In this document: piece after piece, positions 1-64,000 of the stretch
Numbering within the stretch: position 1 is the stretch's first letter
Layout of the letters: every line of letters starts with the position of its first letter
Origin: Ancylobacter amanitiformis
GTDB lineage: Bacteria > Pseudomonadota > Alphaproteobacteria > Rhizobiales > Xanthobacteraceae
DNA length: 64,000 bases
Assembly: GCF_030814815.1 (NCBI RefSeq)
Contig: NZ_JAUSVR010000005.1
Location: 186,001 to 250,000, forward strand
Direction of reading: 5' to 3'
Position numbers and translations under genes: made by a program
The notes under the pieces: model-generated
The model's input: only the letters and a program-made list of their open reading frames with translations
Database searches by the model: none
Told to the model about the DNA's origin: nothing

Positions 1-1
1 C

Positions 2-340
2 GCCAGCCTGGAGGGTTCCGATCCGCGCGCGCTCGCCCGGCCGCTCGCCTTCCTGCACCATTTCGCTCCCACCGAGGCCGAGTGGCTGGCGGACGCGCTG
101 CCGCGCCACGCCGCCGCGATGGACCGGCTGCCGCGCGAGGGGATGGACGCCAAGGCGGCGCTGAACGAATTGCCGCCGCTCATCAAGGGCTATCTGCGGC
201 TCGGCGCCATGATCGGCCGCACGGCGGTGGTCGACCATCAGTTCGGCACGACGGACGTGCTGATCGTGCTGCCCATCGAGCGAATCAACCCGCGATATAT
301 CGACCATTTCGGCGTCAATGCCGAGCGCCACGCCGCCTGA
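2..340 (+). CDS. GNAT-type N-acyltransferase, OlsB-like (C-terminal fragment)
   Basis: Only the last 112 residues are visible because the 5' end lies outside the window. The fragment contains the run LPPLIKGYLRLGAMIG followed by VVDHQFGTTDVLIVLP and INPRYIDHFG. This is the typical tail of the hemolysin-like/OlsB acyltransferase family (Acetyltransf_5), which transfers a fatty acyl chain from acyl-ACP to an amine such as ornithine in making phosphate-free ornithine lipids. OlsB itself is one possibility, and another GNAT acyltransferase of the same family cannot be excluded without the N-terminal half. It ends with TGA at 338-340, and no gene follows for about 520 bp. Confidence 0.72.
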   Translation, partial: ASLEGSDPRALARPLAFLHHFAPTEAEWLADALPRHAAAMDRLPREGMDAKAALNELPPLIKGYLRLGAMIGRTAVVDHQFGTTDVLIVLPIERINPRYIDHFGVNAERHAA

Positions 341-759
341 GGCGCGGCGTCGAGACGCTTCGTAGCGAGAGCCGGGCATCGCGGATCCGGGATCAAGCCC
401 GCGCGTGCGGGACACCGAGGCCAGCGGTCTTGAGGCTGGCGGTCTTGAGGCCGGCGGTCTTGAGGCTGGCAGTCTTCCCGTGCCTGCGCGCGGTCGCGTG
501 CCGGCTCGGCGCGTCCCGATCGGCGACGTGACCCACGATGTGGCCCACGACATGGCCGACGTCGTGGAACCAGGGCGCCTCTCCTTGCATCCGCGCGCTG
601 GACAGGCGGGGCGCATCGGCGCCGAATATCTGCGGCAGCCGAGCGACGGTGGCGGGAGTCTCGATGAGGCGCCGGGCGGGGCACGCGGGGTACCGAAACG
701 CGGCCCGCACCCGCACGACTCCATCGCGCGCGGCATTTTCGCCAGCCCGCCCTCTTGCC
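341..759. other. Gene-free stretch downstream of the acyltransferase
   Basis: No convincing gene is seen in either strand. The open frames here have random composition, no recognisable domain and no ribosome-binding site. Besides a 15-bp tandem repeat at 426-470, it holds sequence in which ACGTGGCCCACGACATGG-like words recur (around 525-570). It ends at the presumed heat-shock promoter of hsp20. Confidence 0.5.
426..470. repeat. Short tandem repeat, three 15-bp units
   Basis: Three adjacent copies of GGTCTTGAGGCTGGC are present (426-440, 441-455, 456-470). The second differs by one base (GGCCGGC end). A decayed part-unit precedes them and AGTCTT follows them. They lie in non-coding DNA, so the copy number could vary between strains. 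Confidence 0.85.
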
Positions 760-762
760 GGC

Positions 763-791
763 CTTGCGCACCTTGGCCGGCCCGCCCATAT
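763..791 (+). promoter_or_regulatory. Candidate sigma-32 (heat-shock) promoter of hsp20
   Basis: CTTGCG at 763-768 and CCCATAT at 785-791 are separated by 16 bp, resembling the RpoH -35 (CTTGAA) and -10 (CCCCATnT) elements. They sit about 70 bp upstream of the small heat-shock gene, which fits its expected control. The match is by eye and the -35 has two mismatches. Confidence 0.4.
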
Positions 792-859
792 CTGTCGCAA
801 CGGGATGCCCTTGCGGGGTCCCACAACACAAAGTCGCTTCAGACAAGGACTTTGGGAGC

Positions 860-1282
860 ATGTCGCGTATTCCCTCGCTGTCGAGCCCCTTCCTGCTCGG
901 CTTTGATGAGGTCGAGCGGGCGCTCGATCGCGTCATCAAGGGCTCGGACGGCTATCCGCCCTATAATGTGGAGCGGGTGGCGCAGCCGGGCCTGCCGGAG
1001 CGGCTCCGGATCACGCTGGCGGTCGCCGGGTTCACCCGCGACCAGCTGGAGGTGACTCTGGAGGAGAAGGAGCTCGTCATTCGCGGCCGCCAGGCCGACG
1101 AGCCCGAGCGGGTCTATCTTCACCGTGGCATCGCCGCCCGTCAGTTCCAGCGCACCTTCGTGCTGGCCGACGGCATGCGGGTTCTGGGTGCCGAAATGAA
1201 GAACGGACTTTTATCGGTTGACCTCGTCCGCCCGGAACCTGAACGTGTCGTCCGGCGTATCTCCATTGCGACGGACGAGTGA
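860..1282 (+). CDS. hsp20: Small heat-shock protein, Hsp20/alpha-crystallin family
   Basis: This 140-residue ATP-independent holdase chaperone binds unfolding proteins in the cytoplasm. The N-terminus (MSRIPSLSSPFLLGFDEVER) matches alphaproteobacterial IbpA/HspD-type proteins. The alpha-crystallin domain spans about residues 30-130, with the NGLLSVDL segment that stands where the family's beta-8/9 G-x-L motif is found. The ATG at 860 is preferred over an upstream ATG at 755 because the extra 35 residues look unlike the family and AAGGA lies about 10 bp upstream of 860. The DUF1150 gene follows 45 bp downstream, a common pairing in Rhizobiales, and a shared terminator comes after it. Confidence 0.92.
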   Translation: MSRIPSLSSPFLLGFDEVERALDRVIKGSDGYPPYNVERVAQPGLPERLRITLAVAGFTRDQLEVTLEEKELVIRGRQADEPERVYLHRGIAARQFQRTFVLADGMRVLGAEMKNGLLSVDLVRPEPERVVRRISIATDE

Positions 1283-1327
1283 GGGCTTTCCCAAGCCGGT
1301 CTCGACAGCTCGAACAGGAGTCGGACC

Positions 1328-1612
1328 ATGACCAATGATTTCCAGCTCAACGCGGCGTCGGCCAGTGAGGCACTGGCCGGTGGCCTCTCGCCGGAAGCCT
1401 TCGCCAATCTCGGCGGTGGCCAGATCGCCTATGTGAAGCCGATCACCTCGGAGGAGGCGTCGTCGCTCTTTCCGCAGGCGCGGCTGGCGCCCGGGCTGCA
1501 GCTCTACACGCTGCACGCGGCCGACGGCACGCCGATGATGCTGACCGACAGCCGCGAGGCCGCCATTGCCAGCGCGGCGCAGAACGAATTGATGACCGTC
1601 AGCCTTCACTGA
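1328..1612 (+). CDS. DUF1150 family protein
   Basis: A 94-residue soluble protein with the family core ALAGGLSPEAFANLGGGQIAYVKPI and a C-terminal LTDSREAAIASA segment. DUF1150 proteins of alphaproteobacteria are regularly encoded directly after an hsp20 gene, as here with a 45-bp gap, which suggests a stress-linked accessory role. No biochemical function is established to my knowledge. GGAG at 1317-1320 precedes the ATG at about the right distance. The gene ends 62 bp before a strong bidirectional terminator. Confidence 0.85.
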   Translation: MTNDFQLNAASASEALAGGLSPEAFANLGGGQIAYVKPITSEEASSLFPQARLAPGLQLYTLHAADGTPMMLTDSREAAIASAAQNELMTVSLH

Positions 1613-1673
1613 GCGACCGGCGCGGCGGCTCGTCAGGGCTTTCCTCGCGGGCCACGCCACCGCCCAGAACCGG

Positions 1674-1711
1674 AAAAACCCGTTCGGCCCCCCCGGGCCG
1701 GACGGGTTTTT
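1674..1711. terminator. Bidirectional intrinsic terminator
   Basis: A 17-bp stem with one G-U pair (1674-1690 with 1695-1711) and a CCCC loop begins with AAAAACCCG and ends with CGGGTTTTT. It therefore has a U-tract on both strands. It separates the hsp20-DUF1150 operon from the convergent gshB. Confidence 0.88.
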
Positions 1712-1788
1712 GTTGGCACGGCCGGGGGCATCATCCGTTCCGTATCCGGAACGACCCGCCCCGCCGGCATCCCCCGCGCGCGGCCTCC

Positions 1789-2733
1789 TCAGCCGCGGCG
1801 CTTGGCTTCGATCGCGTCCCACACGAGGGCGGCGATGTCCGGCCCGCCGAGCCGGCGCACGGCGCGGATGCCGGTGGGGGCGGTCACGTTGATCTCGGTG
1901 AGATAGCCGCCGATCACGTCGATGCCGGTCAGCAGCAGGCCCTTGGCGCGCAGCGAGGGGCCGAGCCGCTCGCAGATCTCGCGCTCGCGAGGGGTGAGGT
2001 CGGTTTCCTTCGCCGCCCCGCCGCGCACCATGTTGGAGCGCAGGTCGCCCTCGCTCGGCACCCGGTTGACCGCACCGGCAAACACGCCATCCACCAGAAT
2101 GATGCGCTTGTCGCCCTCGCTCACCGCCGGCAGGAAGCGCTGCACCACCCAGGGCTCGCGGAACACATTGGCGAACAGGTCGTAGAGCGAGCCGAAATTG
2201 AGATCGTCGCGGGTGAGGCGGAACACCGAGGCGCCGCCATGGCCATAGAGCGGCTTGACCACGATGTCGCCGTGCTCCTGCCGGAACGCCTTGATCTCCT
2301 CGAAGTCGCGGGTGATCAGCGTCGGGGGCATCAGATCCGGGAATTCGGTGACGAAGATCTTCTCCGGCGCGTTGCGCACCTCGCGCGGGTCGTTCACCAC
2401 CAGCGTCTTCGGATGCACGCGCTCCAGAAGATGGGTCGCGGTGATGTAGTTCAGGTCGAAAGGCGGATCCTGCCGCATCAGGATCACGTCGAAACTGTCG
2501 AGCCGCACCCGCTCGCGCGCGCCCAGCGTGTAGTGATCGCCCTTGATGTCGCGCACCTCGACCGGCTCGACGGTGGCAAAGACCTCGCCATCGCGCATGG
2601 CGAGGCGATCGGTGGTGTAATAGGAGAGCCGGTGGCCGCGCGCCTGCGCTTCGAGCATCAGCGCAAAGCCGGAATCCCCGGCAATGTTGATGCGATCCAA
2701 CGGGTCCGTCTGGATGGCGACGTTGAGAATCAT
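1789..2733 (-). CDS. gshB: Glutathione synthetase
   Basis: Catalyses ATP-dependent ligation of gamma-glutamylcysteine and glycine, the last step of glutathione synthesis, in the cytoplasm. The 314 residues are the usual length. The N-terminus reads [20 protein letters not shown] (prokaryotic GSH synthetase N-domain). The ATP-grasp domain includes [15 protein letters not shown] and the metal/ATP-binding segment [20 protein letters not shown] near the C-terminus. The ATG at 2733 starts directly before the conserved N-terminus, and an in-frame ATG 75 bp upstream would add unrelated residues. Its position downstream of yraN and rsmI on the same strand is conserved in alphaproteobacteria. Confidence 0.96.
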
Positions 2734-2957
2734 GGCAATTCCGTCTCGGCAGAAGGCGCGCCCCGGCTGTACGGGCACGCACGAGGGGGCCGGCGGGAAG
2801 ACCGGCATGTCGGCTCCTGATGTAATCCCTCCGCGCCTCGCGCGCCATGGTGGCGCGGCACCCGCGCGAGCGCGTTTTCACGCCGGGCTGGCGCAAGGGA
2901 AGATGCGCCGGGCCACCGCGCCGGCAGGGGCGGTGAATGGCGCTCCGCCGGCCGGCG

Positions 2958-3329
2958 CTACTCGGCCTCGAAGGCGCCGGGCAGATGCACGGGCTTTGCA
3001 CCGGGCGCCACCAGCACCACGTCGAGCCGCAGATCCAGCCCGGCGAGGTCCGGATGGCCGGCGAGGTAGACTTCCGCCGCGCCGGCAATGCGCCGGCGCT
3101 GGCGCGGCAGCAGCGATTCGGCGGCGCGCGCCAGCGAGGCGCGGGCCTTTACCTCCACGAACACGACCAGACCGTCGCGCCGCGCCACCAGGTCGATCTC
3201 GCCGCGCGGGGTGCGCACGCGCCGCGCCAGAATAACGAAGCCCTGCCGCTCCAGCAGCGCGGCCGCCACCGCCTCGGCATCGACGCCACGGGAGAAGGCG
3301 GCGCGCTTCGCCTCGGTCATGGCGCCCAT
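2958..3329 (-). CDS. yraN: YraN family (UPF0102) putative endonuclease-fold protein
   Basis: A 123-residue member of UPF0102. It carries the restriction-endonuclease-like core: RTPRGEIDLVARRDGLVVFVEVKAR contains the E...D...ExK pattern of that fold. No cellular substrate is established. ATG at 3329 is chosen because AGGATGG lies just upstream; a second ATG three codons later is possible. It follows rsmI by 28 bp in the same direction. The rsmI-yraN-lpoA neighbourhood is conserved from E. coli to alphaproteobacteria. About 220 bp without a gene separate it from gshB. Confidence 0.9.
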   Translation of the reverse strand: MGAMTEAKRAAFSRGVDAEAVAAALLERQGFVILARRVRTPRGEIDLVARRDGLVVFVEVKARASLARAAESLLPRQRRRIAGAAEVYLAGHPDLAGLDLRLDVVLVAPGAKPVHLPGAFEAE

Positions 3330-3357
3330 TCCATCCTGTTGACCCCAGTCGCGCGGG

Positions 3358-4323
3358 TCACGGTGCGTCACCCGGCGCGCCGCCCGGCGCGTCAGGTCGT
3401 GCGTCGGCGGGCGCGTCGTCGCCCCCATCCTGCAGCGCGAGAGCGCGGGCATAGACCGCGCGCTTGGGCAGGCCGGTCGCCGTCGCCACCGCCGCCGCCG
3501 CGTCCTTCACCGAGAGCGAGGCCAGCGCGCGGCGCAGGGCGGCATCGAGATCCTCCGCGCGCGCCTCCTCCGCCAGCGGCGGGCCGACCACCAGCACGAT
3601 CTCGCCCTTGGGCGACCCGGCCTCGGCATAATGGGCGGCCAGCGCGTCGAGCGGGCCGCGCCGCACCTCCTCGAACGCCTTGGTCAGTTCGCGGCACACC
3701 GCCGCCGGTCGGGGCCCGAGGCCGGCGGCGAGATCGGCGAGGCTCTCGGGCAGGCGCGGGCCGCTCTCATAAAGCACCAGCGTCGCCGGCAGCGCCTTGA
3801 GTTCGCTGATGCGGGTGCGCCGCGCGCCGCTCTTGGGCGGCAGGAAGCCCTCGAAGAAGAAGCGGTCGGTCGGCAGGCCGGCGGCCACCAGCGCCGCGAG
3901 GCTGGCCGAGGCGCCCGGCACCGGGATGACGCGGTGGCCGCCGGCGATCGCCGCCTCCACCAGCTTGTAGCCGGGATCGGAGACCAGCGGCGTGCCGGCA
4001 TCCGACACCAGCGCCACCACGCCGCCCTCGGCCAGCCGGCCGAGGAGGCGCGGTCGCATGTGCTCGGCATTATGGTCGTGATAGGCGACCAGCGACGTTT
4101 CGATGCCGTAACGATCCAGCAGACGCCGCGTCACCCGCGTGTCCTCGCAGGCGATGAGGTCGGCGCCGGCCAGTGTCTGCAGCGCCCGCAGCGTCACATC
4201 GGCCAGATTGCCGATCGGTGTCGCGACAATGTGAAGACCCGGCTCGGGGCGTGCCGCCGGCACGACCGAACCGGCAAGGCGGAACTGGCGGGGACGCGTG
4301 GCGTCAGAAGGCGTATGGCTCAT
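3358..4323 (-). CDS. rsmI: 16S rRNA (cytidine-1402-2'-O)-methyltransferase
   Basis: Methylates the 2'-hydroxyl of C1402 in 16S rRNA using S-adenosylmethionine, tuning decoding at the P site. The 321-residue protein shows the tetrapyrrole-methylase fold: GLHIVATPIGNLADVTLRAL, CEDTRVTRRLLDRYGI, LVSDAGTPLVSDPGYKL and PVPGASASLAALVAAGLPTD are all canonical. The start at 4323 has GAGGAAGG just upstream. The C-terminus is extended by an Ala/Asp/Pro-rich tail (DAPADARPDAPGGAPGDAP). The gene is divergent from the LpoA-like lipoprotein gene and leads the rsmI-yraN-gshB group. Confidence 0.96.
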   Translation of the reverse strand: MSHTPSDATRPRQFRLAGSVVPAARPEPGLHIVATPIGNLADVTLRALQTLAGADLIACEDTRVTRRLLDRYGIETSLVAYHDHNAEHMRPRLLGRLAEGGVVALVSDAGTPLVSDPGYKLVEAAIAGGHRVIPVPGASASLAALVAAGLPTDRFFFEGFLPPKSGARRTRISELKALPATLVLYESGPRLPESLADLAAGLGPRPAAVCRELTKAFEEVRRGPLDALAAHYAEAGSPKGEIVLVVGPPLAEEARAEDLDAALRRALASLSVKDAAAAVATATGLPKRAVYARALALQDGGDDAPADARPDAPGGAPGDAP

Positions 4324-4514
4324 GCCTTCCTCATAGCAGATCGGCCGGCGAACCGACCGCGCGCGCCGGCAAAATCCGCGCGTCCGCCGGGGCGTTCCGT
4401 GGATATGTCGCCGCGCGCCCGGCCGTGCGGCGTGACAGGACGCGTCGACGCGTCCTAAAGATAGGTTAACGCGCGCCACGAGCGGCGGAAATTCAGGCCC
4501 CGAGCCCGGCACGC

Positions 4515-5744
4515 ATGGACGACAGCTTCATTTCCGCCCGCCGCCGGCGCCGCGTCGCCTTGCAGACCAGCCGTCGCGCCTTCCTCCTCATGGCCGGGAG
4601 TGCCACGCTGGCCGCGTGCGGCTCGACGCGCGAGGCCGCGCCGCCGCAGGCGCAGCTGCCACCCGCCGAGCCGGTGGCGCCGCAGCAGCCGGCCAATGTG
4701 ATCGGCGGCGGCGCGGTGCGCGTCGGGCTGATCCTGCCGCTCGGTGCCAGCGGAAATGCCGCGCTGGCCGCGCAATCGCTGCGCAACGCCGCCGAGATGG
4801 CGATGGCCGAATTCACCGGCGCCAACATCCAGATCATCGTCAAGGATGACGGCGGCAGCGGGCCGGGCGCGCAGGCCGCCGTGCAACAGGCCATGGACGA
4901 GGGCGCCCGCGCCATCATCGGCCCGGTTTTCGCCCACACCGTCGCCGCCGCCGGGCTTGTGGCCCGCCCGCGCGGCGTGCCGGTGGTCGGCTTCTCGACC
5001 GATACCAATGTCGCGACGCAGGGCGTCTATCTGCTCAGCTTCCTGCCGCAGACCGATGTCGAGCGCGCCGTGCGCTACGCCGCCTCGATCGGCCGGCGCG
5101 GCTTTGTCGGGCTGGTGCCGGACAATGCCTATGGCTCGGTGGTCGAGGCCGCCTTCCGCGAGACCGTGCCGGCGACCGGCGGGCGCATTCTCGGGCTGGA
5201 GCGCTACGGCACCGGCGGACAGGCGCCGTTCGCCGAGGCCGCGCGGCGCCTCGCTCCCTCCGCCATGCAGGCGGATGCGCTGTTCCTGCCCGACGCCGCC
5301 GATGCGGTGCCGCAGGCGCTGCAGGCTCTCGATGCGGCCGGCGTTCCGCTCGCGGGCAAGCAGTTGATCGGCACGGGCCTGTGGGACGACCGCCGGCTGT
5401 TCGCCGCTCCCTCGGTGGCGGGCGGCCTCTTCGCCGCGCCGGACCCGGCAGGCTTCCGCGCCTTCACCGAACGCTACCGCGCGCGCTACAGCCGCGAGCC
5501 GGTGCGCACCGCCACGCTCTCCTATGACGCGGTGACGCTGATGGCGGCGCTGGTGGCGGCCCATGGGGAGACCGGCATCAGCGATGCGGCGATCCAGAAT
5601 CCGTCGGGCTTCACCGGCATTGACGGCATTTTCCGCTTCCGCGCCGACGGCACCAACCAGCGCGGCCTCGCGGTGATGCAGATCGGCAATGGCGCGGCAC
5701 AGATCGTCAGCCCCGCCCCGCGCAGCTTCGCGCAGGCGACATAG
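4515..5744 (+). CDS. Penicillin-binding protein activator (LpoA-like) lipoprotein
   Basis: A 409-residue exported protein with a periplasmic-binding-protein fold (Peripla_BP_6/LpoA type), predicted to stimulate peptidoglycan synthases or bind a small ligand. The N-terminus combines a twin-arginine-like motif SRRAFL (residues 19-24) with a lipobox TLAAC (Cys35). This suggests export of a lipoprotein, possibly by the Tat route. VRVGLILPLGASGNAALAAQ opens the binding-protein core at about residue 68. Divergence from rsmI-yraN is the E. coli lpoA arrangement, which supports the PBP-activator call over an amino-acid ABC transporter. No permease genes are nearby. Confidence 0.86.
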   Translation: MDDSFISARRRRRVALQTSRRAFLLMAGSATLAACGSTREAAPPQAQLPPAEPVAPQQPANVIGGGAVRVGLILPLGASGNAALAAQSLRNAAEMAMAEFTGANIQIIVKDDGGSGPGAQAAVQQAMDEGARAIIGPVFAHTVAAAGLVARPRGVPVVGFSTDTNVATQGVYLLSFLPQTDVERAVRYAASIGRRGFVGLVPDNAYGSVVEAAFRETVPATGGRILGLERYGTGGQAPFAEAARRLAPSAMQADALFLPDAADAVPQALQALDAAGVPLAGKQLIGTGLWDDRRLFAAPSVAGGLFAAPDPAGFRAFTERYRARYSREPVRTATLSYDAVTLMAALVAAHGETGISDAAIQNPSGFTGIDGIFRFRADGTNQRGLAVMQIGNGAAQIVSPAPRSFAQAT

Positions 5745-5795
5745 GGGCCTCTTGGCAAGGCCTTTTGGTATAAAGCTTCTTGGTAAAGCCATCTG

Positions 5796-5835
5796 CCGTC
5801 ATCCCGAACGGCCGCGGGCGGATCCGGGATGACGG
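5796..5835. repeat. REP-like palindromic element
   Basis: CCGTCATCCCG on the left is mirrored by CGGGATGACGG on the right, enclosing a GC-rich centre. The same GTCATCCCGG/CCGGGATGAC ends occur near 17781-17880 and 19277-19329. It lies between two convergent genes, the usual place for such scattered intergenic palindromes. Confidence 0.7.
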
Positions 5836-5858
5836 GCGGATGGGGAAACGTTCCCGCC

Positions 5859-7073
5859 TCACGCCGCCAGATCCGCCACGATGGCGTCGAGCACGGGGAA
5901 GCCGCGCGGGGTGACGCGCAGGCGCCGGCCGGGCATTTCCTCGATCATGCCTTCCTCAAGGAGGGCGACGAGGCGGGCGGGATCGAAATCGCGGCCGGAC
6001 AGCTGCGCGAAGCGGTCGCGGTCAATGCCTTCCGCCAACCGTAGCCCCATCAGCAGGAATTCATCCGCCTGCTCGGAGCGCGCCAGCCTCTCATCCGTGA
6101 GGATGCCGTGGCCATGCGTCTCCACCCGCGCCAGCCAGTCCTCCGGCCCGCGCTCGGTGGAAGTGGCGAAGCGGTCCTCATCCACCACCAGCCGGCCATG
6201 CGCGCCCGGGCCCAGCCCGGCATATTCGCCATAGCGCCAGTAAAGCTGGTTGTGCCGGCTCTCGGCGCCGGGCCGGGCGTGGTTGGAAATCTCGTAGGCC
6301 GGCAGGCCGGCCTGCTCGGTGGTCTGCTGCGTCACATCCCACAGCGCGCGGGCCAGTTCGCCATCGGGCACGATCAGCTTGCCGGCGGCATGGAGCGCGG
6401 CGAAGGGCGTGCCGTCCTCGATGGTCAGCTGGTAGAGCGAGAGATGCTCGCAGCCCTCGCCGATGGCGCGCCGCAATTCGGCCGCCCACGCTTCCGGCGT
6501 CTGGCCGGGACGGGCATAGATGAGATCGAACGACACCCGCTCGAAGGCGGCGCGCGCCACCGCGACGGCGGCCAGCGCCTCCGCGGCGCTGTGCATGCGG
6601 CCCAGCGCCTTGAGCGAGGCATCGTCGAGCGCCTGCACGCCCAGCGAGACGCGGTTGACGCCGGCGGCGCGATAGCCGCGGAAGCGCCCGGCTTCGACGC
6701 TGGTGGGGTTGGCCTCCAGCGTCACCTCGGCACGGGCGTCGAGCGGCCAGGCAGCATCGATCGCCTCAAGGATGGCGCCGACCGTGCCGGGCTCCATCAG
6801 CGAGGGCGTGCCGCCGCCGAAGAACACGCTCTGCGTCCGCCGCTGGCCGATGCGCGCGCGCATATGGGCGATTTCCGTGCGGAACGCCGCAAGGAAACGC
6901 GCCTGATCGGGCGGGGAATGGCGCACATGCGAGTTGAAGTCGCAATAAGGGCACTTGGCCTTGCAGAAAGGCCAATGCACATAGACGCCGAAGCCGGGAT
7001 CGGCCGGCGGCGGGGCCTGCCGCGCGCGGGGATCAGCCAAGGCGGTCTTCAAGCGGGGTAGCGTCCCCGTCAT
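5859..7073 (-). CDS. hemW: Heme chaperone HemW (HemN-like radical SAM protein)
   Basis: A 404-residue radical SAM protein of the HemW branch, which binds heme and delivers it to respiratory proteins rather than acting as coproporphyrinogen oxidase. The 4Fe-4S motif CKAKCPYC (CX3CX2C, about Cys37/41/44) is followed by FNSH, with [10 protein letters not shown] and LEANPTS. The HemW C-terminal region follows at about 300-400. The start at 7073 is chosen so that it follows the family N-terminus ([11 protein letters not shown]) at the normal distance. It overlaps the end of rdgB by 41 bp, indicating translational coupling in the rph-rdgB-hemW run. Confidence 0.95.
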
Positions 7074-7716
7074 CGAAGGTCGCCCCGAGGGACGCCTGCG
7101 CCAGGGCCATGAAGGCACGGGCCCGGTGCGACAGGCCGCGCCCGAGCGGGGGCAGTCCGTGCTTCTCGTCGCCCGTCATCTCGCCGAACGTGCGCTCGTG
7201 ACCGTCCGGCTGGAACATCGGATCATAGCCGAAGCCGGAGGGACCGCGCGGCGGCCAGACCAGCGTGCCCTCGACAATGCCCTCGAAATCCTCGACATGG
7301 CCATCCGGCCAGGCCAGGCAGAGGGCGGAAATGAAGAAGCCCCGGCGATCCTCGGGCTCATCGGCCCCCGCCTCGCGCAACTCTTCCTCGACCCGCGACA
7401 TGGCCTTGTAGAAATCCTTCTCCGGCCCGGCCCAGCGGGCGGTGTAGAGGCCCGGCGCGCCTCCCAGCGCCTCGACGCAGAGCCCGGAATCGTCGGCGAA
7501 GGCCGGCAGGCCGGTGGCGGTGGCAGCGGAAATCGCCTTGATGCGGGCATTCTCGCCGAAGGTGAGCCCGGTTTCCTCGGGCTCGGGCAGGTCCAGTTCG
7601 CCCGCCGAGACGGCCTCGACGCCATAGGGCGCGAGCAGGCCGCGCATTTCCTCGAGCTTGCCGGGATTATGCGTGGCAATGACGATCCGGCCGGTCAGGC
7701 GGCGGTGCTGTTCCAT
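7033..7716 (-). CDS. rdgB: XTP/dITP diphosphatase (non-canonical purine NTP pyrophosphatase)
   Basis: Hydrolyses dITP, XTP and ITP to monophosphates so that deaminated purines are not built into nucleic acids. The 227-residue HAM1 family protein shows [14 protein letters not shown] at the N-terminus, [22 protein letters not shown] (active-site region), GFGYDPMF and the C-terminal SHRARAF substrate motif. ATG at 7716 is the first in-frame start matching the family. The gene sits 14 bp after rph and overlaps hemW, as in many alphaproteobacteria. Confidence 0.96.
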
Positions 7717-7730
7717 CGGCGCAGGTCCCC

Positions 7731-8444
7731 TCAGGCCACGGCGAGCTTCTGCAGGTCGACAAGCCTGCCCACGCCCTTGCGGGCCAGGCCGAGCATGGTG
7801 TTGAACTCGGCTTCCGTGAAGGGGGTCTTTTCCGCGGTGCCCTGCACCTCGACGAAGCCGCCGGTGCCGGTCATCACGAAGTTCACGTCGGTCTGCGCAT
7901 CGGAATCCTCGACATAATCGAGATCGAGCCGCGCCTCGCCGTCGACAATGCCGCAGGAGACGGCGGCGACATGGTCGCGCAGCGGGAGGGTGGAGATCAT
8001 GCCGCGCGACTTCATCCAGCTCAGGCAATCATGCAGCGCCACCCAGGCGCCGGTGATCGAGGCGGTGCGGGTGCCGCCATCGGCCTGGATCACGTCGCAA
8101 TCGACGGTGATCTGACGCTCGCCGAGCTTTTCGAGATCGACGATGGCGCGCAGCGAGCGGCCGATCAGGCGCTGGATCTCCTGGGTGCGGCCGGACTGCT
8201 TGCCGGCGGCGGCCTCGCGGCGGGTGCGGTCATGGGTGGCGCGCGGCAGCATGCCGTATTCCGCCGTCACCCAGCCACGCCCCTGCCCCTTCAGCCAGGG
8301 CGGCAGGCGCTCTTCCAGCGTGGCGGCGACGAGGACATGGGTCTCGCCGAACTTGACGAGACACGAGCCTTCGGCATGGCGCAGCACGCCGCGCTCGAAG
8401 CTGACGGCACGCATCTCGTCGTGCGAGCGGCGGGAAGGGCGCAT
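7731..8444 (-). CDS. rph: Ribonuclease PH
   Basis: A phosphorolytic 3'-5' exoribonuclease that trims tRNA 3' ends using phosphate. The 237-residue protein is full length and starts [20 protein letters not shown]. It contains the family signatures [19 protein letters not shown] and [26 protein letters not shown] lies 10 bp before the ATG at 8444. The gene is divergent from hrcA and leads the rph-rdgB-hemW run on the minus strand. The rph/hrcA divergence is typical of Rhizobiales. Confidence 0.97.
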
Positions 8445-8633
8445 GGCTGAATTCTCCTGAACTGTCGGCGCCCTTGTAAGGGTGGCGCGCCGGGTGCGCA
8501 ACGCCACGTTGGGCCGCGCGCGCGTCGCCGGGGAAGCGATCGTGCCCCCAAGCTTGAACCGGCGCCGCGATTGCCGAACTATATATGTTGTGCCACCAAC
8601 AGGACCGGCATCGCAAAAGAGACAGGCGTGATC

Positions 8634-9731
8634 ATGGCCTTCGACCCTCTCATGTCCGCCACGCCGTCGCTCGCCCGGCTCGACGAACGCTCGCGCGAGA
8701 TCTTCCGCCAGATCGTCGAGACCTATCTGGCGACCGGCGAGCCGGCGGGCTCGCGCAACATCTCCCGCCTCATTCCCATGACGCTGTCGCCCGCCTCGGT
8801 GCGCAACGTGATGGCGGACCTGGAAGCGGCCGGCCTCATCTTCGCGCCGCATACCAGCGCCGGGCGCCTGCCGACCGAACTGGGGCTGCGCTTCTTCGTC
8901 GATGCGCTGCTGGAAATCGGCGACGTCTCGGAGGACGAGCGCAACTCGATCGAGACGCAGGTGCGTGCCGCCGCCAAGGCGCAGACCGTGGAAGGCGTGC
9001 TGGCGGAGGCAACCAACCTTCTGTCCGGCCTCACCCGCGGGGCGGGCGTCGTCACCACGACGAAGAGCGACACGCGGCTGAAACATATCGAGTTCGTCGC
9101 GCTCGATCCGACACGCGCGCTGCTGATCCTGGTGTCCGAGGATGGCGAGGTGGAGAATCGGCTGGTGCCGCTGCCCACCGGCCTGCCCGCCTCGGCGCTG
9201 GTCGAGGCGACCAACTTCCTCAATGCCCGCACGCGCGGGCGAACCCTGGCCGAGCTTCGCCACGAGGTGGAGCGCTCGCTCACCGCACGGCGCGCCGAGC
9301 TGGACGAGGTCACCGCCCGCGTGGTCGAGACCGGCCTCGCCAGCTGGTCCGGCGGCGACAAGGCCGAGCGCCGGCTTATCGTGCGCGGCCAGACACGGCT
9401 GCTGCACGACCTGCGCGCCATCGAGGACCTGGAGCGCGTGCGCCTGCTGTTCGACGACCTCGAATCCAAGCAGGAGGTGGTCGACCTCCTGGGCCGCGCC
9501 GAGGAGGCGCAGGGGCTGCGCATCTTCATCGGCTCCGAGAACAAGCTGTTCTCGCTCTCGGGCTCCTCCACCATCGTGGCGCCCTATCGCGACGGGCAGG
9601 GAAGGGTGGTCGGCGTGCTTGGGGTGATCGGCCCGACACGGCTGAACTATGCCCGCATCGTGCCCATGGTGGATTTCACCGCCCGGGTGGTGAGCCGGGT
9701 GCTGGCCGGTCCGGGGATTGACGCGGCTTGA
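8634..9731 (+). CDS. hrcA: Heat-inducible transcription repressor HrcA
   Basis: A 365-residue repressor that binds CIRCE operators in front of groESL or dnaK-type operons and loses activity on heat shock. The N-terminal winged helix ([26 protein letters not shown], then [18 protein letters not shown]) is followed by a GAF-like dimerisation domain ending [26 protein letters not shown] at 8634 is chosen over one 63 bp upstream, which would add an unlikely MPNYICC leader. grpE follows 79 bp downstream. I found no CIRCE element in this window, so its targets lie elsewhere. Confidence 0.96.
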
Positions 9732-9810
9732 TTTTTCGCGCCCGCAACCCGATATGGCGGGCGTCCGCGTGGCGTTGTCGCGCGGGTAGTCCATTCCCGA
9801 CGAGGTACCT

Positions 9811-10425
9811 ATGAGCGAAGACACCCGCAACCCGGCGGAACAGCCCGACACTTCGGCCAGCGTTCCCCCCGAGGCGAGCGCGCCGGCGCCGGAGGACATC
9901 GCCGCCCAGTTCGCCGCCGAAAAGGAACGGCTGGAGGCCGAGATCGCGAGCCTGAAGGACAAGTTCCTGCGCGCCTTCGCCGAGGCCGACAATGTGCGCC
10001 GCCGCGCCGAGCGTGAGGTCGCCGACGCCAAGGTCTACGGCATTACCGGCTTCGCGCGCGACGTGCTGACCGTCGCCGACGATTTCGAGCGGGCCCTCGC
10101 CGCCATCGACGCCGATGCGCGCGCCAAGGCCGAGGGCACGCTGAAGACGCTGCTCGACGGCATCGACCTCACCAGCCGCGCCCTGACCCAGACGCTGACC
10201 AAGCACGGTGTGGCGAAGATCGAGCCGGAAGGCGCCAAGTTCGACCCGAATCTGCATCAGGCGATGTTCGAGGTGCCGAATACCGAGATCCCGTCCGGCA
10301 CGGTGGTGCAGGTGGTGCAGCCCGGCTACACGATCGGCGGCCGTGTGCTGCGTCCCGCGCTGGTCGGCGTGTCCAAGGGCGGCCCGAAGGCCGCGCCGGC
10401 CGAGACCCCCGCCGCGCAGGGCTGA
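9811..10425 (+). CDS. grpE: Nucleotide exchange factor GrpE
   Basis: Promotes ADP release from DnaK in the DnaK-DnaJ-GrpE chaperone cycle in the cytoplasm. The 204 residues include a flexible Pro/Ala-rich start, a long coiled coil (about 35-75, with [20 protein letters not shown]), and the C-terminal beta domain with the signature [14 protein letters not shown] and [19 protein letters not shown]. It probably shares the hrcA transcript and is followed by a hairpin before the convergent gene. Confidence 0.97.
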
Positions 10426-10429
10426 GTTC

Positions 10430-10461
10430 GACGAGCGCCGCCGGATGCCGCGGCGCTCGTC
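10430..10461. terminator. Strong hairpin between convergent genes
   Basis: GACGAGCGCCG at 10430-10440 pairs perfectly with CGGCGCTCGTC at 10451-10461 around a 10-base loop. No T-run follows on either strand. It may end transcription with help from Rho or protect the grpE mRNA end rather than act as a classical intrinsic terminator. Confidence 0.5.
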
Positions 10462-10491
10462 ACCCCACCATGACTCTTGCCGCAGTGGCCC

Positions 10492-11481
10492 TTACCGCAG
10501 TTCGATGCCGTCGCGCAGGCCGCGCATGGCATCGAAATTGGCGTCGAAACCGTCCGCCGGGGCGACGCCGACCATGCGCAGGTAATTGCCGCGGCTGAAG
10601 CGGATCCACTGCGCGACCTTGAGCGGCTTGCCGCTCTGCACTTCCTCCGCCGAGGCGATCACCTCGATGCCCGGCTGCCCGCCGATGCGCAGCGGGCCGC
10701 CCCGCTCGATGCGCAGGTTCTTCACGCCCGGCACGGTGGCGATGGCGCGCTTGGCGAGGCTCTCGCGCTCTTCCTCGCGCACGTCCCCGCGCGCGACGGA
10801 AGCGATGAAATAAGGGTGCTCACCCGCCGCATCCGGCCCGGTTCCCTCGCCCTTGACGCCCTCGCCCTTGACCAGCAGCACGGCCGAAGCGCCCAGCACC
10901 TTCAGCACGCGATAGCCTTCCATGTTGGCGATGGAGAAGGGCAGGCGCGCCAGCATCTCGTCCTGCGTCGGCGGCGCCCGGAAGGTGATGCTGCGCAACG
11001 CCGCCTCGATCATCGCATCGGAATATCCCGCGCTGGCCGCTTCGGGAAACTGCACCGTCACCATGGCGGCGGTGGTGTCATTGCGGGCGACCAGGATCCA
11101 TTTCTTCAGCGCCACCGCGCCGACACTCTGGTAGCCGGCGAACAGCATGCCCTTGCTGCCATTGGCCAGCTCGAAATCGCGCTTGCTCTCGATGGTGATG
11201 TTCTTGCCCTGCAGCGCCTCCGGGCGGAAGCTGGCGATGACATCGTCATAGGCGGCGGCCGGCACTTCGAGGATCAGGATCGCCGCCTGCGCACCGCGAT
11301 TCTCGAAGCCGCTGACGCCGGGAATCTCCACCATGCCCGGCGGTGGCTCGAGGCCGACCGAGCCCTGATTGGGAAAGACCGCCTGCGCGGCGGCCGGCAG
11401 GACGCCGGCCAGCAGGAGCGGCAGGCAGGCCAGCAGCGCGGCCAGAATGGCGGCGATGGGGGCGCGTATCGGGCGGCGCAT
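10492..11481 (-). CDS. Secreted protein of unknown function
   Basis: I do not recognise a named family. The 329-residue protein starts with a clear Sec signal peptide: RRPIR, a hydrophobic stretch to about residue 33, and likely cleavage after AAAQA. It should be periplasmic. The mature part has alternating strands with segments such as KWILVARNDTTAAMVTVQFPE and an ITFRAPP-like motif near the middle, reminiscent of PsbP/DUF1795-like folds, but that is a loose impression. It is encoded alone between alkB and grpE, 131 bp downstream of alkB on the same strand. Confidence 0.75.
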   Translation of the reverse strand: MRRPIRAPIAAILAALLACLPLLLAGVLPAAAQAVFPNQGSVGLEPPPGMVEIPGVSGFENRGAQAAILILEVPAAAYDDVIASFRPEALQGKNITIESKRDFELANGSKGMLFAGYQSVGAVALKKWILVARNDTTAAMVTVQFPEAASAGYSDAMIEAALRSITFRAPPTQDEMLARLPFSIANMEGYRVLKVLGASAVLLVKGEGVKGEGTGPDAAGEHPYFIASVARGDVREEERESLAKRAIATVPGVKNLRIERGGPLRIGGQPGIEVIASAEEVQSGKPLKVAQWIRFSRGNYLRMVGVAPADGFDANFDAMRGLRDGIELR

Positions 11482-11612
11482 TCCTTATCCTTCAGATGGC
11501 GCGGGTGGAACCGGCAGGCCGGCACCCCGCAGCGTCGGGCAAGAGCGGTGATCGGTAGGCAAGAGGCGTGAACAGGAGGCAAGGGGCGGGAGGCGTGGTC
11601 GAACCCCGTTGT

Positions 11613-12275
11613 TTACGCGCAAAAAGGCGGAATTTCGCCATGATCCGCCATATGCACGCGACGTAACGTCAGATTGATGCGTCCGGGCTGGCGCAGCAGG
11701 GTCGAGCTTTCCGGCAGGATGCGGTCGATGCCGTGAAAGGCGAGCCGGCTCGGCCCCGACAGCAGCAGCGCGTCGCCCGAGGCGAGGCGGATCGAGCGTG
11801 TGGGATCCTTGCGCGCCGTCCCGCCGATGCGGAACAGCGCCGTGTCGCCCAGCGAGAACGACAGCACCGGGGCGGAAAATTCCGCCTCGTCGCGGTCCTG
11901 ATGCAGTCCCATGCGGGCACCGGGCGCGTACCAGTTGATGAGGCAGGCCTCCGGCGCCAGCGTCGTGCCGGCAAGTTCCGCCCAGGCCCGCGTGAGCAGA
12001 TCGGGAAAGGGCGGCCACGGCTCGCCGGTTTCGGGATGGGTCGGCTGGTAGCGATAGCCGGTCTGGTCCGACACCCAGCCGAGCGGCCCGCAATTCGACA
12101 TGCGCACCGAGAACGGCTTTCCCGTGCGCGGCATGCGCGGGGTGAACAGCGGCGCGGCGATGAGGATCTGTCGCAGTTCCTCCGCCAGCGCTTCCTGCCC
12201 CGGCCTGTCGAGCCAGCCGGGCCACCACAGGCAGCCGGGAGCGATTTCGATCGGCGCGGGGGTAGCCGACGCCAT
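11613..12275 (-). CDS. alkB: Alkylated DNA repair dioxygenase AlkB
   Basis: A Fe(II)/2-oxoglutarate-dependent dioxygenase that oxidatively removes methyl groups from 1-methyladenine and 3-methylcytosine. The 220-residue protein has the iron triad HQD (His125, Asp127) and His181, and the 2-oxoglutarate-binding segment RINLTLRR (Arg199-x-Asn201-x-x-x-Arg205). NCGPLGWVSDQTGYRY at 61-76 is the typical nucleotide-recognition region. It starts 3 bp after the coaA stop, so the two are presumably co-transcribed although functionally unrelated. Confidence 0.93.
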   Translation of the reverse strand: MASATPAPIEIAPGCLWWPGWLDRPGQEALAEELRQILIAAPLFTPRMPRTGKPFSVRMSNCGPLGWVSDQTGYRYQPTHPETGEPWPPFPDLLTRAWAELAGTTLAPEACLINWYAPGARMGLHQDRDEAEFSAPVLSFSLGDTALFRIGGTARKDPTRSIRLASGDALLLSGPSRLAFHGIDRILPESSTLLRQPGRINLTLRRVHMADHGEIPPFCA

Positions 12276-12278
12276 GCG

Positions 12279-13238
12279 TCAGAGCTTCCTCAGCGCCACC
12301 GCCTCGACCTCGTGGTCGCCGCCCTTGCGCAGGATCAGGTCGGCGCGCTGGCGGGTCGGCAGGATGTTCTCGCGCAGGTTCGCGAGGTTGATCGTGTGCC
12401 AGATCGCCCGCGCGGTGGCGTCGGCCTCGGCGTCGGAGAGGGTGGAATAACGGTGGAAATAGGCGGCCGGGTCGCGGAACGCGGTCTGCCGCAGCCGCAT
12501 GAAGCGCTCGACATACCAGCGCTCCAGGATCGCCTCGTCGGCATCGATATAGATCTTGAAGTCGAAGAAGTCGGAGACGAAGGGAATGCCCTTGCCGTCC
12601 TTGGGCGGGCGCGAGGTCTGCAGCACGTTCAGCCCCTCGACGATGAGGATGTCGGGCTGGTCGACCTCGACCGATTCATTCGGCATCACGTCATAGTTGA
12701 AATGGCTGTAGATCGGCGCCCGCACCGGCCGCCGGCCGGCCTTGATGTCGGACAGGAAGTGCAGCAGCGCCGGCAGGTCGTAGCTCTCGGGAAAGCCCTT
12801 GCGGCTCATCAGCCCTTCCTGCTCCAGCACGGCATTGGGCAAGAGAAACCCGTCGGTCGTCACCAGCGCCACCTTGGGCGTGTTCGGCCAGCGCCCGAGC
12901 AACGCCTGCAGCACGCGCGACGTCGTGGACTTGCCCACCGCCACCGATCCGGCGACGCCGATAATATAGGGCATCTTGCCGCCTTCCTCGGGGCCGAGGA
13001 AGCGCTGCATGGCGCGGAACAGCTTCTGCGTGGCGCCGACATACATGGACAGAAGGCGCGAAAGCGGGAGATAGATCTCCTCGATCTGGGACAGCGACAG
13101 CCGGTCGTTCAGCCCCTGCAGCCGGGCGATCTCGTCCGGCTGCAGGGGCTGGGGCGTGTCGGCGCGCAGCGTCGCCCATTCGGCGCGCGTGAAATTGCGG
13201 TAGGGCGAGAGCCCGCGTTCGTCGAGCTTCATTTCCAT
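12279..13238 (-). CDS. coaA: Pantothenate kinase, type I
   Basis: Phosphorylates pantothenate to 4'-phosphopantothenate, the committed step of coenzyme A synthesis. The 319-residue protein carries the P-loop [12 protein letters not shown] (about 94-105), [20 protein letters not shown] and [14 protein letters not shown], all hallmarks of prokaryotic CoaA. ATG at 13238 ([10 protein letters not shown]) matches the family start, with GGGA upstream. The gene follows hisE at about 130 bp, an order conserved in Rhizobiales. Confidence 0.97.
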
Positions 13239-13368
13239 CGGCACGTTTCCCGGTCCCGTCGCCCGGGCGTTGAGATCGCAGGGCGTTGGATCGACCGATA
13301 CCACATCGGCCCGGGCCGTCACACGGCCGTCACGCGGCCGGAAGGCGGGAAAGGGCCGTGCCCGCCCG

Positions 13369-13701
13369 TCAGCCCGGGCGGGACGCCTTCTCCTCCAGGC
13401 CGGACTGGCGCGTGCGACGGGCCAACTCGGCATAGACGTCTTCCAGCGGCACGCCGCGCGCCTGCAACAGCACGACCAGATGGTAGAGAAGATCGGCGGT
13501 TTCGGAAACGACGGCTTTGGTATCAGCACCGACCGCGGCGAGCGCGGTCTCCACCGCCTCCTCGCCAAGCTTCTGCGCGCATTTGGCGACGCCCTTGGCC
13601 AGAAGCGTGCGCGTATAGGATGCCTCGCCCTCCCCCGTCGCCCGCCGCGCGACGAGGGCGGCGAGTTGTTCCAGAGTCACGCGTTCACTCAGATCCGCCA
13701 T
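13369..13701 (-). CDS. hisE: Phosphoribosyl-ATP diphosphatase
   Basis: Hydrolyses phosphoribosyl-ATP to phosphoribosyl-AMP, the second step of histidine synthesis. It is a 110-residue stand-alone HisE (MazG-like fold) with [14 protein letters not shown] and the metal-binding [13 protein letters not shown] segment. It lies 24 bp after hisF in the hisB-DUF2628-hisHAFE operon. hisI, the next enzyme, is not in the window. Confidence 0.96.
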
Positions 13702-13725
13702 ATTCCGCCACCTTGTCCGCCTCGC

Positions 13726-14544
13726 TCAAAACGTGTCGCCGCCGCCGCCGCGGACCGGCAGCCCGGCCGCGGCGAGCCGCTCCTTGGCTTCACCGATGGT
13801 GAAGGTGCCGAAATGGAAGATCGACGCCGCCAGCACCGCCGAGGCGCCGCCGTCGCGGATGCCGTCGACCAGGTGATCGAGCGTGCCCACCCCGCCCGAG
13901 GCGATGACCGGCACCGACACGGCGTCGGAAATGGCGCGGGTCAGCTCCAGGTCGAAGCCCTCGCCGGTGCCGTCGCGATCCATCGAGGTGAGAAGAATCT
14001 CGCCGGCGCCGAGCGACACGACTTCGCGGGCGTAGTCGACCGCGTCGAGGCCGGTGCGGTTGCGCCCGCCATGGGTGAAAATCTCCCAGCGCGGCGGCTC
14101 GCCGGGCGCGGACACTTTCTTGGCGTCGATGGCAACGACGATGCACTGCTCGCCGAACTTGTCCGCCGCCTCGCGCACGAATTCGCGCCGGTTCACCGCC
14201 GCGGTGTTGATCGACACCTTGTCGGCGCCGGCATTGAGCAGCGCCCGGATATCTTCCACCGTGCGCACGCCGCCGCCCACGGTGAGCGGCATGAAGCACT
14301 GCTCGGCGGTGCGGCTCACCACGTCGATCAGCGTGCTGCGCGCCTCGACGCTGGCGGTGATGTCGAGGAAGCACAATTCGTCGGCGCCGGCGGCGTCATA
14401 GGCCTTCGCCGCCTCCACCGGATCGCCGGCATCGCGCAGGTCGACGAATTTCACGCCCTTGACGACACGGCCGTCCTTGACGTCGAGGCAGGGAATGACG
14501 CGAACCTTGAGGCGCGACTCCTCGCTGGACTTCATCCCGCTCAT
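13726..14544 (-). CDS. hisF: Imidazole glycerol phosphate synthase, cyclase subunit
   Basis: The cyclase half of the HisF-HisH complex uses ammonia from HisH to convert PRFAR into imidazole glycerol phosphate and AICAR. The 272-residue TIM barrel shows [17 protein letters not shown] (catalytic Asp), [12 protein letters not shown] and [14 protein letters not shown] (second catalytic Asp). The ATG at 14544 overlaps the hisA stop in ATGA. A second Met three codons in is an alternative start. An insertion [20 protein letters not shown] sits at the usual variable loop. Confidence 0.98.
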
Positions 14545-15275
14545 GCCGGCAGCCCCGCCACCAGCGCCAGCGCCGCGCGCGGATCCAGCCTTCCATCATA
14601 GAGCGCGCGCCCGGTAATGGCGCCCTCCAGCTTTTTCGCGCGCGGCTCCAGCAGCGCCTTCACATCCTCGATCGAGGCGAGGCCGCCGGAGGCGATGACG
14701 GGAAGCGAGATGGCATCGGCCAGCGCGATGGTCGCCTCAAGGTTGAGCCCCTTCAGCAGGCCGTCGCGGGCGATGTCGGTATAGATGATGGCGGCGACGC
14801 CGGCATCCTCGAAGCGCCGCGCCAGTTCCAGCGCGGTAAGCTCGGAGGTCTCCGCCCAGCCTTCCACCGCCACGTGCCCGTCTTTGGCATCTAACCCCAC
14901 CGCGACGCGGCCGGGGAAGCGGCGCGCCGCCTCCCTCACGAAGGCCGGATCGCGCACCGCCGCCGTGCCGAGGATGACGCGCGTTATGCCCTTGGCCAGC
15001 CAGGCCTCGACACCTGCGAGATCGCGAATGCCGCCGCCGAGTTGCACCGGCATGGCGACGGTCTCCAGGATGCGCTCGACCGCGATCGCGTTCACCGGCT
15101 TGCCGGCAAAGGCGCCGTCGAGATCGACAATGTGCAGGTAGCGAAAGCCCTGGGCCTCGAAGACGGCCGCCTGCTGCGCCGGGTCGTGGTTGAAGATGGT
15201 GGCCCGTGCCATGTCGCCCTGTTGCAGGCGCACGCACTTGCCTTCCTTGAGATCGATGGCGGGAAAAAGGATCAC
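14541..15275 (-). CDS. hisA: ProFAR isomerase (HisA)
   Basis: Isomerises phosphoribosyl-formimino-AICAR-phosphate in histidine synthesis. This half-barrel-repeat TIM protein contains [32 protein letters not shown] and [16 protein letters not shown] choose the GTG at 15275, since it overlaps the hisH stop as GTGA, the family begins (M)ILFPAIDL, and neighbouring genes use the same overlap. An ATG at 15284 giving three extra residues is the alternative. Neither start has a clear Shine-Dalgarno, consistent with coupled translation. Confidence 0.96.
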
Positions 15276-15934
15276 GGCGTCCACGCGAGGAAATTGGCGA
15301 GAAGGGCGAGGCCGAGGCGCTGGCTCTTCTCCGGATGGAACTGGGTTCCGGCAATGTTGTCGCGGCCGACCACCGCCGTGACCTTGCCGCCATAGTCGCT
15401 GGTGGCGATCACGTCGACGGGGCGCGCCGCATTCAGGTGATAGGAATGGACGAAATAGGCGTCGAGGCCGGCCGGCCCCGTGGGGATGCCGGCGAGGAGT
15501 GGGTGCGGGCGCACCAGATCGAGCGAATTCCAGCCCATGTGCGGAATCTTCAGCGCGGGATCGGTGGGGGCGAGCTTGACCACATCGCCCTCGATCCAGC
15601 CAAGGCCCCGCGTTTCGCCGTGCTCAAGCCCGCGCGTCGCCATCAGCTGAAGGCCCACGCAGATGCCCAAAAACGGCGTGCCGCGGCCGAGCACCGCCTC
15701 GGTGAGCGCCTCGACCATGCCCGGCACGGCGTCCAGCCCGCGCCGGCAGTCGGCATAGGCCCCCACCCCCGGCAGCACGATGCGATCGGCGCGGCGCACC
15801 ACCTCCGGGTCGGCCGTCACCAGCACGGTGCGGTTGCCGGCGCTCTCGCGGGCGGCGCGCTCCAGCGCCTTGCCGGCGGAATGAAGATTGCCCGAGCCAT
15901 AGTCGATCAGGGCGACAGGTGCGGGCGGCATCAT
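15272..15934 (-). CDS. hisH: Imidazole glycerol phosphate synthase, glutaminase subunit
   Basis: Releases ammonia from glutamine and channels it to HisF. The 220-residue class I amidotransferase shows [12 protein letters not shown] at the N-terminus, the nucleophile segment [11 protein letters not shown], and the His-Glu pair in [13 protein letters not shown]. The start ATG at 15934 overlaps the upstream DUF2628 stop as ATGA and has GGAGG about 8 bp upstream. Confidence 0.97.
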
Positions 15935-16428
15935 CGGCCAGCCTCCGGAAACAGGCCGAGCACCGGGCCCGCCGTGGGGCGCGGAACCGGCGTGACAGCA
16001 AGGGGGGAGCCCGGGCTGCGGGCGAGCGGGCGAAGGCCCGCCCCGCCGAGCCGGGCCTCGAAATAGCGCTGCTCGGCCGCTTCCAGCGTCGGCGCAGCCA
16101 CCGCCCCGGCCTCCTCGAAGCCGCGCCACCCAAGGCTCGACCGGCGCAGCGACGGCAGCGCGATGGCGACCGCGATATTGACCAAGAGCGCCAGCAGCGG
16201 CACGCCACGCTCAAGCTCCAGCTGGCTCGCCGCGAAACCGATCAGCCCCTGCAGCAGCACGTAGCCGATCAGAGCGAGCCACAGCCGATGGACGAGAAGC
16301 ACCAGCGGCGCGAGGAGAATCGCGCTCCACGACAATTTCTCCGGCACGAGGACGACGCCGTCCGCCCAAGCGAGCGTGTTCGCCGTCTCGTCCGCGCCGT
16401 CCGGCTCGAAAACCGTCCACACCGTCAA
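15931..16428 (-). CDS. DUF2628 domain membrane protein within the his operon
   Basis: A 165-residue protein of unknown function. The N-terminal part [10 protein letters not shown] with FVPEKLSW-like [16 protein letters not shown] is the DUF2628 signature. Two or three hydrophobic segments lie at about residues 36-58, 60-68 and 78-92, so it should sit in the inner membrane with a long proline-rich cytoplasmic or periplasmic tail. It is placed between hisB (27 bp upstream) and hisH (4-bp overlap). Such genes recur inside the Rhizobiales his operon, but no histidine-related function is known to me. Confidence 0.82.
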
Positions 16429-16455
16429 TGTTCCGCCTCCGAAATCAGCCGCGCC

Positions 16456-17049
16456 TCAGCCCCCGAGGCTGCCTTTGGTGGAGGGGATTTCCCCCGCGCT
16501 CGCCGGATCGATCGCCACCGCTGCCCGGAGCGCCCGGGCGAGGCCCTTGAAGCAGCTCTCGGCGATGTGGTGGGCGTTCAGCCCGTACAGCGTCTCCACA
16601 TGCAGGGTCAGGCCGGCATGGATGGCGAAGGCCTGAAAGAACTCGCGCACCAGCTCGGTGTCGAATTCGCCGATCTTGGCCGCGGGGAATTCCGTGCGGA
16701 AGACGAGGAAGGGCCGACCGGAAATGTCGAGCGCGACGCGGGTCAGCGTCTCGTCCATCGGCATTGCCAAGCTCGCATAGCGGGTGATGCCGCGCATGTC
16801 GCCCAGCGCCTGGCGCAGCGCCTGACCGAGCGCGATGCCGACATCCTCCACCGTGTGATGGAAATCGATATGCAGGTCGCCGGTCGCCTGGATGTCCATG
16901 TCGATGCGCGAATGGCGGGCGAGCAGGTCCAGCATGTGGTCGAAGAAGCCGACACCGGTCGCGATCGTCGCCTTCCCCGTGCCATCGAGATCGATGGCGA
17001 GGCGGATCTGCGTTTCCTTGGTGGCGCGGGTAATGCTGGCCGTGCGCAT
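16456..17049 (-). CDS. hisB: Imidazoleglycerol-phosphate dehydratase
   Basis: Dehydrates imidazole glycerol phosphate to imidazole acetol phosphate with manganese. This is a 197-residue monofunctional HisB without the phosphatase domain found in enterobacteria. [33 protein letters not shown] and [18 protein letters not shown] carry the repeated metal-binding His/Glu motifs. It is the first gene of the minus-strand his operon, divergent from hslV with a 177-bp shared upstream region. Confidence 0.98.
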
Positions 17050-17080
17050 GGGCGGATCGAGCTCCCGGAAGAGCCGGCGT

Positions 17081-17093
17081 CTTAGCAGCTAAG
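17081..17093. promoter_or_regulatory. 13-bp palindrome upstream of hisB
   Basis: CTTAGCAGCTAAG is a perfect inverted repeat (CTTAGC-A-GCTAAG) 31 bp upstream of hisB and about 130 bp from hslV. Its position suits an operator for the his operon, but no matching second site was seen and the regulator is unknown. Confidence 0.3.
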
Positions 17094-17226
17094 TTGCTGG
17101 GATGCCATATGCGCCCGCTCGGCCGCCATGCACGCGGTGGAGGCGCCGGCGCGCCGGCGAGTTGCGCTGGCGCTTTGACGGCTTAAGTAAGGGTTTCGAC
17201 CGGAGCCCTCGACAGCAGAGCCTTTC

Positions 17227-17772
17227 ATGAGCCATTCCCCCGACACGATCTACGGCACCACCATCGTCTCGGTCCGCTCCGGCGGGCGCGTCGCCATTGG
17301 CGGCGACGGGCAGGTGACGCTCGGCAACACGGTGATGAAGTCGAATGCGCGCAAGGTGCGCCGGCTGGGCAAGGGCGACGTGATTGGCGGCTTCGCCGGC
17401 GCCACGGCCGATGCCTTCACCCTGTTCGAGCGGCTGGAAGCCAAGCTGGAACAATATCCCGGCCAGCTGCAGCGCGCCGCGGTGGAACTGGCCAAGGACT
17501 GGCGCACCGACCGCTACCTGCGCCGTCTCGAGGCGATGATGATCGTCGCCGACGCCAATGTGACGCTCGTGCTCACCGGCACCGGCGATGTGCTGGAGCC
17601 GGAAAACGGCATCGCCGCCATCGGCTCGGGCGGTGGTTTCGCCCTCGCCGCGGCGCGTGCGCTGGCCGATAGCGGGCAGGATGCGCAGGCCATCGTGCGC
17701 AAGAGCCTCGCCATCGCCGCCGATATCTGCATCTACACCAACCATAATGTGGTGGTGGAGACGATCGGGTGA
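17227..17772 (+). CDS. hslV: ATP-dependent protease peptidase subunit HslV (ClpQ)
   Basis: Proteolytic subunit of the HslVU (ClpYQ) protease, a two-ring cytoplasmic machine degrading misfolded and some regulatory proteins. The 181-residue protein has the propeptide-like start [10 protein letters not shown] before TTIVSVR, so Thr11 is the expected N-terminal nucleophile after processing. [14 protein letters not shown] and [14 protein letters not shown] are family signatures. hslU follows 129 bp later, with a REP-like element in the gap. Confidence 0.97.
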
Positions 17773-17780
17773 CATCGCCC

Positions 17781-17880
17781 CGTCGTCCCGGACGCCGACG
17801 GCGATCCGGGACCGCGTGACGCTCTCTCATTTTCCTGCGATCCCGGCTCGGCGCCCTGCGGCCGCCGGCCGGGATGACGG
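17781..17880. repeat. REP-like palindromic elements between hslV and hslU
   Basis: Two imperfect palindromes are present. CGTCGTCCCGGAC...GATCCGGGACCGCG occupies 17781-17817. A second begins GATCCCGGCTCG at 17838 and ends GGCCGGGATGACGG at 17880. The second resembles the elements at 5796 and 19277. They occupy nearly all of the hslV-hslU spacer and could reduce hslU expression or protect the hslV mRNA. Confidence 0.65.
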
Positions 17881-17901
17881 CCATCGGAACAGAAACAGCC
17901 C

Positions 17902-19212
17902 ATGACCAATTTCTCGCCCCGCGAAATCGTCTCCGAGCTCGACCGCTACATCGTCGGCCAGCACAAGGCCAAGCGGGCGGTCGCCATTGCGCTGCGCAAC
18001 CGCTGGCGACGCCAGCAGCTGGAGGGCCAGCTGCGCGAGGAGGTTCTGCCGAAGAACATCCTGATGATCGGGCCGACCGGCGTCGGCAAGACCGAGATTT
18101 CCCGCCGCCTCGCCAAGCTGGCCGGCGCGCCCTTCCTGAAAGTCGAGGCGACCAAGTTCACCGAGGTCGGCTATGTCGGGCGCGATGTCGAGCAGATCGT
18201 GCGCGACCTCGTGGAGGTCGGCATCGGCCTCGTCCGCGATGCCCGCCGCAAGGGCGTGGAAGCCAAGGCGCATCTGGCGGCGGAGGAGCGCGTGCTGGAC
18301 GCGCTGGTCGGCGCCACCGCCTCATCGGGCACCCGCGAGAGCTTCCGCAAGAAGCTGCGCGACGGGCTGATGGACGACAAGGAAATCGAAATCGAGATCA
18401 CCTCGGGCGGCGGGCAGGGCATGCCCATGTTCGAGATTCCCGGCATGCCCGGCGCGCAGATGGGCGCCGTCTCGCTGGGTGACATGCTGGGCAAGGCGTT
18501 TGGCGGGCGCTCCAAGCCGCGCCGCGTCACCGTGAAGGACGCGCACCCGCTGCTGCTCTCCGAAGAGGCCGACAAGCTGATCGACCAGGACGCCATCGTC
18601 CAGGAAGCCATCCGCTCGGTGGAGGAGAACGGCATCGTCTTCCTCGACGAGATCGACAAGATCGCCGGCTCGGAGCGGCGCGGCGGCGCCGATGTCAGCC
18701 GCGAAGGCGTGCAGCGCGACCTGCTGCCGCTCATCGAGGGCACCACGGTCTCGACCAAGCACGGCTCGGTGAAGACCGACCACATCCTGTTCATCGCCTC
18801 CGGCGCCTTCCATGTGTCGAAGCCCTCGGACCTGCTGCCCGAGTTGCAGGGTCGCCTGCCCATCCGCGTCGAGCTGGAAGCGCTGACGCGCGGGGATTTC
18901 ACCCGCATCCTCACCGAGACCGAGGCCAGCCTCGTCAAGCAGTCGGTGGCGCTGATGGGCACCGAGGGCGTCTCGCTCACCATTACCGGGGATGCGGTGG
19001 AGGCGATCGCCGATATCGCGGTGCAGGTGAATGCCAGCGTCGAGAATATCGGCGCGCGGCGGCTGCAGACGGTAATCGAGCGGGTGCTGGACGACCTGTC
19101 CTTCACCGCGCCGGACCGCGCCGGCGAAGCCATCGTGATCGACGGCGCCTATGTGCGCGAGCGCGTGGCGGACCTGGCCGGCAACACGGACCTGAGCCGC
19201 TACATCCTCTGA
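17902..19212 (+). CDS. hslU: HslU (ClpY) ATPase subunit
   Basis: AAA+ unfoldase that feeds substrates to HslV. The 436 residues start with [21 protein letters not shown] and include Walker [10 protein letters not shown] (about 56-64), the substrate pore motif GYVGRD, Walker [12 protein letters not shown], a variable I-domain (about 110-245) and the C-terminal DLSRYIL tail that inserts into HslV. The I-domain contains the Gly/Met-rich stretch [20 protein letters not shown]. The gene is intact and of normal length. Confidence 0.98.
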
Positions 19213-19253
19213 ATCGGCTCCGGAACGATGAGGCGCGGGACCCTCGCGCCGCG

Positions 19254-19269
19254 CGTTTCACGTGAAACC
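19254..19269. promoter_or_regulatory. parS: parS-type ParB binding site
   Basis: CGTTTCACGTGAAACC contains the 14-bp core GTTTCACGTGAAAC of the bacterial parS consensus TGTTTCACGTGAAACA, intact and palindromic. It is in the spacer after hslU, about 18 kb from parAB and roughly 8 kb on the other side of the presumed origin. Confidence 0.85.
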
Positions 19270-19276
19270 GACCCTC

Positions 19277-19329
19277 GTCATCCCGGAGAGCGATCCCGGC
19301 TCTGCGGCTTCGCCTTCGGCCGGGATGAC
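19277..19329. repeat. REP-like palindromic element
   Basis: GTCATCCCGG at 19277-19286 mirrors CCGGGATGAC at 19320-19329. The inner part GATCCCGGC-TCTGCGG-CTTCGCCTTCGGCC adds a second small hairpin. It is the fullest of the three such elements and lies between the convergent hslU and XRE genes. Confidence 0.75.
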
Positions 19330-19343
19330 CTGCGGAGTGGGCA

Positions 19344-19709
19344 TCACCCCGGCCGGCTGAGGATCTTCAGCCGGCCCAGCAGTTCGGCCACCGCGTCGGG
19401 CGGCAGTGTGGCGATCTCGCGGGCGAGCAGGTTGGCGAGTTCGGTTGCCTCCGGCGACAGCCCGGCCGTGTCCACCACCACGCGCGGATCGGAGATTTCC
19501 GCCAGCAGCCGCAGCGCCTCCGCCTCGTCCCAGATGACGTTGAAATAGGCCATGATGCGCTGGAGCATCATGAAGGTCGGCTGGCCGCGCTTGCCGTGCT
19601 CCAGCGCGGAGAGATAGGCCGCCGAGACGCCGATGGCCTGCGCCATCTGCGACAGCGTCACGCCGCGCTCGGCGCGCAATTCGCGCATGCGGCGGCCGAA
19701 CGGCGTCAT
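19344..19709 (-). CDS. XRE-family helix-turn-helix regulator
   Basis: A 121-residue DNA-binding protein. The N-terminal HTH_XRE domain (about 5-62) reads LRAERGVTLSQMAQAIGVSAAYLSALEHGKRGQPT. The C-terminal part is helical (PDAVAELLGRLKIL) and has no recognised effector domain. The start ATG at 19709 overlaps the Smr gene stop as ATGA, so it is translated with the mltA-Smr-XRE run. Its targets are unknown, though autoregulation of this operon is plausible. Confidence 0.9.
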   Translation of the reverse strand: MTPFGRRMRELRAERGVTLSQMAQAIGVSAAYLSALEHGKRGQPTFMMLQRIMAYFNVIWDEAEALRLLAEISDPRVVVDTAGLSPEATELANLLAREIATLPPDAVAELLGRLKILSRPG

Positions 19710-20389
19710 CGCCCGCTCTCCCGCATCCGGCGCACCCGCACATAGAGCGCGCCCTCCCCGCCATGGCCGCGCCCGGCGGTCTCGAAGCCGATCACCACGG
19801 TGCGCAGTTCCGGCGCCGCCAGCCATTGCGGCACCAGCCGCCGCAGCACGCCGCGCCCGCCTTCGCCGTGAAGATGGGCCGAGGCATCGCCTTTCCCGGT
19901 AATGACCAGAACCAGCGAATGGCCTGCGCCCTGCGCCCCGCGCAGGAAGGAAATCAGCCTTCCATGCGCGGCGGCCTGGGTCATGCCGTGCAGATCGAGC
20001 CGGGCATCGACCTCCGCCCCCCGCGTGAGGCGCCGGCGCATCTTCGGTTCCAGCGGCGCGAGCGGGGCGATGGGTGGACGGGAGGGCGATGGCGGCATCC
20101 GCACCGGTGGATGGTCCGGCGCCTTGAGCGGGGCGGGAGGACTCTCCGGCACGGGTTCGGGCGCCACGGCCGCGGCCTCCACAGGCTTGACCGGAAGGGG
20201 GCGCAGCCGGCTCACCGCGCGGGTGACGTGCTCCCACAGCGCCGCCTCTTCCGGCGCCAAGATGCGCCGGCGAACAATTCGCGCCACGGGTTTCGGCTCC
20301 GCCCGCACGCCACTCCTGGCGCCGTTCTTCGCACTTTTCGTCGAGCCGGGTTTCGCGCCCGGCCCGCCCTTCCCCTCCCCACCGTTCAT
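19706..20389 (-). CDS. Smr/MutS2 C-terminal domain protein
   Basis: A 227-residue protein. The first ~115 residues are basic and then Pro/Ala-rich and probably disordered. The C-terminal Smr domain (about 125-220) has the LDLHGMTQAAAHGRL motif and VLVITGKGD, the pattern of Smr endonuclease or nucleic-acid-binding domains. The precise substrate is unknown. It overlaps mltA and the XRE gene by 4 bp each (ATGA), a gene order common in Rhizobiales. Confidence 0.92.
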   Translation of the reverse strand: MNGGEGKGGPGAKPGSTKSAKNGARSGVRAEPKPVARIVRRRILAPEEAALWEHVTRAVSRLRPLPVKPVEAAAVAPEPVPESPPAPLKAPDHPPVRMPPSPSRPPIAPLAPLEPKMRRRLTRGAEVDARLDLHGMTQAAAHGRLISFLRGAQGAGHSLVLVITGKGDASAHLHGEGGRGVLRRLVPQWLAAPELRTVVIGFETAGRGHGGEGALYVRVRRMRESGR

Positions 20390-21744
20390 TGCGCGCCCGA
20401 AACGTTTGCGGCCGGGATGACGGGGCGGGGAATTGAGGGACCGGGAATTGCGGGGCGGGGCTTAGGCAGCGGCACGAGGCGGCGCGTGGGATCGAGCGTG
20501 CGGGGCAGCAGCACGACGAACTCGCCGGGATGCTGGATGCGGCCGGCCACCGAGCCGGCCTGCCCGCCGGCGCCGAAGAAGATGTCGGCGCGCGCCGGGC
20601 CGACAATGGCGGATCCGGTATCCTGCGCGATCATCAGCCGGCTGAAGCTCTCCAGCGCGCCGCCGTCGCCGGTGGGCAGTTCGGCGCGGATGAAGAAGGG
20701 CGTGCCATAGACATGGATGCGCTTGTCCACCGCGATGGCGCGTCCGGCGGCCAGCGGCAGGCCCTGCGCGCCCACCGCGCCGTCGCCGGCCTTCAGCTCG
20801 CGGGCGACGCGGAAGAACACATAGGAGCGGTTCTGCCGCATCAGCGCCCGCCCCGCCTCGGGATGCTCGGTAATATAGGCGCGGATCGCGTCCATCGACA
20901 TTTTCTCGCGCGGTACCAGCCCCTGCTCGATCAGCAGGCGCCCGACCGGCGTATAGGGCTGGCCATTGTGCCCGTCATAGTTCAGCCGCAGCACCTCGCC
21001 ATCGGCGAGACGCACGCGCACCGAGCCCTGGATCTGGGCGAAGAAGGCATCGGCCGGCTCCTTGATCCACACCAGTTCGAGCCCCTTGTCGGCGAGCGCG
21101 CCGTCCTCGATGGCGGCGCGGTCATAATAGGGCACCATCTGGCCGGCGGGATCGCCATCCACCCGGCGAAAGGCCTTGCCGCGATTGGCCGGCTGCCCGC
21201 CCGAGGGCGGCGCCTCGAGGATGAGGTCGGGCGGACGGCGGTAGAGCGGGGTCGCATATACGTCCGTGCGCACCCGCGAACCCTCGATCTCCGGCTCGTA
21301 ATAGCCGGTGAGGAAGCCCTGCTTCTGGTCAAGCGGAGTGATGCGGAAGGGCCGGAATTCCATCTCGAAAAAGGCCCGCGCCCGATGTTCCGACACATGG
21401 GAGGGCAGATGCGCCGCCCGCCGGCAGACGCCGCGCAGCGCGGTGAAGATCGGGCGGGGCGGCGTCACCAGGTCGTCTTTGGCTCTGATGACCGAGCAAC
21501 TGCGGCGAAAGGCGGCGAGCGCCTCGCCCACGCCGTGGGCGTGCCAGCCCGGCAGGTCGCGATAGGTCAGGGGTTCAAGCCCGGCCTCGGGAAAGAGCGG
21601 CGGCGGCGCGGGGCCGTGGCGGGCGGCCGGAGCCGCCTGCGCAGAACCGCCCTGCCCGGCCGCCGTGCAAAACGGCAATCCGGGCAATAGCAGCAATCCC
21701 GTCAGGACACAGGATGCGAAAGCGATGAGAAGAGGCGCGCGCAC
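20386..21744 (-). CDS. mltA: Membrane-bound lytic murein transglycosylase A
   Basis: Cleaves peptidoglycan glycan strands, forming 1,6-anhydromuramic ends. The 452-residue protein has an N-terminal signal (hydrophobic 4-28, with a Cys at 26 but no clean lipobox). The MltA double-psi barrel domain (GFLTGYYEPEIEGSRVRTDVYATPLY) follows. The C-terminal 3D domain has the catalytic aspartates in LMIAQDTGSAIVGPARADIFFG. A proline-rich tail follows residue 425. It starts 12 bp after the Tim44-like gene. Confidence 0.95.
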   Translation of the reverse strand: MRAPLLIAFASCVLTGLLLLPGLPFCTAAGQGGSAQAAPAARHGPAPPPLFPEAGLEPLTYRDLPGWHAHGVGEALAAFRRSCSVIRAKDDLVTPPRPIFTALRGVCRRAAHLPSHVSEHRARAFFEMEFRPFRITPLDQKQGFLTGYYEPEIEGSRVRTDVYATPLYRRPPDLILEAPPSGGQPANRGKAFRRVDGDPAGQMVPYYDRAAIEDGALADKGLELVWIKEPADAFFAQIQGSVRVRLADGEVLRLNYDGHNGQPYTPVGRLLIEQGLVPREKMSMDAIRAYITEHPEAGRALMRQNRSYVFFRVARELKAGDGAVGAQGLPLAAGRAIAVDKRIHVYGTPFFIRAELPTGDGGALESFSRLMIAQDTGSAIVGPARADIFFGAGGQAGSVAGRIQHPGEFVVLLPRTLDPTRRLVPLPKPRPAIPGPSIPRPVIPAANVSGAQ

Positions 21745-21756
21745 CCCGTCATCTTC

Positions 21757-22482
21757 TCACGAAGCCGCTTCGGTGGCGACCAGCTTCCAGTTCGGGTCGC
21801 GCGCCCCGAGGTCGCGCGAGAAGGTCCACACATCGGTCACGTCGACCACCTGGTCGGCATCGCCGTCGATCACCTGGCCGTCGCGGCTGCGCGTGGCCGA
21901 GATCAGCTGCGACAGGAAGCGCAGGGTGATCTGGGCGGTGCGACCCTTGACGCCGGCATCGAGAATGTCGGCGCGGTTGATGCCGACAAACTGCGTTTCC
22001 ATCTTCTCGCCGCGCTGCTCGCGCTCGGCGATGGCGGCGTTGAAGCCGTCGAACACCTCGCGGGCAAGCAGTTCCTTGAGCGTCGCGCGGTCACCATTGG
22101 CAAAGGCGACGACGATCATCTCATAGGCCGACCGGGCGCCGCTGAGGAAATGCTGCACATCGAAGCCGCGCTCCTGGGCGGCGATGGCGTCGAGCCCGTT
22201 CGCCACCGCGGAGCCGACCTCGGCCACCCCGGCCCAGCGCGCCGGCAGCGGCGCCTCGGGATCGGCCGGCTCGACCGGCTCGGGCAGGTTGGCCGGCTCG
22301 GCCGTACCGGGGAAATTCACCACCTTGTCGGTGGCGCCCGCCGGCGCCTTGGCCGCATCGCGGCGCGAATAGGGATCATAGGGCGGCCGTTCGCGCCCGG
22401 TCCTCTGTCCCAGCACGCTGCGCAGCCGTATGAAGATGAATACGGCGAGGGCCAGGAAGATGATCGTATAGATGTCGAACAC
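21757..22482 (-). CDS. Tim44/TimA-like membrane-anchored protein
   Basis: A 241-residue protein with a single N-terminal transmembrane helix (DIYTIIFLALAVFIFIRLRSV). A linker rich in Pro and Glu follows, then a Tim44 domain (about 95-235: ERGFDVQHFLSGARSAYEMIVVAFANGDRATLKELL). Bacterial homologues are the likely ancestors of mitochondrial Tim44 and probably bind inner-membrane proteins; their exact role is unclear. It is divergent from secB, a Rhizobiales hallmark, but the fxsA gene often found between the two is absent. Confidence 0.93.
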   Translation of the reverse strand: MFDIYTIIFLALAVFIFIRLRSVLGQRTGRERPPYDPYSRRDAAKAPAGATDKVVNFPGTAEPANLPEPVEPADPEAPLPARWAGVAEVGSAVANGLDAIAAQERGFDVQHFLSGARSAYEMIVVAFANGDRATLKELLAREVFDGFNAAIAEREQRGEKMETQFVGINRADILDAGVKGRTAQITLRFLSQLISATRSRDGQVIDGDADQVVDVTDVWTFSRDLGARDPNWKLVATEAAS

Positions 22483-22883
22483 GTTTCACGCCGCCGTTTT
22501 TACCCGCTACCGAAACCGCTTCCGGCAGGGTCCTTGGATAAGGTGGTGCGGGTCGCGACCGATTCCAATGGAAGCAATCGCCACGCTCGCCCCGTGTATT
22601 TACGACGTCCGGCCGATTTCGCCAGCCTGCCAATGCCGCAAGGTCATCACTTCACGCGGAAAGCGCGGTTTTCGCGCGGCTTTCCCGGGCAAGACTAACG
22701 GAAGCATGCCACCGAGGCCAACCCCATCGGCCCCGGTCTCGCGTCGGGGGCTGCCTTGTGAGCGGACGGCAACCGTGTTAGCGACACGCGCCCTATCTTG
22801 AAGACCGCCGACCTCAGGCAGGATCCAGCGCGCGGCGCCCATGCCGGCGGGCCTGAAGGGCACCGGCGGACACGGAGACCTTG
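22483..22883. other. Divergent upstream region of the Tim44-like gene and secB
   Basis: About 400 bp with no supportable gene. Open frames here have random composition and no domain. It should hold the promoters of both flanking genes, but I could not pick out a convincing -35/-10 pair. In many relatives an fxsA gene or a longer spacer occupies this site. Confidence 0.5.
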
Positions 22884-23345
22884 ATGGCCGAGAACGAGAA
22901 CGCCGCACCGCTGCCCACCCTGCAGGTGCTGACGCAGTACACGAAGGATCTCTCCTTCGAGAATCCCGGCGCGCCGGAAACCCTCGCCATTGGCGGCCAG
23001 CCGCAGATCGGCATTCAGATCAACGTGAATGCCCGTCCGATCGGCAGCGAATATGAGGTCGTCCTCAAGATCGACGCCAAGGCCGAGCTGAACGGCAAGA
23101 CGCTGTTCGCGCTCGAACTCGCCTATGGCGGCATCTTCCGCGCCCAGAACGTGGCGCAGGAGACCATCCATCCCTTCATCATGATCGAATGCCCGCGCAT
23201 GCTGTTCCCGTTCGCGCGGCAGATCGTCGCCGACACGGTGCGCAATGGTGGCTTCCCGCCGCTGATGATCGATCCGGTGGATTTCGTCACGCTCTATCGC
23301 CAGCGCATGGCGCAGGTGCCGCCGAGCGGCGTCCTCGCCTCCTGA
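22884..23345 (+). CDS. secB: Protein-export chaperone SecB
   Basis: A tetrameric cytoplasmic chaperone that keeps preproteins unfolded and hands them to SecA. The 153 residues include [19 protein letters not shown], the acidic SecA-binding region and [20 protein letters not shown] at the C-terminus. ATG at 22884 is preferred over an adjacent TTG at 22881. GGAGA lies about 8 bp upstream of the ATG. It is convergent with dnaQ. Confidence 0.97.
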
Positions 23346-23376
23346 GGCACCCTGCCCTTCCCGCGCGGCCGGGTCG

Positions 23377-24075
23377 TCACGTCTCGGCCGCGTATTCCTT
23401 CCAGATCGCGTTTTCGCCCAGCGCGGCGACAAAGGCCTGGTGCGCGGCGATTTCCTCCGGGCTCAGGCGTGGCGCCAGGGCGCGCGGACGCTGGCGCGGG
23501 CCGGCCTCCCGGCGCTCGGCCAGAACCGCCCCGCTTTCCACCACGGTGAGGCTCAGCGCGGTCTGCTTGCCCCCGCACAGTTCGGCATAGACCTCCGCCA
23601 GCAATTCGGAATCCAGCAGCGCGCCATGCTTGGTGCGGCGCGAACTATCGATACCGTAGCGCGCCATCAGGTCGTCGAGCCGGTTCGAGGCGCCCGCATG
23701 GCGGCGGCGGGCGAGGCTCAGCGTATCCACCACCCGGTCGAAGGTGAGGGCCGGGCGGCCGAGCCGGGCCAGTTCCGCATTGATGAAGCCGATATCGAAG
23801 GCCGCGTTGTGGATCACCAGCGGGTCGCCCTGAATGAAGGCGAGGAAGTCATCCACGACATGGGCGAAAAGCGGCTTGTCGGAGAGGAACTCGCGCGACA
23901 GGCCGTGGACGTTGAACGCCTCCACCGGCATGTCGCGCTCGGGATTCAGGTAGACATGGTAGACTTGGCCCGTCGGGATGCGGTTGAGGATCTCGACGCA
24001 GCCGATTTCCACCAGCCGGTCGCCGGTCAGCGGGTTGAGGCCGGTGGTCTCGGTATCGAGGACGATCTCACGCAT
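23377..24075 (-). CDS. dnaQ: DNA polymerase III epsilon subunit
   Basis: The 3'-5' proofreading exonuclease of the replicative polymerase. The 232-residue protein has the DEDDh motifs: [12 protein letters not shown] (Asp, Glu), [13 protein letters not shown] (Asp), and [17 protein letters not shown] (His, Asp). The C-terminal 60 residues end in the [19 protein letters not shown] segment typical of alphaproteobacterial DnaQ. It overlaps coaE by 8 bp in the ppsR-maf-aroE-coaE-dnaQ operon. Confidence 0.96.
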
Positions 24076-24691
24076 CTGTCTTCTTCCTGCGCAGGCGGGC
24101 GACAAGCTCGGCGACCGCCGTCCGGGCGGACTCCAGCCCATGGCCGGTATCGATGATGTAGTCGGCCCGGCGGCGTTTTTCCGCGTCGGGCATCTGCCGC
24201 GACAGGATCGCCGCGAATTTCGCCTCCGTCATGCCCGGACGGGCCAGAACCCGGGCGCGCTGCACCGATTCCGGCGCGGTGACGACGAGAACGGCGTCGA
24301 CCCGGTCCTCAATCCCGGTCTCCAGCAGCAGCGGGATGTCCAGCACGGCGATCGGCTGGCCCGCCGCCGCCGCCGCGTCGAGGAAAGCGCGCTCGCGCGC
24401 CCGCACCAGCGGATGGACGATGGCTTCCAGCCGCTTCATCGCCGCGTTGTCGCCCAGCACATAGGCGCCCAGCCGGGTGCGATCGACCTTCCCGCCGCTC
24501 ACCACACCGGGAAAGGCGGCCTCCACCGGCGCCACACCTTCCGCGCCGTAGATGGCATGCACGGCCGCATCGGCATCATGCACCGGCACGCCGACATCGC
24601 GGAAAAACGCGGCGGTGGTCGACTTGCCCATGCCGATCGAGCCGGTGAGGCCGAGGCGGAAAGGCCGGCCGACGGCACGCGGCGCGCTCAT
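24068..24691 (-). CDS. coaE: Dephospho-CoA kinase
   Basis: Phosphorylates the 3'-hydroxyl of dephospho-CoA, the last CoA step; coaA is 11 kb away in the same window. The 207-residue P-loop kinase shows [19 protein letters not shown] (Walker A), [12 protein letters not shown], and [25 protein letters not shown] at 24691 overlaps the aroE stop as ATGA. Confidence 0.96.
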
Positions 24692-25533
24692 TTCAGCTGC
24701 CCCTTGGCCGCCAGATCGGCAACAAGGCGGGCGCGCAGTTCGGCCGTCACGTCGGGGCGCACACCGAACCAGCGCTCGAAGCCGGGCACGGCCTGGTGCA
24801 GCAGCATGCCGAGGCCATCCACCGTGGCGAGGCCCCGCGCCTTGGCCGCCTTCAGCAGCGGCGTTTCCAGCGGCACATAGACAATATCCGTCACCAGCGC
24901 GTCGGGGGAGAGCGCGGACAGATCGATATCGAGCGCGGGCTGGCCTTTCATGCCGAGCGAGGTCGTGTTGACCAGCAGGCGGCAGCCATTCAGCCGGCCG
25001 GCAAGGTCGCGCCAGTCGATGGCGAACACGCGCGGGCCGAATTGCGTGCGCAGTGCCTCGGCCCGCGCCAGCGTCCGGTTGGCCACCACCACCCGGTCGA
25101 TGCCGCGCGTGACGAGGCCATGCACCACCGCCCGCGCCGCGCCGCCCGCACCCAGCACCACCGCTTCCCCCAAAGCCCGCGCCCATTCCGGCTCGGCGGC
25201 ATCGAGATTGGCGAGGAAGCCGTGCACATCGGTATTGGCGCCGTGCAGAACGCCGTCCGCCAGCCACAGCGTGTTCACCGCGCCCAGCGCCGCCGCGACC
25301 GGATCCAGCTCGCGCGTCGCGCGGAAGGCAGCCTCCTTGTGCGGCACCGTCACATTGCCGCCGACCAGCCCGCTGGCTTTGAAATCGGCGAGAAAGCCCT
25401 CGATCGCGTCGGGCGGCACGTCGCGCAGGCCGTAGCTGCCATCGATGCCATGCTTTTCCAGCCAGTAGCCATGGATGAGGGGCGAGCGCGAATGGGCGAT
25501 GGGGTGGCCGATGACGGCGGCACGGCGGGTCAC
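24688..25533 (-). CDS. aroE: Shikimate dehydrogenase
   Basis: NADPH-dependent reduction of 3-dehydroshikimate to shikimate in aromatic amino-acid synthesis. The 281-residue protein contains [31 protein letters not shown] (catalytic Lys), and the Rossmann [13 protein letters not shown] with VVVANRT. The start codon is GTG, since the base triplet at 25531-25533 reads GTG on the minus strand, overlapping the maf stop as GTGA. Confidence 0.97.
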
Positions 25534-26174
25534 AACAGGTCTCCCTGACGGCGCAGAAAGGCGAGGAGCGGCAGCAGCGGCAGGCCGAGAATCACCGAAT
25601 GGTCGCCCTCGACCCGCTCGAACAGGTGGATGCCGAGCCCTTCCAGCTGATAGCCGCCGACGCTGGTGGACACCGCTTCCCCGGCCGCCGTCAGATAGGC
25701 CTCGATCGCGGCGTCATCGAGCGTCCGCATGCTGAGAAACGCGGATTCCACGCATCCGAACAGGATGTCCCCATCCCGCGCGACGGCGATCGCCGCATGA
25801 AGCGCATGGGTGCGGCCGGCCAGTTCGCGGATCTGCGCGCGCGCGCCGGCACGGTCCGCCGGCTTGTGAAAGGCCCGCGCGCCCAGCGCCAGCGTCTGGT
25901 CGGCGCCGATCACCAGCCGGCCGGGGCGCATTCGGCTGCCGGCCAGCGCCTTGGCTCGTGCCAGAGCGGTGGCAACCTCGGCGGGGCCGGCGCCCGCGGC
26001 GACCGCATCGGCCTCCAGCCCCCGCTCGTCCACATCCACGCTGAACGCCTCGTGCGGCAACCCGGCGGCCTGCAGCAGGGCGCGCCTCGCCATGCTTTTG
26101 GAGGCCAGAACCAGCGGCGCGGCACCGCGCCAGAGCGGATTGGGCGCGAGGGGCTCCTGCGGCGATTGCGGCAT
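25530..26174 (-). CDS. Maf-like nucleotide pyrophosphatase
   Basis: A nucleoside triphosphate pyrophosphatase of the Maf/Ham1 fold, expected to remove modified or non-canonical nucleotides. The 214-residue protein shows [24 protein letters not shown], the motif [20 protein letters not shown] and [23 protein letters not shown] at 26174 is the nearest start to the conserved N-terminus, with GAGG about 6 bp upstream. It follows ppsR by 19 bp. The exact Maf subclass (YceF/YhdE type) is not resolved. Confidence 0.93.
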
Positions 26175-26193
26175 CGGGGCCTCACCCACGCGC

Positions 26194-27063
26194 TCAGCCA
26201 CCGGTGCTCTCGGAGATACGGCGGCGATGTTCCTGCAGCAGGCCGATAATGGCGGCGGCGGTTTCCTCGATGGACCGGCGGGTGACATCGATCACCGGCC
26301 AGCCATGCCTGGCGCACAGCCGGCGCGAGAAGCTGATTTCCTCGGCTACCGATTCGCGATCGATATAGGCGTCGTTGGGCTGGCTGGCATTGAGCCCGAG
26401 CAGCCGGTTGCGGCGGATCTCGATCACCCGTTCGGCGCTGGCCACCAGCCCCACCACCAGCGGGCGTTTCAGGTCCGACAGGCCGGGAGGCACGGGGATG
26501 TTGGGCACCAGCGGGATATTGGCGGTCTTGATGCCGCGATTGGCGAGATAGATGCTGGTCGGCGTCTTGGAGGAGCGCGAAATGCCCAGCAGCACGACGT
26601 CCGCCCCCTCCAGCCCGTCCGTGTGCTGCCCGTCATCATGCATGACGGTGTAGTTCATCGCGTCGATGCGGCGGAAATATTCGCCATCCAGCTGGTGCTG
26701 GCCGCCCACGCGCGGTTCCGGCGCGCCGCCAATATAGGCCTGGAACAGCCGCACCACCGGCGCCAGCACCGAGAGCACCGGCACGCTGTTGGTCTGGCAA
26801 TAGGTCTTCAGCCGGTTGCGCAATTCGGGATCGGTCAGCGTGTAGAGCACGATGCCGGGAAATTCCTCGATCGCCTGAATGGCCTTGTCGAGCTGCTTGT
26901 GGGTGCGCACCAGGGGGTACACATGCTCGATCGGCCGGACCGAGCTGTATTGCGCTGCCGCCGCCCGGCCGACGCTGATCAGCGTCTCGCCGGTGGAATC
27001 CGAGACGAGGTGCAAGTGGTAATAGCTTTCCGACTCGCGGGTCGCGTCAGTCACGCCGGTCAT
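26194..27063 (-). CDS. ppsR: Pyruvate, phosphate dikinase / PEP synthase regulatory protein (DUF299)
   Basis: A bifunctional Ser/Thr kinase and pyrophosphorylase that switches pyruvate phosphate dikinase or PEP synthetase off and on according to the ADP level. The 289-residue protein has [15 protein letters not shown] at the N-terminus, the nucleotide-binding [15 protein letters not shown] loop and [15 protein letters not shown] at the C-terminus. ATG at 27063 starts just before the conserved N-terminus. This is the RP001 homologue that lies beside the Caulobacter origin, and here it is likewise divergent from hemE. Confidence 0.95.
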
Positions 27064-27364
27064 CCACAGGCCTGTGTATGGAATGGGAACAAGCCACGCG
27101 GCGGAGCGGTTAGCAAGTGCGGCCTGGGGACAGCGGCCCGTTCTCTCCACAGGGCCGGCCGCTGTGCGAATCTTTACGCACCGTCCGGCGAACTGCGTGG
27201 ATAAATCGCAGGCTCCGCGCAAGCCCCTGACAATGGTAGGATTCGCCCAGCCGCGCGGGGCGGCGCCGGCGGGTCAGCCTGGGGACGGCTTGTGGTGCGG
27301 CGGGAACCTGTCTAATGCCCTCACCTAAACACAGACAACTCTTAGTCAAAGAGATTAATTAAGT
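27060..27364. other. oriC: Probable chromosomal replication origin (oriC)
   Basis: The ppsR (RP001)-hemE spacer is the origin site in Caulobacter and several other alphaproteobacteria. Here it is 301 bp and gene-free. DnaA-box-like words (consensus TTATCCACA) are TCATCCACA at 27060-27068, TTATCCACG on the minus strand at 27196-27204, and weaker CTCTCCACA at 27143-27151. An AT-rich stretch ends in TTAATTAA (27335-27364) and could be the unwinding element. GANTC sites for CcrM-type methylation are at 27168 and 27240. Four parS-type sites and parAB nearby agree. A cumulative GC-skew plot has not been run. Confidence 0.62.
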
Positions 27365-28417
27365 ATGAATGGGCAGGGGAAAAGCGAAGCGGGTGAACGC
27401 ATCGTCAAGCATGTGCTGGACGGGCACGTCGCGGCACGCACGCCGATCTGGATGATGCGACAGGCCGGCCGCTACCTGCCGGAGTACCGGGCGGTGCGCG
27501 AGCAGGCGGGCGATTTCCTCACCCTCTGCTACACGCCCGATCACGCGGTCGAGGTGACGCTGCAGCCGATCCGCCGCTTCGGCTTCGATGCGGCGATCCT
27601 GTTTTCCGACATCCTGGTCGTGCCGCATGCGCTCGGCGTCGATCTCAGCTTCGAGGCGGGCGAGGGGCCGCGGCTCAGCCGCACCACCAATCTCACCGAA
27701 CTCAACGCGCTGCGGGACGATCTCGATCCCAGCCGCATCGAGCGCGTGCTGGAGGCGGTAGGGCGGATCCGCGAGGAACTGCCCCGCGAGACCACGCTCC
27801 TGGGCTTCTGCGGCGCTCCCTGGACCGTGGCGACCTATATGGTGGCCGGACGGGGAACCCCCGATCAGGGACCCGCGCGGCTGGCCTCGCTGACCGATCC
27901 GGCGTTCTTCCAGGCGCTGATCGACCGGCTGGTCGATACGTCCGCCCGCTATCTCATCGGCCAGCTCAAGGCCGGGGCGGACGCGGTGCAGATCTTCGAC
28001 AGCTGGGCGGGGGTGCTTGACCCGGAATCCTTCCGCCGCTGGAGCATCGAGCCGATCCGCCGCATCGTGGCGCTGGTTCGCGCGGAGGTGCCGGATGCGC
28101 GCATCATCGCCTTCCCCAAGGGGGCGACGCTGGCCGGGCTCACCGAACTGGTGCTGGCTACCGGCGTGAACGCGGTGGGACTGGACTGGACGGTGGAACG
28201 GCGGGACACCCGCCGGGCGGTCGGCGGCCGCGTGGCGCTGCAGGGCAATCTCGACCCGCTGGTGCTGATCGCTGGCGGGGCGGCGCTCGATGCGGCCGTC
28301 GACGCGCTGGTGGAGGATTTCCGCGGCGCGGCGCATATCTTCAATCTCGGCCACGGCATCCGCCCGGAGACGCCGATCGCCCATGTGGAACGGATGATCG
28401 CCCGGCTGCGCGGCTGA
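27365..28417 (+). CDS. hemE: Uroporphyrinogen decarboxylase
   Basis: Decarboxylates the four acetate side chains of uroporphyrinogen III to give coproporphyrinogen III in heme synthesis. The 350-residue protein has the UROD signature [43 protein letters not shown] and the C-terminal [12 protein letters not shown]. No Shine-Dalgarno is visible before the ATG at 27365, which directly abuts the AT-rich part of the presumed origin. hemJ follows 28 bp later. Confidence 0.97.
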
Positions 28418-28445
28418 GGTTGCGGACGAGGGGAGGGACAGCGCC

Positions 28446-28871
28446 ATGCTCTACGACTGGATCAAGGCGCTGCATGTCATCGCCATCCTCTCCTGGATGG
28501 CGGGCCTGCTCTATCTGCCCCGGCTCATGGTCTATCACTGCGCCGCGCCGGCGGGTTCCGCCCAATCGGAAACCTTCAAGGTGATGGAGCGGCGCCTGCT
28601 CAAGGCGATCATGAACCCGGCGATGATCGTCGCCTGGCTCGCCGGCCTCTATCTCGTCTGGGAGGGTGGCTGGTATCGCGCCGGCTGGTTCCACGCGAAA
28701 TTCGCGGCGGTGCTCGCGATGAGCGCCTTTCACGGCTTTCTGTCGGCACGGGTGCGGGAGTTTGCCGGGGATGCCAACACGAGGTCGGCGCGGTTCTACC
28801 GGTTCGCCAACGAGATTCCGACGCTGCTGATGATCGCCATTGTCATTCTGGTCATCGTTAAGCCATTTTGA
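28446..28871 (+). CDS. hemJ: Protoporphyrinogen IX oxidase, HemJ type
   Basis: An inner-membrane heme-b enzyme that oxidises protoporphyrinogen IX to protoporphyrin IX in bacteria lacking HemG/HemY. The 141-residue protein has four hydrophobic helices. The essential His10 lies in IKALHVIAILSWMAGLLYLPRL, YHCAAP follows, and the family tail ends FRFANEIPTLLMI-like FYRFANEIPTLLMIAIVILVIVKPF. GGAGGG precedes the ATG. Pairing with hemE and rho is the standard alphaproteobacterial order. Confidence 0.95.
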   Translation: MLYDWIKALHVIAILSWMAGLLYLPRLMVYHCAAPAGSAQSETFKVMERRLLKAIMNPAMIVAWLAGLYLVWEGGWYRAGWFHAKFAAVLAMSAFHGFLSARVREFAGDANTRSARFYRFANEIPTLLMIAIVILVIVKPF

Positions 28872-28994
28872 TCGGCTTCAAGCAGCACAGGCAGGCTTGC
28901 GCCGAATCGTGGCTTTGCCTATGTTGCCTTCACTTCCACGAAGCTGGCTGACGCTCCGTTTTGCTCGGCACCTCCCCGGTGTCGATGGTGTGTC

Positions 28995-29028
28995 GGACAG
29001 GAGGCCGGATCTGATGCCGGCCGTGTCC
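28995..29028 (+). other. Hairpin in the rho leader
   Basis: GGACA (28995) pairs with TGTCC (29024), and GGCCGG (29003-29008) pairs with CCGGCC (29017-29022), giving a two-part stem 85 bp upstream of rho in a 241-bp spacer. rho genes are generally autoregulated in their leaders, so a role in that control is possible. No T-run follows, so it is not a classical terminator. Confidence 0.4.
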
Positions 29029-29112
29029 TCAGACCAGCGCTTCTCATCCTTTTCGTCCCGTCGGCTTGTTCAGGCTCGGACGGGATAATTCCAACTTCCG
29101 AGGCCTTTTCCC

Positions 29113-30378
29113 ATGGGGGAAATGAAGCTCCAGGACCTCAAGTCCAAAAATCCGGCCGAACTGCTCGTCTTCGCGGAAGAGCTGGAGGTCGAGAACGCCA
29201 GCACGCTGCGAAAGCAGGAGCTGATGTTCGCCATCCTCAAGCAGCTGGCCGCCAAGGACACCGATATCATCGGCGAAGGCGTCGTCGAGATCCTCTCCGA
29301 CGGCTTCGGCTTCCTGCGCTCGCCGGATGCCAATTACCTGCCCGGGCCGGACGATATCTATGTCTCGCCCAGCCAGATCCGTCGTTTTGGCCTGCGCACC
29401 GGCGACACGGTCGAGGGGCAGATTCGTTCGCCGAAGGATGGCGAACGCTATTTCGCGCTTCTCAAGGTCAACACGATCAATTTCGAAGACCCCGAGAAGA
29501 TCCGGCACAAGATCAATTTCGACAATCTGACGCCGCTCTACCCGGACGAGCGCTTCAAGCTCGAGATCGAAGATCCGACCCGCAAGGATTTCTCGGCCCG
29601 CATCATCGATGTGGTGGCCCCCATCGGCAAGGGCCAGCGCGCGCTCATCGTGGCACCGCCGCGCACCGGCAAGACCGTGCTGCTGCAGAACATCGCGCAG
29701 TCGATCACCACCAACCATCCGGAATGCTATCTCATCGTGCTGCTCATCGACGAGCGGCCGGAGGAAGTCACCGACATGCAGCGCTCCGTGCGCGGCGAGG
29801 TGGTGTCCTCCACCTTCGACGAGCCGGCCCAGCGTCACGTGCAGGTCGCCGAGATGGTGATCGAGAAGGCCAAGCGCCTTGTCGAGCACAAGCGCGACGT
29901 CGTCATCCTGCTCGATTCGATCACCCGCCTCGGGCGCGCCTACAACACCGTCGTGCCGTCCTCGGGCAAGGTGCTGACCGGCGGTGTCGACGCCAACGCC
30001 CTGCAGCGCCCCAAGCGCTTCTTCGGCGCGGCGCGCAACATCGAGGAGGGCGGCTCGCTGACCATCATCGCCACGGCGCTGATCGAGACCGGCTCGCGCA
30101 TGGACGAGGTGATCTTCGAGGAGTTCAAGGGCACCGGAAATTCCGAGGTCATTCTCGACCGCAAGGTGTCGGACAAGCGCGTCTTCCCGGCGCTCGACAT
30201 CACCCGCTCGGGCACCCGCAAGGAAGAGCTGCTCGTGCCGAGCGACGTGCTGAAGAAGATGTATGTTCTGCGGCGTATCCTCAACCCGATGGGCACGGTC
30301 GACGCCATCGAGTTCCTGCTCGACAAGCTGCGCCAGACCAAGACCAATGCCGACTTCTTCGACTCCATGAATACCTGA
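29113..30378 (+). CDS. rho: Transcription termination factor Rho
   Basis: Hexameric RNA-dependent ATPase that terminates transcripts lacking intrinsic terminators. The 421-residue protein has the Rho N-terminal domain ([20 protein letters not shown]), the RNA-binding cold-shock-like domain ([29 protein letters not shown]), Walker [28 protein letters not shown] (Walker B) and the Q-loop region [13 protein letters not shown] Met three codons in is an alternative start. Confidence 0.98.
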
Positions 30379-30415
30379 GTACATCCGACGGCGCGCAAGC
30401 AGGGAAGGCGGAAGG

Positions 30416-30778
30416 ATGAAGCGTTTCACCCATCATCTCGCCGCCCTCCCTCTCCTGGCGCTGCCGGGTGGTTCGGTCGCGCTGGCCGGCGTCGCCGAGC
30501 GCGAGCCGCCTTCCGCCGTGTTGTGGCTGCTCGTGATCGGCATTGCCGCGTTAAGCTGGGTGATGGCCTGCCGTCGCTGGTGGCTGCCGCTGGCGATCTG
30601 GGTGCCGGCCGCGCTGTTCATTTCCAGCCTCGTTGCCGACGTGGCCGACCCGGTGATCGGGCCGGCGCTGCGGGAGGAGCTGGGGCTCGGCTACATCCTG
30701 CAGCTCGACCTCGCCGGGGCGCTGGTTCTCGTGCTGCCGCTGATGGTCGCCAATATGTGGTTCACCCGCAAGGAGTGA
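30416..30778 (+). CDS. Small membrane protein of unknown function
   Basis: A 120-residue protein beginning with a probable signal or first helix (HHLAALPLLALPGGSVALAG). Further hydrophobic segments lie at about 33-50, 55-75 and 90-113, so three to four helices in the inner membrane. I recognise no family. GGAAGG lies just before the ATG, and it starts 37 bp after rho on the same strand, so it is probably co-transcribed with it. Confidence 0.7.
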   Translation: MKRFTHHLAALPLLALPGGSVALAGVAEREPPSAVLWLLVIGIAALSWVMACRRWWLPLAIWVPAALFISSLVADVADPVIGPALREELGLGYILQLDLAGALVLVLPLMVANMWFTRKE

Positions 30779-31162
30779 CGAGCGGTGTCGCGCGCCATGC
30801 GGGAGGAATACGTTCAGTGCAATCCACGATTTTAAATCGCCTCCGAAACGATAGCTCGCACACTTGACTCAGGACGGCCGTTTCGGCTGCGCTCCGATCC
30901 ATTCATCGCAGATATGCAAATGGTCGCCAGCGGTCATTTCTGGCCATCTGGCGGGGTATGGGTGTTTTTCTCCACCGTTTGTCCACAGGGTTCCCCACAA
31001 TCGCGCCATCTGGCGGGAACTGCGACGGGCCGGTGTCTGTCGCGGAATCGCGGAGGCTCCGGCGCTGTTTGCCCGGGGCATCGAGTGACCCGGACGCTAC
31101 ATCCCCGCTGTTCCGACCCCGCGAAACGCCGTGCGATTCCACGGAAGATGGCCAAGACCTCT
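30779..31162. other. Gene-free spacer between convergent genes with DnaA-box-like words
   Basis: Nothing coding is supportable in these 384 bp. GCCATCTGGCGGG occurs twice (30943-30955 and 31005-31017, 62 bp apart), each holding an inverted pair (CGCCA/TGGCG or close). Between them lie TTGTCCACA at 30979-30987 and TTCCCCACA at 30991-30999, both resembling DnaA boxes. Because the flanking genes converge, ordinary promoters are not expected here. Confidence 0.55.
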
Positions 31163-33193
<2,031 letters not shown>

Positions 33194-33217
33194 GGCGTCT
33201 CTCCGGCGTTGGGCAAC

Positions 33218-33257
33218 GGTGTGGGGGCAAGGGTGTGGGGGCAAGGGTGTGGGGCAG
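33218..33257. repeat. 14-bp tandem repeat upstream of mnmE
   Basis: GGTGTGGGGGCAAG is repeated at 33218-33231 and 33232-33245, followed by a partial third copy to 33257. It lies in the 108-bp spacer between the divergent YyaL-type gene and mnmE, where changes in copy number would alter promoter geometry. Confidence 0.85.
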
Positions 33258-33301
33258 CGGATCGCGCAGGCGGTTCCGCTCACAGAGATAGGGCGTAGCG
33301 G

Positions 33302-34678
33302 GTGAGTGTGCAGCAGGAAAGCGCAAATCAGGCGACCACGATCGCCGCGGTATCCTCCGGTGCGGGGGCTTCGGCGGTGGCGGTGATCCGGGTTTCCGGG
33401 CCGCAGGCGGGGCCCGCACTGCAGACGCTGGCCGGCATGTTGCCGGAGCCGCGCCGGGCCCGGCTGGCCACGCTGCGCCACCCTGCCGACGGCGCCGCGC
33501 TTGATAGAGGCCTGGTGCTGTGGTTTCCCGGCCCGCGCAGCGCGACGGGCGAGGATCTCGCGGAACTGCAGATCCATGGCGGCCCGGCGGTGGTCGCGGC
33601 GGTGCTTGGCGCGCTGTTCAGCCTTGGGGGAATTCGCCCGGCCGAGCGGGGCGAATTCTCCCGCCGCGCCTTTCTCAACGGCCGGATGGACCTGACCGAG
33701 GCCGAGGGACTGGCCGACCTCATTTCGGCGGAGACCGAGGGGCAGCGCCGCCTCGCCTTCGCCCACGCCTTCGGTCATCTCGGCCAGCGCGTGGAGGCGT
33801 GGCGCTTGCGCCTCGTTCGCGCCATGGCGTTGATCGAGGCGGGCATCGACTTCGCGGACGAGGACGATGTTCCGGCCGAGGCGCGGGCGCTGGCCCGGCC
33901 GGAACTGCAGGCATTGCTCGCAGAACTGGAGGCCGCCCTGGCCGATCGGCGCGGCGCCATGATGCGCGAGGGCGCCGTGGTGGCGATCGCCGGCCTGCCC
34001 AATGCCGGCAAGTCCTCCCTCATCAATGCGTTGGCGGCGCGCGACGTCGCCATCGTCTCCGATGAGCCGGGCACCACGCGTGACGTGCTGGAGGTCGCGC
34101 TTGATCTGCGTGGCCACAAGGTCACGCTGCTGGATACGGCGGGGCTGCGCGACGCTGTCGGCAAGGTGGAGGCGGAAGGCATTCGCCGCGCGCGCCATCG
34201 TATCGCGCAAGCGGATCTCGTGCTGTGGGTGCATGACGCCAGCGTCGGCCGACCTCCATTCGCCCGACCGGAAATCGACGCGGCCCCCGCCGGGGCGCTG
34301 TGGCTGGTCGCCAGCAAGATCGACGCGGCGACGGACGAGTACGACGGCACCGTGCCGGGCTGGGCCGAACAGCGGCTGGCGCTGTCGGCTGCGACCGGCG
34401 CGGGTGTCGATGGGCTGGTCGATGCGCTGGCCGGTTTCGTCGGCACGCGGGCATCGGGCACTGATCATCCCGCGCTGATCCGCGCGCGGCACCGGCGCGA
34501 CGCGACAGAGGCGGCTTGCCATGTGCGGACCGCCATGAGCGGGTGGGATGGATTGAGCGATGAACTGCTGGCGGAAGAGCTGCGGCTGGCCGCCCGCGCG
34601 CTCGGGCGGATGACCGGCGTCATCGGAGTCGAGGATGTGCTGGACGTCGTGTTCCGGGAATTCTGCATCGGCAAGTGA
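33302..34678 (+). CDS. mnmE: tRNA modification GTPase MnmE
   Basis: With MnmG it installs the carboxymethylaminomethyl group on U34 of certain tRNAs. The 458-residue protein has the TrmE N-domain ([22 protein letters not shown]), a helical domain and a GTPase domain: [14 protein letters not shown] (G1), LLDTAGLRD (G3), and SKID in place of the usual NKxD (G4). It ends with the catalytic-cysteine tail FCIGK. The start is a GTG at 33302, with a second GTG six bases later equally possible. parS sites follow in the spacer before mnmG. Confidence 0.96.
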
Positions 34679-34727
34679 GCGAGGCGGGCGGGCGGATGGG
34701 CCCGGAGACTTGGATGGGATCGCGCAA

Positions 34728-34743
34728 CGTTTCACGTGAAACA
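34728..34743. promoter_or_regulatory. parS: parS-type ParB binding site
   Basis: CGTTTCACGTGAAACA has the full 14-bp palindromic core and differs from the 16-bp consensus only at the first base. It lies in the mnmE-mnmG spacer, 50 bp from the next site, about 2.8 kb upstream of parA. Confidence 0.9.
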
Positions 34744-34777
34744 GAGGCCTTCCATCTCGTTCGATTCGCCGACGGAA

Positions 34778-34793
34778 TGTTTCACGTGAAACC
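34778..34793. promoter_or_regulatory. parS: parS-type ParB binding site
   Basis: TGTTTCACGTGAAACC has the full 14-bp core and differs from consensus only at the last base. Centre-to-centre distance to the preceding site is 50 bp (nearly five helical turns), so the two sites face nearly the same side of the helix. Confidence 0.9.
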
Positions 34794-34945
34794 GCGACCC
34801 AAGCCCGCGCGCCAATTCCGCCTCTTGAGCCCCGCGCCCGTGGCGCTTGACGCGGGAGCGAGGACAGGGCTTTGTGCCGCCATCGCCGCGGCTCGTCAGG
34901 AGCCGCCGCCCGTCATCCCAGACATTGCCAGACATCGCCGGACCC

Positions 34946-36805
34946 ATGACGCACCAGGCCGATCTTTTCTTCGACGTCGTCGTCATCGGCGGTGGCCACG
35001 CGGGTACGGAAGCCGCCGCCGCTGCCGCGCGGCTGGGCGCGCGCACGGCGCTGGTCACGCATTCGCGCGCCACGATCGGCACGATGTCGTGCAACCCGGC
35101 GATTGGCGGGCTCGGCAAGGGCCATCTGGTGCGCGAGATCGATGCGCTGGATGGGTTGATGGGCCGCGTGGCCGACCAGGGCGGCATCCAGTTTCGGGTG
35201 CTGAACCGGCGCAAGGGCCCGGCCGTGCGCGGGCCGCGGGCCCAGGCCGACCGCAAGCTTTATGCGCAGGCGATGCAGCGCGAGATCGATTCGCAGCCGA
35301 ACCTATCTGTTGTGGAAGGGGAGGCGGATGAACTCCTGCTGCGCGAAGGCCAGGTAACCGGCCTCCGGCTGCTCGACGGCCGGACGATGACGACCGGCGC
35401 CGTGGTGGTGACGACCGGCACCTTCCTCAACGGGCTCATCCATATCGGTGACCGGCAGATGCCGGCGGGCCGCATGGGCGAGGCGCCGGCGCGCGGGCTG
35501 TCAGGCTCGCTCGCGCGTCTCGGCCTCACGCTCGGCCGACTGAAGACCGGCACGCCGCCGCGCCTGGATGGCCGCACCATCGATTGGGCGGGGCTGGACA
35601 TGCAGGACGGCGATACGCCGCCCGAACCGTTCTCGACCCTCACGGCGACCATCACCAATCGGCAGGTTCAGTGCGGCATCACCCGCACCACGCAGGCGAC
35701 GCATGAGGTCATCCGCGCCAATATCGCGCGGTCGGCGATGTATTCGGGGAACATCCACAGCGTCGGGCCGCGCTATTGCCCCTCGATCGAGGACAAGATC
35801 GTCCGCTTCGGCGAGCGCGACGGGCACCAGATCTTCCTCGAGCCGGAGGGTCTGGACGACCCGACCGTCTATCCCAACGGCATCTCCACCTCGCTGCCGG
35901 AGGACGCGCAGCTCGCCTTGCTCGCGACGATACCGGGGCTGGAGCGGGTGCGCATGCTGCGGCCCGGCTATGCCATCGAATATGATCATGTCGATCCGCG
36001 CGAACTGGAGCCGACGCTGGAGGTGCGCAAGGCGCGCGGCCTTTTCCTCGCCGGCCAGATCAACGGCACGACCGGCTATGAGGAGGCGGCCGCCCAGGGG
36101 CTGGTGGCGGGCATGAACGCCGCCCGTCGGGCGGCGGGTACCGACGGCGCCATTTTCGACCGGGCCGAGGCCTATATCGGCGTGATGATCGACGATCTGG
36201 TGACGCGGGGCGTGAGCGAACCCTACCGGATGTTCACCTCGCGGGCGGAATATCGCCTGTCGCTACGGGCCGACAATGCCGACCAGCGCCTGACGGCGCG
36301 GGGCGAGGCGCTCGGGCTGGTCGGTGCTGCACGGCGGACCCGTTTCGCGATCAAGAGCGCCGCGCTCGCGCGGGTGCGGGAATGGAGCGGCTCGGTCTCA
36401 CTGACGCCGGGGGAGGGCGACCGGCACGGGCTGAGCCTCAACCGCGACGGTCAGCGGCGCAGCGCCTTCGACCTGCTGTCTTATCCGCATGCGGCGTGGG
36501 CCGACATATGCCGCATCTGGCCCGAGGCTGCGGGCGAGGATCCGCGCATCGGCGAGCAGCTGGAGATCGACGCCAAATACGCGGTCTATCTCCACCGCCA
36601 GGAGGCGGATATCGCGACCTTCCGGCGCGACGAGGCCGCGGCCTTGCCGGAACTCGACTATCGCTCCGTCGCGGGTCTCTCCAATGAGATCAAGGCCAAG
36701 CTGGATTCGATTCGGCCCCGTACCATTGGTCAGGCGGGCCGAATCGACGGGATGACGCCGGCGGCGCTGGCGCTGCTGGCGGCGCATGCGCGGCGGGCGC
36801 GGTAG
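34946..36805 (+). CDS. mnmG: tRNA uridine-5-carboxymethylaminomethyl synthesis enzyme MnmG (GidA)
   Basis: FAD and NADH-dependent partner of MnmE in U34 modification. The 619-residue protein has the FAD loop [14 protein letters not shown] at the N-terminus, [47 protein letters not shown], and the C-terminal GidA-associated domain ([17 protein letters not shown]). ATG at 34946 is chosen so the protein begins six residues before the conserved FDVVVIGGG. An upstream frame to 34847 would add unrelated sequence and reach into the spacer. Confidence 0.97.
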
Positions 36806-36829
36806 GGCCGGGCGCGCTATAGTCGCGCC

Positions 36830-37528
36830 ATGAACGCGAATGATTCGAATGCGGCTGGCCCATCCGGCCCTTCCTCCACCGAGGCCGCTCTCTCCGACCG
36901 TGCCCAGGCGCTGCGGCTGACCTCTGTTTCACGTGAAACAGAGGACCGGCTCGCCGCCATCGTCGCGTTGCTGGAGAAGTGGCAGCGCACGATCAACCTG
37001 GTCGCGCCGGCGAGCCTGCCGCGGGTATGGACCCGCCATGTCGCCGACTCGCTGCAACTGGTGCCGCTGGCGGGGGAAGCCCGGCGCTGGGTCGATCTCG
37101 GCTCCGGCGGTGGATTCCCCGGGCTGGTCGTCGCCGCCGTGCTGGCGGAGCGGGCCGGCGCGGACGTGACGCTGGTGGAGAGCGACACGCGCAAGGCGGC
37201 CTTCCTGCGCGAGGCGGCGCGGATCGCCGAACTGCCGGTGACGGTGCTGCCGGCCCGCATCGAGCAGGTGGCGGCCCGGATTGCTGCCGGCGTCGAGATT
37301 GTCTCGGCACGCGCGCTTGCACCATTGCCGCGCCTGCTCGAACTTGCGCATCCGTTCCTTGCGCAAGGAGCGGTCGGTCTGTTTCTGAAGGGTCAAGATG
37401 TTGATAACGAATTGACCGAGTCAGCTAAATCTTGGAGAATCAACAGCAGAATTCAGGAGAGTCTGACCGATCGCGGCGGGCGTATCCTGATTGTCGAGGC
37501 TGCGACGCCGCTGAAACCGGCATCGTGA
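36830..37528 (+). CDS. rsmG: 16S rRNA (guanine-527-N7)-methyltransferase
   Basis: Methylates N7 of G527 in 16S rRNA; loss gives low-level streptomycin resistance in other bacteria. The 232-residue protein shows [14 protein letters not shown], the SAM-binding [16 protein letters not shown], and [17 protein letters not shown]. It begins 24 bp after mnmG and ends 39 bp before parA. A parS palindrome is embedded in the coding sequence at 36921-36944, coding for SVSRETE, a segment otherwise common in rhizobial RsmG proteins. Confidence 0.95.
36921..36944. promoter_or_regulatory. parS: parS site, perfect extended palindrome, inside rsmG
   Basis: The central 16 bp at 36925-36940 equal the consensus TGTTTCACGTGAAACA exactly. 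The palindrome extends perfectly to 24 bp (flanks CCTC and GAGG). This is the strongest of the four sites and the closest to parAB (about 0.6 kb). Confidence 0.95.
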
Positions 37529-37567
37529 TGGCTTGTCCAAGGCCGCATTCGCATCGGGATCGCTGAC

Positions 37568-38437
37568 ATGACCGACGAGTTTCCGCTCGTGCCTGCTGCG
37601 CCCTATGGGCTGCCGCGCGTTCTCGCGCTCGCCAACCAGAAGGGCGGAGTGGGCAAGACGACGACAGCGATCAATCTCGGCACGGCCCTGGCGGCGATTG
37701 GCGAGAGTGTGCTGATCGTTGATCTCGATCCACAGGGCAATGCCTCCACCGGGCTCGGCATCGACCGGCGCAGCCGGCTTGTCTCCACCTATGACGTGCT
37801 GACCGGCGATGTCAGCCTGCGCGAGGCGGTGCTGGAGACCGCGGTGCCCCGGCTGCACATTGCGCCCTCGACCATGGATCTTTCGGGCCTGGAACTGGAA
37901 CTGGCCAGCCAGCGCGACCGCGCCTATCGTTTGCGCGACGCCATCCGCGGCCTCAATGGCGGCAGGGACAAGGGTTCGTTAGACAACCGAAACGAAACGC
38001 CCTACAGCTATGTTCTGATCGATTGCCCACCGTCGCTGAACCTTATCACGGTCAACGCCATGGCGGCGGCGAACGCAATCCTGGTGCCGCTGCAATGCGA
38101 GTTCTTCGCGCTGGAAGGGCTTTCGCAATTGCTGAAGACGGTGGAGCAGGTGCGCACCACGCTCAACCCGCAGCTGACCATCCACGGCATCGTCCTGACC
38201 ATGTTCGATTCGCGCAACAACCTCTCCGCCCAGGTGGTGCAGGATGTGCGGCAGTTCATGGGCGACAAGGTCTATGAGACGATCATTCCGCGCAATGTGC
38301 GGGTGTCCGAGGCGCCGTCCTACGGCAAGCCGGTGCTGCTCTACGATCTGAAATGCGTGGGATCGCAGGCCTATCTTCGTCTCGCATCCGAAATAATCCA
38401 GCGGGAGCGCGCCCTGCGCGCGACGGCGGCAGCGTAG
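37568..38437 (+). CDS. parA: Chromosome partitioning ATPase ParA
   Basis: A Walker-type ATPase forming nucleoid-bound gradients along which ParB-parS complexes move. The 289-residue protein has the deviant Walker A NQKGGVGKTTTAINLG (about 23-38), VLIVDLDPQGNASTGLG, LIDCPPSLNLITVNAM and RNVRVSEAPSYGKPVLLYD. A polar insertion of about 15 residues (GGRDKGSLDNRNET) precedes the LIDCPPS strand and is longer than in Caulobacter ParA as I recall it. parB follows after 9 bp. Confidence 0.97.
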   Translation: MTDEFPLVPAAPYGLPRVLALANQKGGVGKTTTAINLGTALAAIGESVLIVDLDPQGNASTGLGIDRRSRLVSTYDVLTGDVSLREAVLETAVPRLHIAPSTMDLSGLELELASQRDRAYRLRDAIRGLNGGRDKGSLDNRNETPYSYVLIDCPPSLNLITVNAMAAANAILVPLQCEFFALEGLSQLLKTVEQVRTTLNPQLTIHGIVLTMFDSRNNLSAQVVQDVRQFMGDKVYETIIPRNVRVSEAPSYGKPVLLYDLKCVGSQAYLRLASEIIQRERALRATAAA

Positions 38438-38446
38438 GAGAACGCC

Positions 38447-39361
38447 ATGGCAATGCCCGAAGATGGTGGCCGTTCGCGGCTTGGGCGCGGGCTCGCGGCG
38501 CTGATCGGCGATATGTCGGATGGCAATGACCGGGTCGGCGAGCGCCAGCCCGGCACGCCGGGAGGCGCGCGCAAGGTGCCGGTCGCTTTCCTGCGGCCGA
38601 ATCCGCACAACCCGCGCCGGACCTTCGGCGAGGAAGATCTGGAGGATCTCTCCGCCTCCATCCGCGAGCGCGGGGTGATCCAGCCGATCGTCGTGCGGGC
38701 GGTCGCGGGCCAGCGCGATGCTTATGAAATCGTGGCGGGCGAGCGGCGCTGGCGGGCTTCGCAGCGCGCGGGCGTGCACGAGGTGCCGATCGTCGTCGTC
38801 GAGGTCGACGACCGTGAGGCGCTGGAAATCGCCATCATCGAGAATGTCCAGCGTGCCGATCTCAACCCGCTGGAAGAGGCGGCGGGCTACCAGTCGCTGT
38901 CTGACCAGTTCGGCTACTCGCAGAATGATCTCGCACGGGTGATCGGCAAGAGCCGCAGCCATGTCGCGAACACGATGCGCCTGCTGCGTCTGCCGGAAAC
39001 GGTAAAGGAATATCTCGCGGACGGTCGGTTGTCGGCGGGGCACGCGCGCGCGCTGCTGACGCAGGACGACCCGGAGGGGCTGGCCCGCGCGATTGTCGAG
39101 CGCGGCATGAATGTGCGCGCCATCGAGGCGCTGGCGCAGGAATTGAACGTCGCCAAGGCGGAAGCGGCCGGCAAGCCGGCGCGCAAGGCACGGGCCGTTG
39201 CGGAGCTGGATGCCGATACGGCGGCGCTGCAGCGCCGCCTGTCCGACGCGCTGGGGCTCAAGGTGACGCTTCGCCATGACGGCGAAGCCGGTGAGCTGCG
39301 CATTCGCTACACCTCGCTCGACCAGCTGGACGAGGTCTGCCGCCGGCTCGCCGCCGGCTAA
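38447..39361 (+). CDS. parB: Chromosome partitioning protein ParB
   Basis: The CTP-dependent clamp that loads at parS and spreads. The 304-residue protein has an N-terminal RLGRGLAALIGD (ParA-contact region), a ParB/Srx CTPase domain with EIVAGERRWRASQRAG (GERRxRA motif) and ENVQRADLNPLEEA, the HTH (FGYSQNDLARVIGKSRSHVANTMRLL) and a C-terminal dimerisation domain. Four candidate parS sites are in the same window. It is convergent with holA, with only 3 bp between the stops. Confidence 0.98.
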   Translation: MAMPEDGGRSRLGRGLAALIGDMSDGNDRVGERQPGTPGGARKVPVAFLRPNPHNPRRTFGEEDLEDLSASIRERGVIQPIVVRAVAGQRDAYEIVAGERRWRASQRAGVHEVPIVVVEVDDREALEIAIIENVQRADLNPLEEAAGYQSLSDQFGYSQNDLARVIGKSRSHVANTMRLLRLPETVKEYLADGRLSAGHARALLTQDDPEGLARAIVERGMNVRAIEALAQELNVAKAEAAGKPARKARAVAELDADTAALQRRLSDALGLKVTLRHDGEAGELRIRYTSLDQLDEVCRRLAAG

Positions 39362-39364
39362 GGC

Positions 39365-40390
39365 TCAGCCGCGGCGCGCCGCCGCGGCGAGCTGGAACAG
39401 GGCGCGCTCGGCCAGGGCCGGGCCGAGGGCCGCGCTGCGCCGGGCGGCCAGCAGCGCATCGTCCAGCGTGAGCAGCGCCGCTTGCAGCCGGGCCGCGCTC
39501 CAGCTGCGCAGCGCTTTCTCGATCAACGGCTTGCGACGGAAATGAAGCGCCGGCCGCGCAGCGTCCATCGCCCGCTCGACACCGGCGCCGGCCTCCACCG
39601 CGAGCCGCAGCTGGTGCAGCGCCTGCGCTCCTCGGCAGACGGCGCCGAGCACGATATCGGCGCGCATGCCTTCCTGCGTCGCCTTGACGAAGGCCGAGGA
39701 CATTTCCGCATTCATGCCGGCAAAGGCGGAATCGACGATCTCGTCGAGCGCGAGGCTGGAGGCGTCGCCGACGATGGCGCGCACATGCTCGGCCGTGATG
39801 CGCGGCTCGCCGGCGGCATAGAGCAGCAGCTTGCCGATCTCGCCGCGCGAGGCGAGGCGGTCGCTGCCGAGCAGGCCCATCAATTCGGCGCGGGCATCGC
39901 GGTCGATCGGCTGGCCCGCCTCGGCCGTCATCGTATCGATGAGGCGTGACAGGTCGCGGTCCGTGTCGGCATAGCAGGCAATGGCGAGGGCATGCGGCGA
40001 GGCCTCGCACAGCGCGCGCAGCCCCGTGCCGCGCTTGAGGTCGCCGGCCTCGATCACCACGATGGCGTCGGTCGGCGGCACGGCGAGCAGCGCCTCCACC
40101 GCCGGCACGACATTGCGCGCGCCGACGCGCAGCGAGACGACCCGACGGCCGCCGAACAGCGCGACCGTGCCGGCCTCGTCGACCAGTCGTCCGGGATCGC
40201 CGGAAATCTCGTCGCCGTCGAGACGCGTGATGCCGAAAGGATCGGTGGAATTGGCGGCCGCGCGCGCGAGATAGGCCCGGGCACGCTCGCGCACCAACCC
40301 TATATCCGGGCCGAACAGCAGCAGGATCGGCCGGAGCGGATCGATCCGCGTGAGCGTCGCTTCCACCTCGGCCGGACGCACCGCAACCAT
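39365..40390 (-). CDS. holA: DNA polymerase III delta subunit
   Basis: Wrench subunit of the clamp loader that opens the beta sliding clamp. The 341-residue protein has the HolA N-domain (ILLLFGPDIGLVRERARAYL), VVVIEAGDLKRGTGLRALCE and a C-terminal collar (ADIVLGAVCRGAQALHQLRLAV). ATG at 40390 (MVAVRPAEVEATL) matches the family start. It follows lptE by 4 bp in the leuS-lptE-holA operon. Confidence 0.95.
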   Translation of the reverse strand: MVAVRPAEVEATLTRIDPLRPILLLFGPDIGLVRERARAYLARAAANSTDPFGITRLDGDEISGDPGRLVDEAGTVALFGGRRVVSLRVGARNVVPAVEALLAVPPTDAIVVIEAGDLKRGTGLRALCEASPHALAIACYADTDRDLSRLIDTMTAEAGQPIDRDARAELMGLLGSDRLASRGEIGKLLLYAAGEPRITAEHVRAIVGDASSLALDEIVDSAFAGMNAEMSSAFVKATQEGMRADIVLGAVCRGAQALHQLRLAVEAGAGVERAMDAARPALHFRRKPLIEKALRSWSAARLQAALLTLDDALLAARRSAALGPALAERALFQLAAAARRG

Positions 40391-40394
40391 GCGG

Positions 40395-41003
40395 TCAGCT
40401 CTTGGGAGCGGAGGCTGTCGTGGCAGGCGCGGCCGGAGGCGGCGCGATGAAATAGGCGGCGAGTTGCCCCTTGATGGTTTCCGCCGCGACACCGGCGGCG
40501 CGGTTCTGCGCGTCGCGAATGGCGCGGGCGCGCGCGAAGCGCTGGTAGCCGCTATAGAGCGAGGCCTTGCCGAAGGCGTTGCCATGCGCCACGGGCGGCA
40601 CGGGCTTGCCATCGGGACCGGGCGTACGGGTGGTGTCGAACAGCAGCCAGCTGACGTCCACCGACACCATCTCGACCTCGGGCAGGCCGGAGAGTGAATC
40701 CACCGCGGTCGCGGTCGAACTGTCCGTCACCGCCAGTTCGAGCCGGTAGGGAGCATTGGCGGGGTTTCCCGCGCCGCCGGTGAGGGCGAAGATGAGGTCG
40801 TTGCGCACCTCATTGCCGATGCGACCGGAGGCGAACACCACCTGGATGTCGCCGAGCCGCTCGGTGAGCTTGCCACCGTCGGCGGTATCCTGCGCGTACA
40901 TGGGCTTGAAGCAGCCCGCCACCGCGAAGGCCAGCAGGCCGGCAGCGGCAAGGCCGAACAGGCGACGGGACGGCGTGCGTTTCATCTGGTCAAGCGACGA
41001 CAT
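40395..41003 (-). CDS. lptE: LPS-assembly lipoprotein LptE
   Basis: Outer-membrane lipoprotein that plugs LptD and helps insert lipopolysaccharide. The 202-residue protein has a signal sequence and lipobox AVAGC (Cys31), then CFKPMYAQ, typical of rhizobial LptE. The start at 41003 has AGAGG upstream and overlaps leuS by 14 bp. A later ATG at 40985 (MKRTPSRR) would give a more usual signal length but lacks a ribosome site. Order leuS-lptE-holA is conserved. Confidence 0.9.
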
Positions 41004-43623
41004 TCACGATCCTCTGCGGCACCACGATGATACGCTTCGGCGGCCGTCCGTCGAGAGCCTGCCTGACAAGATCAAGCGCCAGCACCGCTTTCTCGACCTC
41101 GGCGGGGCTCGCGTCGGTCGGGACGGCGATCTCGCCGCGGCGCTTGCCATTGATCTGAATCGGCAGCGTAACGGTATTGTCCACCAGCAGCGCCGGATTG
41201 ACCACCGGCCACGACGCAGTGGCGGCCAGTCCGTCCAACCCGAGCACGATCCAGCATTCCTCCGCAAGATGGGGCACCATCGGGGCGACCACCGCAACGA
41301 GGAACTGCGCCGCCTCGCGCAGCGCGAAGGCGAGATCGGCCGGAACGGGCTCTCCCGCCGCACCTCCCGCCGCGCCCTTGCGCGCGGCTGTGAGGGCGTC
41401 GCCGAACTGGTTGGTGAAGCTGTGCACGCGCGCGACCGCGACATTGAAGCGCAGGCGTTCGACATCCTCTTCGACCAGGGCGGCGAGACGATGAGACGCC
41501 TGGCGCAGCGATGTCGATTCGGATCCGAAACTTTCGGGCGCGACGAGGCCCGGCGCCGTGAGTTCGGCGGCATCCCCGACCAGCCGCCAGATGCGCTGGG
41601 CAAAGCGCCACGCGCCCTCGATGCCGGCGCTGGTCCATTCGCTGTCGCGTTCGGGCGGCGTATCGGAGAGCATGAACCAGCGGGCGCAGTCGACGCCATA
41701 GGTGTCGGCCACCACTTCCGGCGGCACCACGTTGCGCTTGGACTTCGACATCTTTTCCGGCGGACCGACCGTCACCGGCTCATCGGTGCCCAGGCGCACG
41801 GCGGTGCCGTCGGCGCGCTTCTCCACCTCCTCGGGGAACAGCCACTTGCCGGCCGTGTCCTTGTAGGTCTCGTGGACGATCATGCCTTGCGTGAACAGGC
41901 CGGCAAAGGGCTCCCTTACCGAGACCCGGCCGATCTTCGCCAGGGTGCGGGTGAAGAAGCGCGAATAGAGCAGGTGCAGGATCGCGTGCTCGATGCCGCC
42001 AATATACTGGTCCACCGGCAGCCAGTGGTCGGCCGCTGCCTTCTGCAGCGGCGCCGTGCCGGGCTCGGCGGCGAAGCGGGCGAAATACCAGGACGAATCC
42101 ACGAACGTGTCCATGGTGTCGGTTTCGCGCCGCGCCGGGGCGCCGCAGTGCGGGCAGTCGACATGCTTCCAGGTCGGGTGGCGGTCGAGCGGATTGCCCG
42201 GCTGGTCGAAGGTGACGTCGTCCGGCAGCCGCACCGGCAGCTGGTCCTGCGGCACCGGCACCGGGCCACAGCTGTCGCAGTGAATGATCGGGATCGGGCA
42301 GCCCCAGTAGCGCTGGCGCGAAATGCCCCAGTCGCGCAGCCGGTAATTCACCGCCCGCTCGCCCACCGGCGCATTGCCGAGGATCTCGTTCTCCAGCTTC
42401 AGCGCCACCTTCTCCTTCGCCTCGGGCACGGAGAGGCCATTGAGGAAGCCGGAATTGAACAGCGCGCCGTCGCCATCATACGGCGCATCGGCGACCGAGA
42501 AGCTGGCGGGGTCGACATCGGGCGGCAGCACGACGGGGGTAATGGGCAGGCCGTATTTGCGGGCGAAGTCATGGTCGCGCTGGTCATGCGCCGGGCAGCC
42601 GAAAATGGCGCCGGTGCCGTATTCCATCAGCACGAAATTGGCGACATAGACCGGCACCGCCGCGCCGCCCAGCGGGTGGCGCACGGTGAGGCCGGTATCG
42701 TAGCCCATCTTCTCCTGCGTCTCGATCTCGGCGGTGGAGGTGCCGCCGCGACGGCATTCCTCGACAAACGCCTTGAGCGAGGGATCCTCCGCCGCCAGTG
42801 CCTCGGCCAGCGGGTGGCCGGGCGAGAGCGCGAGGAAGGAGGCGCCGAACAGCGTGTCCGGCCGGGTGGTGTAGACCTTGATGTCCCCTGGCAGATCGGC
42901 CGGCGCGTTTTCCAGCGCGAAGCGCACATGCAGGCCTTCGGAACGGCCGATCCAGTTGCGCTGCATCAGGCGCACCTTGTCGGGCCAGCGCTCCAGCGTA
43001 TCGAGGCCCGCCAGCAGTTCCTCGGACGCGTCGGAAATGCGGAAGAACCACTGGGCGAGCTTGCGCCGCTCGACCAGCGCGCCCGAGCGCCAGCCGCGCC
43101 CGTCGATCACCTGCTCATTGGCGAGCACGGTGTTGTCGACCGGGTCCCAGTTCACTTCGCTCTCGCGACGATAGACGAAGCCGCCCTTGAGGAACTCAAG
43201 GAAGATGCGCTGCTGCTCGCCGTAATAGGAGGGATCGCAGGTGGCGATCTCGCGCGACCAGTCCAGCGACAGGCCGAGCAGCTTGAGCTGCTCGCGCATG
43301 GTGGCGATATTCTCGTAGGTCCAGATACCGGGATGGGTGTTGCGCTCGATGGCCGCATTCTCGGCCGGCAGACCGAAGGCGTCCCAGCCCATGGGATGCA
43401 GGACATTGAAGCCCTTCATCCGCTTGAAGCGCGCCACCACGTCGCCCATGACGTAATTGCGCCCATGGCCGATATGGATGCGCCCGGACGGGTAGGGGAA
43501 CATCTCGAGCACGTAGTATTTGGGGCGCGGGTCGTCGTTGCGGGTGCGGTAGATGCCGCGTTCGTCCCAGATCTTCTGCCAGCGGGGTTCGGCCTCGCGG
43601 GCGTTGTAGCGCTCGGTGTTCAT
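40990..43623 (-). CDS. leuS: Leucyl-tRNA synthetase
   Basis: Charges tRNA-Leu and edits mischarged products. The 877-residue class I synthetase has the HIGH motif in [17 protein letters not shown], a CP1 editing domain (about 220-420, [15 protein letters not shown]), the leucine-specific insertion with [26 protein letters not shown] and the anticodon-binding and C-terminal domains. Length and motifs are normal. It is the first gene of the leuS-lptE-holA operon. Confidence 0.98.
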
Positions 43624-43724
43624 GCTCGGTCTCGGGCAGGCTTTGGTCTTCGGTGGATGTCGTCAGGCGCAAGGTGGCGAAAAGCACCGACGGCGCGCGA
43701 CTAGGCACGGTTTGATGCGTCGGG

Positions 43725-45503
43725 TCAACCGCCAGCATCCGTGCCGCCGCCCGGTCGGTCATCCTCGATGATGCGCACGGCGCCGTCCAGCGCCACGGTA
43801 TCGGCCCGCCGCACCACGTTACGCCCCGCGCGCTTGGCGGCATAGAGCGCCTGATCGGCGGCGACGAACAGTTCCGAGGGCGACAGGCTGGGCGCCGGGT
43901 GGCAGGCGGCCGCGCCCACGCTGATCGTCACGAGGCCGGCCGCGGTCGCGTGCGGAATGGCGAGACCTTCGACGGCGCGGCGCAGCCGGTCCGCGACATC
44001 GGCGGCCGTGCCGATATCGGCATCGGGCATCAGCACCGCGAATTCCTCGCCGCCGATGCGGGCAATCACATCGCTTCCGCGCAAAGTCGTCGCCAGCGCC
44101 TGCGCCACCAGGCGAATGCAGCGATCGCCCTCCTTGTGGCCGTAATGGTCGTTATACAGCTTGAAGCTGTCGATATCGATCATCAGCAGCGCGAGCTGCG
44201 GCGCGCTGTTCCATTGCAGCGGCAGCACCGCGTCGAAGCTGCGCCGGTTGGGAATGCCGGTGAGCGCATCGAGGCTGGCGAGCGAGTTGAGATGGCGGTT
44301 GGCATTGCGCAGGGCCGTCTCGCGCACGGAAAGCTCATGCGCCATGGCCTCGAAGGCGACAGCGAGTGGTTGCAGCTCGGTGACGAGCACCTGGGTCTGC
44401 AACGCGCCGGCATCGCCATGGCCGAAGCGGACGAGGCTATCGGCGAGCGCGTGGATCGGCGCCACGACCAGCCGCTCGCCGATCACCGCCAGCCCGATGA
44501 GCACCGCGAGGCCGATGGCCAGCATGGTCAGCCCGGCGTCCCAGGCGGCGCGCTCGGCAGGGCCGAACACCAATCCCTGGTCGAGCCCGACCAGCAGGTG
44601 CATGTTGGTGCCCGGGAGCCGCGCATACGCATAGACGCGCTGCACACCGTCGGGGCCAGCCGCCAGAACCGTGCCGCGAGTGTACATCATCGCCTTCGCC
44701 ACCGGCACCGTATGGCTGAGGTCGAGCCCCATGCCATAGGTGCCTTCGGGATAGGCGGTGAGCAGCGTTCCATCGGGGCCGACGACCATGGCCTGCGCTC
44801 CTGGCCCGAGTTCGGCGAACGTGCCGTTCGGGAACAGTTCCGCGATGCTGACACGGCCGACGATCACCGCGATGACGCCGCCGCCGTTCTGGGCCAGGAT
44901 CGGCTGCGCCGCGTAGATGGCCGGCTTGTCGGTGACGAGGCTGCGCCGGACCGATTCGATATTGGCGATGCCGCGCAGGGCGATCTGTATGTAGCTGCGG
45001 CTGGAGATATCCAGGCCCACCGCGCCCGGCACGGTGGAGCAACGGGCGATGCCGTCCGGTGTCACCACGGTGAGCGAGTCGATTTCGGCGAAGGCTTCGC
45101 TCACCGGCGTGAGGGTCGTGCAGGCGCTCGAGCCGGGCGGGCCGGAGGGATCATCGGGTGCGATCGACGGCGGGCCGGTTTCGGCGACCGCGATCACATT
45201 CCTGTCGGAGGCGAGGGTCAGCAGCACCGCCTGGGTGACGGCGATGGTCTGCCGGTAACGGCTGATGCTGCGCTCGGCCAGATCCATCACACGGCCTTCG
45301 GCCGCCGCGAGATTGTCGGTGTGGAGGCGGATGAGGCTGACGGTCCGTTCGGCGATGACGAGCGTCATGGCGACGGCGGCGAAGGCGAAAAGCCGAAGGC
45401 GCAGGCTCACCGTGCGCGGGCGCAGGCCGCTCGCCGGGCTGCTCAGATGGGGTGTCGATCGCCGGCCGCGTTGAACATCCTTGTCATCGTTCGACACGCT
45501 CAC
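43725..45503 (-). CDS. Membrane diguanylate cyclase with periplasmic sensor domain
   Basis: Makes cyclic di-GMP from two GTP. The 592-residue protein has a first transmembrane helix (about 35-53), a periplasmic dCache-like region (about 55-305: AIYAAQPILAQNGGGVIAVIVGRV), a second helix (about 322-343), a HAMP-like linker and a GGDEF domain with the active motif GGEEF at 484-488. RGSD at 475-478 lies five residues before it, the correct spacing for an inhibitory I-site. It should therefore be an active, product-inhibited cyclase. No EAL domain follows. Confidence 0.93.
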   Translation of the reverse strand: MSVSNDDKDVQRGRRSTPHLSSPASGLRPRTVSLRLRLFAFAAVAMTLVIAERTVSLIRLHTDNLAAAEGRVMDLAERSISRYRQTIAVTQAVLLTLASDRNVIAVAETGPPSIAPDDPSGPPGSSACTTLTPVSEAFAEIDSLTVVTPDGIARCSTVPGAVGLDISSRSYIQIALRGIANIESVRRSLVTDKPAIYAAQPILAQNGGGVIAVIVGRVSIAELFPNGTFAELGPGAQAMVVGPDGTLLTAYPEGTYGMGLDLSHTVPVAKAMMYTRGTVLAAGPDGVQRVYAYARLPGTNMHLLVGLDQGLVFGPAERAAWDAGLTMLAIGLAVLIGLAVIGERLVVAPIHALADSLVRFGHGDAGALQTQVLVTELQPLAVAFEAMAHELSVRETALRNANRHLNSLASLDALTGIPNRRSFDAVLPLQWNSAPQLALLMIDIDSFKLYNDHYGHKEGDRCIRLVAQALATTLRGSDVIARIGGEEFAVLMPDADIGTAADVADRLRRAVEGLAIPHATAAGLVTISVGAAACHPAPSLSPSELFVAADQALYAAKRAGRNVVRRADTVALDGAVRIIEDDRPGGGTDAGG

Positions 45504-45680
45504 GATGGATCCCGACCGCCCCAGCTTGGCATAGAATTACGGGCGTCCCCGGAATGCCGCAAGGGAAAGCCAAGCCTTCCGCCGCCAAAATTTGCCGTGG
45601 CGCGGGGCGGATGGACAGCTTGCTTGACAAGGCAGCGGCGGCTTCGCATTGCGTGGCGCCAGGCAGCGGGGATCCGGGTG

Positions 45681-46364
45681 ATGGACGTGACGGGTGAGAA
45701 CGGCGTGAGCGAGCGCCTTGCGCAGGTGCGCGGGCGGATCGCCCAGGCCTGTCGCGATGCCGGCCGGGCCGAGGCGACGGTGCAGCTGATCGCCGTTTCC
45801 AAGACCTTCGACGCCGAGCATATCCTGCCGGTTCTGGCGGCAGGCCAGCGGCTGTTCGGCGAGAACCGGGTGCAGGAGGCCAAGGCGAAATGGCCTTCCC
45901 TCAAGGCACGCCATCCCGATGTCGAACTGCATCTCATCGGCCCGCTGCAGAGCAACAAGGTGCGCGAGGCGCTGGCGCTGTTCGACGTGATCCACACGCT
46001 CGACCGGCCCTCGCTGGCGGAGGCGCTGTCCAGGGAGATCGCGCGGCTGGAGGGGCGGCCGGCACCGCGCCTGCTGGTGCAGGTGAATACCGGCGAGGAG
46101 CCGCAGAAGGCCGGCATCGCGCCGGACGCGGCGGATGCCTTCCTCCGGGCCTGCCGCGACGAGCACGGGCTGACCATCGACGGGCTGATGTGCATCCCCC
46201 CGGCGGATGAACCCGCCGCGGCGCATTTCGCGCTGCTGGGCCGGATCGCCGCGCGCAACGGGCTCAAGACGCTCTCCATGGGCATGAGCGGGGATTTCGA
46301 GACGGCGATCGCGCTGGGCGCGACCCATGTGCGGGTCGGCAGCGCCATTTTCGGCGGGCGCTGA
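45681..46364 (+). CDS. YggS family pyridoxal-phosphate homeostasis protein
   Basis: A 227-residue single-domain PLP-binding protein that buffers free PLP and affects amino-acid balance. The PLP lysine is Lys41 in LIAVSKTF. HLIGPLQSNKVREAL, VNTGEEPQKAGI and SMGMSGDFETAIALGATHVRVGSAIFG are family signatures. ATG at 45681 gives a normal length; the preceding open frame runs antisense to the cyclase gene and is ignored. It is convergent with the L,D-transpeptidase-like gene. Confidence 0.95.
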   Translation: MDVTGENGVSERLAQVRGRIAQACRDAGRAEATVQLIAVSKTFDAEHILPVLAAGQRLFGENRVQEAKAKWPSLKARHPDVELHLIGPLQSNKVREALALFDVIHTLDRPSLAEALSREIARLEGRPAPRLLVQVNTGEEPQKAGIAPDAADAFLRACRDEHGLTIDGLMCIPPADEPAAAHFALLGRIAARNGLKTLSMGMSGDFETAIALGATHVRVGSAIFGGR

Positions 46365-46370
46365 GGGGCA

Positions 46371-46892
46371 TCATCCCACCCGGATCGCCGTCCGGGGCGA
46401 GAGACGCGCCAGCAGCCGGGCGAGGTCCGCCCGGCGGAAGGCGATGCAGCCGGCGGTCGGCTCGAATCCGTCGCGCGCCAGATGCAGGAACACCGCCGAG
46501 CCGCGCCGCCGGGCGCGCGGGCGTTCATTGTGGTCGAGCACGATGACGAGGTCATAGAGCGCGTCGGGGCGCCACATTTCCTCATGCGAGGGGGTGAAGG
46601 GCAGGCGCACCGGCCGGTTGTAGCGTCCGTCGAGGGGGTCGTCGCACCAGCCGTCCTCGCGCCGGGTCGGCCGCGCCGGTAGGCGGGTGAGGGGGCGCTG
46701 GCCGTGGTCGGCGCGGTAGCGCAGTTCGCGCGGGTGCCAGATCCCCGCGGGCGTGGCGCCGTCGCCCTCGCGTTTGTCCCGGCGGATGCCCGTGCGCCCG
46801 AGAGCGACCGGTATTGGCGGGCCGCCGGCGAACAGCCATCCACGGGTCGGCAGGCCCGGCCGGGCGATGACGCGCAGCTCCATGCACGTCAT
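46371..46892 (-). CDS. L,D-transpeptidase family (YkuD domain) protein
   Basis: A 173-residue YkuD-like protein with the catalytic pattern His137 in AVFLHLARDG and Cys149 in FEPTAGCIAF, the HxxxxxxxxTxGC variant of L,D-transpeptidases that cross-link peptidoglycan. There is no obvious signal peptide from either possible start (46892 or 46883), so export is not explained. An upstream extension toward 47102 is not supported by composition. ATPAGIW and YNRPVRLPF match relatives in alphaproteobacteria. Confidence 0.85.
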   Translation of the reverse strand: MTCMELRVIARPGLPTRGWLFAGGPPIPVALGRTGIRRDKREGDGATPAGIWHPRELRYRADHGQRPLTRLPARPTRREDGWCDDPLDGRYNRPVRLPFTPSHEEMWRPDALYDLVIVLDHNERPRARRRGSAVFLHLARDGFEPTAGCIAFRRADLARLLARLSPRTAIRVG

Positions 46893-47137
46893 TTTGCGTT
46901 TTGACGTGGATTTCCTGAGGGTTTCGGTGCGGGGGGCCTTCTTATTCACGCGGTTTCCGTTCACGATCACGTCACGTACCCGACAGCAACCGGTAGTGCG
47001 GGTTCGCCGACTCTTGCCGAATGCGTCAGGCCTGCCTACTCGGGACTCAACGGCAATCCTGCCGAAGCGCGCGAGCTTTACCGCGTGGCGCGGCGCGGAC
47101 AAGAGGTTCGGGGAAGCGGACTTCGGGGGGATCGGTT

Positions 47138-47824
47138 ATGGCGAATGCTCAACGAATCCTGGTGGTCGAAGACGACAAGGATCTGCGCGACGCGCTGGTC
47201 GAACAGCTCGCGCTTTATGACGAGTTCGAGGTGGTGGCCGTGGAGTCCGCCCAGGCCGCGATCGGCCAGGTCGAGACCGGCCGGGTGGACCTGGTGCTGA
47301 TGGATGTCGGCCTGCCGGATCTCGACGGGCGCGAGGCGGTGCGGCGGATGCGCGAGAACGGCTTCAAGGCGCCCGTCATCATGCTGACCGGCCACGACAC
47401 CGACAGCGACACCATCATGGGGCTGGAGGCCGGCGCCAACGACTATGTCGCCAAGCCGTTCCGTTTCGCCGTGCTGCTGGCGCGCATCCGGGCGCAGATG
47501 CGCTCGCACGAGGCGAGCGAGGACGCGGTGTTCACCATCGGGCCCTACACGTTCCGCCCCGGCGCCAAGCTGCTGGTGACGGAGCGCAATTCCAAGATCC
47601 GCCTGACCGAGAAGGAAACGGCGATCCTGCGCTATCTCTACCGTGCCGGCAAAAAGCCGGTGGCGCGCGAGATCCTGCTGCAGGAGGTCTGGGGATATAA
47701 TTCCGGCGTGACGACCCATACGCTGGAAACCCATATCTACCGCCTGCGCCAGAAGATCGAGAAAGACCCGTCGCATCCCAATCTGCTCGCCACCGAGGCG
47801 GGCGGCTACAAACTGCTACCCTGA
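47138..47824 (+). CDS. OmpR/PhoB-family response regulator (orphan)
   Basis: A 228-residue regulator. The receiver domain has the acidic pair EDD (11-13), phosphoacceptor Asp56 in LVLMDVGLPD, Thr84 and Lys106 in NDYVAKPF. The DNA-binding winged helix spans about 130-225 (LTEKETAILRYLYRAGKKPVAREILLQEVWGYN). No histidine kinase is adjacent, so its partner is unknown. ATG at 47138 starts just before the receiver. The cNMP-binding gene follows 60 bp downstream. Confidence 0.95.
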   Translation: MANAQRILVVEDDKDLRDALVEQLALYDEFEVVAVESAQAAIGQVETGRVDLVLMDVGLPDLDGREAVRRMRENGFKAPVIMLTGHDTDSDTIMGLEAGANDYVAKPFRFAVLLARIRAQMRSHEASEDAVFTIGPYTFRPGAKLLVTERNSKIRLTEKETAILRYLYRAGKKPVAREILLQEVWGYNSGVTTHTLETHIYRLRQKIEKDPSHPNLLATEAGGYKLLP

Positions 47825-47884
47825 CAGGGGCGAAGCGATTCGTCCCGACGGGTGTCAGCCCTGGCAGGAGAACCGGCCCGCCGC

Positions 47885-48373
47885 ATGCCGATCGAGGAGG
47901 ACATCGCCTTGCTGGAAAGCGTCCCGATGCTGCGGCTGCTCGGGCCCGACGCGTTGCGCGTCGTCGCCATCAGCGCCGACAGCCGCTCGCTCAACCGGGG
48001 GCAGGTTCTGTACCGCGAGGGCCAGTTCGCCGAGGCCGCCTATGTGGTGGTCGACGGCATGCTGGCGATCTCGCGGGAGAATGCCGCGATGGCGAAGCGT
48101 CCGGGGCAGCGGATGGAGGTCGGGCGCGGGGCGCTGCTGGGCGAACTGGCCCTGATCACCGACGGCAAGCGGCCGGCCACGGCCACCGCCATCGAGCCAT
48201 CGGTGGTGCTGCGCATTCCGCGGGTGATCTTCATGCGCACCATCGAGAGCTATCCCCAGGCGGCGCGGCGGCTGATGCAGGCGCTGAGCGAGGAATTGCA
48301 GGAGACCGTGAACGGGCTCGAAGCGGTGCGCGAGAAGCTTGAAGCGATCGAGCCGCCGCGGCGTCCGCGCTGA
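47885..48373 (+). CDS. Cyclic nucleotide-binding domain protein without HTH
   Basis: A 162-residue protein consisting almost only of a Crp/Fnr-type sensor barrel (about 10-130: LNRGQVLYREGQFAEAAYVVVDGMLAIS, GRGALLGELALITDGKRPATATAIEPSVVLRI). A helical tail follows, with no DNA-binding domain. The phosphate-binding segment GELALITDGKRPATA resembles functional cNMP pockets, so ligand binding is possible. It probably works by protein contact. ATG at 47885 is chosen over a GTG at 47852. Confidence 0.88.
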   Translation: MPIEEDIALLESVPMLRLLGPDALRVVAISADSRSLNRGQVLYREGQFAEAAYVVVDGMLAISRENAAMAKRPGQRMEVGRGALLGELALITDGKRPATATAIEPSVVLRIPRVIFMRTIESYPQAARRLMQALSEELQETVNGLEAVREKLEAIEPPRRPR

Positions 48374-48385
48374 GGGCCGCGGCGC

Positions 48386-48817
48386 ATGATCCCCGTCACC
48401 CCGCGGGTCTGGCTCGACGAGCGGGAGATCGAGGAAACCTTCGTGCGCGCCTCCGGCCCGGGCGGACAGAACGTCAACAAGGTCTCCACCGCCGTGCAGC
48501 TGCGCTTCGACGTGCGCCACTCCGCGACCCTGCCGGAGGCGGTCAAGGCGCGGCTGGAGCGGATCGCCGGGCGCCGGCTCACCAATGACGGCGTGATCGT
48601 GCTGGTGGCCCAGCGCTTCCGCACCCAGGAGCGCAACCGCGAGGATGCCCTCGCGCGCCTCGTCGAAATGGTGCGCGAGGCAACGGTGGCGCCGGTGATC
48701 CGCCGCCCCACCCGCCCCACGCTCGGCTCGAAGATCCGCCGGCTGGAGGGCAAGGCCCGGCGCTCCGGCGTGAAGGCCACCCGCCGCGACCGGCCGGGCG
48801 GTGGCGGCGAGGACTGA
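48386..48817 (+). CDS. arfB: Alternative ribosome-rescue factor ArfB (YaeJ-type peptidyl-tRNA hydrolase)
   Basis: Releases peptides from stalled ribosomes lacking a stop codon. The 143-residue protein has the release-factor motif GGQ at 26-28 (ASGPGGQNVNKVSTAVQLRF) and a basic C-terminal tail (KIRRLEGKARRSGVKATRRDR) that enters the mRNA channel. It starts 12 bp after the cNMP-binding gene and is probably co-transcribed. Confidence 0.95.
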   Translation: MIPVTPRVWLDEREIEETFVRASGPGGQNVNKVSTAVQLRFDVRHSATLPEAVKARLERIAGRRLTNDGVIVLVAQRFRTQERNREDALARLVEMVREATVAPVIRRPTRPTLGSKIRRLEGKARRSGVKATRRDRPGGGGED

Positions 48818-48913
48818 GGCGGCACGCTATCGCCATCTATTTCGATAGCGAAACGACATCCGCTCCGGTGCCGCGCGACATGTCCGACGCGATGGGCGGG
48901 CATCCGGCTCCCC

Positions 48914-49026
48914 GCGTTTTCGTCATGCGAACCGGTATCCATTCGGCCCGGAAAGGCTCTAGGTTATTGTTCTGACGCATTTTCTTCACACGAACCGGAA
49001 TCCACTTCGCTCGAAAATGCTCTAGG
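48914..49026. repeat. Two diverged copies of a 50-bp Rhizobiales-type intergenic repeat
   Basis: Copy one at about 48914-48963 and copy two at 48977-49026 share CGAACCGG(T/A)ATCCA(T/C)TTCG and end CTCTAGG. Copy two has the paired ends GCATTTTC and GAAAATGC, which fold into a hairpin. Very similar elements are scattered between genes in Rhizobiales genomes as I recall. The pair fills most of the spacer before the broken monooxygenase gene. Confidence 0.75.
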
Positions 49027-49034
49027 CTTGGCGC

Positions 49035-50259
49035 ATGAGCCCGCCCGACAGGTCCGACATCTCCACCGATTGTGCCATTGTCGGCGCCGGCCCGGCCGGC
49101 GCTGATGCTCGGCCTGCTGCTGGCGCGCGGCGGTCTCGATGTCACGGTGGTCGAGAAGCATGGCGACTTCCTGCGCGATTTCCGCGGCGACACCATCCAT
49201 CCCTCGACGCTGGAGGTGATGCACGAGCTTGGCCTGCTCGATGACCTGCTGAAGCTGCCGCACACGCAGGCGCCGCGCCTTCACGCGGAGATCGGCGGCC
49301 GCGACGTCACCCTCGCCGATTTCTCCCGCCTGCCGACGCGCTGCCGCTTCATCGCCTTCATGCCGCAATGGGACTTTCTCGACTTCATCGCCAGGGAGGC
49401 GCAGCGGCTGCCGAATTTTCACCTCGTGATGCCGGCGCAGGTCGACGGGCTGATCGAGGCGGAGGGGCGGATTGCCGGCCTGCGGGCGACGACCCCGGAG
49501 GGAGCGCTCACGCTGCGTGCGGCGCTGGTGGTGGGCGCGGACGGGCGCAACTCGGTGCTGCGGCAGAAGGCGGGGCTGGAGGTCGAGAGCTTCGGCAGCC
49601 CGAGCGACGTGCTGTGGATGAAGCTGTCCCACCAGCCCGGCGATCCGCCCTATGTGATGGGCCATGGCGGGCCGCGACAGGACTTCGTCATGGTCGATCG
49701 CGGCGATTACTGGCAATGCGGCTATGTCGTGCGCAAGGGCTCCTTCGCGGACGTGAAGGCCGGCGGGCTGGAGGCGTTCCGCGCGCTTGTGGCGGCGGTC
49801 TCGCCGCTGCCGGCGTCGCGCATGGACGAGATTGCCGGTTGGGACGACGTGCAGCTTCTCAGCGTGCGGATCGACCGGCTGAAGCGCTGGTGGCGGCCGG
49901 GGCTGATCTGTATCGGCGATGCCGCGCACGCCATGTCGCCGATCGGCGGCTTCGGGGTGAACCTCGCCATTCAGGATGCGGTGGCGGCGGCGAACATCCT
50001 CGCCCGCCCGCTGAAGGAGGGTCGCCTCGAGGCGCGCGATCTGGCGGCGGTGGAGGCGCGCCGCCGCTTTCCCACATGGGCGACGCAGAAGCTGCAACTG
50101 ATGATGCGCGGCAACCGCCGCAAGCGCGACGCCACTGAGAAAACCCGCGCCGGCCCGCCCGGCTTCATGCGCTCCATCGCCCGCTGGCCGGTGCTGGCGC
50201 ATCTCGCCGGGCGGCTGGTCGGCCTCGGCTTCCGCCGCGAGCACGTCCGCTTGCCCTGA
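49035..50259 (+). pseudogene. FAD-dependent monooxygenase gene with a one-base frameshift
   Basis: The PHBH/UbiH-type flavin monooxygenase is readable only across two frames. From ATG 49035 the protein runs TDCAIVGAGPAG (the FAD-binding GxGxxG) and then falls out of frame. The continuation LMLGLLLARGGLDVTVVEKHGDF lies one base further on. One extra base, around 49101 in CCGGCCGGCGCTGATG, explains it. The rest is intact to 50259, including RFIAFMPQWDFLDF and GDAAHAMSPIGGFGVNLAIQDA. If real, the gene is inactive because an internal start would lack the nucleotide-binding loop. A sequencing or assembly error in the GC-rich run is equally possible. Confidence 0.85.
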
Positions 50260-50362
50260 GGCGGGGGCGTTTTCCCTTGAGGAACCTCCCGATTTCGTGT
50301 CCCGCGCCCTGCCGGGCTGCGACTATGGTCGGGTGGGAAATTGCTTCGATGGAAAGCTGGAA

Positions 50363-51238
50363 ATGACCGACACGCCCGATTACGTCCCGCCCAAGGTCTG
50401 GGCCTGGAACAAGGCCAGCGGCGGGCGCTTCGCCGCTATCAACCGGCCGGTGGCCGGGGCGACCCATGACAAGGCGCTGCCGGTCGGCGAGCATCCGCTG
50501 CAGCTCTATTCGCTGGGCACGCCCAACGGGCAGAAGGTCACCATCCTGCTGGAGGAACTGCTGGCGCTGGGGCATGCGGGCGCTGAATATGATGCCTGGC
50601 TGATCAATATCGGCGAGGGCGACCAGTTCGGTTCGGGCTTTGTCGAGGTGAACCCCAATTCGAAGATCCCCGCCTTGCTCGACCGATCGGGGCCGACGCC
50701 GGTCCGGGTGTTCGAATCCGGCGCGATCCTCGTCTATCTCGCGGAGAAGTTCGGCGCCTTCCTGCCGGTGGAAGCCGGCGCGCGGGCGGAATGCCTTTCC
50801 TGGCTGTTCTGGCAGATGGGCTCGGCGCCCTATCTCGGCGGCGGCTTCGGGCATTTCTACGCCTATGCGCCGAGCAAGATCGAATATGCCATCGACCGGT
50901 TCGCCATGGAGGTGAAGCGCCAGCTCGATGTGCTCGACCGGCGGCTCGCCGAGAGCGAATATGTCGCCGGCCCGGACTATACCATCGCCGACATCGCCAT
51001 CTTCCCCTGGTATGGCGGGCTGGCGAAGGGCTGGCTGTACGGCGCGGCCGAGTTCCTCTCGGTTGCCGACTACACGCATGTGCAGCGCTGGGCCGACGCG
51101 GTTCTGGCGCGACCGGCGGTGGCGCGCGGGCGCATGGTCAACCGCATGTCCGGCGAGCCTTCCGAGCAGCTGCGCGAGCGCCACGATGCCAGCGATTTCG
51201 ACACCCGCACGCAGGACAAGCTGGCGAGCGCCGATTAG
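50363..51238 (+). CDS. yghU: Nu-class glutathione S-transferase-like disulfide-bond oxidoreductase (YghU type)
   Basis: A 291-residue GST-fold protein that uses glutathione to reduce disulfides. The active-site loop is YSLGTPNGQKVTILLEEL, with the T-x-N-G-x-K residues typical of the Nu class. NPNSKIPALLD, FESGAILVYLAEKFG and IADIAIFPWYGG follow as expected. ATG at 50363 has GGAA upstream and gives the family N-terminus (YVPPKVWAWNKASGGRFA). It is convergent with the metallo-hydrolase gene. Confidence 0.93.
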   Translation: MTDTPDYVPPKVWAWNKASGGRFAAINRPVAGATHDKALPVGEHPLQLYSLGTPNGQKVTILLEELLALGHAGAEYDAWLINIGEGDQFGSGFVEVNPNSKIPALLDRSGPTPVRVFESGAILVYLAEKFGAFLPVEAGARAECLSWLFWQMGSAPYLGGGFGHFYAYAPSKIEYAIDRFAMEVKRQLDVLDRRLAESEYVAGPDYTIADIAIFPWYGGLAKGWLYGAAEFLSVADYTHVQRWADAVLARPAVARGRMVNRMSGEPSEQLRERHDASDFDTRTQDKLASAD

Positions 51239-51289
51239 AGCCTTTGCCGGCGACGCGGAGCCGGTTCGTCTGATGAGCCGGGGGCCGGG

Positions 51290-52381
51290 CTACCAGCAGA
51301 AGCCGTCGCCTTCCGTCACCACCGATAGGCCGGGCAGGCGCGCCGCCAGCCCGGCCATCCGTGCCCGCGGCAGGAAGGCGGGCAGCAGGACGCGCGGGGC
51401 CACGGCCGTCACGAGATCCTGCAGGGCGCCGAAGCTCGGGTGCACGTTCCAGCGCACATGGTGGGCCTGCGCGGCCGCGATCCGCCGGCCGGCATTCGAG
51501 CCTTCGGCGACATGGCCGGTGAAGACGATATCGGCCTCGCCGCTCCGCGCGAAACGGGCGGTGAGCGCGGCGGAAAGGCCGTGATCGGCCTGCGGCCCGG
51601 CGACGATCATGGCGCCGCGTGCCGGGCTGTCGGCCGTGAGGGGTGTGCTGGCGAGAAGCCGGGCCGGGGCATCCGCCGCACCCGCCGCCAGCACTTCGGG
51701 ATGCCGCGCCAGAACCTCCACAACGCCTCGCGTCACCGGGCAGAGGCTCACCGCGAGGCCGGCGTCGAGGAAGGTGAGCGCCATTTCCAGCGCCCGCCCG
51801 GCGGCCGGGGCCGGCAGGAGAAGCGGGCGGTGGCGGGCGCGGGCGATCAGCGCGGCGGCCTGAAGCGCGAGCGTCTGATCCACCTCGCCATAGCTGGCAT
51901 CGACGACGAGAGCGGCCGCGCGCAGCGGCAGGGTGCAGCGGTACAGTCGGCTCTCGGCGGAATAGTCGCCGGTATAGAGCAGCCCGGCCTCGCCACCGAT
52001 GCGCATCCACACGGCGCCGGGCGCATGGCCCGCCGGGCCGGTCGCGATCTCCAGGCCGAGAATCCCGGCTGTTCCCTCCAAAGGAAGGTCGCGAGCGTTG
52101 CGCAGGCGTGCCTCGCCCGCCAGCGCCCGCACGGCGGCGGTGGCATAGAGTGGCGGGTCGCCGAGCTGCCCGGCAAGATCGAGCGCGCCGACATGGTCGT
52201 GATGACCATGCGACAGCAGGATGGCGTCGACGCGGCCGACCCCGGCGAGGTTCGGGCGCCGGCCGGCATCCGGGCCTTCGCCGAGATCGAGAAGGAGGCG
52301 CCGGCCGGCGGTTTCCAGGAGGAAGCAGGCCGGCCCCTTGACGCCGGCACCGGACAGCGCGGTCAGTCGGTTCATCGTCAA
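51290..52381 (-). CDS. Metallo-beta-lactamase-fold hydrolase
   Basis: A 363-residue MBL-fold protein with the metal motif HGHHDH (58-63 within LLSHGHHDHVGAL), TGPAGHAPGAVWMRIG (second His region) and LYTGDYSAES (metal-bridging Asp). The arrangement with a later cap segment and VFTGHVAEGSNAGRR resembles beta-CASP/CPSF-type or RNA-exonuclease-like members, but the beta-CASP signature is weak and the substrate is unknown. It is divergent from the efflux operon with a 212-bp spacer. Confidence 0.85.
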   Translation of the reverse strand: MTMNRLTALSGAGVKGPACFLLETAGRRLLLDLGEGPDAGRRPNLAGVGRVDAILLSHGHHDHVGALDLAGQLGDPPLYATAAVRALAGEARLRNARDLPLEGTAGILGLEIATGPAGHAPGAVWMRIGGEAGLLYTGDYSAESRLYRCTLPLRAAALVVDASYGEVDQTLALQAAALIARARHRPLLLPAPAAGRALEMALTFLDAGLAVSLCPVTRGVVEVLARHPEVLAAGAADAPARLLASTPLTADSPARGAMIVAGPQADHGLSAALTARFARSGEADIVFTGHVAEGSNAGRRIAAAQAHHVRWNVHPSFGALQDLVTAVAPRVLLPAFLPRARMAGLAARLPGLSVVTEGDGFCW

Positions 52382-52567
52382 AGCTCGAAAAAAGGATGTT
52401 GCGCCGAGGGTTTAAGCGGGCGCGATGACGAATGCGTGACGCAGCGGGGCGATGTGTGGCCGGCCTCGTCCGCCGGGCGTGCGCGCGGATGCGATCCCGC
52501 AAGCCGCGTGGATATAGGGAATATCGCGCGGCCGGGAAGGAGCAAGGTGGCTTCCATGATCCATTGA

Positions 52568-52577
52568 CCCCCCCCCC
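52568..52577 (+). repeat. C10 homopolymer before the efflux operon
   Basis: Ten consecutive C residues lie 16 bp upstream of the emrA-like start and just before its GGAGG. Long single-base tracts in such positions can slip and alter transcription or translation of the following gene. Confidence 0.9.
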
Positions 52578-52593
52578 TCTCACGGAGGCCGCG

Positions 52594-53772
52594 ATGAACA
52601 TGGCCACCAATCCGGCCGCGCTGAAGGCCACGCCGATCGCCGATCCGCCTGTCGCCCCGATATCGTCCATTCCCCCGGCCGCGCCGTCTTCCCGTCGCGG
52701 CCTGAAGCGCGGGCTGGAAGTGGCGGGTGTGCTGCTGCTGGCCGGCGCCATTGCCTATGCGGGCACCGAATACTGGACGCAGTGGCGTTTCGAGACCAGC
52801 ACGGACGATGCCTATGTGCAGGCCGATATCGTCACCATCGCCCCTCAGGTCGCCGGCTATCTCGTGACGGTCAACGTGACCGACAACCAGCCGGTGAAGC
52901 AGGGCGAGGTGCTCGCCGTCATCGACCCGCGCCCGTATCAGGCGGCGGTCGACCAGGCCGTGGCCGATGTCGACGCGGCCCGGGCATTGATCGACGATCA
53001 CGCGGCGCAGCTCAACGAGCAGCAGGCGCTGATCGAGGAGGCCAAGGCGCAGATCGCCGCCGACCAGGCCGCCGAGACCTTCGCCGAGCAGAACAACCGG
53101 CGCTTCACCAAGCTCGCCCAGGACGGTTTCGGCCCGGTCGAGACCGCCGAGCAGACCACCTCGCAGATCGGCCAGACGCAGGCGCAGGTGACGCGCGACC
53201 GGGCGGCGCTGGACGCGGCGCAGAAGCAGGTCGCCACCCTGACCGCCCAGCTCGCCGAGGCGCGGGCGAACCTCGCCCACAGCCAGGCGGCGCTCGATAC
53301 GGCGAAGCTGAACCTTGGCTATACGGAGCTGCGCGCCCCGGTGGACGGGGTCATCGGCGCCCGGACCTTGCGTGTCGGCCAGTATGTCGAGCCCGGCACC
53401 GCGCTGCTGGCGGTGGTGCCGCTGCAGGCAACCTATGTGGTCGCCAACTACAAGGAAACCCAGCTCACCGACGTGAAGCCCAACCAGAAGGTGACGATCT
53501 CGGTCGATACCTATCCCGACCTGCATGTGCGGGGCTTCGTCTCCAGCCTCGCTCCGGCCAGCGGGCAGGAATTCGCCCTGCTGCCGCCCGACAACGCCAC
53601 CGGCAACTTCACCAAGATCGTCCAGCGCATTCCCGTGCGCATCGACATCGACCGCACCGATCCGCTGGCCCGGCAGTTGCGGCCTGGCATGTCGGTGGAG
53701 ACGACGATCCGCACCGATGCGACCATTCCCGCCGATGTGAGGCGCAACGCCTATATCCCGCCCAGCGAGTGA
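52594..53772 (+). CDS. HlyD/EmrA-type membrane fusion protein
   Basis: A 392-residue periplasmic adaptor of a multidrug efflux pump. A cytoplasmic Pro-rich start precedes one transmembrane helix (about 41-60). Next come the barrel-sandwich start TSTDDAYVQADIVTIAPQVAGYL, a long coiled coil (about 125-225, with repeated AxAxxA heptads), and the closing LNLGYTELRAPVDGVIGARTLRVGQYV. GGAGG precedes the ATG at 52594. The MFS partner gene follows 7 bp later, so the pair forms an EmrAB-like system. Confidence 0.94.
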   Translation: MNMATNPAALKATPIADPPVAPISSIPPAAPSSRRGLKRGLEVAGVLLLAGAIAYAGTEYWTQWRFETSTDDAYVQADIVTIAPQVAGYLVTVNVTDNQPVKQGEVLAVIDPRPYQAAVDQAVADVDAARALIDDHAAQLNEQQALIEEAKAQIAADQAAETFAEQNNRRFTKLAQDGFGPVETAEQTTSQIGQTQAQVTRDRAALDAAQKQVATLTAQLAEARANLAHSQAALDTAKLNLGYTELRAPVDGVIGARTLRVGQYVEPGTALLAVVPLQATYVVANYKETQLTDVKPNQKVTISVDTYPDLHVRGFVSSLAPASGQEFALLPPDNATGNFTKIVQRIPVRIDIDRTDPLARQLRPGMSVETTIRTDATIPADVRRNAYIPPSE

Positions 53773-53779
53773 GGGTGTC

Positions 53780-55348
53780 ATGGCCTCCACGTCCACTTTC
53801 GCGCCGCCGGCCGAGACGCCGGCGGTGGAGCCCGGCGCCAGCCTCGTCACCTGGATCGCGGTGATCGGCTGCATGCTCGGCGCGCTGATCGCCGTGCTCG
53901 ATATCCAGATCACCAATGCCTCGCTGCCCTATATCGAGGGCGGCATCGGCACCGGCTCGGATAACGGAACGTGGATTTCCACCTCCTACCTGATCGGCGA
54001 GATCATCATGATCCCGCTGACCGACTACCTGAGCCGGGTGTTCGGCTTCCGCCGCTTCATCCTCTCGGCGCTGGTGCTGTTCCTCATTTTCTCGATGGGC
54101 TGTGCTTTCGCCACCAATCTTTCGCAGATGATCGCGATGCGCGGGCTGCAGGGCTTCTTCGGCGGCTGCCTGATCCCGCTCGCTTTCACCATCGTGCTGA
54201 CCAAGCTGCCGCGCCGCCAGCAGCCGATCGGCATCGCCATCTTCGCGATGACCGCGACCTTCGGCCCGGCGATCGGCCCGACCATTGGCGGCTGGCTCAC
54301 CGACCAGTTCGGCTGGCCCTACATCTTCTTCATCAATCTCATTCCCGGCGCCGTCATGCTGGGCATGCTGATTCCGACGCTGGAGAAGAGCCCGCTGAAC
54401 CTGCACCTCCTGAGGGAGGGCGACTGGTGGGGCATCGGCTTCATGGCGATTGGCCTCGCCTGCCTGCAGACGGTGCTGGACGAGGGCAACAAGGATGACT
54501 GGTTCGGCTCGCCGTTCATCGTGCGGCTGTCCGTCGTCGCGGTGATCTGCCTCGCCATCTTCGTGACCATCGAGCTGAGGGTCGAGAAGCCGGCGGTGAA
54601 CCTGCGGCTGTTCACGCGGCGCAATTTCGCGCTCGGCACCATCTCCAACGTCATTGTCGGCTTCGCGCTGTTCGGATCGGTCTATGTGCTGCCGACCTAT
54701 CTCGACGAGGTGCAGGGCTATGACGCGCAGCAGATCGGCATGGTGCTGGCCTGGGTCGGGCTGCCGCAGCTCATCATCATCCCGTTCGTGCCGATGCTGA
54801 TGAAGCGGATCGACCCGCGCGTGCTGGTCGGCATCGGCCTCGCCATCTTCGCGGCGAGCTGCTTCATGAACACGCATCTCAGCTATCATGTCGGCGGCGA
54901 CCAGCTGATGCTGACCAATATCGTGCGGGCGCTCGGGCAGGCGATCGTGCTCTCCCCGCTGGCCAGCATCACGATGATCGGCATGCCGCCGGCGCTGTCG
55001 GGCCAGGCTTCGGGCCTGTTCAACATGATGCGCAGCCTTGGCGGCGCCATCGGCACGGCGGCGCTGGCGACGCTGATCACCAAGCGCGAGCAGTTCCACT
55101 CCAACATCATCGGCCAGTCGGTCACGCCCTATGGCGAGAACGTGCGCGAATTCCTCGACCGCATGCAGCACTATTTCATGCAGCACGGCTCCGACGCCAC
55201 GCGCGCCTATCACCAGGCCGAGATCCTGCTGGGCCAGATGGTGGCGCAGCAATCGCTGATCATGGGCTTTTCCGACACGTTCGCCGCGCTCGGCGCGCTC
55301 TTGCTGCTCGCCGTGGTGGCGGTGGCCTTCACCCGCCGGCTGGCATGA
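53780..55348 (+). CDS. DHA2-family MFS drug transporter (EmrB/QacA type)
   Basis: A 522-residue inner-membrane proton antiporter with about 14 helices. VLDIQITNASLPYIEGGIGTGSDNGTW and LSRVFGFRRFILSALVLF match the first helices and motif A region. FGPAIGPTIGGWLTD is motif C, typical of drug/H+ antiporters. It works with the adjacent fusion protein and an outer-membrane channel encoded elsewhere. Substrates cannot be predicted. Its 3' end is convergent with, and 6 bp from, the nitrilase operon. Confidence 0.95.
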   Translation: MASTSTFAPPAETPAVEPGASLVTWIAVIGCMLGALIAVLDIQITNASLPYIEGGIGTGSDNGTWISTSYLIGEIIMIPLTDYLSRVFGFRRFILSALVLFLIFSMGCAFATNLSQMIAMRGLQGFFGGCLIPLAFTIVLTKLPRRQQPIGIAIFAMTATFGPAIGPTIGGWLTDQFGWPYIFFINLIPGAVMLGMLIPTLEKSPLNLHLLREGDWWGIGFMAIGLACLQTVLDEGNKDDWFGSPFIVRLSVVAVICLAIFVTIELRVEKPAVNLRLFTRRNFALGTISNVIVGFALFGSVYVLPTYLDEVQGYDAQQIGMVLAWVGLPQLIIIPFVPMLMKRIDPRVLVGIGLAIFAASCFMNTHLSYHVGGDQLMLTNIVRALGQAIVLSPLASITMIGMPPALSGQASGLFNMMRSLGGAIGTAALATLITKREQFHSNIIGQSVTPYGENVREFLDRMQHYFMQHGSDATRAYHQAEILLGQMVAQQSLIMGFSDTFAALGALLLLAVVAVAFTRRLA

Positions 55349-55354
55349 GGCGGC

Positions 55355-56293
55355 TCACACCGCGCGCAGGGTGAAGGCCTCGGCGAGGCGGGCGCCGTCG
55401 CTCATCCGTTCCAGCCGGCAATGATGGGCGAGCCGCCCGTCGCCGCGCCGCTGGCCGAGCCAGCGCACCCGCACCCGCTCGCCCGGATCGACATTGGCGT
55501 GAAAGAACACCTCTCGCCGCAGCGTTGCCGCGCGCGGTGCCTGCCTTCCGTCAAAGTGCCATTCGGCGCGATCGATGAAAGAAACGAAGCTGGCAAAATA
55601 AAGAAAGCCGGCACCGTTGAAATCCTGTGCCGGGCAGGGATCCACCTCGATATACGGCCCGGCCTCGCCGGCCTCGCCGGCCTCGGCGTCACGCTCGACG
55701 TAGGGGCGGAGGTCGAAGCCGAAATGCCGGTCGAGCCGGCGCGCGCGCAGGGCGGCGGCCCGGCCCGCGAGGCTGTCGGCGCATGTTCCGGCGGATGGGG
55801 CGGCGGGGGGCGGGAAGCCCTCCAGCGCCACCCGAGCCACCTGGTGGTTGCCCCCGCCCGAGCCGCGCCGCACGAAGGTGGAGACCAGCTCCACCGTGCC
55901 CATCGGCTCACCCGCGCGGCTCAGCACATGGCGGCTGGCGCATTGCGTGCGCGAGAGACGGGCGATGGACGAGCGGATGGCGAGCGTGTCGTTCTCGCCA
56001 AGCGCGGCGAAGCGCGCATCGTGGATCGCCAGCGCCGAGAAGGCGGCATAGACCGGCGCGCCGTCGATGTCGCGGAAATCGGGAACCGCGCGCCCGGCCA
56101 TGGCGGCCAGCATCATCCAGTGCCGGTGCCCGAGATCCTTCAGCAGCCAGCCCTCGGACAGGCCGCCGAGCGCCAGCTGCGGCATGCCGAGCCGGACCGT
56201 CTCCTCCAGCGGGCGCGGTTCGCCGTGGAGCCCGCTGCGCTCGGGCGACAGGCCCGGCGGGCGGGCGAGGGGGGGAGGGACGATCGCGTTCAT
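55355..56293 (-). CDS. LnmK-like (Pnap_2097-type) double-hotdog protein
   Basis: A 312-residue protein resembling the double-hotdog acyltransferase/decarboxylase LnmK of polyketide synthesis and the uncharacterised Pnap_2097 family. Markers are LGMPQLALGGLSEGWLLKDLGHRHW near the N-terminus, RLSRTQCASRHVLSRAGEPMG and DFNGAGFLYFASFVSFIDRAEW in the second half, followed by the hotdog tail REVFFHANVDPGERVRVRWLG. An acyl-CoA or acyl-carrier reaction is inferred, not shown. The ATG at 56293 overlaps the flavoprotein stop as ATGA, so it is the last gene of the nitrilase operon. Confidence 0.78.
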   Translation of the reverse strand: MNAIVPPPLARPPGLSPERSGLHGEPRPLEETVRLGMPQLALGGLSEGWLLKDLGHRHWMMLAAMAGRAVPDFRDIDGAPVYAAFSALAIHDARFAALGENDTLAIRSSIARLSRTQCASRHVLSRAGEPMGTVELVSTFVRRGSGGGNHQVARVALEGFPPPAAPSAGTCADSLAGRAAALRARRLDRHFGFDLRPYVERDAEAGEAGEAGPYIEVDPCPAQDFNGAGFLYFASFVSFIDRAEWHFDGRQAPRAATLRREVFFHANVDPGERVRVRWLGQRRGDGRLAHHCRLERMSDGARLAEAFTLRAV

Positions 56294-57555
56294 GCTGCGC
56301 TGTCCTCGCGTCCGCGCGCCGCCCGCGTGGCGATGTGGTCGACGATGAATTCCGCGTCGCGCCCGACGCTGCCGAAGCGGCCGGAGCCCCAGGTGTGCAG
56401 CCAGGGCAGGCCGATGAAATAGATACCCTCGCGCTGGGTGATGCCGCGCCGGTGCTGGGGGTGGCCGGCGCCGTTGAATACCGGCGCGTCGAGCCAGCGG
56501 AAATCCGGCTTGAAGCCGATGCACCAGATGATGGAGGTGATGCCGGAGGCGGCGAGATCGAGCGTGCCGCGCTCCCCGGCCGGCTGCCAGACCGGCTCGT
56601 AGGCCGAGGGCGGCGGCGCGTCGATGGCGTTCTCGGCAATGTATTTGTCGATCGCCGCGTTGATGCCGTTATAGGTCCGGTCGGCATCGTCGAGCGTCCG
56701 GGCGAGGTTGGTGTCGAAGACCAGCCCGGCGCCGTCATAGTCGCGCAGCACGCCGAACAGTTCCATGCCCTCGCGGGCGAATTTGCGCAGGTCGATGTCG
56801 CGCCCGCCATCGCGGCCGGTGACATAATGGTTGGTATTGTCGCGCACGCCTTCGCGCAGCGGGTGCTGCTCGACCGCCATGTCGTAATAGCCCATGTCGG
56901 CCAGCCAGGTGACGACGTCGCGGCCGCGATAGAAGCGGGCGCAGCGCGGCGCGTTGCCGACCGCGAGGAATACTTTGCGGCCCTCAAGGTGCAGGTCCTC
57001 GGCGATCTGCGCGCCGGACTGGCCGGAACCCACCACCAGCACCGCGCCCTCCGGCAGCTGGCCGGCATGGCGGTACTGCGCGGAATGGATCTGCGTGATC
57101 GAGGCGGGCAGCCGCTCGGCCATGCGCGGCACGATCGGCTCGTGATAGCCGCCCGAGGCGACCACCACATTATCCGCGCTCACCTCGCCCGCCGAGGTGG
57201 AGACGAGGAAGCCGCCGGCGGCGCGCGGGCTGACGCGGCGCACCGCGACGCCCTCGCGGATGGGTGGCTCGACCTTGGCGCGGAAGCCCTTGAGGTAATC
57301 GAGGATTTCGTCTTTCTTCATGAAGCCGTGCGGATCGCTGCCGGCATAGGCATGGCCGGGCAGGGCGCATTGCCAGTTCGGCGTCACCAGGCAGAAATTG
57401 TCCCAGCGCTGCGTGCTCCAGGCATGCATGGCCGTGTGCTTCTCGAAGACGAGGTGATCGATGCCCTGCTGCTGCAGGAAATGGCTGGTCGACAGGCCGG
57501 CCTGACCGCCGCCGACGATCACGACCGGATAGTGCTGGATGAGGTTCTCGTTCAT
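56290..57555 (-). CDS. Flavin-dependent oxidoreductase, MSMEG_0569 type
   Basis: A 421-residue flavoprotein resembling flavin-containing monooxygenases. FAD-binding VVIVGGGQAGLSTSHFLQ is at the N-terminus and the NADPH loop VLVVGSGQSGAQIAEDL is at about 170-186. Markers such as WDNFCLVTPNWQCALPGHAY, RCARFYRGRDVVTWLADMGYY and GLPWLHTWGSGRFGSVGRD identify the Nit1C-associated family. The substrate is unknown; oxidation of a nitrogen-containing intermediate is a guess. It starts 30 bp after the MSMEG_0570-like gene. Confidence 0.92.
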   Translation of the reverse strand: MNENLIQHYPVVIVGGGQAGLSTSHFLQQQGIDHLVFEKHTAMHAWSTQRWDNFCLVTPNWQCALPGHAYAGSDPHGFMKKDEILDYLKGFRAKVEPPIREGVAVRRVSPRAAGGFLVSTSAGEVSADNVVVASGGYHEPIVPRMAERLPASITQIHSAQYRHAGQLPEGAVLVVGSGQSGAQIAEDLHLEGRKVFLAVGNAPRCARFYRGRDVVTWLADMGYYDMAVEQHPLREGVRDNTNHYVTGRDGGRDIDLRKFAREGMELFGVLRDYDGAGLVFDTNLARTLDDADRTYNGINAAIDKYIAENAIDAPPPSAYEPVWQPAGERGTLDLAASGITSIIWCIGFKPDFRWLDAPVFNGAGHPQHRRGITQREGIYFIGLPWLHTWGSGRFGSVGRDAEFIVDHIATRAARGREDSAA

Positions 57556-57585
57556 GGCTTGCGCTCCGGTGTCGGGCGCGCGGGC

Positions 57586-57873
57586 TCACGCGTCGAAGGA
57601 TTCGACGACGACACGCGCATCGGGATGGGTGGAAAAGGTGCCGCCGGCCGCTTCCAGCCGGGCGAGCTGGCCGAGCGCGCGCGAGCAGGAAAAGCCATAG
57701 CGCGCCGCGACCCGATCGCTGGCAATGGTCAAGGCTTCGCGGCTGCGGCCGAGAAAGTCGGCTAAGGGATAGCTCGCGCCGGGGGCGAAATAGTCCTTGA
57801 TGACCAGCGAGGGCGAATAGCAGTGCTCCTGCGTTCCGTCCGGCCAGCGAATGGTGAAGGTCATTTCAGGCAT
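57586..57873 (-). CDS. MSMEG_0570-type nitrogen-starvation-associated small protein
   Basis: A 95-residue protein with TFTIRWPDGTQEHCYSPSLVIKDYF at the start and CSRALGQLARLEAAG near the end. It is a small conserved member of the nitrilase cluster, with no known activity. ATG at 57873 overlaps the glycosyltransferase end by 8 bp; a second ATG at 57864 is possible. Confidence 0.88.
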   Translation of the reverse strand: MPEMTFTIRWPDGTQEHCYSPSLVIKDYFAPGASYPLADFLGRSREALTIASDRVAARYGFSCSRALGQLARLEAAGGTFSTHPDARVVVESFDA

Positions 57874-59035
57874 GGAGAGGCTCCGCGAGGCTTTCATAGA
57901 CGGCGAGATGGGCGCGGGCGGTGGCCGTCCAGTCATGGCGGGCGGCGACCACCGGGCCCTGCGCGGCAAGGCGCGCCGCGAGGGCGGGATTGAGCGCGGC
58001 GGCCAGCGCGTTGGCGATCGAGCCGGAACTCGTCGGATCGCACCACACCGCCTCGTCCGCGCCGATATGCTCGGTGAAGGGCAGGATGTGCGAGACAACA
58101 GCCGGCACTCCGCACGCCATCGCCTCCAGCGCGACGAGGCCGAAGCCTTCCGTCACCGGGGGGAAGGCGAGCACATCGGCGAGCCGATACAGCGCGGGCA
58201 TGTCGGCTTGCGGCAGCGGGCCGGTGAGGATCACCGCCCCGGCGGGCAGGCCGCTCGTCGTCAGCGCCGCGGCGAAGCGTTCCCGATAGGCATGGTGATC
58301 GAGCACCGAGGCGCCGCCGGCAATGATGAGCTGGGCGCCCGGGTGCAGCGCCCGCAGCGCGACGAAGGCATCGAGGATACGCACTGTGTTCTTGCGCGCC
58401 TCCACGCCGCCGACGCTGAGCACGATCGGCCCGCCACCAAGGCCGAGACGGGCGGCGAGCCCGGCTTCCCTTCCATCCGGCAGGGGCGAGAAACGCTGCC
58501 GGTCCACACCGTTGCCGACCAGCGTCGCGCGGGCCTCGAACGTCTCCAGCAGCAGATCCTGCCAGAGCCGGCTGACCACGAAGTGCCGGTCGGCGGCGAT
58601 GATCGCCTGCCGCTGCAGCGCCATCAGCGCGGGATCGGCGAAGGTGTCGACATGGTGCACGGTGCGCGCGAAGCCGGCGATCCACCCGCGCGCCTTCAGC
58701 ACGGCCAGCGCGTTGCCGGAAATGCCGTCCTGCGCGTGAAACACGTCGAAGCAGCGGTGCGCCGGAGCTTCGAAGTAATCTACATAGTCGGCTATTCGAA
58801 TGCGCACCATCTCGGTGACATCCGTCCCGACGGGAGAAGCCGGCACGCTTGCCGTGCCGCACAGGGTGGGGCGGAAGAAGCCGGCGCCCTTCGCATCCGG
58901 CGCGTGCACCACCACCTGGTGGCCAAGGCCGGTGAGCGCGTCCGCGAGTTCCAGCGCGTGCACCACGCCGCCGCGCGGATTGGTGGAATGGGCGAGGATG
59001 GCGATGCGCAGCGTCCCGCTCGGTGCGCGCCTCAT
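57866..59035 (-). CDS. Glycosyltransferase family 4, MSMEG_0565 type
   Basis: A 389-residue GT-B glycosyltransferase. LRIAILAHSTNPRGGVVHALELADAL forms the N-terminal acceptor domain, and VGNGVDRQRFSPLP with PIVLSVGGVEARKN starts the donor domain. FPPVTEGFGLVALEAMACGVPAVVS contains the EX7E-like nucleotide-sugar motif. It suggests that the cluster makes a glycosylated product or intermediate. It overlaps both neighbours by 4-8 bp. Confidence 0.92.
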   Translation of the reverse strand: MRRAPSGTLRIAILAHSTNPRGGVVHALELADALTGLGHQVVVHAPDAKGAGFFRPTLCGTASVPASPVGTDVTEMVRIRIADYVDYFEAPAHRCFDVFHAQDGISGNALAVLKARGWIAGFARTVHHVDTFADPALMALQRQAIIAADRHFVVSRLWQDLLLETFEARATLVGNGVDRQRFSPLPDGREAGLAARLGLGGGPIVLSVGGVEARKNTVRILDAFVALRALHPGAQLIIAGGASVLDHHAYRERFAAALTTSGLPAGAVILTGPLPQADMPALYRLADVLAFPPVTEGFGLVALEAMACGVPAVVSHILPFTEHIGADEAVWCDPTSSGSIANALAAALNPALAARLAAQGPVVAARHDWTATARAHLAVYESLAEPLHA

Positions 59036-60036
59036 GCGGCATTCTCCCGCGGCGCGGCGCCCGGCCCGCAGCCGATGAGCGGGCGGGTGGCGAAATCCCA
59101 GATGGTCTCGCGCGCCCCGGCATTGACCACGGTGACGCGGCGGTCGGCGGTGAGAGTGCCGATGCGGTCGCTGGCGATGCCGCGCGCCTGGAAGGCGGCG
59201 AGGATGGCCGGCACATGGGCGGGCTGGGCGGAGAGGAGGTAGCCGTAGCTGGGGAAGCTCATCAGCCAGCGGGCCGGGTCGACGCCCTCCGGCGCGGGCA
59301 CGCGGGCAAGCTCGATCTCGACACCGACGCCGGAGGCTTCCGCCAGCATGGCGCTCGTGCCGACCACGCCGCCCTGGCTGATATCCTTGGCGGCGCGGGA
59401 GAGCCCGCTTTCCGCGATGAAGGGCAGCAATTCCAGGTCGCCGCGCAGCTGGTCGGCGGAGGCCTCGGTGGCCGCTTCCCAGTTGGAGAAGGGTTCGCGG
59501 TAGCGCCCGCGCAGGTCGATGGCGGCGATCAGCGTCTCGCCCGGGCGGGCGTCAAAGGAGGTGAGCAACTTTTTCGCGCGGCCGAGAATGGCCACCGAGA
59601 GTTGGCCGCGATCGGTGGAAAGATTGGTGTGGCCGCCGACAATCGGCACGCCGAAGCGCTGGGAGGCGGCGCGCAGCCCGTCCAGCACCGGCGCGGCGCC
59701 CTCCTCGCCGTCCGCCCACACCGCATCGACCACGGCGAGCGGGCGTCCGCCCATGGCGGCGATGTCGGAAATATTGACCATTACCCCGCACCAGCCGGCA
59801 AACCATGGGTCGCCGGCCACGAAACGGTTCATGAAGCCCTCGATGGCGAGGAGCAGGAAGCCATCGCCATCGGGGATCGCCGCGCAGTCGTCGCCGACCC
59901 GGATCGCGGCCCCCCCGCCAAGGCCGAGCCGGGCGGCGGCGAGGCCGATATCGGCCTTGGCCATCATGCCGGCCGCGCCGCGCAGCGTGGCGGCAAGGGC
60001 CTCGAACGCGGCGGCCGAGAAGGGGGAGGTGCTCAT
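59032..60036 (-). CDS. AIR synthase-like protein, sll0787/MSMEG_0567 type
   Basis: A 334-residue PurM-like protein. The ATP-binding domain has IRVGDDCAAIPDGDGFLLLAIEGFMN and VNISDIAAMGGRPLAVVDAV, the C-terminal domain has AAKDISQGGVVGTSAMLAEASG. Family members such as PurM, SelD, ThiL and HypE use ATP to activate a carbonyl or phosphate group, so it may activate an intermediate in this pathway. In mycobacteria the counterpart is fused to the GNAT domain; here they are separate genes with one base between them. Confidence 0.92.
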   Translation of the reverse strand: MSTSPFSAAAFEALAATLRGAAGMMAKADIGLAAARLGLGGGAAIRVGDDCAAIPDGDGFLLLAIEGFMNRFVAGDPWFAGWCGVMVNISDIAAMGGRPLAVVDAVWADGEEGAAPVLDGLRAASQRFGVPIVGGHTNLSTDRGQLSVAILGRAKKLLTSFDARPGETLIAAIDLRGRYREPFSNWEAATEASADQLRGDLELLPFIAESGLSRAAKDISQGGVVGTSAMLAEASGVGVEIELARVPAPEGVDPARWLMSFPSYGYLLSAQPAHVPAILAAFQARGIASDRIGTLTADRRVTVVNAGARETIWDFATRPLIGCGPGAAPRENAA

Positions 60037-60037
60037 G

Positions 60038-60610
60038 TCAGGCCGCCCTCCGCATCGACGCCGAGCCGGCCAGCGCTGCGCGCGCCTGCGCGTGGAAGCC
60101 GGTCTCGGCGTCGGCGATCGGGGGATAGAAGGCAAGGTCCGCCTGCATGAGGGCGTGCGGGCGGCCGTGCCGTTCCGTCTCCTCGATGAGGTTCCAGTGC
60201 AGGCGGCGGAACAGCAGGGCGTTCTGGCTCTGCACATGCGCGAAGAAGGAGGTGGCGCCGCGCGCATGGGCGGAGGAAACCGCGAGCCGGATCAGCGCCG
60301 CCCCCAGCGCGCCGACCTTGCGATACGGCGCGGCGACGGCGAGGCGCGAGCCCCACCAGATGCCGGGCGCGGATTCATGGATGCGCACCGTGCCGACCAC
60401 ATCGTCCGCCATGACGCCCAGCAGGGAGAGCGCGACGATGGGAATGGCGACGTCGTCGAGCGCGTCGCGGTCGTCGCTGCCGAACAGGCCCTGCTCCTCG
60501 CAGAACACCTGTCGGCGCAGAGCCGCGGCGCAGCGGCGCTCCCAGGTCGCGGTGGCGAATTTCACCTGGAAATCGGCGGCGATGAAGGGGCGGAACGGTT
60601 CGAACATCAT
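60038..60610 (-). CDS. GNAT N-acetyltransferase, sll0786/MSMEG_0567 type
   Basis: A 190-residue GNAT-fold protein. RRQVFCEEQGLF, VVGTVRIHE, GSRLAVAAPYRKVGALGAALIRLAV (acetyl-CoA loop region) and FFAHVQSQNALLFRRLHW are the cluster-specific signatures. The acceptor is unknown. The ATG at 60610 overlaps the radical SAM stop as ATGA. Confidence 0.9.
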   Translation of the reverse strand: MMFEPFRPFIAADFQVKFATATWERRCAAALRRQVFCEEQGLFGSDDRDALDDVAIPIVALSLLGVMADDVVGTVRIHESAPGIWWGSRLAVAAPYRKVGALGAALIRLAVSSAHARGATSFFAHVQSQNALLFRRLHWNLIEETERHGRPHALMQADLAFYPPIADAETGFHAQARAALAGSASMRRAA

Positions 60611-61758
60611 GAACAGCCGCCCTGAGCAGAGTTTTGCCTCTCATAGGTCGACAGCGCCGAGCAGGCGCCGCATTTGGCGCAGCCCGCCTTGACGTCGATG
60701 GATTTGAGGCCGGTGGCGAGCAGCATTCCCGCGAGCGGGCCGAGGATGGAATTCATGAAGGCGGGCGAGGGCGTCGGGTGGCTCTCCAGCGGCGTGCCGG
60801 AGATCGGCACGAAGGGCACCACGAAGGGATAGACGCCCATGCGGGTGAGCCGGTCGCAGATTTTCAGGATGTCCTCGCGGCTGTCGCCGAGCCCGGCGAG
60901 GATGTAGGTCGAGACCTGCCCGCGCCCGAACACCGGCACGGCGGCCTCGAACGCCCCAAAATAGCGCTCGACCGAGACCTGCGCCTTGCCGGGCATGATC
61001 GCCGCGCGCACTTCCTCGGTGCAGGCTTCCAGATGCATGCCGAGCGCGTCGGCGCCGGCCGCGTGCATCCGCGCGAACCAGGCATCGTCGTCCGGCGGCT
61101 CGCACTGCACCTGGATGGGCAGGTTCACCGCCGCCTTCACCGCCGCCGCGCTCTCGGTAAGGATTGCGGCGCCGCGATCCTTACCGGGCGGGGTGCCGGT
61201 GGTCATCACCATGTGCTTCACGCCATCGAGCTCGACGGCGGCTTTCGCCACCTCCGCGAGCTGCGCCGGGGTCTTGCGCTCGATGGTGCGCCCGGCCGCC
61301 AGCGACTGCCCGATGGCGCAGAACTGGCAGGTCTTGGTGCGGCTCTGGTAGCGGATGCAGGTCTGCAAGACCGTGGTCGCCAGCACATCGCGGCCATGCA
61401 GCACGGCGATCTTGGAATAGGGGATGCCGTCGGCGGTGCTCAGCCCGTAGAATTTCGGCTGCAGCGGGAACGACACCTCGCCCAGCACCAGCCCGTCGCG
61501 GCTGATGCGGCTGCGGCCATAGGCGTCCGGCTTCTCCACCAGATATGGGCTCTCGAAGGCCGGCGCGGTGTGCACCGGCACCATGACGGTCATGCCGTCC
61601 AGCGTCAGCGCCTTGTGGTCCGAAGGCCCGGCGCCGCCGCGCCGTGAATCCGCGCCGGCTCGGGGATCAACCAGCCGCACCCCGTAGGACTGCAACTCGT
61701 TGATCAGGTGCTCGGTCGGCATCGGCTGGAGATCGGTTGCCGGATCCATCGGTTTCAT
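60607..61758 (-). CDS. Radical SAM protein, MSMEG_0568 type, with CX9CX2C cluster motif
   Basis: A 383-residue radical SAM protein. The SAM-cluster cysteines are atypically spaced: Cys134, Cys144 and Cys147 in [18 protein letters not shown] (CX9CX2C instead of CX3CX2C). The C-terminus has a second cysteine group CAKCGAC (about 360-366) and a terminal GGC, suggesting an auxiliary Fe-S cluster. ATG at 61758 has GGGAG 8 bp upstream; a GTG at 61767 and ATG at 61713-61722 are alternatives. The start lies 92 bp inside the nitrilase frame. The reaction is unknown. Confidence 0.92.
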
Positions 61759-62749
61759 CGGTCGCACTCCCGTAGCTGGTGAAGGAGGGAGCGGCCTGCT
61801 GCGTCGCCAAATTCATGGGGACAGCCGGCCGGTTGTCTAGATGCAAGCTGAGCAGTTCCGGCCGCGCGTAATGGCCGACCGAATCCATCATCCGCTTGCG
61901 CTTGGTGATCAGCGCCATGTCGAGATCGGCGATGAGGATGCCCTCGCCGGAGGTCAGCGGAGGCACGACATGGCTGCCCTCGGGCGAGATGATCGCCGTC
62001 ATGCAGCCGCCGGTCAGCGCGCGGCGCAGCTTCTCCTCGGGCGAGATGCGGGCGATCTGCTCGTCGGTCAGCCAGCCCGTGGAATTCACCACGAAGCAGC
62101 CGGATTCCAGCGCGTGGTGGCGGATCGTCACCTCGATCTGCTCGGCGAAGATCGGCCCGACCAGCGAGCCGGGAAACTGCGCGACGTGGATTTCCTCGTG
62201 CTGCGCCATCAGCGCGTAGCGGGCGAGGGGGTTGTAGTGCTCCCAGCAGGCCAGCGCGCCGACGCGGCCGACGCGCGTGTCGACCACTTTCAGCCCGGCG
62301 CCGTCGCCCTGGCCCCAGATCATCCGCTCATGGAAGGTGGGGGTGAGCTTGCGGCGCTTGAGGGCCAGCGTGCCGTCGGCGTCGAACACCAGCTGGGTAT
62401 TGTAGAGCGAGCCATGGTCGCGCTCGTTCACCCCCAGCACCACCACGACGCCGAGGCGGCGGGCGCTGGCCGCCACCACCTCGGTCACCGGGCCGGGGAC
62501 GACCACCGCATTCTCATAGAGCCGCAGATGCTCGGCGCCGGTGAGCACCGGGGGCAGGACAAAGGAGAAATAGGGGTACCAGGGCACGAAGGTCTCGGGA
62601 AACACCACGAGTTCCGCGCCCTTGCCCGCCGCCTCGTCCAGCGCGGCGAGCACGCGGGTGAGCGTGCCCTCCAGGCTGTCGAGGTCGGGCGCGATCTGCA
62701 CCGCGCCGACGCGCACGACCCGTTTTTCCGCGATTCTCTTTCCGGCCAT
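61667..62749 (-). CDS. Nit6803/NitC-family nitrilase
   Basis: A 360-residue nitrilase with the catalytic triad Glu52 (FPETF), Lys133 ([11 protein letters not shown]) and Cys167 ([13 protein letters not shown]). It hydrolyses a nitrile to acid and ammonia or an amide. The close relation to the cluster's nitrilases (Nit6803 of Synechocystis, NitC of Pseudomonas) is based on neighbours and motifs. Its C-terminal ~40 residues after [13 protein letters not shown] are low-complexity, overlap the radical SAM gene, and may not be conserved. In NCIMB 11764-type cyanotrophs the homologue is needed for growth on cyanide, as I recall. Confidence 0.95.
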
Positions 62750-62784
62750 TGCAGCCTCCTCGGATGCGGTGGAGACCCGGACGC

Positions 62785-63267
62785 TCAGAGCGTCCAGGTA
62801 TCGAGGATGAAAGCGTTGTCGCGGCGGTGCAGGAGGATGATGTCGAGCACGTCGAGCGGGCTGACCGGGATGATGCCGGGGATCAGCGCGCCCTCGCCAT
62901 GCCCGTACAGCGCCTGCAGGGCGAAGCGGCAGGCATAGACCTTGCCGCCGTCATTGAGGATCTTCTCGATGCGGTTGTTGAAGTTCAGGTGGCCGGGAAA
63001 GGCCTCGTCGCCGAGCTTGGGGAAGCCGCGCTGCACGCCGAGCGTGACGCCGGGGCCATAGAGCAGCACCGAAGTCTCGAACCCCTTCTGGATCAGGCGC
63101 GAGGCCTGCAGCAGGTTGACGAGGCCGATCGAGCCCTCGAAGGCGACGGTGTGGAAGGTGATGAGCGCCTTCTCGCCGGGGGCGGCTTTGACGTCCTCGA
63201 ACTTCTTGTCCTCAAAGTCGACCAGAACGTCGCCCTTCTGATGGGCGGGGACGGTGATGGTGGCCAT
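62785..63267 (-). CDS. MSMEG_0572/sll0783-type nitrogen-starvation response protein
   Basis: A 160-residue protein with a DsrE-like fold. [42 protein letters not shown] and [29 protein letters not shown] are typical. In Synechocystis the sll0783 homologue responds to nitrogen starvation and its loss reduces PHB, as I recall; the molecular function is unknown. It is the first gene of the nine-gene operon, 35 bp before the nitrilase. Confidence 0.93.
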
Positions 63268-63661
63268 GTCGCTCTCCTAAGGTGAAACGGGGCCGGCAGC
63301 GCTGCCGGGTCACGCCATCTGGAACTGCAATCAATGTGCCAATTGATGGAATGCAAAAAGAATCAGCAAAACAGTCAAATTGCATTCAAATATACATTCA
63401 ATCCGGGATCGCTCGCCGATTCCGACCTGTTGAAACTCTGGGCGGGCGCGCAGCGAACAGGCAGGGTTTTGCTTGGTTTGCGGGCAGCTGACAGGAATAG
63501 CTTCGTACTCTTCCTGATGCAGCAATTGTTGGACCAGGGGTGACATGCCACCTCTGCAACATTATACAGTCAATTATGCCGTGCATGGATGGCGCGGGAC
63601 CGGAACGCCACGCCGAAGCGCGGCCGCCGTTGCCGCGAGCAAGACAGGAAGACCGACTGCG
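63268..63661. promoter_or_regulatory. Divergent control region of the nitrilase operon and mocR-type gene
   Basis: This 394-bp gene-free region is much richer in A/T than its surroundings between about 63330 and 63412, which marks it as regulatory. ATCAAT at 63330-63335 and ATTGAT at 63342-63347 form an inverted repeat around GTGCCA, 63-80 bp upstream of the first operon gene. CATTCAA recurs as part of GCATTCAAATATACATTCAAT near 63382-63402. These are candidate binding sites for the divergent MocR-type regulator, but no consensus is known to test against. Confidence 0.55.
63521..63536 (-). promoter_or_regulatory. Candidate sigma-54 promoter of the nitrilase operon
   Basis: Read on the minus strand, TGGTCCAACAATTGCT has the GG-N10-GC spacing of RpoN promoters (consensus TGGCAC-N5-TTGCW). 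It would start transcription about 240 bp before the first gene of the operon. A nitrogen-responsive role for the cluster makes this plausible, but the -24 half deviates from consensus at two positions and it is a by-eye match. Confidence 0.35.
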
Positions 63662-64000
63662 ATGGCCGACTGGACGCCCGACCTCTCCCGTTCCGACAAG
63701 CCGCGCTACCTCGCCATCGCCGACCTGATCGGCGAGGACATCCGCAGCGGCCGCCTCGCCATTGGCGACCGGCTGCCGCCGCAGCGCAAGCTGGCGAGCC
63801 GGCTGGATATCGATTTCACCACCGTGGCGCGCGGCTATGTCGAGGCGCAGAAGCGCGGCCTCGTCGAATCGCGCGTGGGGCAGGGCACGTTCGTGGTGGG
63901 TGCGCCGCGCCCGCGGACGCGCGCCGCCACACCCGCGCGGCCCACCGCCGTCGACCTCTCGATGAACCTGCCGCCCGAGCCGGACGATCCGGCCCTGATC
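63662..64000 (+). CDS. GntR-type MocR-like regulator (5' part only)
   Basis: The first 113 residues of a gene running off the window. The GntR winged helix reads RYLAIADLIGEDIRSGRLAIGDRLPPQRKLASRLDIDFTTVARGYVEAQKRGLVESRVGQGTFV. SMNLPPEPDDPALI follows, where a class-I aminotransferase-like domain begins in MocR/PdxR proteins. It probably senses a PLP or amino-nitrogen compound and controls the divergent nitrilase operon. Without the rest, a short GntR with a different effector domain is less likely but possible. Confidence 0.85.
   Translation, partial: MADWTPDLSRSDKPRYLAIADLIGEDIRSGRLAIGDRLPPQRKLASRLDIDFTTVARGYVEAQKRGLVESRVGQGTFVVGAPRPRTRAATPARPTAVDLSMNLPPEPDDPALI

Follow-up and report, generated by a model that had tools for sequence, protein, structure and literature searches.

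Nit1C gene clusters have been described since 2005 (Podar 2005; PMC1199592; here and below, papers are cited for the parts of their text that were accessible). In line with what a sequence-only reading of the present locus had stated, they are tied to cyanide use and nitrogen starvation, with no product assigned in those parts (PMC1199592, PMC11049912, PMC6039565). The nit1C cluster is described as required for cyanide assimilation in Pseudomonas (PMC11049912), and deletion of the cluster in M. smegmatis leads to loss of peroxide resistance, in a report whose accessible text does not mention cyanide (PMC6039565). The range of such clusters spans several phyla and includes marine picocyanobacteria (PMC10119275). 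The NitraS-ATII operon from the Atlantis II brine pool (PMC4751646) encodes a hypothetical protein, a nitrilase, a radical SAM protein, an acetyltransferase, an AIR synthase, a hypothetical protein, an FAD oxidoreductase, a further hypothetical protein and a methylmalonyl-CoA mutase. It is a single locus whose gene order was listed in 2016 without interpretation and in which the protein ahead of the mutase is unnamed; its order is that of the Burkholderiaceae clusters without a glycosyltransferase (GT) reported here. We now describe a related locus in a 64,000-nt stretch of Ancylobacter amanitiformis DNA (the window), and we propose (2R)-methylmalonyl-CoA as the substrate of the product of its last gene, gene I, within a pathway that is under nitrogen control and probably biosynthetic.

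Results and Discussion

ORF calling placed nine genes on the minus strand, from 63267 to 55355, and every ORF scored above the curated cut-off of a different NCBIfam family (Table 1), confirming the nine same-strand genes of the sequence-only reading. The assignment as Nit1C-type also stands, because the locus holds the six same-strand genes nitB–G in order together with a nitH-type flavoprotein, as in the original definition (PMC1199592). All seven core families, their order and their strand are shared with nitABCDEFGH of P. pseudoalcaligenes and with the gpr genes MSMEG_0565-0572 of M. smegmatis, and the GT variant is shared with betaproteobacterial Nit1C; unlike known Nit1C, the Ancylobacter operon adds gene I. 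Overlaps and gaps of at most 35 bp had been claimed, a limit that all gaps respect and that the overlap of nitC with nitD exceeds. The earlier gene list was right about the nine genes, but it had overlooked a divergent MocR-type regulator gene and a −24/−12 promoter match. All nine genes would be expressed as one transcript.

Table 1. Features of the Ancylobacter amanitiformis locus, in positions of the window; junctions are to the next gene downstream.
Feature	Position	Strand	Evidence	Junction
MocR-type (GntR + aminotransferase-like) regulator gene, 5' part, divergent	63662..64000	+	461-aa protein continues past window
Operator-like element ATACAGTCAAT	63564..63574	+	pattern by eye; site closer to regulator start
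Operator-like element ATACATTCAAT	63392..63402	+	pattern by eye; one of two in the intergenic region
Sigma-54-type (−24/−12) promoter match	63326..63341	-	11/11 fixed consensus positions, 58 bp from nitB ATG
nitB, MSMEG_0572/Sll0783 family	62785..63267	-	TIGR04044, 270.4 bits (cut-off 109.85)	gap 35 bp
nitC, Nit6803-family nitrilase	61667..62749	-	TIGR04048, 568.8 bits (cut-off 502.6)	overlap 92 bp, or 56 bp with a nitD start at 61722
nitD, MSMEG_0568-family radical SAM protein	60607..61758	-	TIGR04043, 603.9 bits	overlap 4 bp
nitE, GNAT-family N-acetyltransferase	60038..60610	-	TIGR04045, 226.3 bits	gap 1 bp
nitF, sll0787-family PurM/AIR-synthase-like protein	59032..60036	-	TIGR04049, 454.3 bits	overlap 4 bp
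GT4 glycosyltransferase, MSMEG_0565 family	57866..59035	-	TIGR04047, 489.7 bits	overlap 8 bp or gap 1 bp
nitG, 95-aa MSMEG_0570-family protein	57586..57873	-	TIGR04042, 129.7 bits	gap 30 bp
nitH, MSMEG_0569-family flavin-dependent oxidoreductase	56290..57555	-	TIGR04046, 685 bits	overlap 4 bp (ATGA)
Gene I, Pnap_2097-family LnmK-like double-hotdog protein	55355..56293	-	TIGR04099, 324.1 bits (cut-off 125); TIGR04098, 284.8 bits (cut-off 100)

The nitB protein, whose family is termed DsrE-like in PMC6039565, gave no match in a Pfam search. In nitD we found a C-x9-C-x2-C motif and a C-terminal C-x2-C-x2-C, all six cysteines being invariant in 14 of 14 aligned sequences. The predicted model of nitG (pLDDT 94.2) has a mixed alpha/beta fold, for which a Foldseek search of the PDB gave no match at E ≤ 0.001; this is no proof of a new fold. 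As the model is not a helical bundle, nitG was rejected as a carrier protein.

For comparison we used two samples, 297 genomes from the window's order and 299 genomes taken as Burkholderiaceae, with thresholds of E ≤ 1e-60 for one radical SAM (rSAM) search and of E ≤ 1e-100 for mutase searches. The gene arrangement is not due to chance, since the core genes recur, with their order mostly kept, in 32 other clusters from the same taxonomic order and in 65 from the second family. Hardly any retrieved cluster lacks the radical SAM, GNAT, PurM-like, nitG or flavin protein: each occurs in at least 31 of 32 clusters of the order sample and in at least 64 of the 65 from the second sample. A GT gene was found in 33 of these 65 clusters, more often where gene I is absent (22/30) than where it is present (11/35, truncated gene I copies included). 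An apparent loss of nitE, nitF, GT and nitG in Hansschlegelia plantiphila (L066/L137) was rejected: the PurM gene lies on another contig with nitE, GT, nitG and a second nitH, so that this cluster is split, not reduced. A reduced cluster as the only one was likewise rejected for Caballeronia sp. dw_19 and for a Paraburkholderia MAG, each of which carries a B–H cluster without gene I elsewhere.

The control regions were also compared. Against what we take to be the sigma-54 (−24/−12) consensus, 27 of 33 order regions gave a match at 10 or more of the 11 positions, 26 of them at 47–91 bp and one (L091) at 235 bp; two more (L073 and L081) reached 9/11, and the site is missing from the four order clusters without GT (L084, L085, L088, L092). 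A second count, which took the farthest of tied sites and hence yields lower bounds, gave 23/65 for Burkholderiaceae, 4/6 for others and 48/71 named, and 21/32 for the order. The operator-like pattern occurs at 75 sites in 33 order intergenic regions, compared with 0.4 in shuffles, the pattern having been drawn by eye from the same regions; in Burkholderiaceae, where it is not a feature, we found 4 sites, in 3 of 65 clusters. The nearest named model of the window's MocR-type regulator is EhuR (NF052286, 454 bits), and as in the EnuR/EhuR ectoine regulators (PMC8739950) the PLP lysine is kept. Unlike these, it stays below the EhuR cut-off of 480 and adjoins a different gene set. It also differs from the sigma-54 activator NitA of Pseudomonas and from GlnR of M. 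smegmatis, and the MocR of PMC8567248 belongs to the cio/nit4 cluster, not to nit1C. Judged from these motifs, the sigma-54-type promoter may relay a nitrogen signal, and the regulator may sense an amino compound via PLP.

Such nitrogen control, together with the described requirement of nit1C for cyanide assimilation in Pseudomonas (PMC11049912), is consistent with an operon that does no more than assimilate or detoxify cyanide and nitriles. In that case the nitrilase would free ammonia, the other proteins would assist, and gene I with a mutase would maintain carbon balance by recycling acyl-CoA (succinyl-CoA to methylmalonyl-CoA to propionyl-CoA). We consider this unlikely, because the radical SAM, GNAT, PurM-like, nitG and flavin proteins, kept in nearly all sampled clusters, exceed the needs of simple nitrile hydrolysis, and the lost phenotype in M. 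smegmatis was peroxide resistance (PMC6039565). On balance we lean towards one nitrogen-regulated Nit1C-type operon, whose LnmK relative would take (2R)-methylmalonyl-CoA, decarboxylate it and hand the resulting acyl group, with no carrier protein encoded in the operon itself, to an acceptor that the other enzymes produce. This acceptor would most likely be a nitrogen compound processed by nitH and nitE, and the whole pathway would build a molecule, going beyond the release of ammonia from cyanide or nitriles.

The LnmK-like nature of the last gene, suspected before, is supported by its scores above the cut-offs of both the LnmK and the Pnap_2097 family (Table 1) and by a predicted model with a double-hotdog fold, to which LnmK is nearest (4hzo, 6x7l-p), at a sequence identity of about 20%. 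The positions aligned with LnmK Tyr62, which we take to be the catalytic residue, and with Asn216, which would be the loop Asn of the LnmK literature, are conserved in 47/48 and 48/48 aligned sequences, respectively. Conservation of both residues, a TIGR04098 score far above its cut-off and the clearly closer match to LnmK in both comparisons make it improbable that gene I is a thioesterase, which would convert methylmalonyl-CoA or another acyl-CoA into the free acid without acyl transfer. In leinamycin biosynthesis, the methylmalonyl-CoA acyltransferase/decarboxylase LnmK works on an acyl carrier protein, whereas NCBIfam and Pfam searches found none among the nine operon genes, which also include no polyketide synthase. 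As this partner is absent, we call gene I, whose function is predicted, LnmK-like and not LnmK. Family members located elsewhere than in Nit1C belong to gene sets with an acyl carrier protein, and the reaction within Nit1C may therefore differ. Predicted shape, conserved residues and the usual partner gene of its relatives together suggest that gene I probably uses methylmalonyl-CoA.

This partner is a methylmalonyl-CoA mutase gene. In the second sample, it adjoins gene I in 32 of 33 gene I-bearing clusters; a mutase above the NF006944 cut-off is present in 32 gene I genomes and in none of the 29 genomes whose Nit1C has no gene I. Across the 65 Nit1C-bearing genomes of this sample, the mutase thus tracks gene I. 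For one cluster with gene I (G656), the search of its genome at E ≤ 1e-100 found no mutase. Two partner mutases that were scanned scored 988.5 and 977 (NF006944 cut-off 876), and the Tyr and Arg patterns, which we take to mark mutase-type substrate residues, were each matched in 36 of 38 ORFs. We show that gene I depends on methylmalonyl-CoA mutase in Burkholderiaceae, and this co-occurrence makes methylmalonyl-CoA the likely acyl donor. In A. amanitiformis, a mutase is present away from the operon; since 10 of 11 genomes of the window's order with a cluster lacking gene I have one too, mutase presence is uninformative there.

The link between gene I and the cluster, suspected from a single locus, is not rare. 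In both samples together, 54 of 58 copies above the cut-off are located within Nit1C, on the cluster strand and mostly immediately 3' of nitH, and an intact copy is present in 54 of 98 clusters. The other 44 have no intact copy, so that gene I is dispensable for the Nit1C core function. A phylum sample of 348 genomes gave 16 rSAM and 5 gene I matches above cut-off, four of the five gene I genomes being shared with the order sample; in G483 of this sample, gene I has one internal stop and rSAM is absent. Mapped onto an rSAM tree with 104 clusters (100 labelled), gene I requires 18 changes; this single-gene tree gave only 3 supported independent contrasts, too few for a test, and a five-gene tree gave 8. 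A search for relatives of gene I gave 281, of which the best 80 were covered. Relatives of gene I occur in 60 of 72,556 plasmid records, with two recombinase genes nearby on the one Paraburkholderia plasmid inspected, and satellite units exist apart from, or ahead of, the main cluster. While these changes, plasmids and satellites would fit gene I and the mutase as an independent mobile unit that hitchhikes next to Nit1C and serves another pathway, none of the three satellites observed is free of Nit1C family genes (nitH; nitB-nitE-nitH; nitE) and nearly all sampled copies lie inside Nit1C, which makes this very improbable.

Conclusion

In summary, we describe a Nit1C-type operon that ends in an LnmK-like gene. 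More speculatively, and with considerable doubt, Nit1C clusters with gene I might make a new class of nitrogen-starvation metabolites, in which a carrier-free LnmK relative puts a C3 group (propionyl or methylmalonyl-derived) on an amine, a hydroxylamine or a nitrile-derived intermediate. In hosts that have no other mutase, a dedicated B12 enzyme of this kind would provide the building block, and control would fall to a PLP-sensing regulator belonging to the cluster. The likely acyl donor turns the product-orphan Nit1C into a directly testable pathway and, from the 65 sampled Nit1C genomes, suggests a reason for the presence of a methylmalonyl-CoA mutase in some Burkholderiaceae.

Results and Discussion

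The minus-strand operon runs from 63267 to 55355, and its nine genes fall into nine different NCBIfam families, with every score above the cut-off. The sequence-only reading had recognized these nine genes, but overlooked the divergent MocR-type regulator and the −24/−12 promoter match. Its statement that the genes are joined by overlaps or gaps of at most 35 bp holds for the intergenic gaps, but not for the nitC/nitD overlap, which measures 92 bp (56 bp if the later start is used). At the end of the operon, nitH and gene I, the LnmK-like double-hotdog gene, meet in an ATGA overlap. An efflux pair, identified by ORF reading and not by family search, is convergent with the operon, leaving 6 bp between its own end and that of gene I.

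Features of the Nit1C operon and its flanks (window coordinates)
Feature	Assignment	Position	Strand	Basis
nitB	MSMEG_0572 family		minus	NCBIfam over cut-off
nitC	nitrilase		minus	NCBIfam over cut-off
nitD	radical SAM (rSAM)		minus	NCBIfam over cut-off
nitE	GNAT		minus	NCBIfam over cut-off
nitF	PurM-like		minus	NCBIfam over cut-off
GT4	glycosyltransferase (GT)		minus	NCBIfam over cut-off
nitG	MSMEG_0570 family, 95 aa	57586-57873	minus	NCBIfam over cut-off
nitH	flavin enzyme		minus	NCBIfam over cut-off
gene I	Pnap_2097 family	55355-56293	minus	NCBIfam over cut-off
efflux pair	membrane-fusion and MFS	52432-55348	plus	ORF reading
−24/−12 match	putative promoter upstream of nitB	63326-63341		−24/−12 consensus
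MocR-type gene	regulator, 461 aa	63662 to past window end	divergent from nitB	

The neighborhood survey of the LnmK-like gene that the sequence-only reading had proposed was carried out in two genome samples. Among 297 genomes of the window's order, the rSAM family occurs in 33 and gene I over cut-off in 25, and the 21 genomes with both have them at the same locus. Counted apart from these is G294, in which gene I is broken into three pieces (L086:6860-7739) within an otherwise complete cluster. The four order genomes with gene I but without the rSAM all belong to genus g83, taken as Stappia. In the second family, taken as Burkholderiaceae (299 genomes), the rSAM occurs in 65 genomes; gene I exceeds the cut-off in 33, always at the Nit1C locus. 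Pooled, intact gene I is present in 54 of 98 clusters, and 54 of 58 gene I copies lie inside Nit1C, showing the linkage in question. Among the best 80 of 281 gene I relatives (the named loci), 70 have the rSAM within the stretch; the others are four loci cut by contig ends (L119, L142, L151, L165), four from Stappia and two satellites. A whole-genome search of one Stappia genome found no Nit1C rSAM.

The position of gene I is likewise conserved. It comes after nitH in all 21 order loci (counting the broken G294 copy), in 34 of 35 second-family loci and in 61 of the 70 loci among the best 80 of 281; in eight of nine Azospirillum loci from that same set, nitH has moved forward and gene I is still last. 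In two loci of genus g77, nitH and gene I are separated by one extra predicted gene (about 310 aa; L077:11628-12680, L080:10803-11741), and the L077 copy gave no NCBIfam match.

Additionally, gene I can be accompanied by a methylmalonyl-CoA mutase, whose gene follows it in 15 of the 80 named loci (best 80 of 281). Among the 65 second-family clusters, the locus includes a mutase in 32 of the 33 that have gene I intact, in neither of the two with an N-terminal remnant only (L193, L208), and in none of the 30 that yielded no gene I (L233, one of these 30, is contig-cut). When these 65 genomes were searched whole, a mutase passed the cut-off in 32 of the 33 genomes whose gene I is intact, in 0 of 2 with the truncated gene and in 0 of 29 without it, a count that leaves out G630, whose locus is split by assembly and where a mutase over cut-off is present. 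The sole exception is G656, with intact gene I and no mutase over cut-off; G780 (without gene I), G839 and G732 (both with it) each show one further match below cut-off. The association gives a Fisher p of 7e-17 ignoring kinship, and a median p of 0.0078 over eight independent contrasts with kinship considered. Both mutases scanned passed the curated cut-off, and the patterns that mark the substrate residues each occur in 36 of the 38 mutase ORFs drawable from 47 loci. On a plasmid of Paraburkholderia sp. FT54, others' annotation places the nine genes with scpA, which overlaps gene I by 4 bp. In the order, a mutase lies elsewhere in the genome in 21 of 21 cases with linked gene I, but also in 10 of 11 without gene I, and these data are therefore a matter of consistency only. 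The most economical interpretation is that gene I depends on methylmalonyl-CoA and has to be accompanied by a mutase gene in hosts that lack a housekeeping enzyme.

Satellites occur with main clusters that lack gene I: nitB-nitE-nitH-I-mutase in Caballeronia sp. dw_19 and nitH-I-mutase in a Paraburkholderia MAG, both away from the main cluster, and nitE-I-mutase ahead of it in Ralstonia sp. NFACC01 (L175, genome G682). Their gene content suggests a working partnership with nitH and nitE. Outside Nit1C, three g83 loci read gene by gene (L062, L064, L065) place gene I near acyl carrier protein-, fatty acyl-AMP ligase-, P450- and AMP-binding/NRPS-type genes, by family matches mostly below cut-offs. 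The same acyl carrier protein/fatty acyl-AMP ligase/P450/AMP-binding set accompanies gene I on a Thalassospira marina plasmid (L261, others' annotation), and the fetched Stappia-type stretches L062-L065 contain no mutase.

The glycosyltransferase is an optional part of the cluster, absent from four of 33 order clusters and 32 of 65 second-family clusters. In the second family (L183-L247) it is commoner without gene I (22/30) than with it (11/35), kinship being ignored. For nitG, a confident alpha/beta model (pLDDT 94.2) had no PDB match at E ≤ 0.001, and Cys63 is invariant and Cys18 almost so among 41 aligned sequences; the model may possibly represent a new small fold.

Upstream of nitB, 11 of 11 positions match the −24/−12 consensus, and we take this to be a sigma-54-type site. 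Matches of at least 10/11 occur in 27 of 33 intergenic regions of the order, with an average of 0.22 in shuffles and 0 on the opposite strand. The order's four GT-less clusters (L084, L085, L088, L092) also lack the match, which suggests a separately regulated subtype. Upstream of the rSAM gene, a MocR-type gene is encoded on the opposite strand in all 32 other order clusters, all 65 second-family clusters, 69 of 70 rSAM-bearing named loci (from the best 80 of 281) and five of six others, these sets partly overlapping. Of 171 regulators, 163 fit the PLP lysine pattern, and the lysine is visible in the remaining eight. The closest model for the window's regulator is the ectoine regulator EhuR, at 454 below the cut-off of 480. 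Since EnuR binds N-acetyl-diaminobutyrate via PLP (PMC8739950), the MocR signal is likely an amino compound.

Nit1C, its betaproteobacterial GT variant and the absence of a product were already known (PMC1199592), and the bare gene order, which includes a hypothetical protein and a mutase, has appeared in print once (PMC4751646). Pnap_2097 is NCBI's family name. A literature search, mostly short of full texts, gave no paper naming that hypothetical protein LnmK-like or tying it to the mutase, and no description of the cluster's MocR gene.

Conclusion

In summary, the direct support consists of the parts list, a predicted fold, residues and co-occurrence, and the rest of the mechanism is our proposal. 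The operon would be switched on by nitrogen shortage (sigma-54) together with an amino signal (MocR), and NitE, NitF, NitD and NitH would build or oxidize a nitrogen compound. The gene I product would use methylmalonyl-CoA to add a C3 unit, releasing CO2; the optional glycosyltransferase would add a sugar, and the nitrilase may hydrolyze a nitrile within or beside the route.
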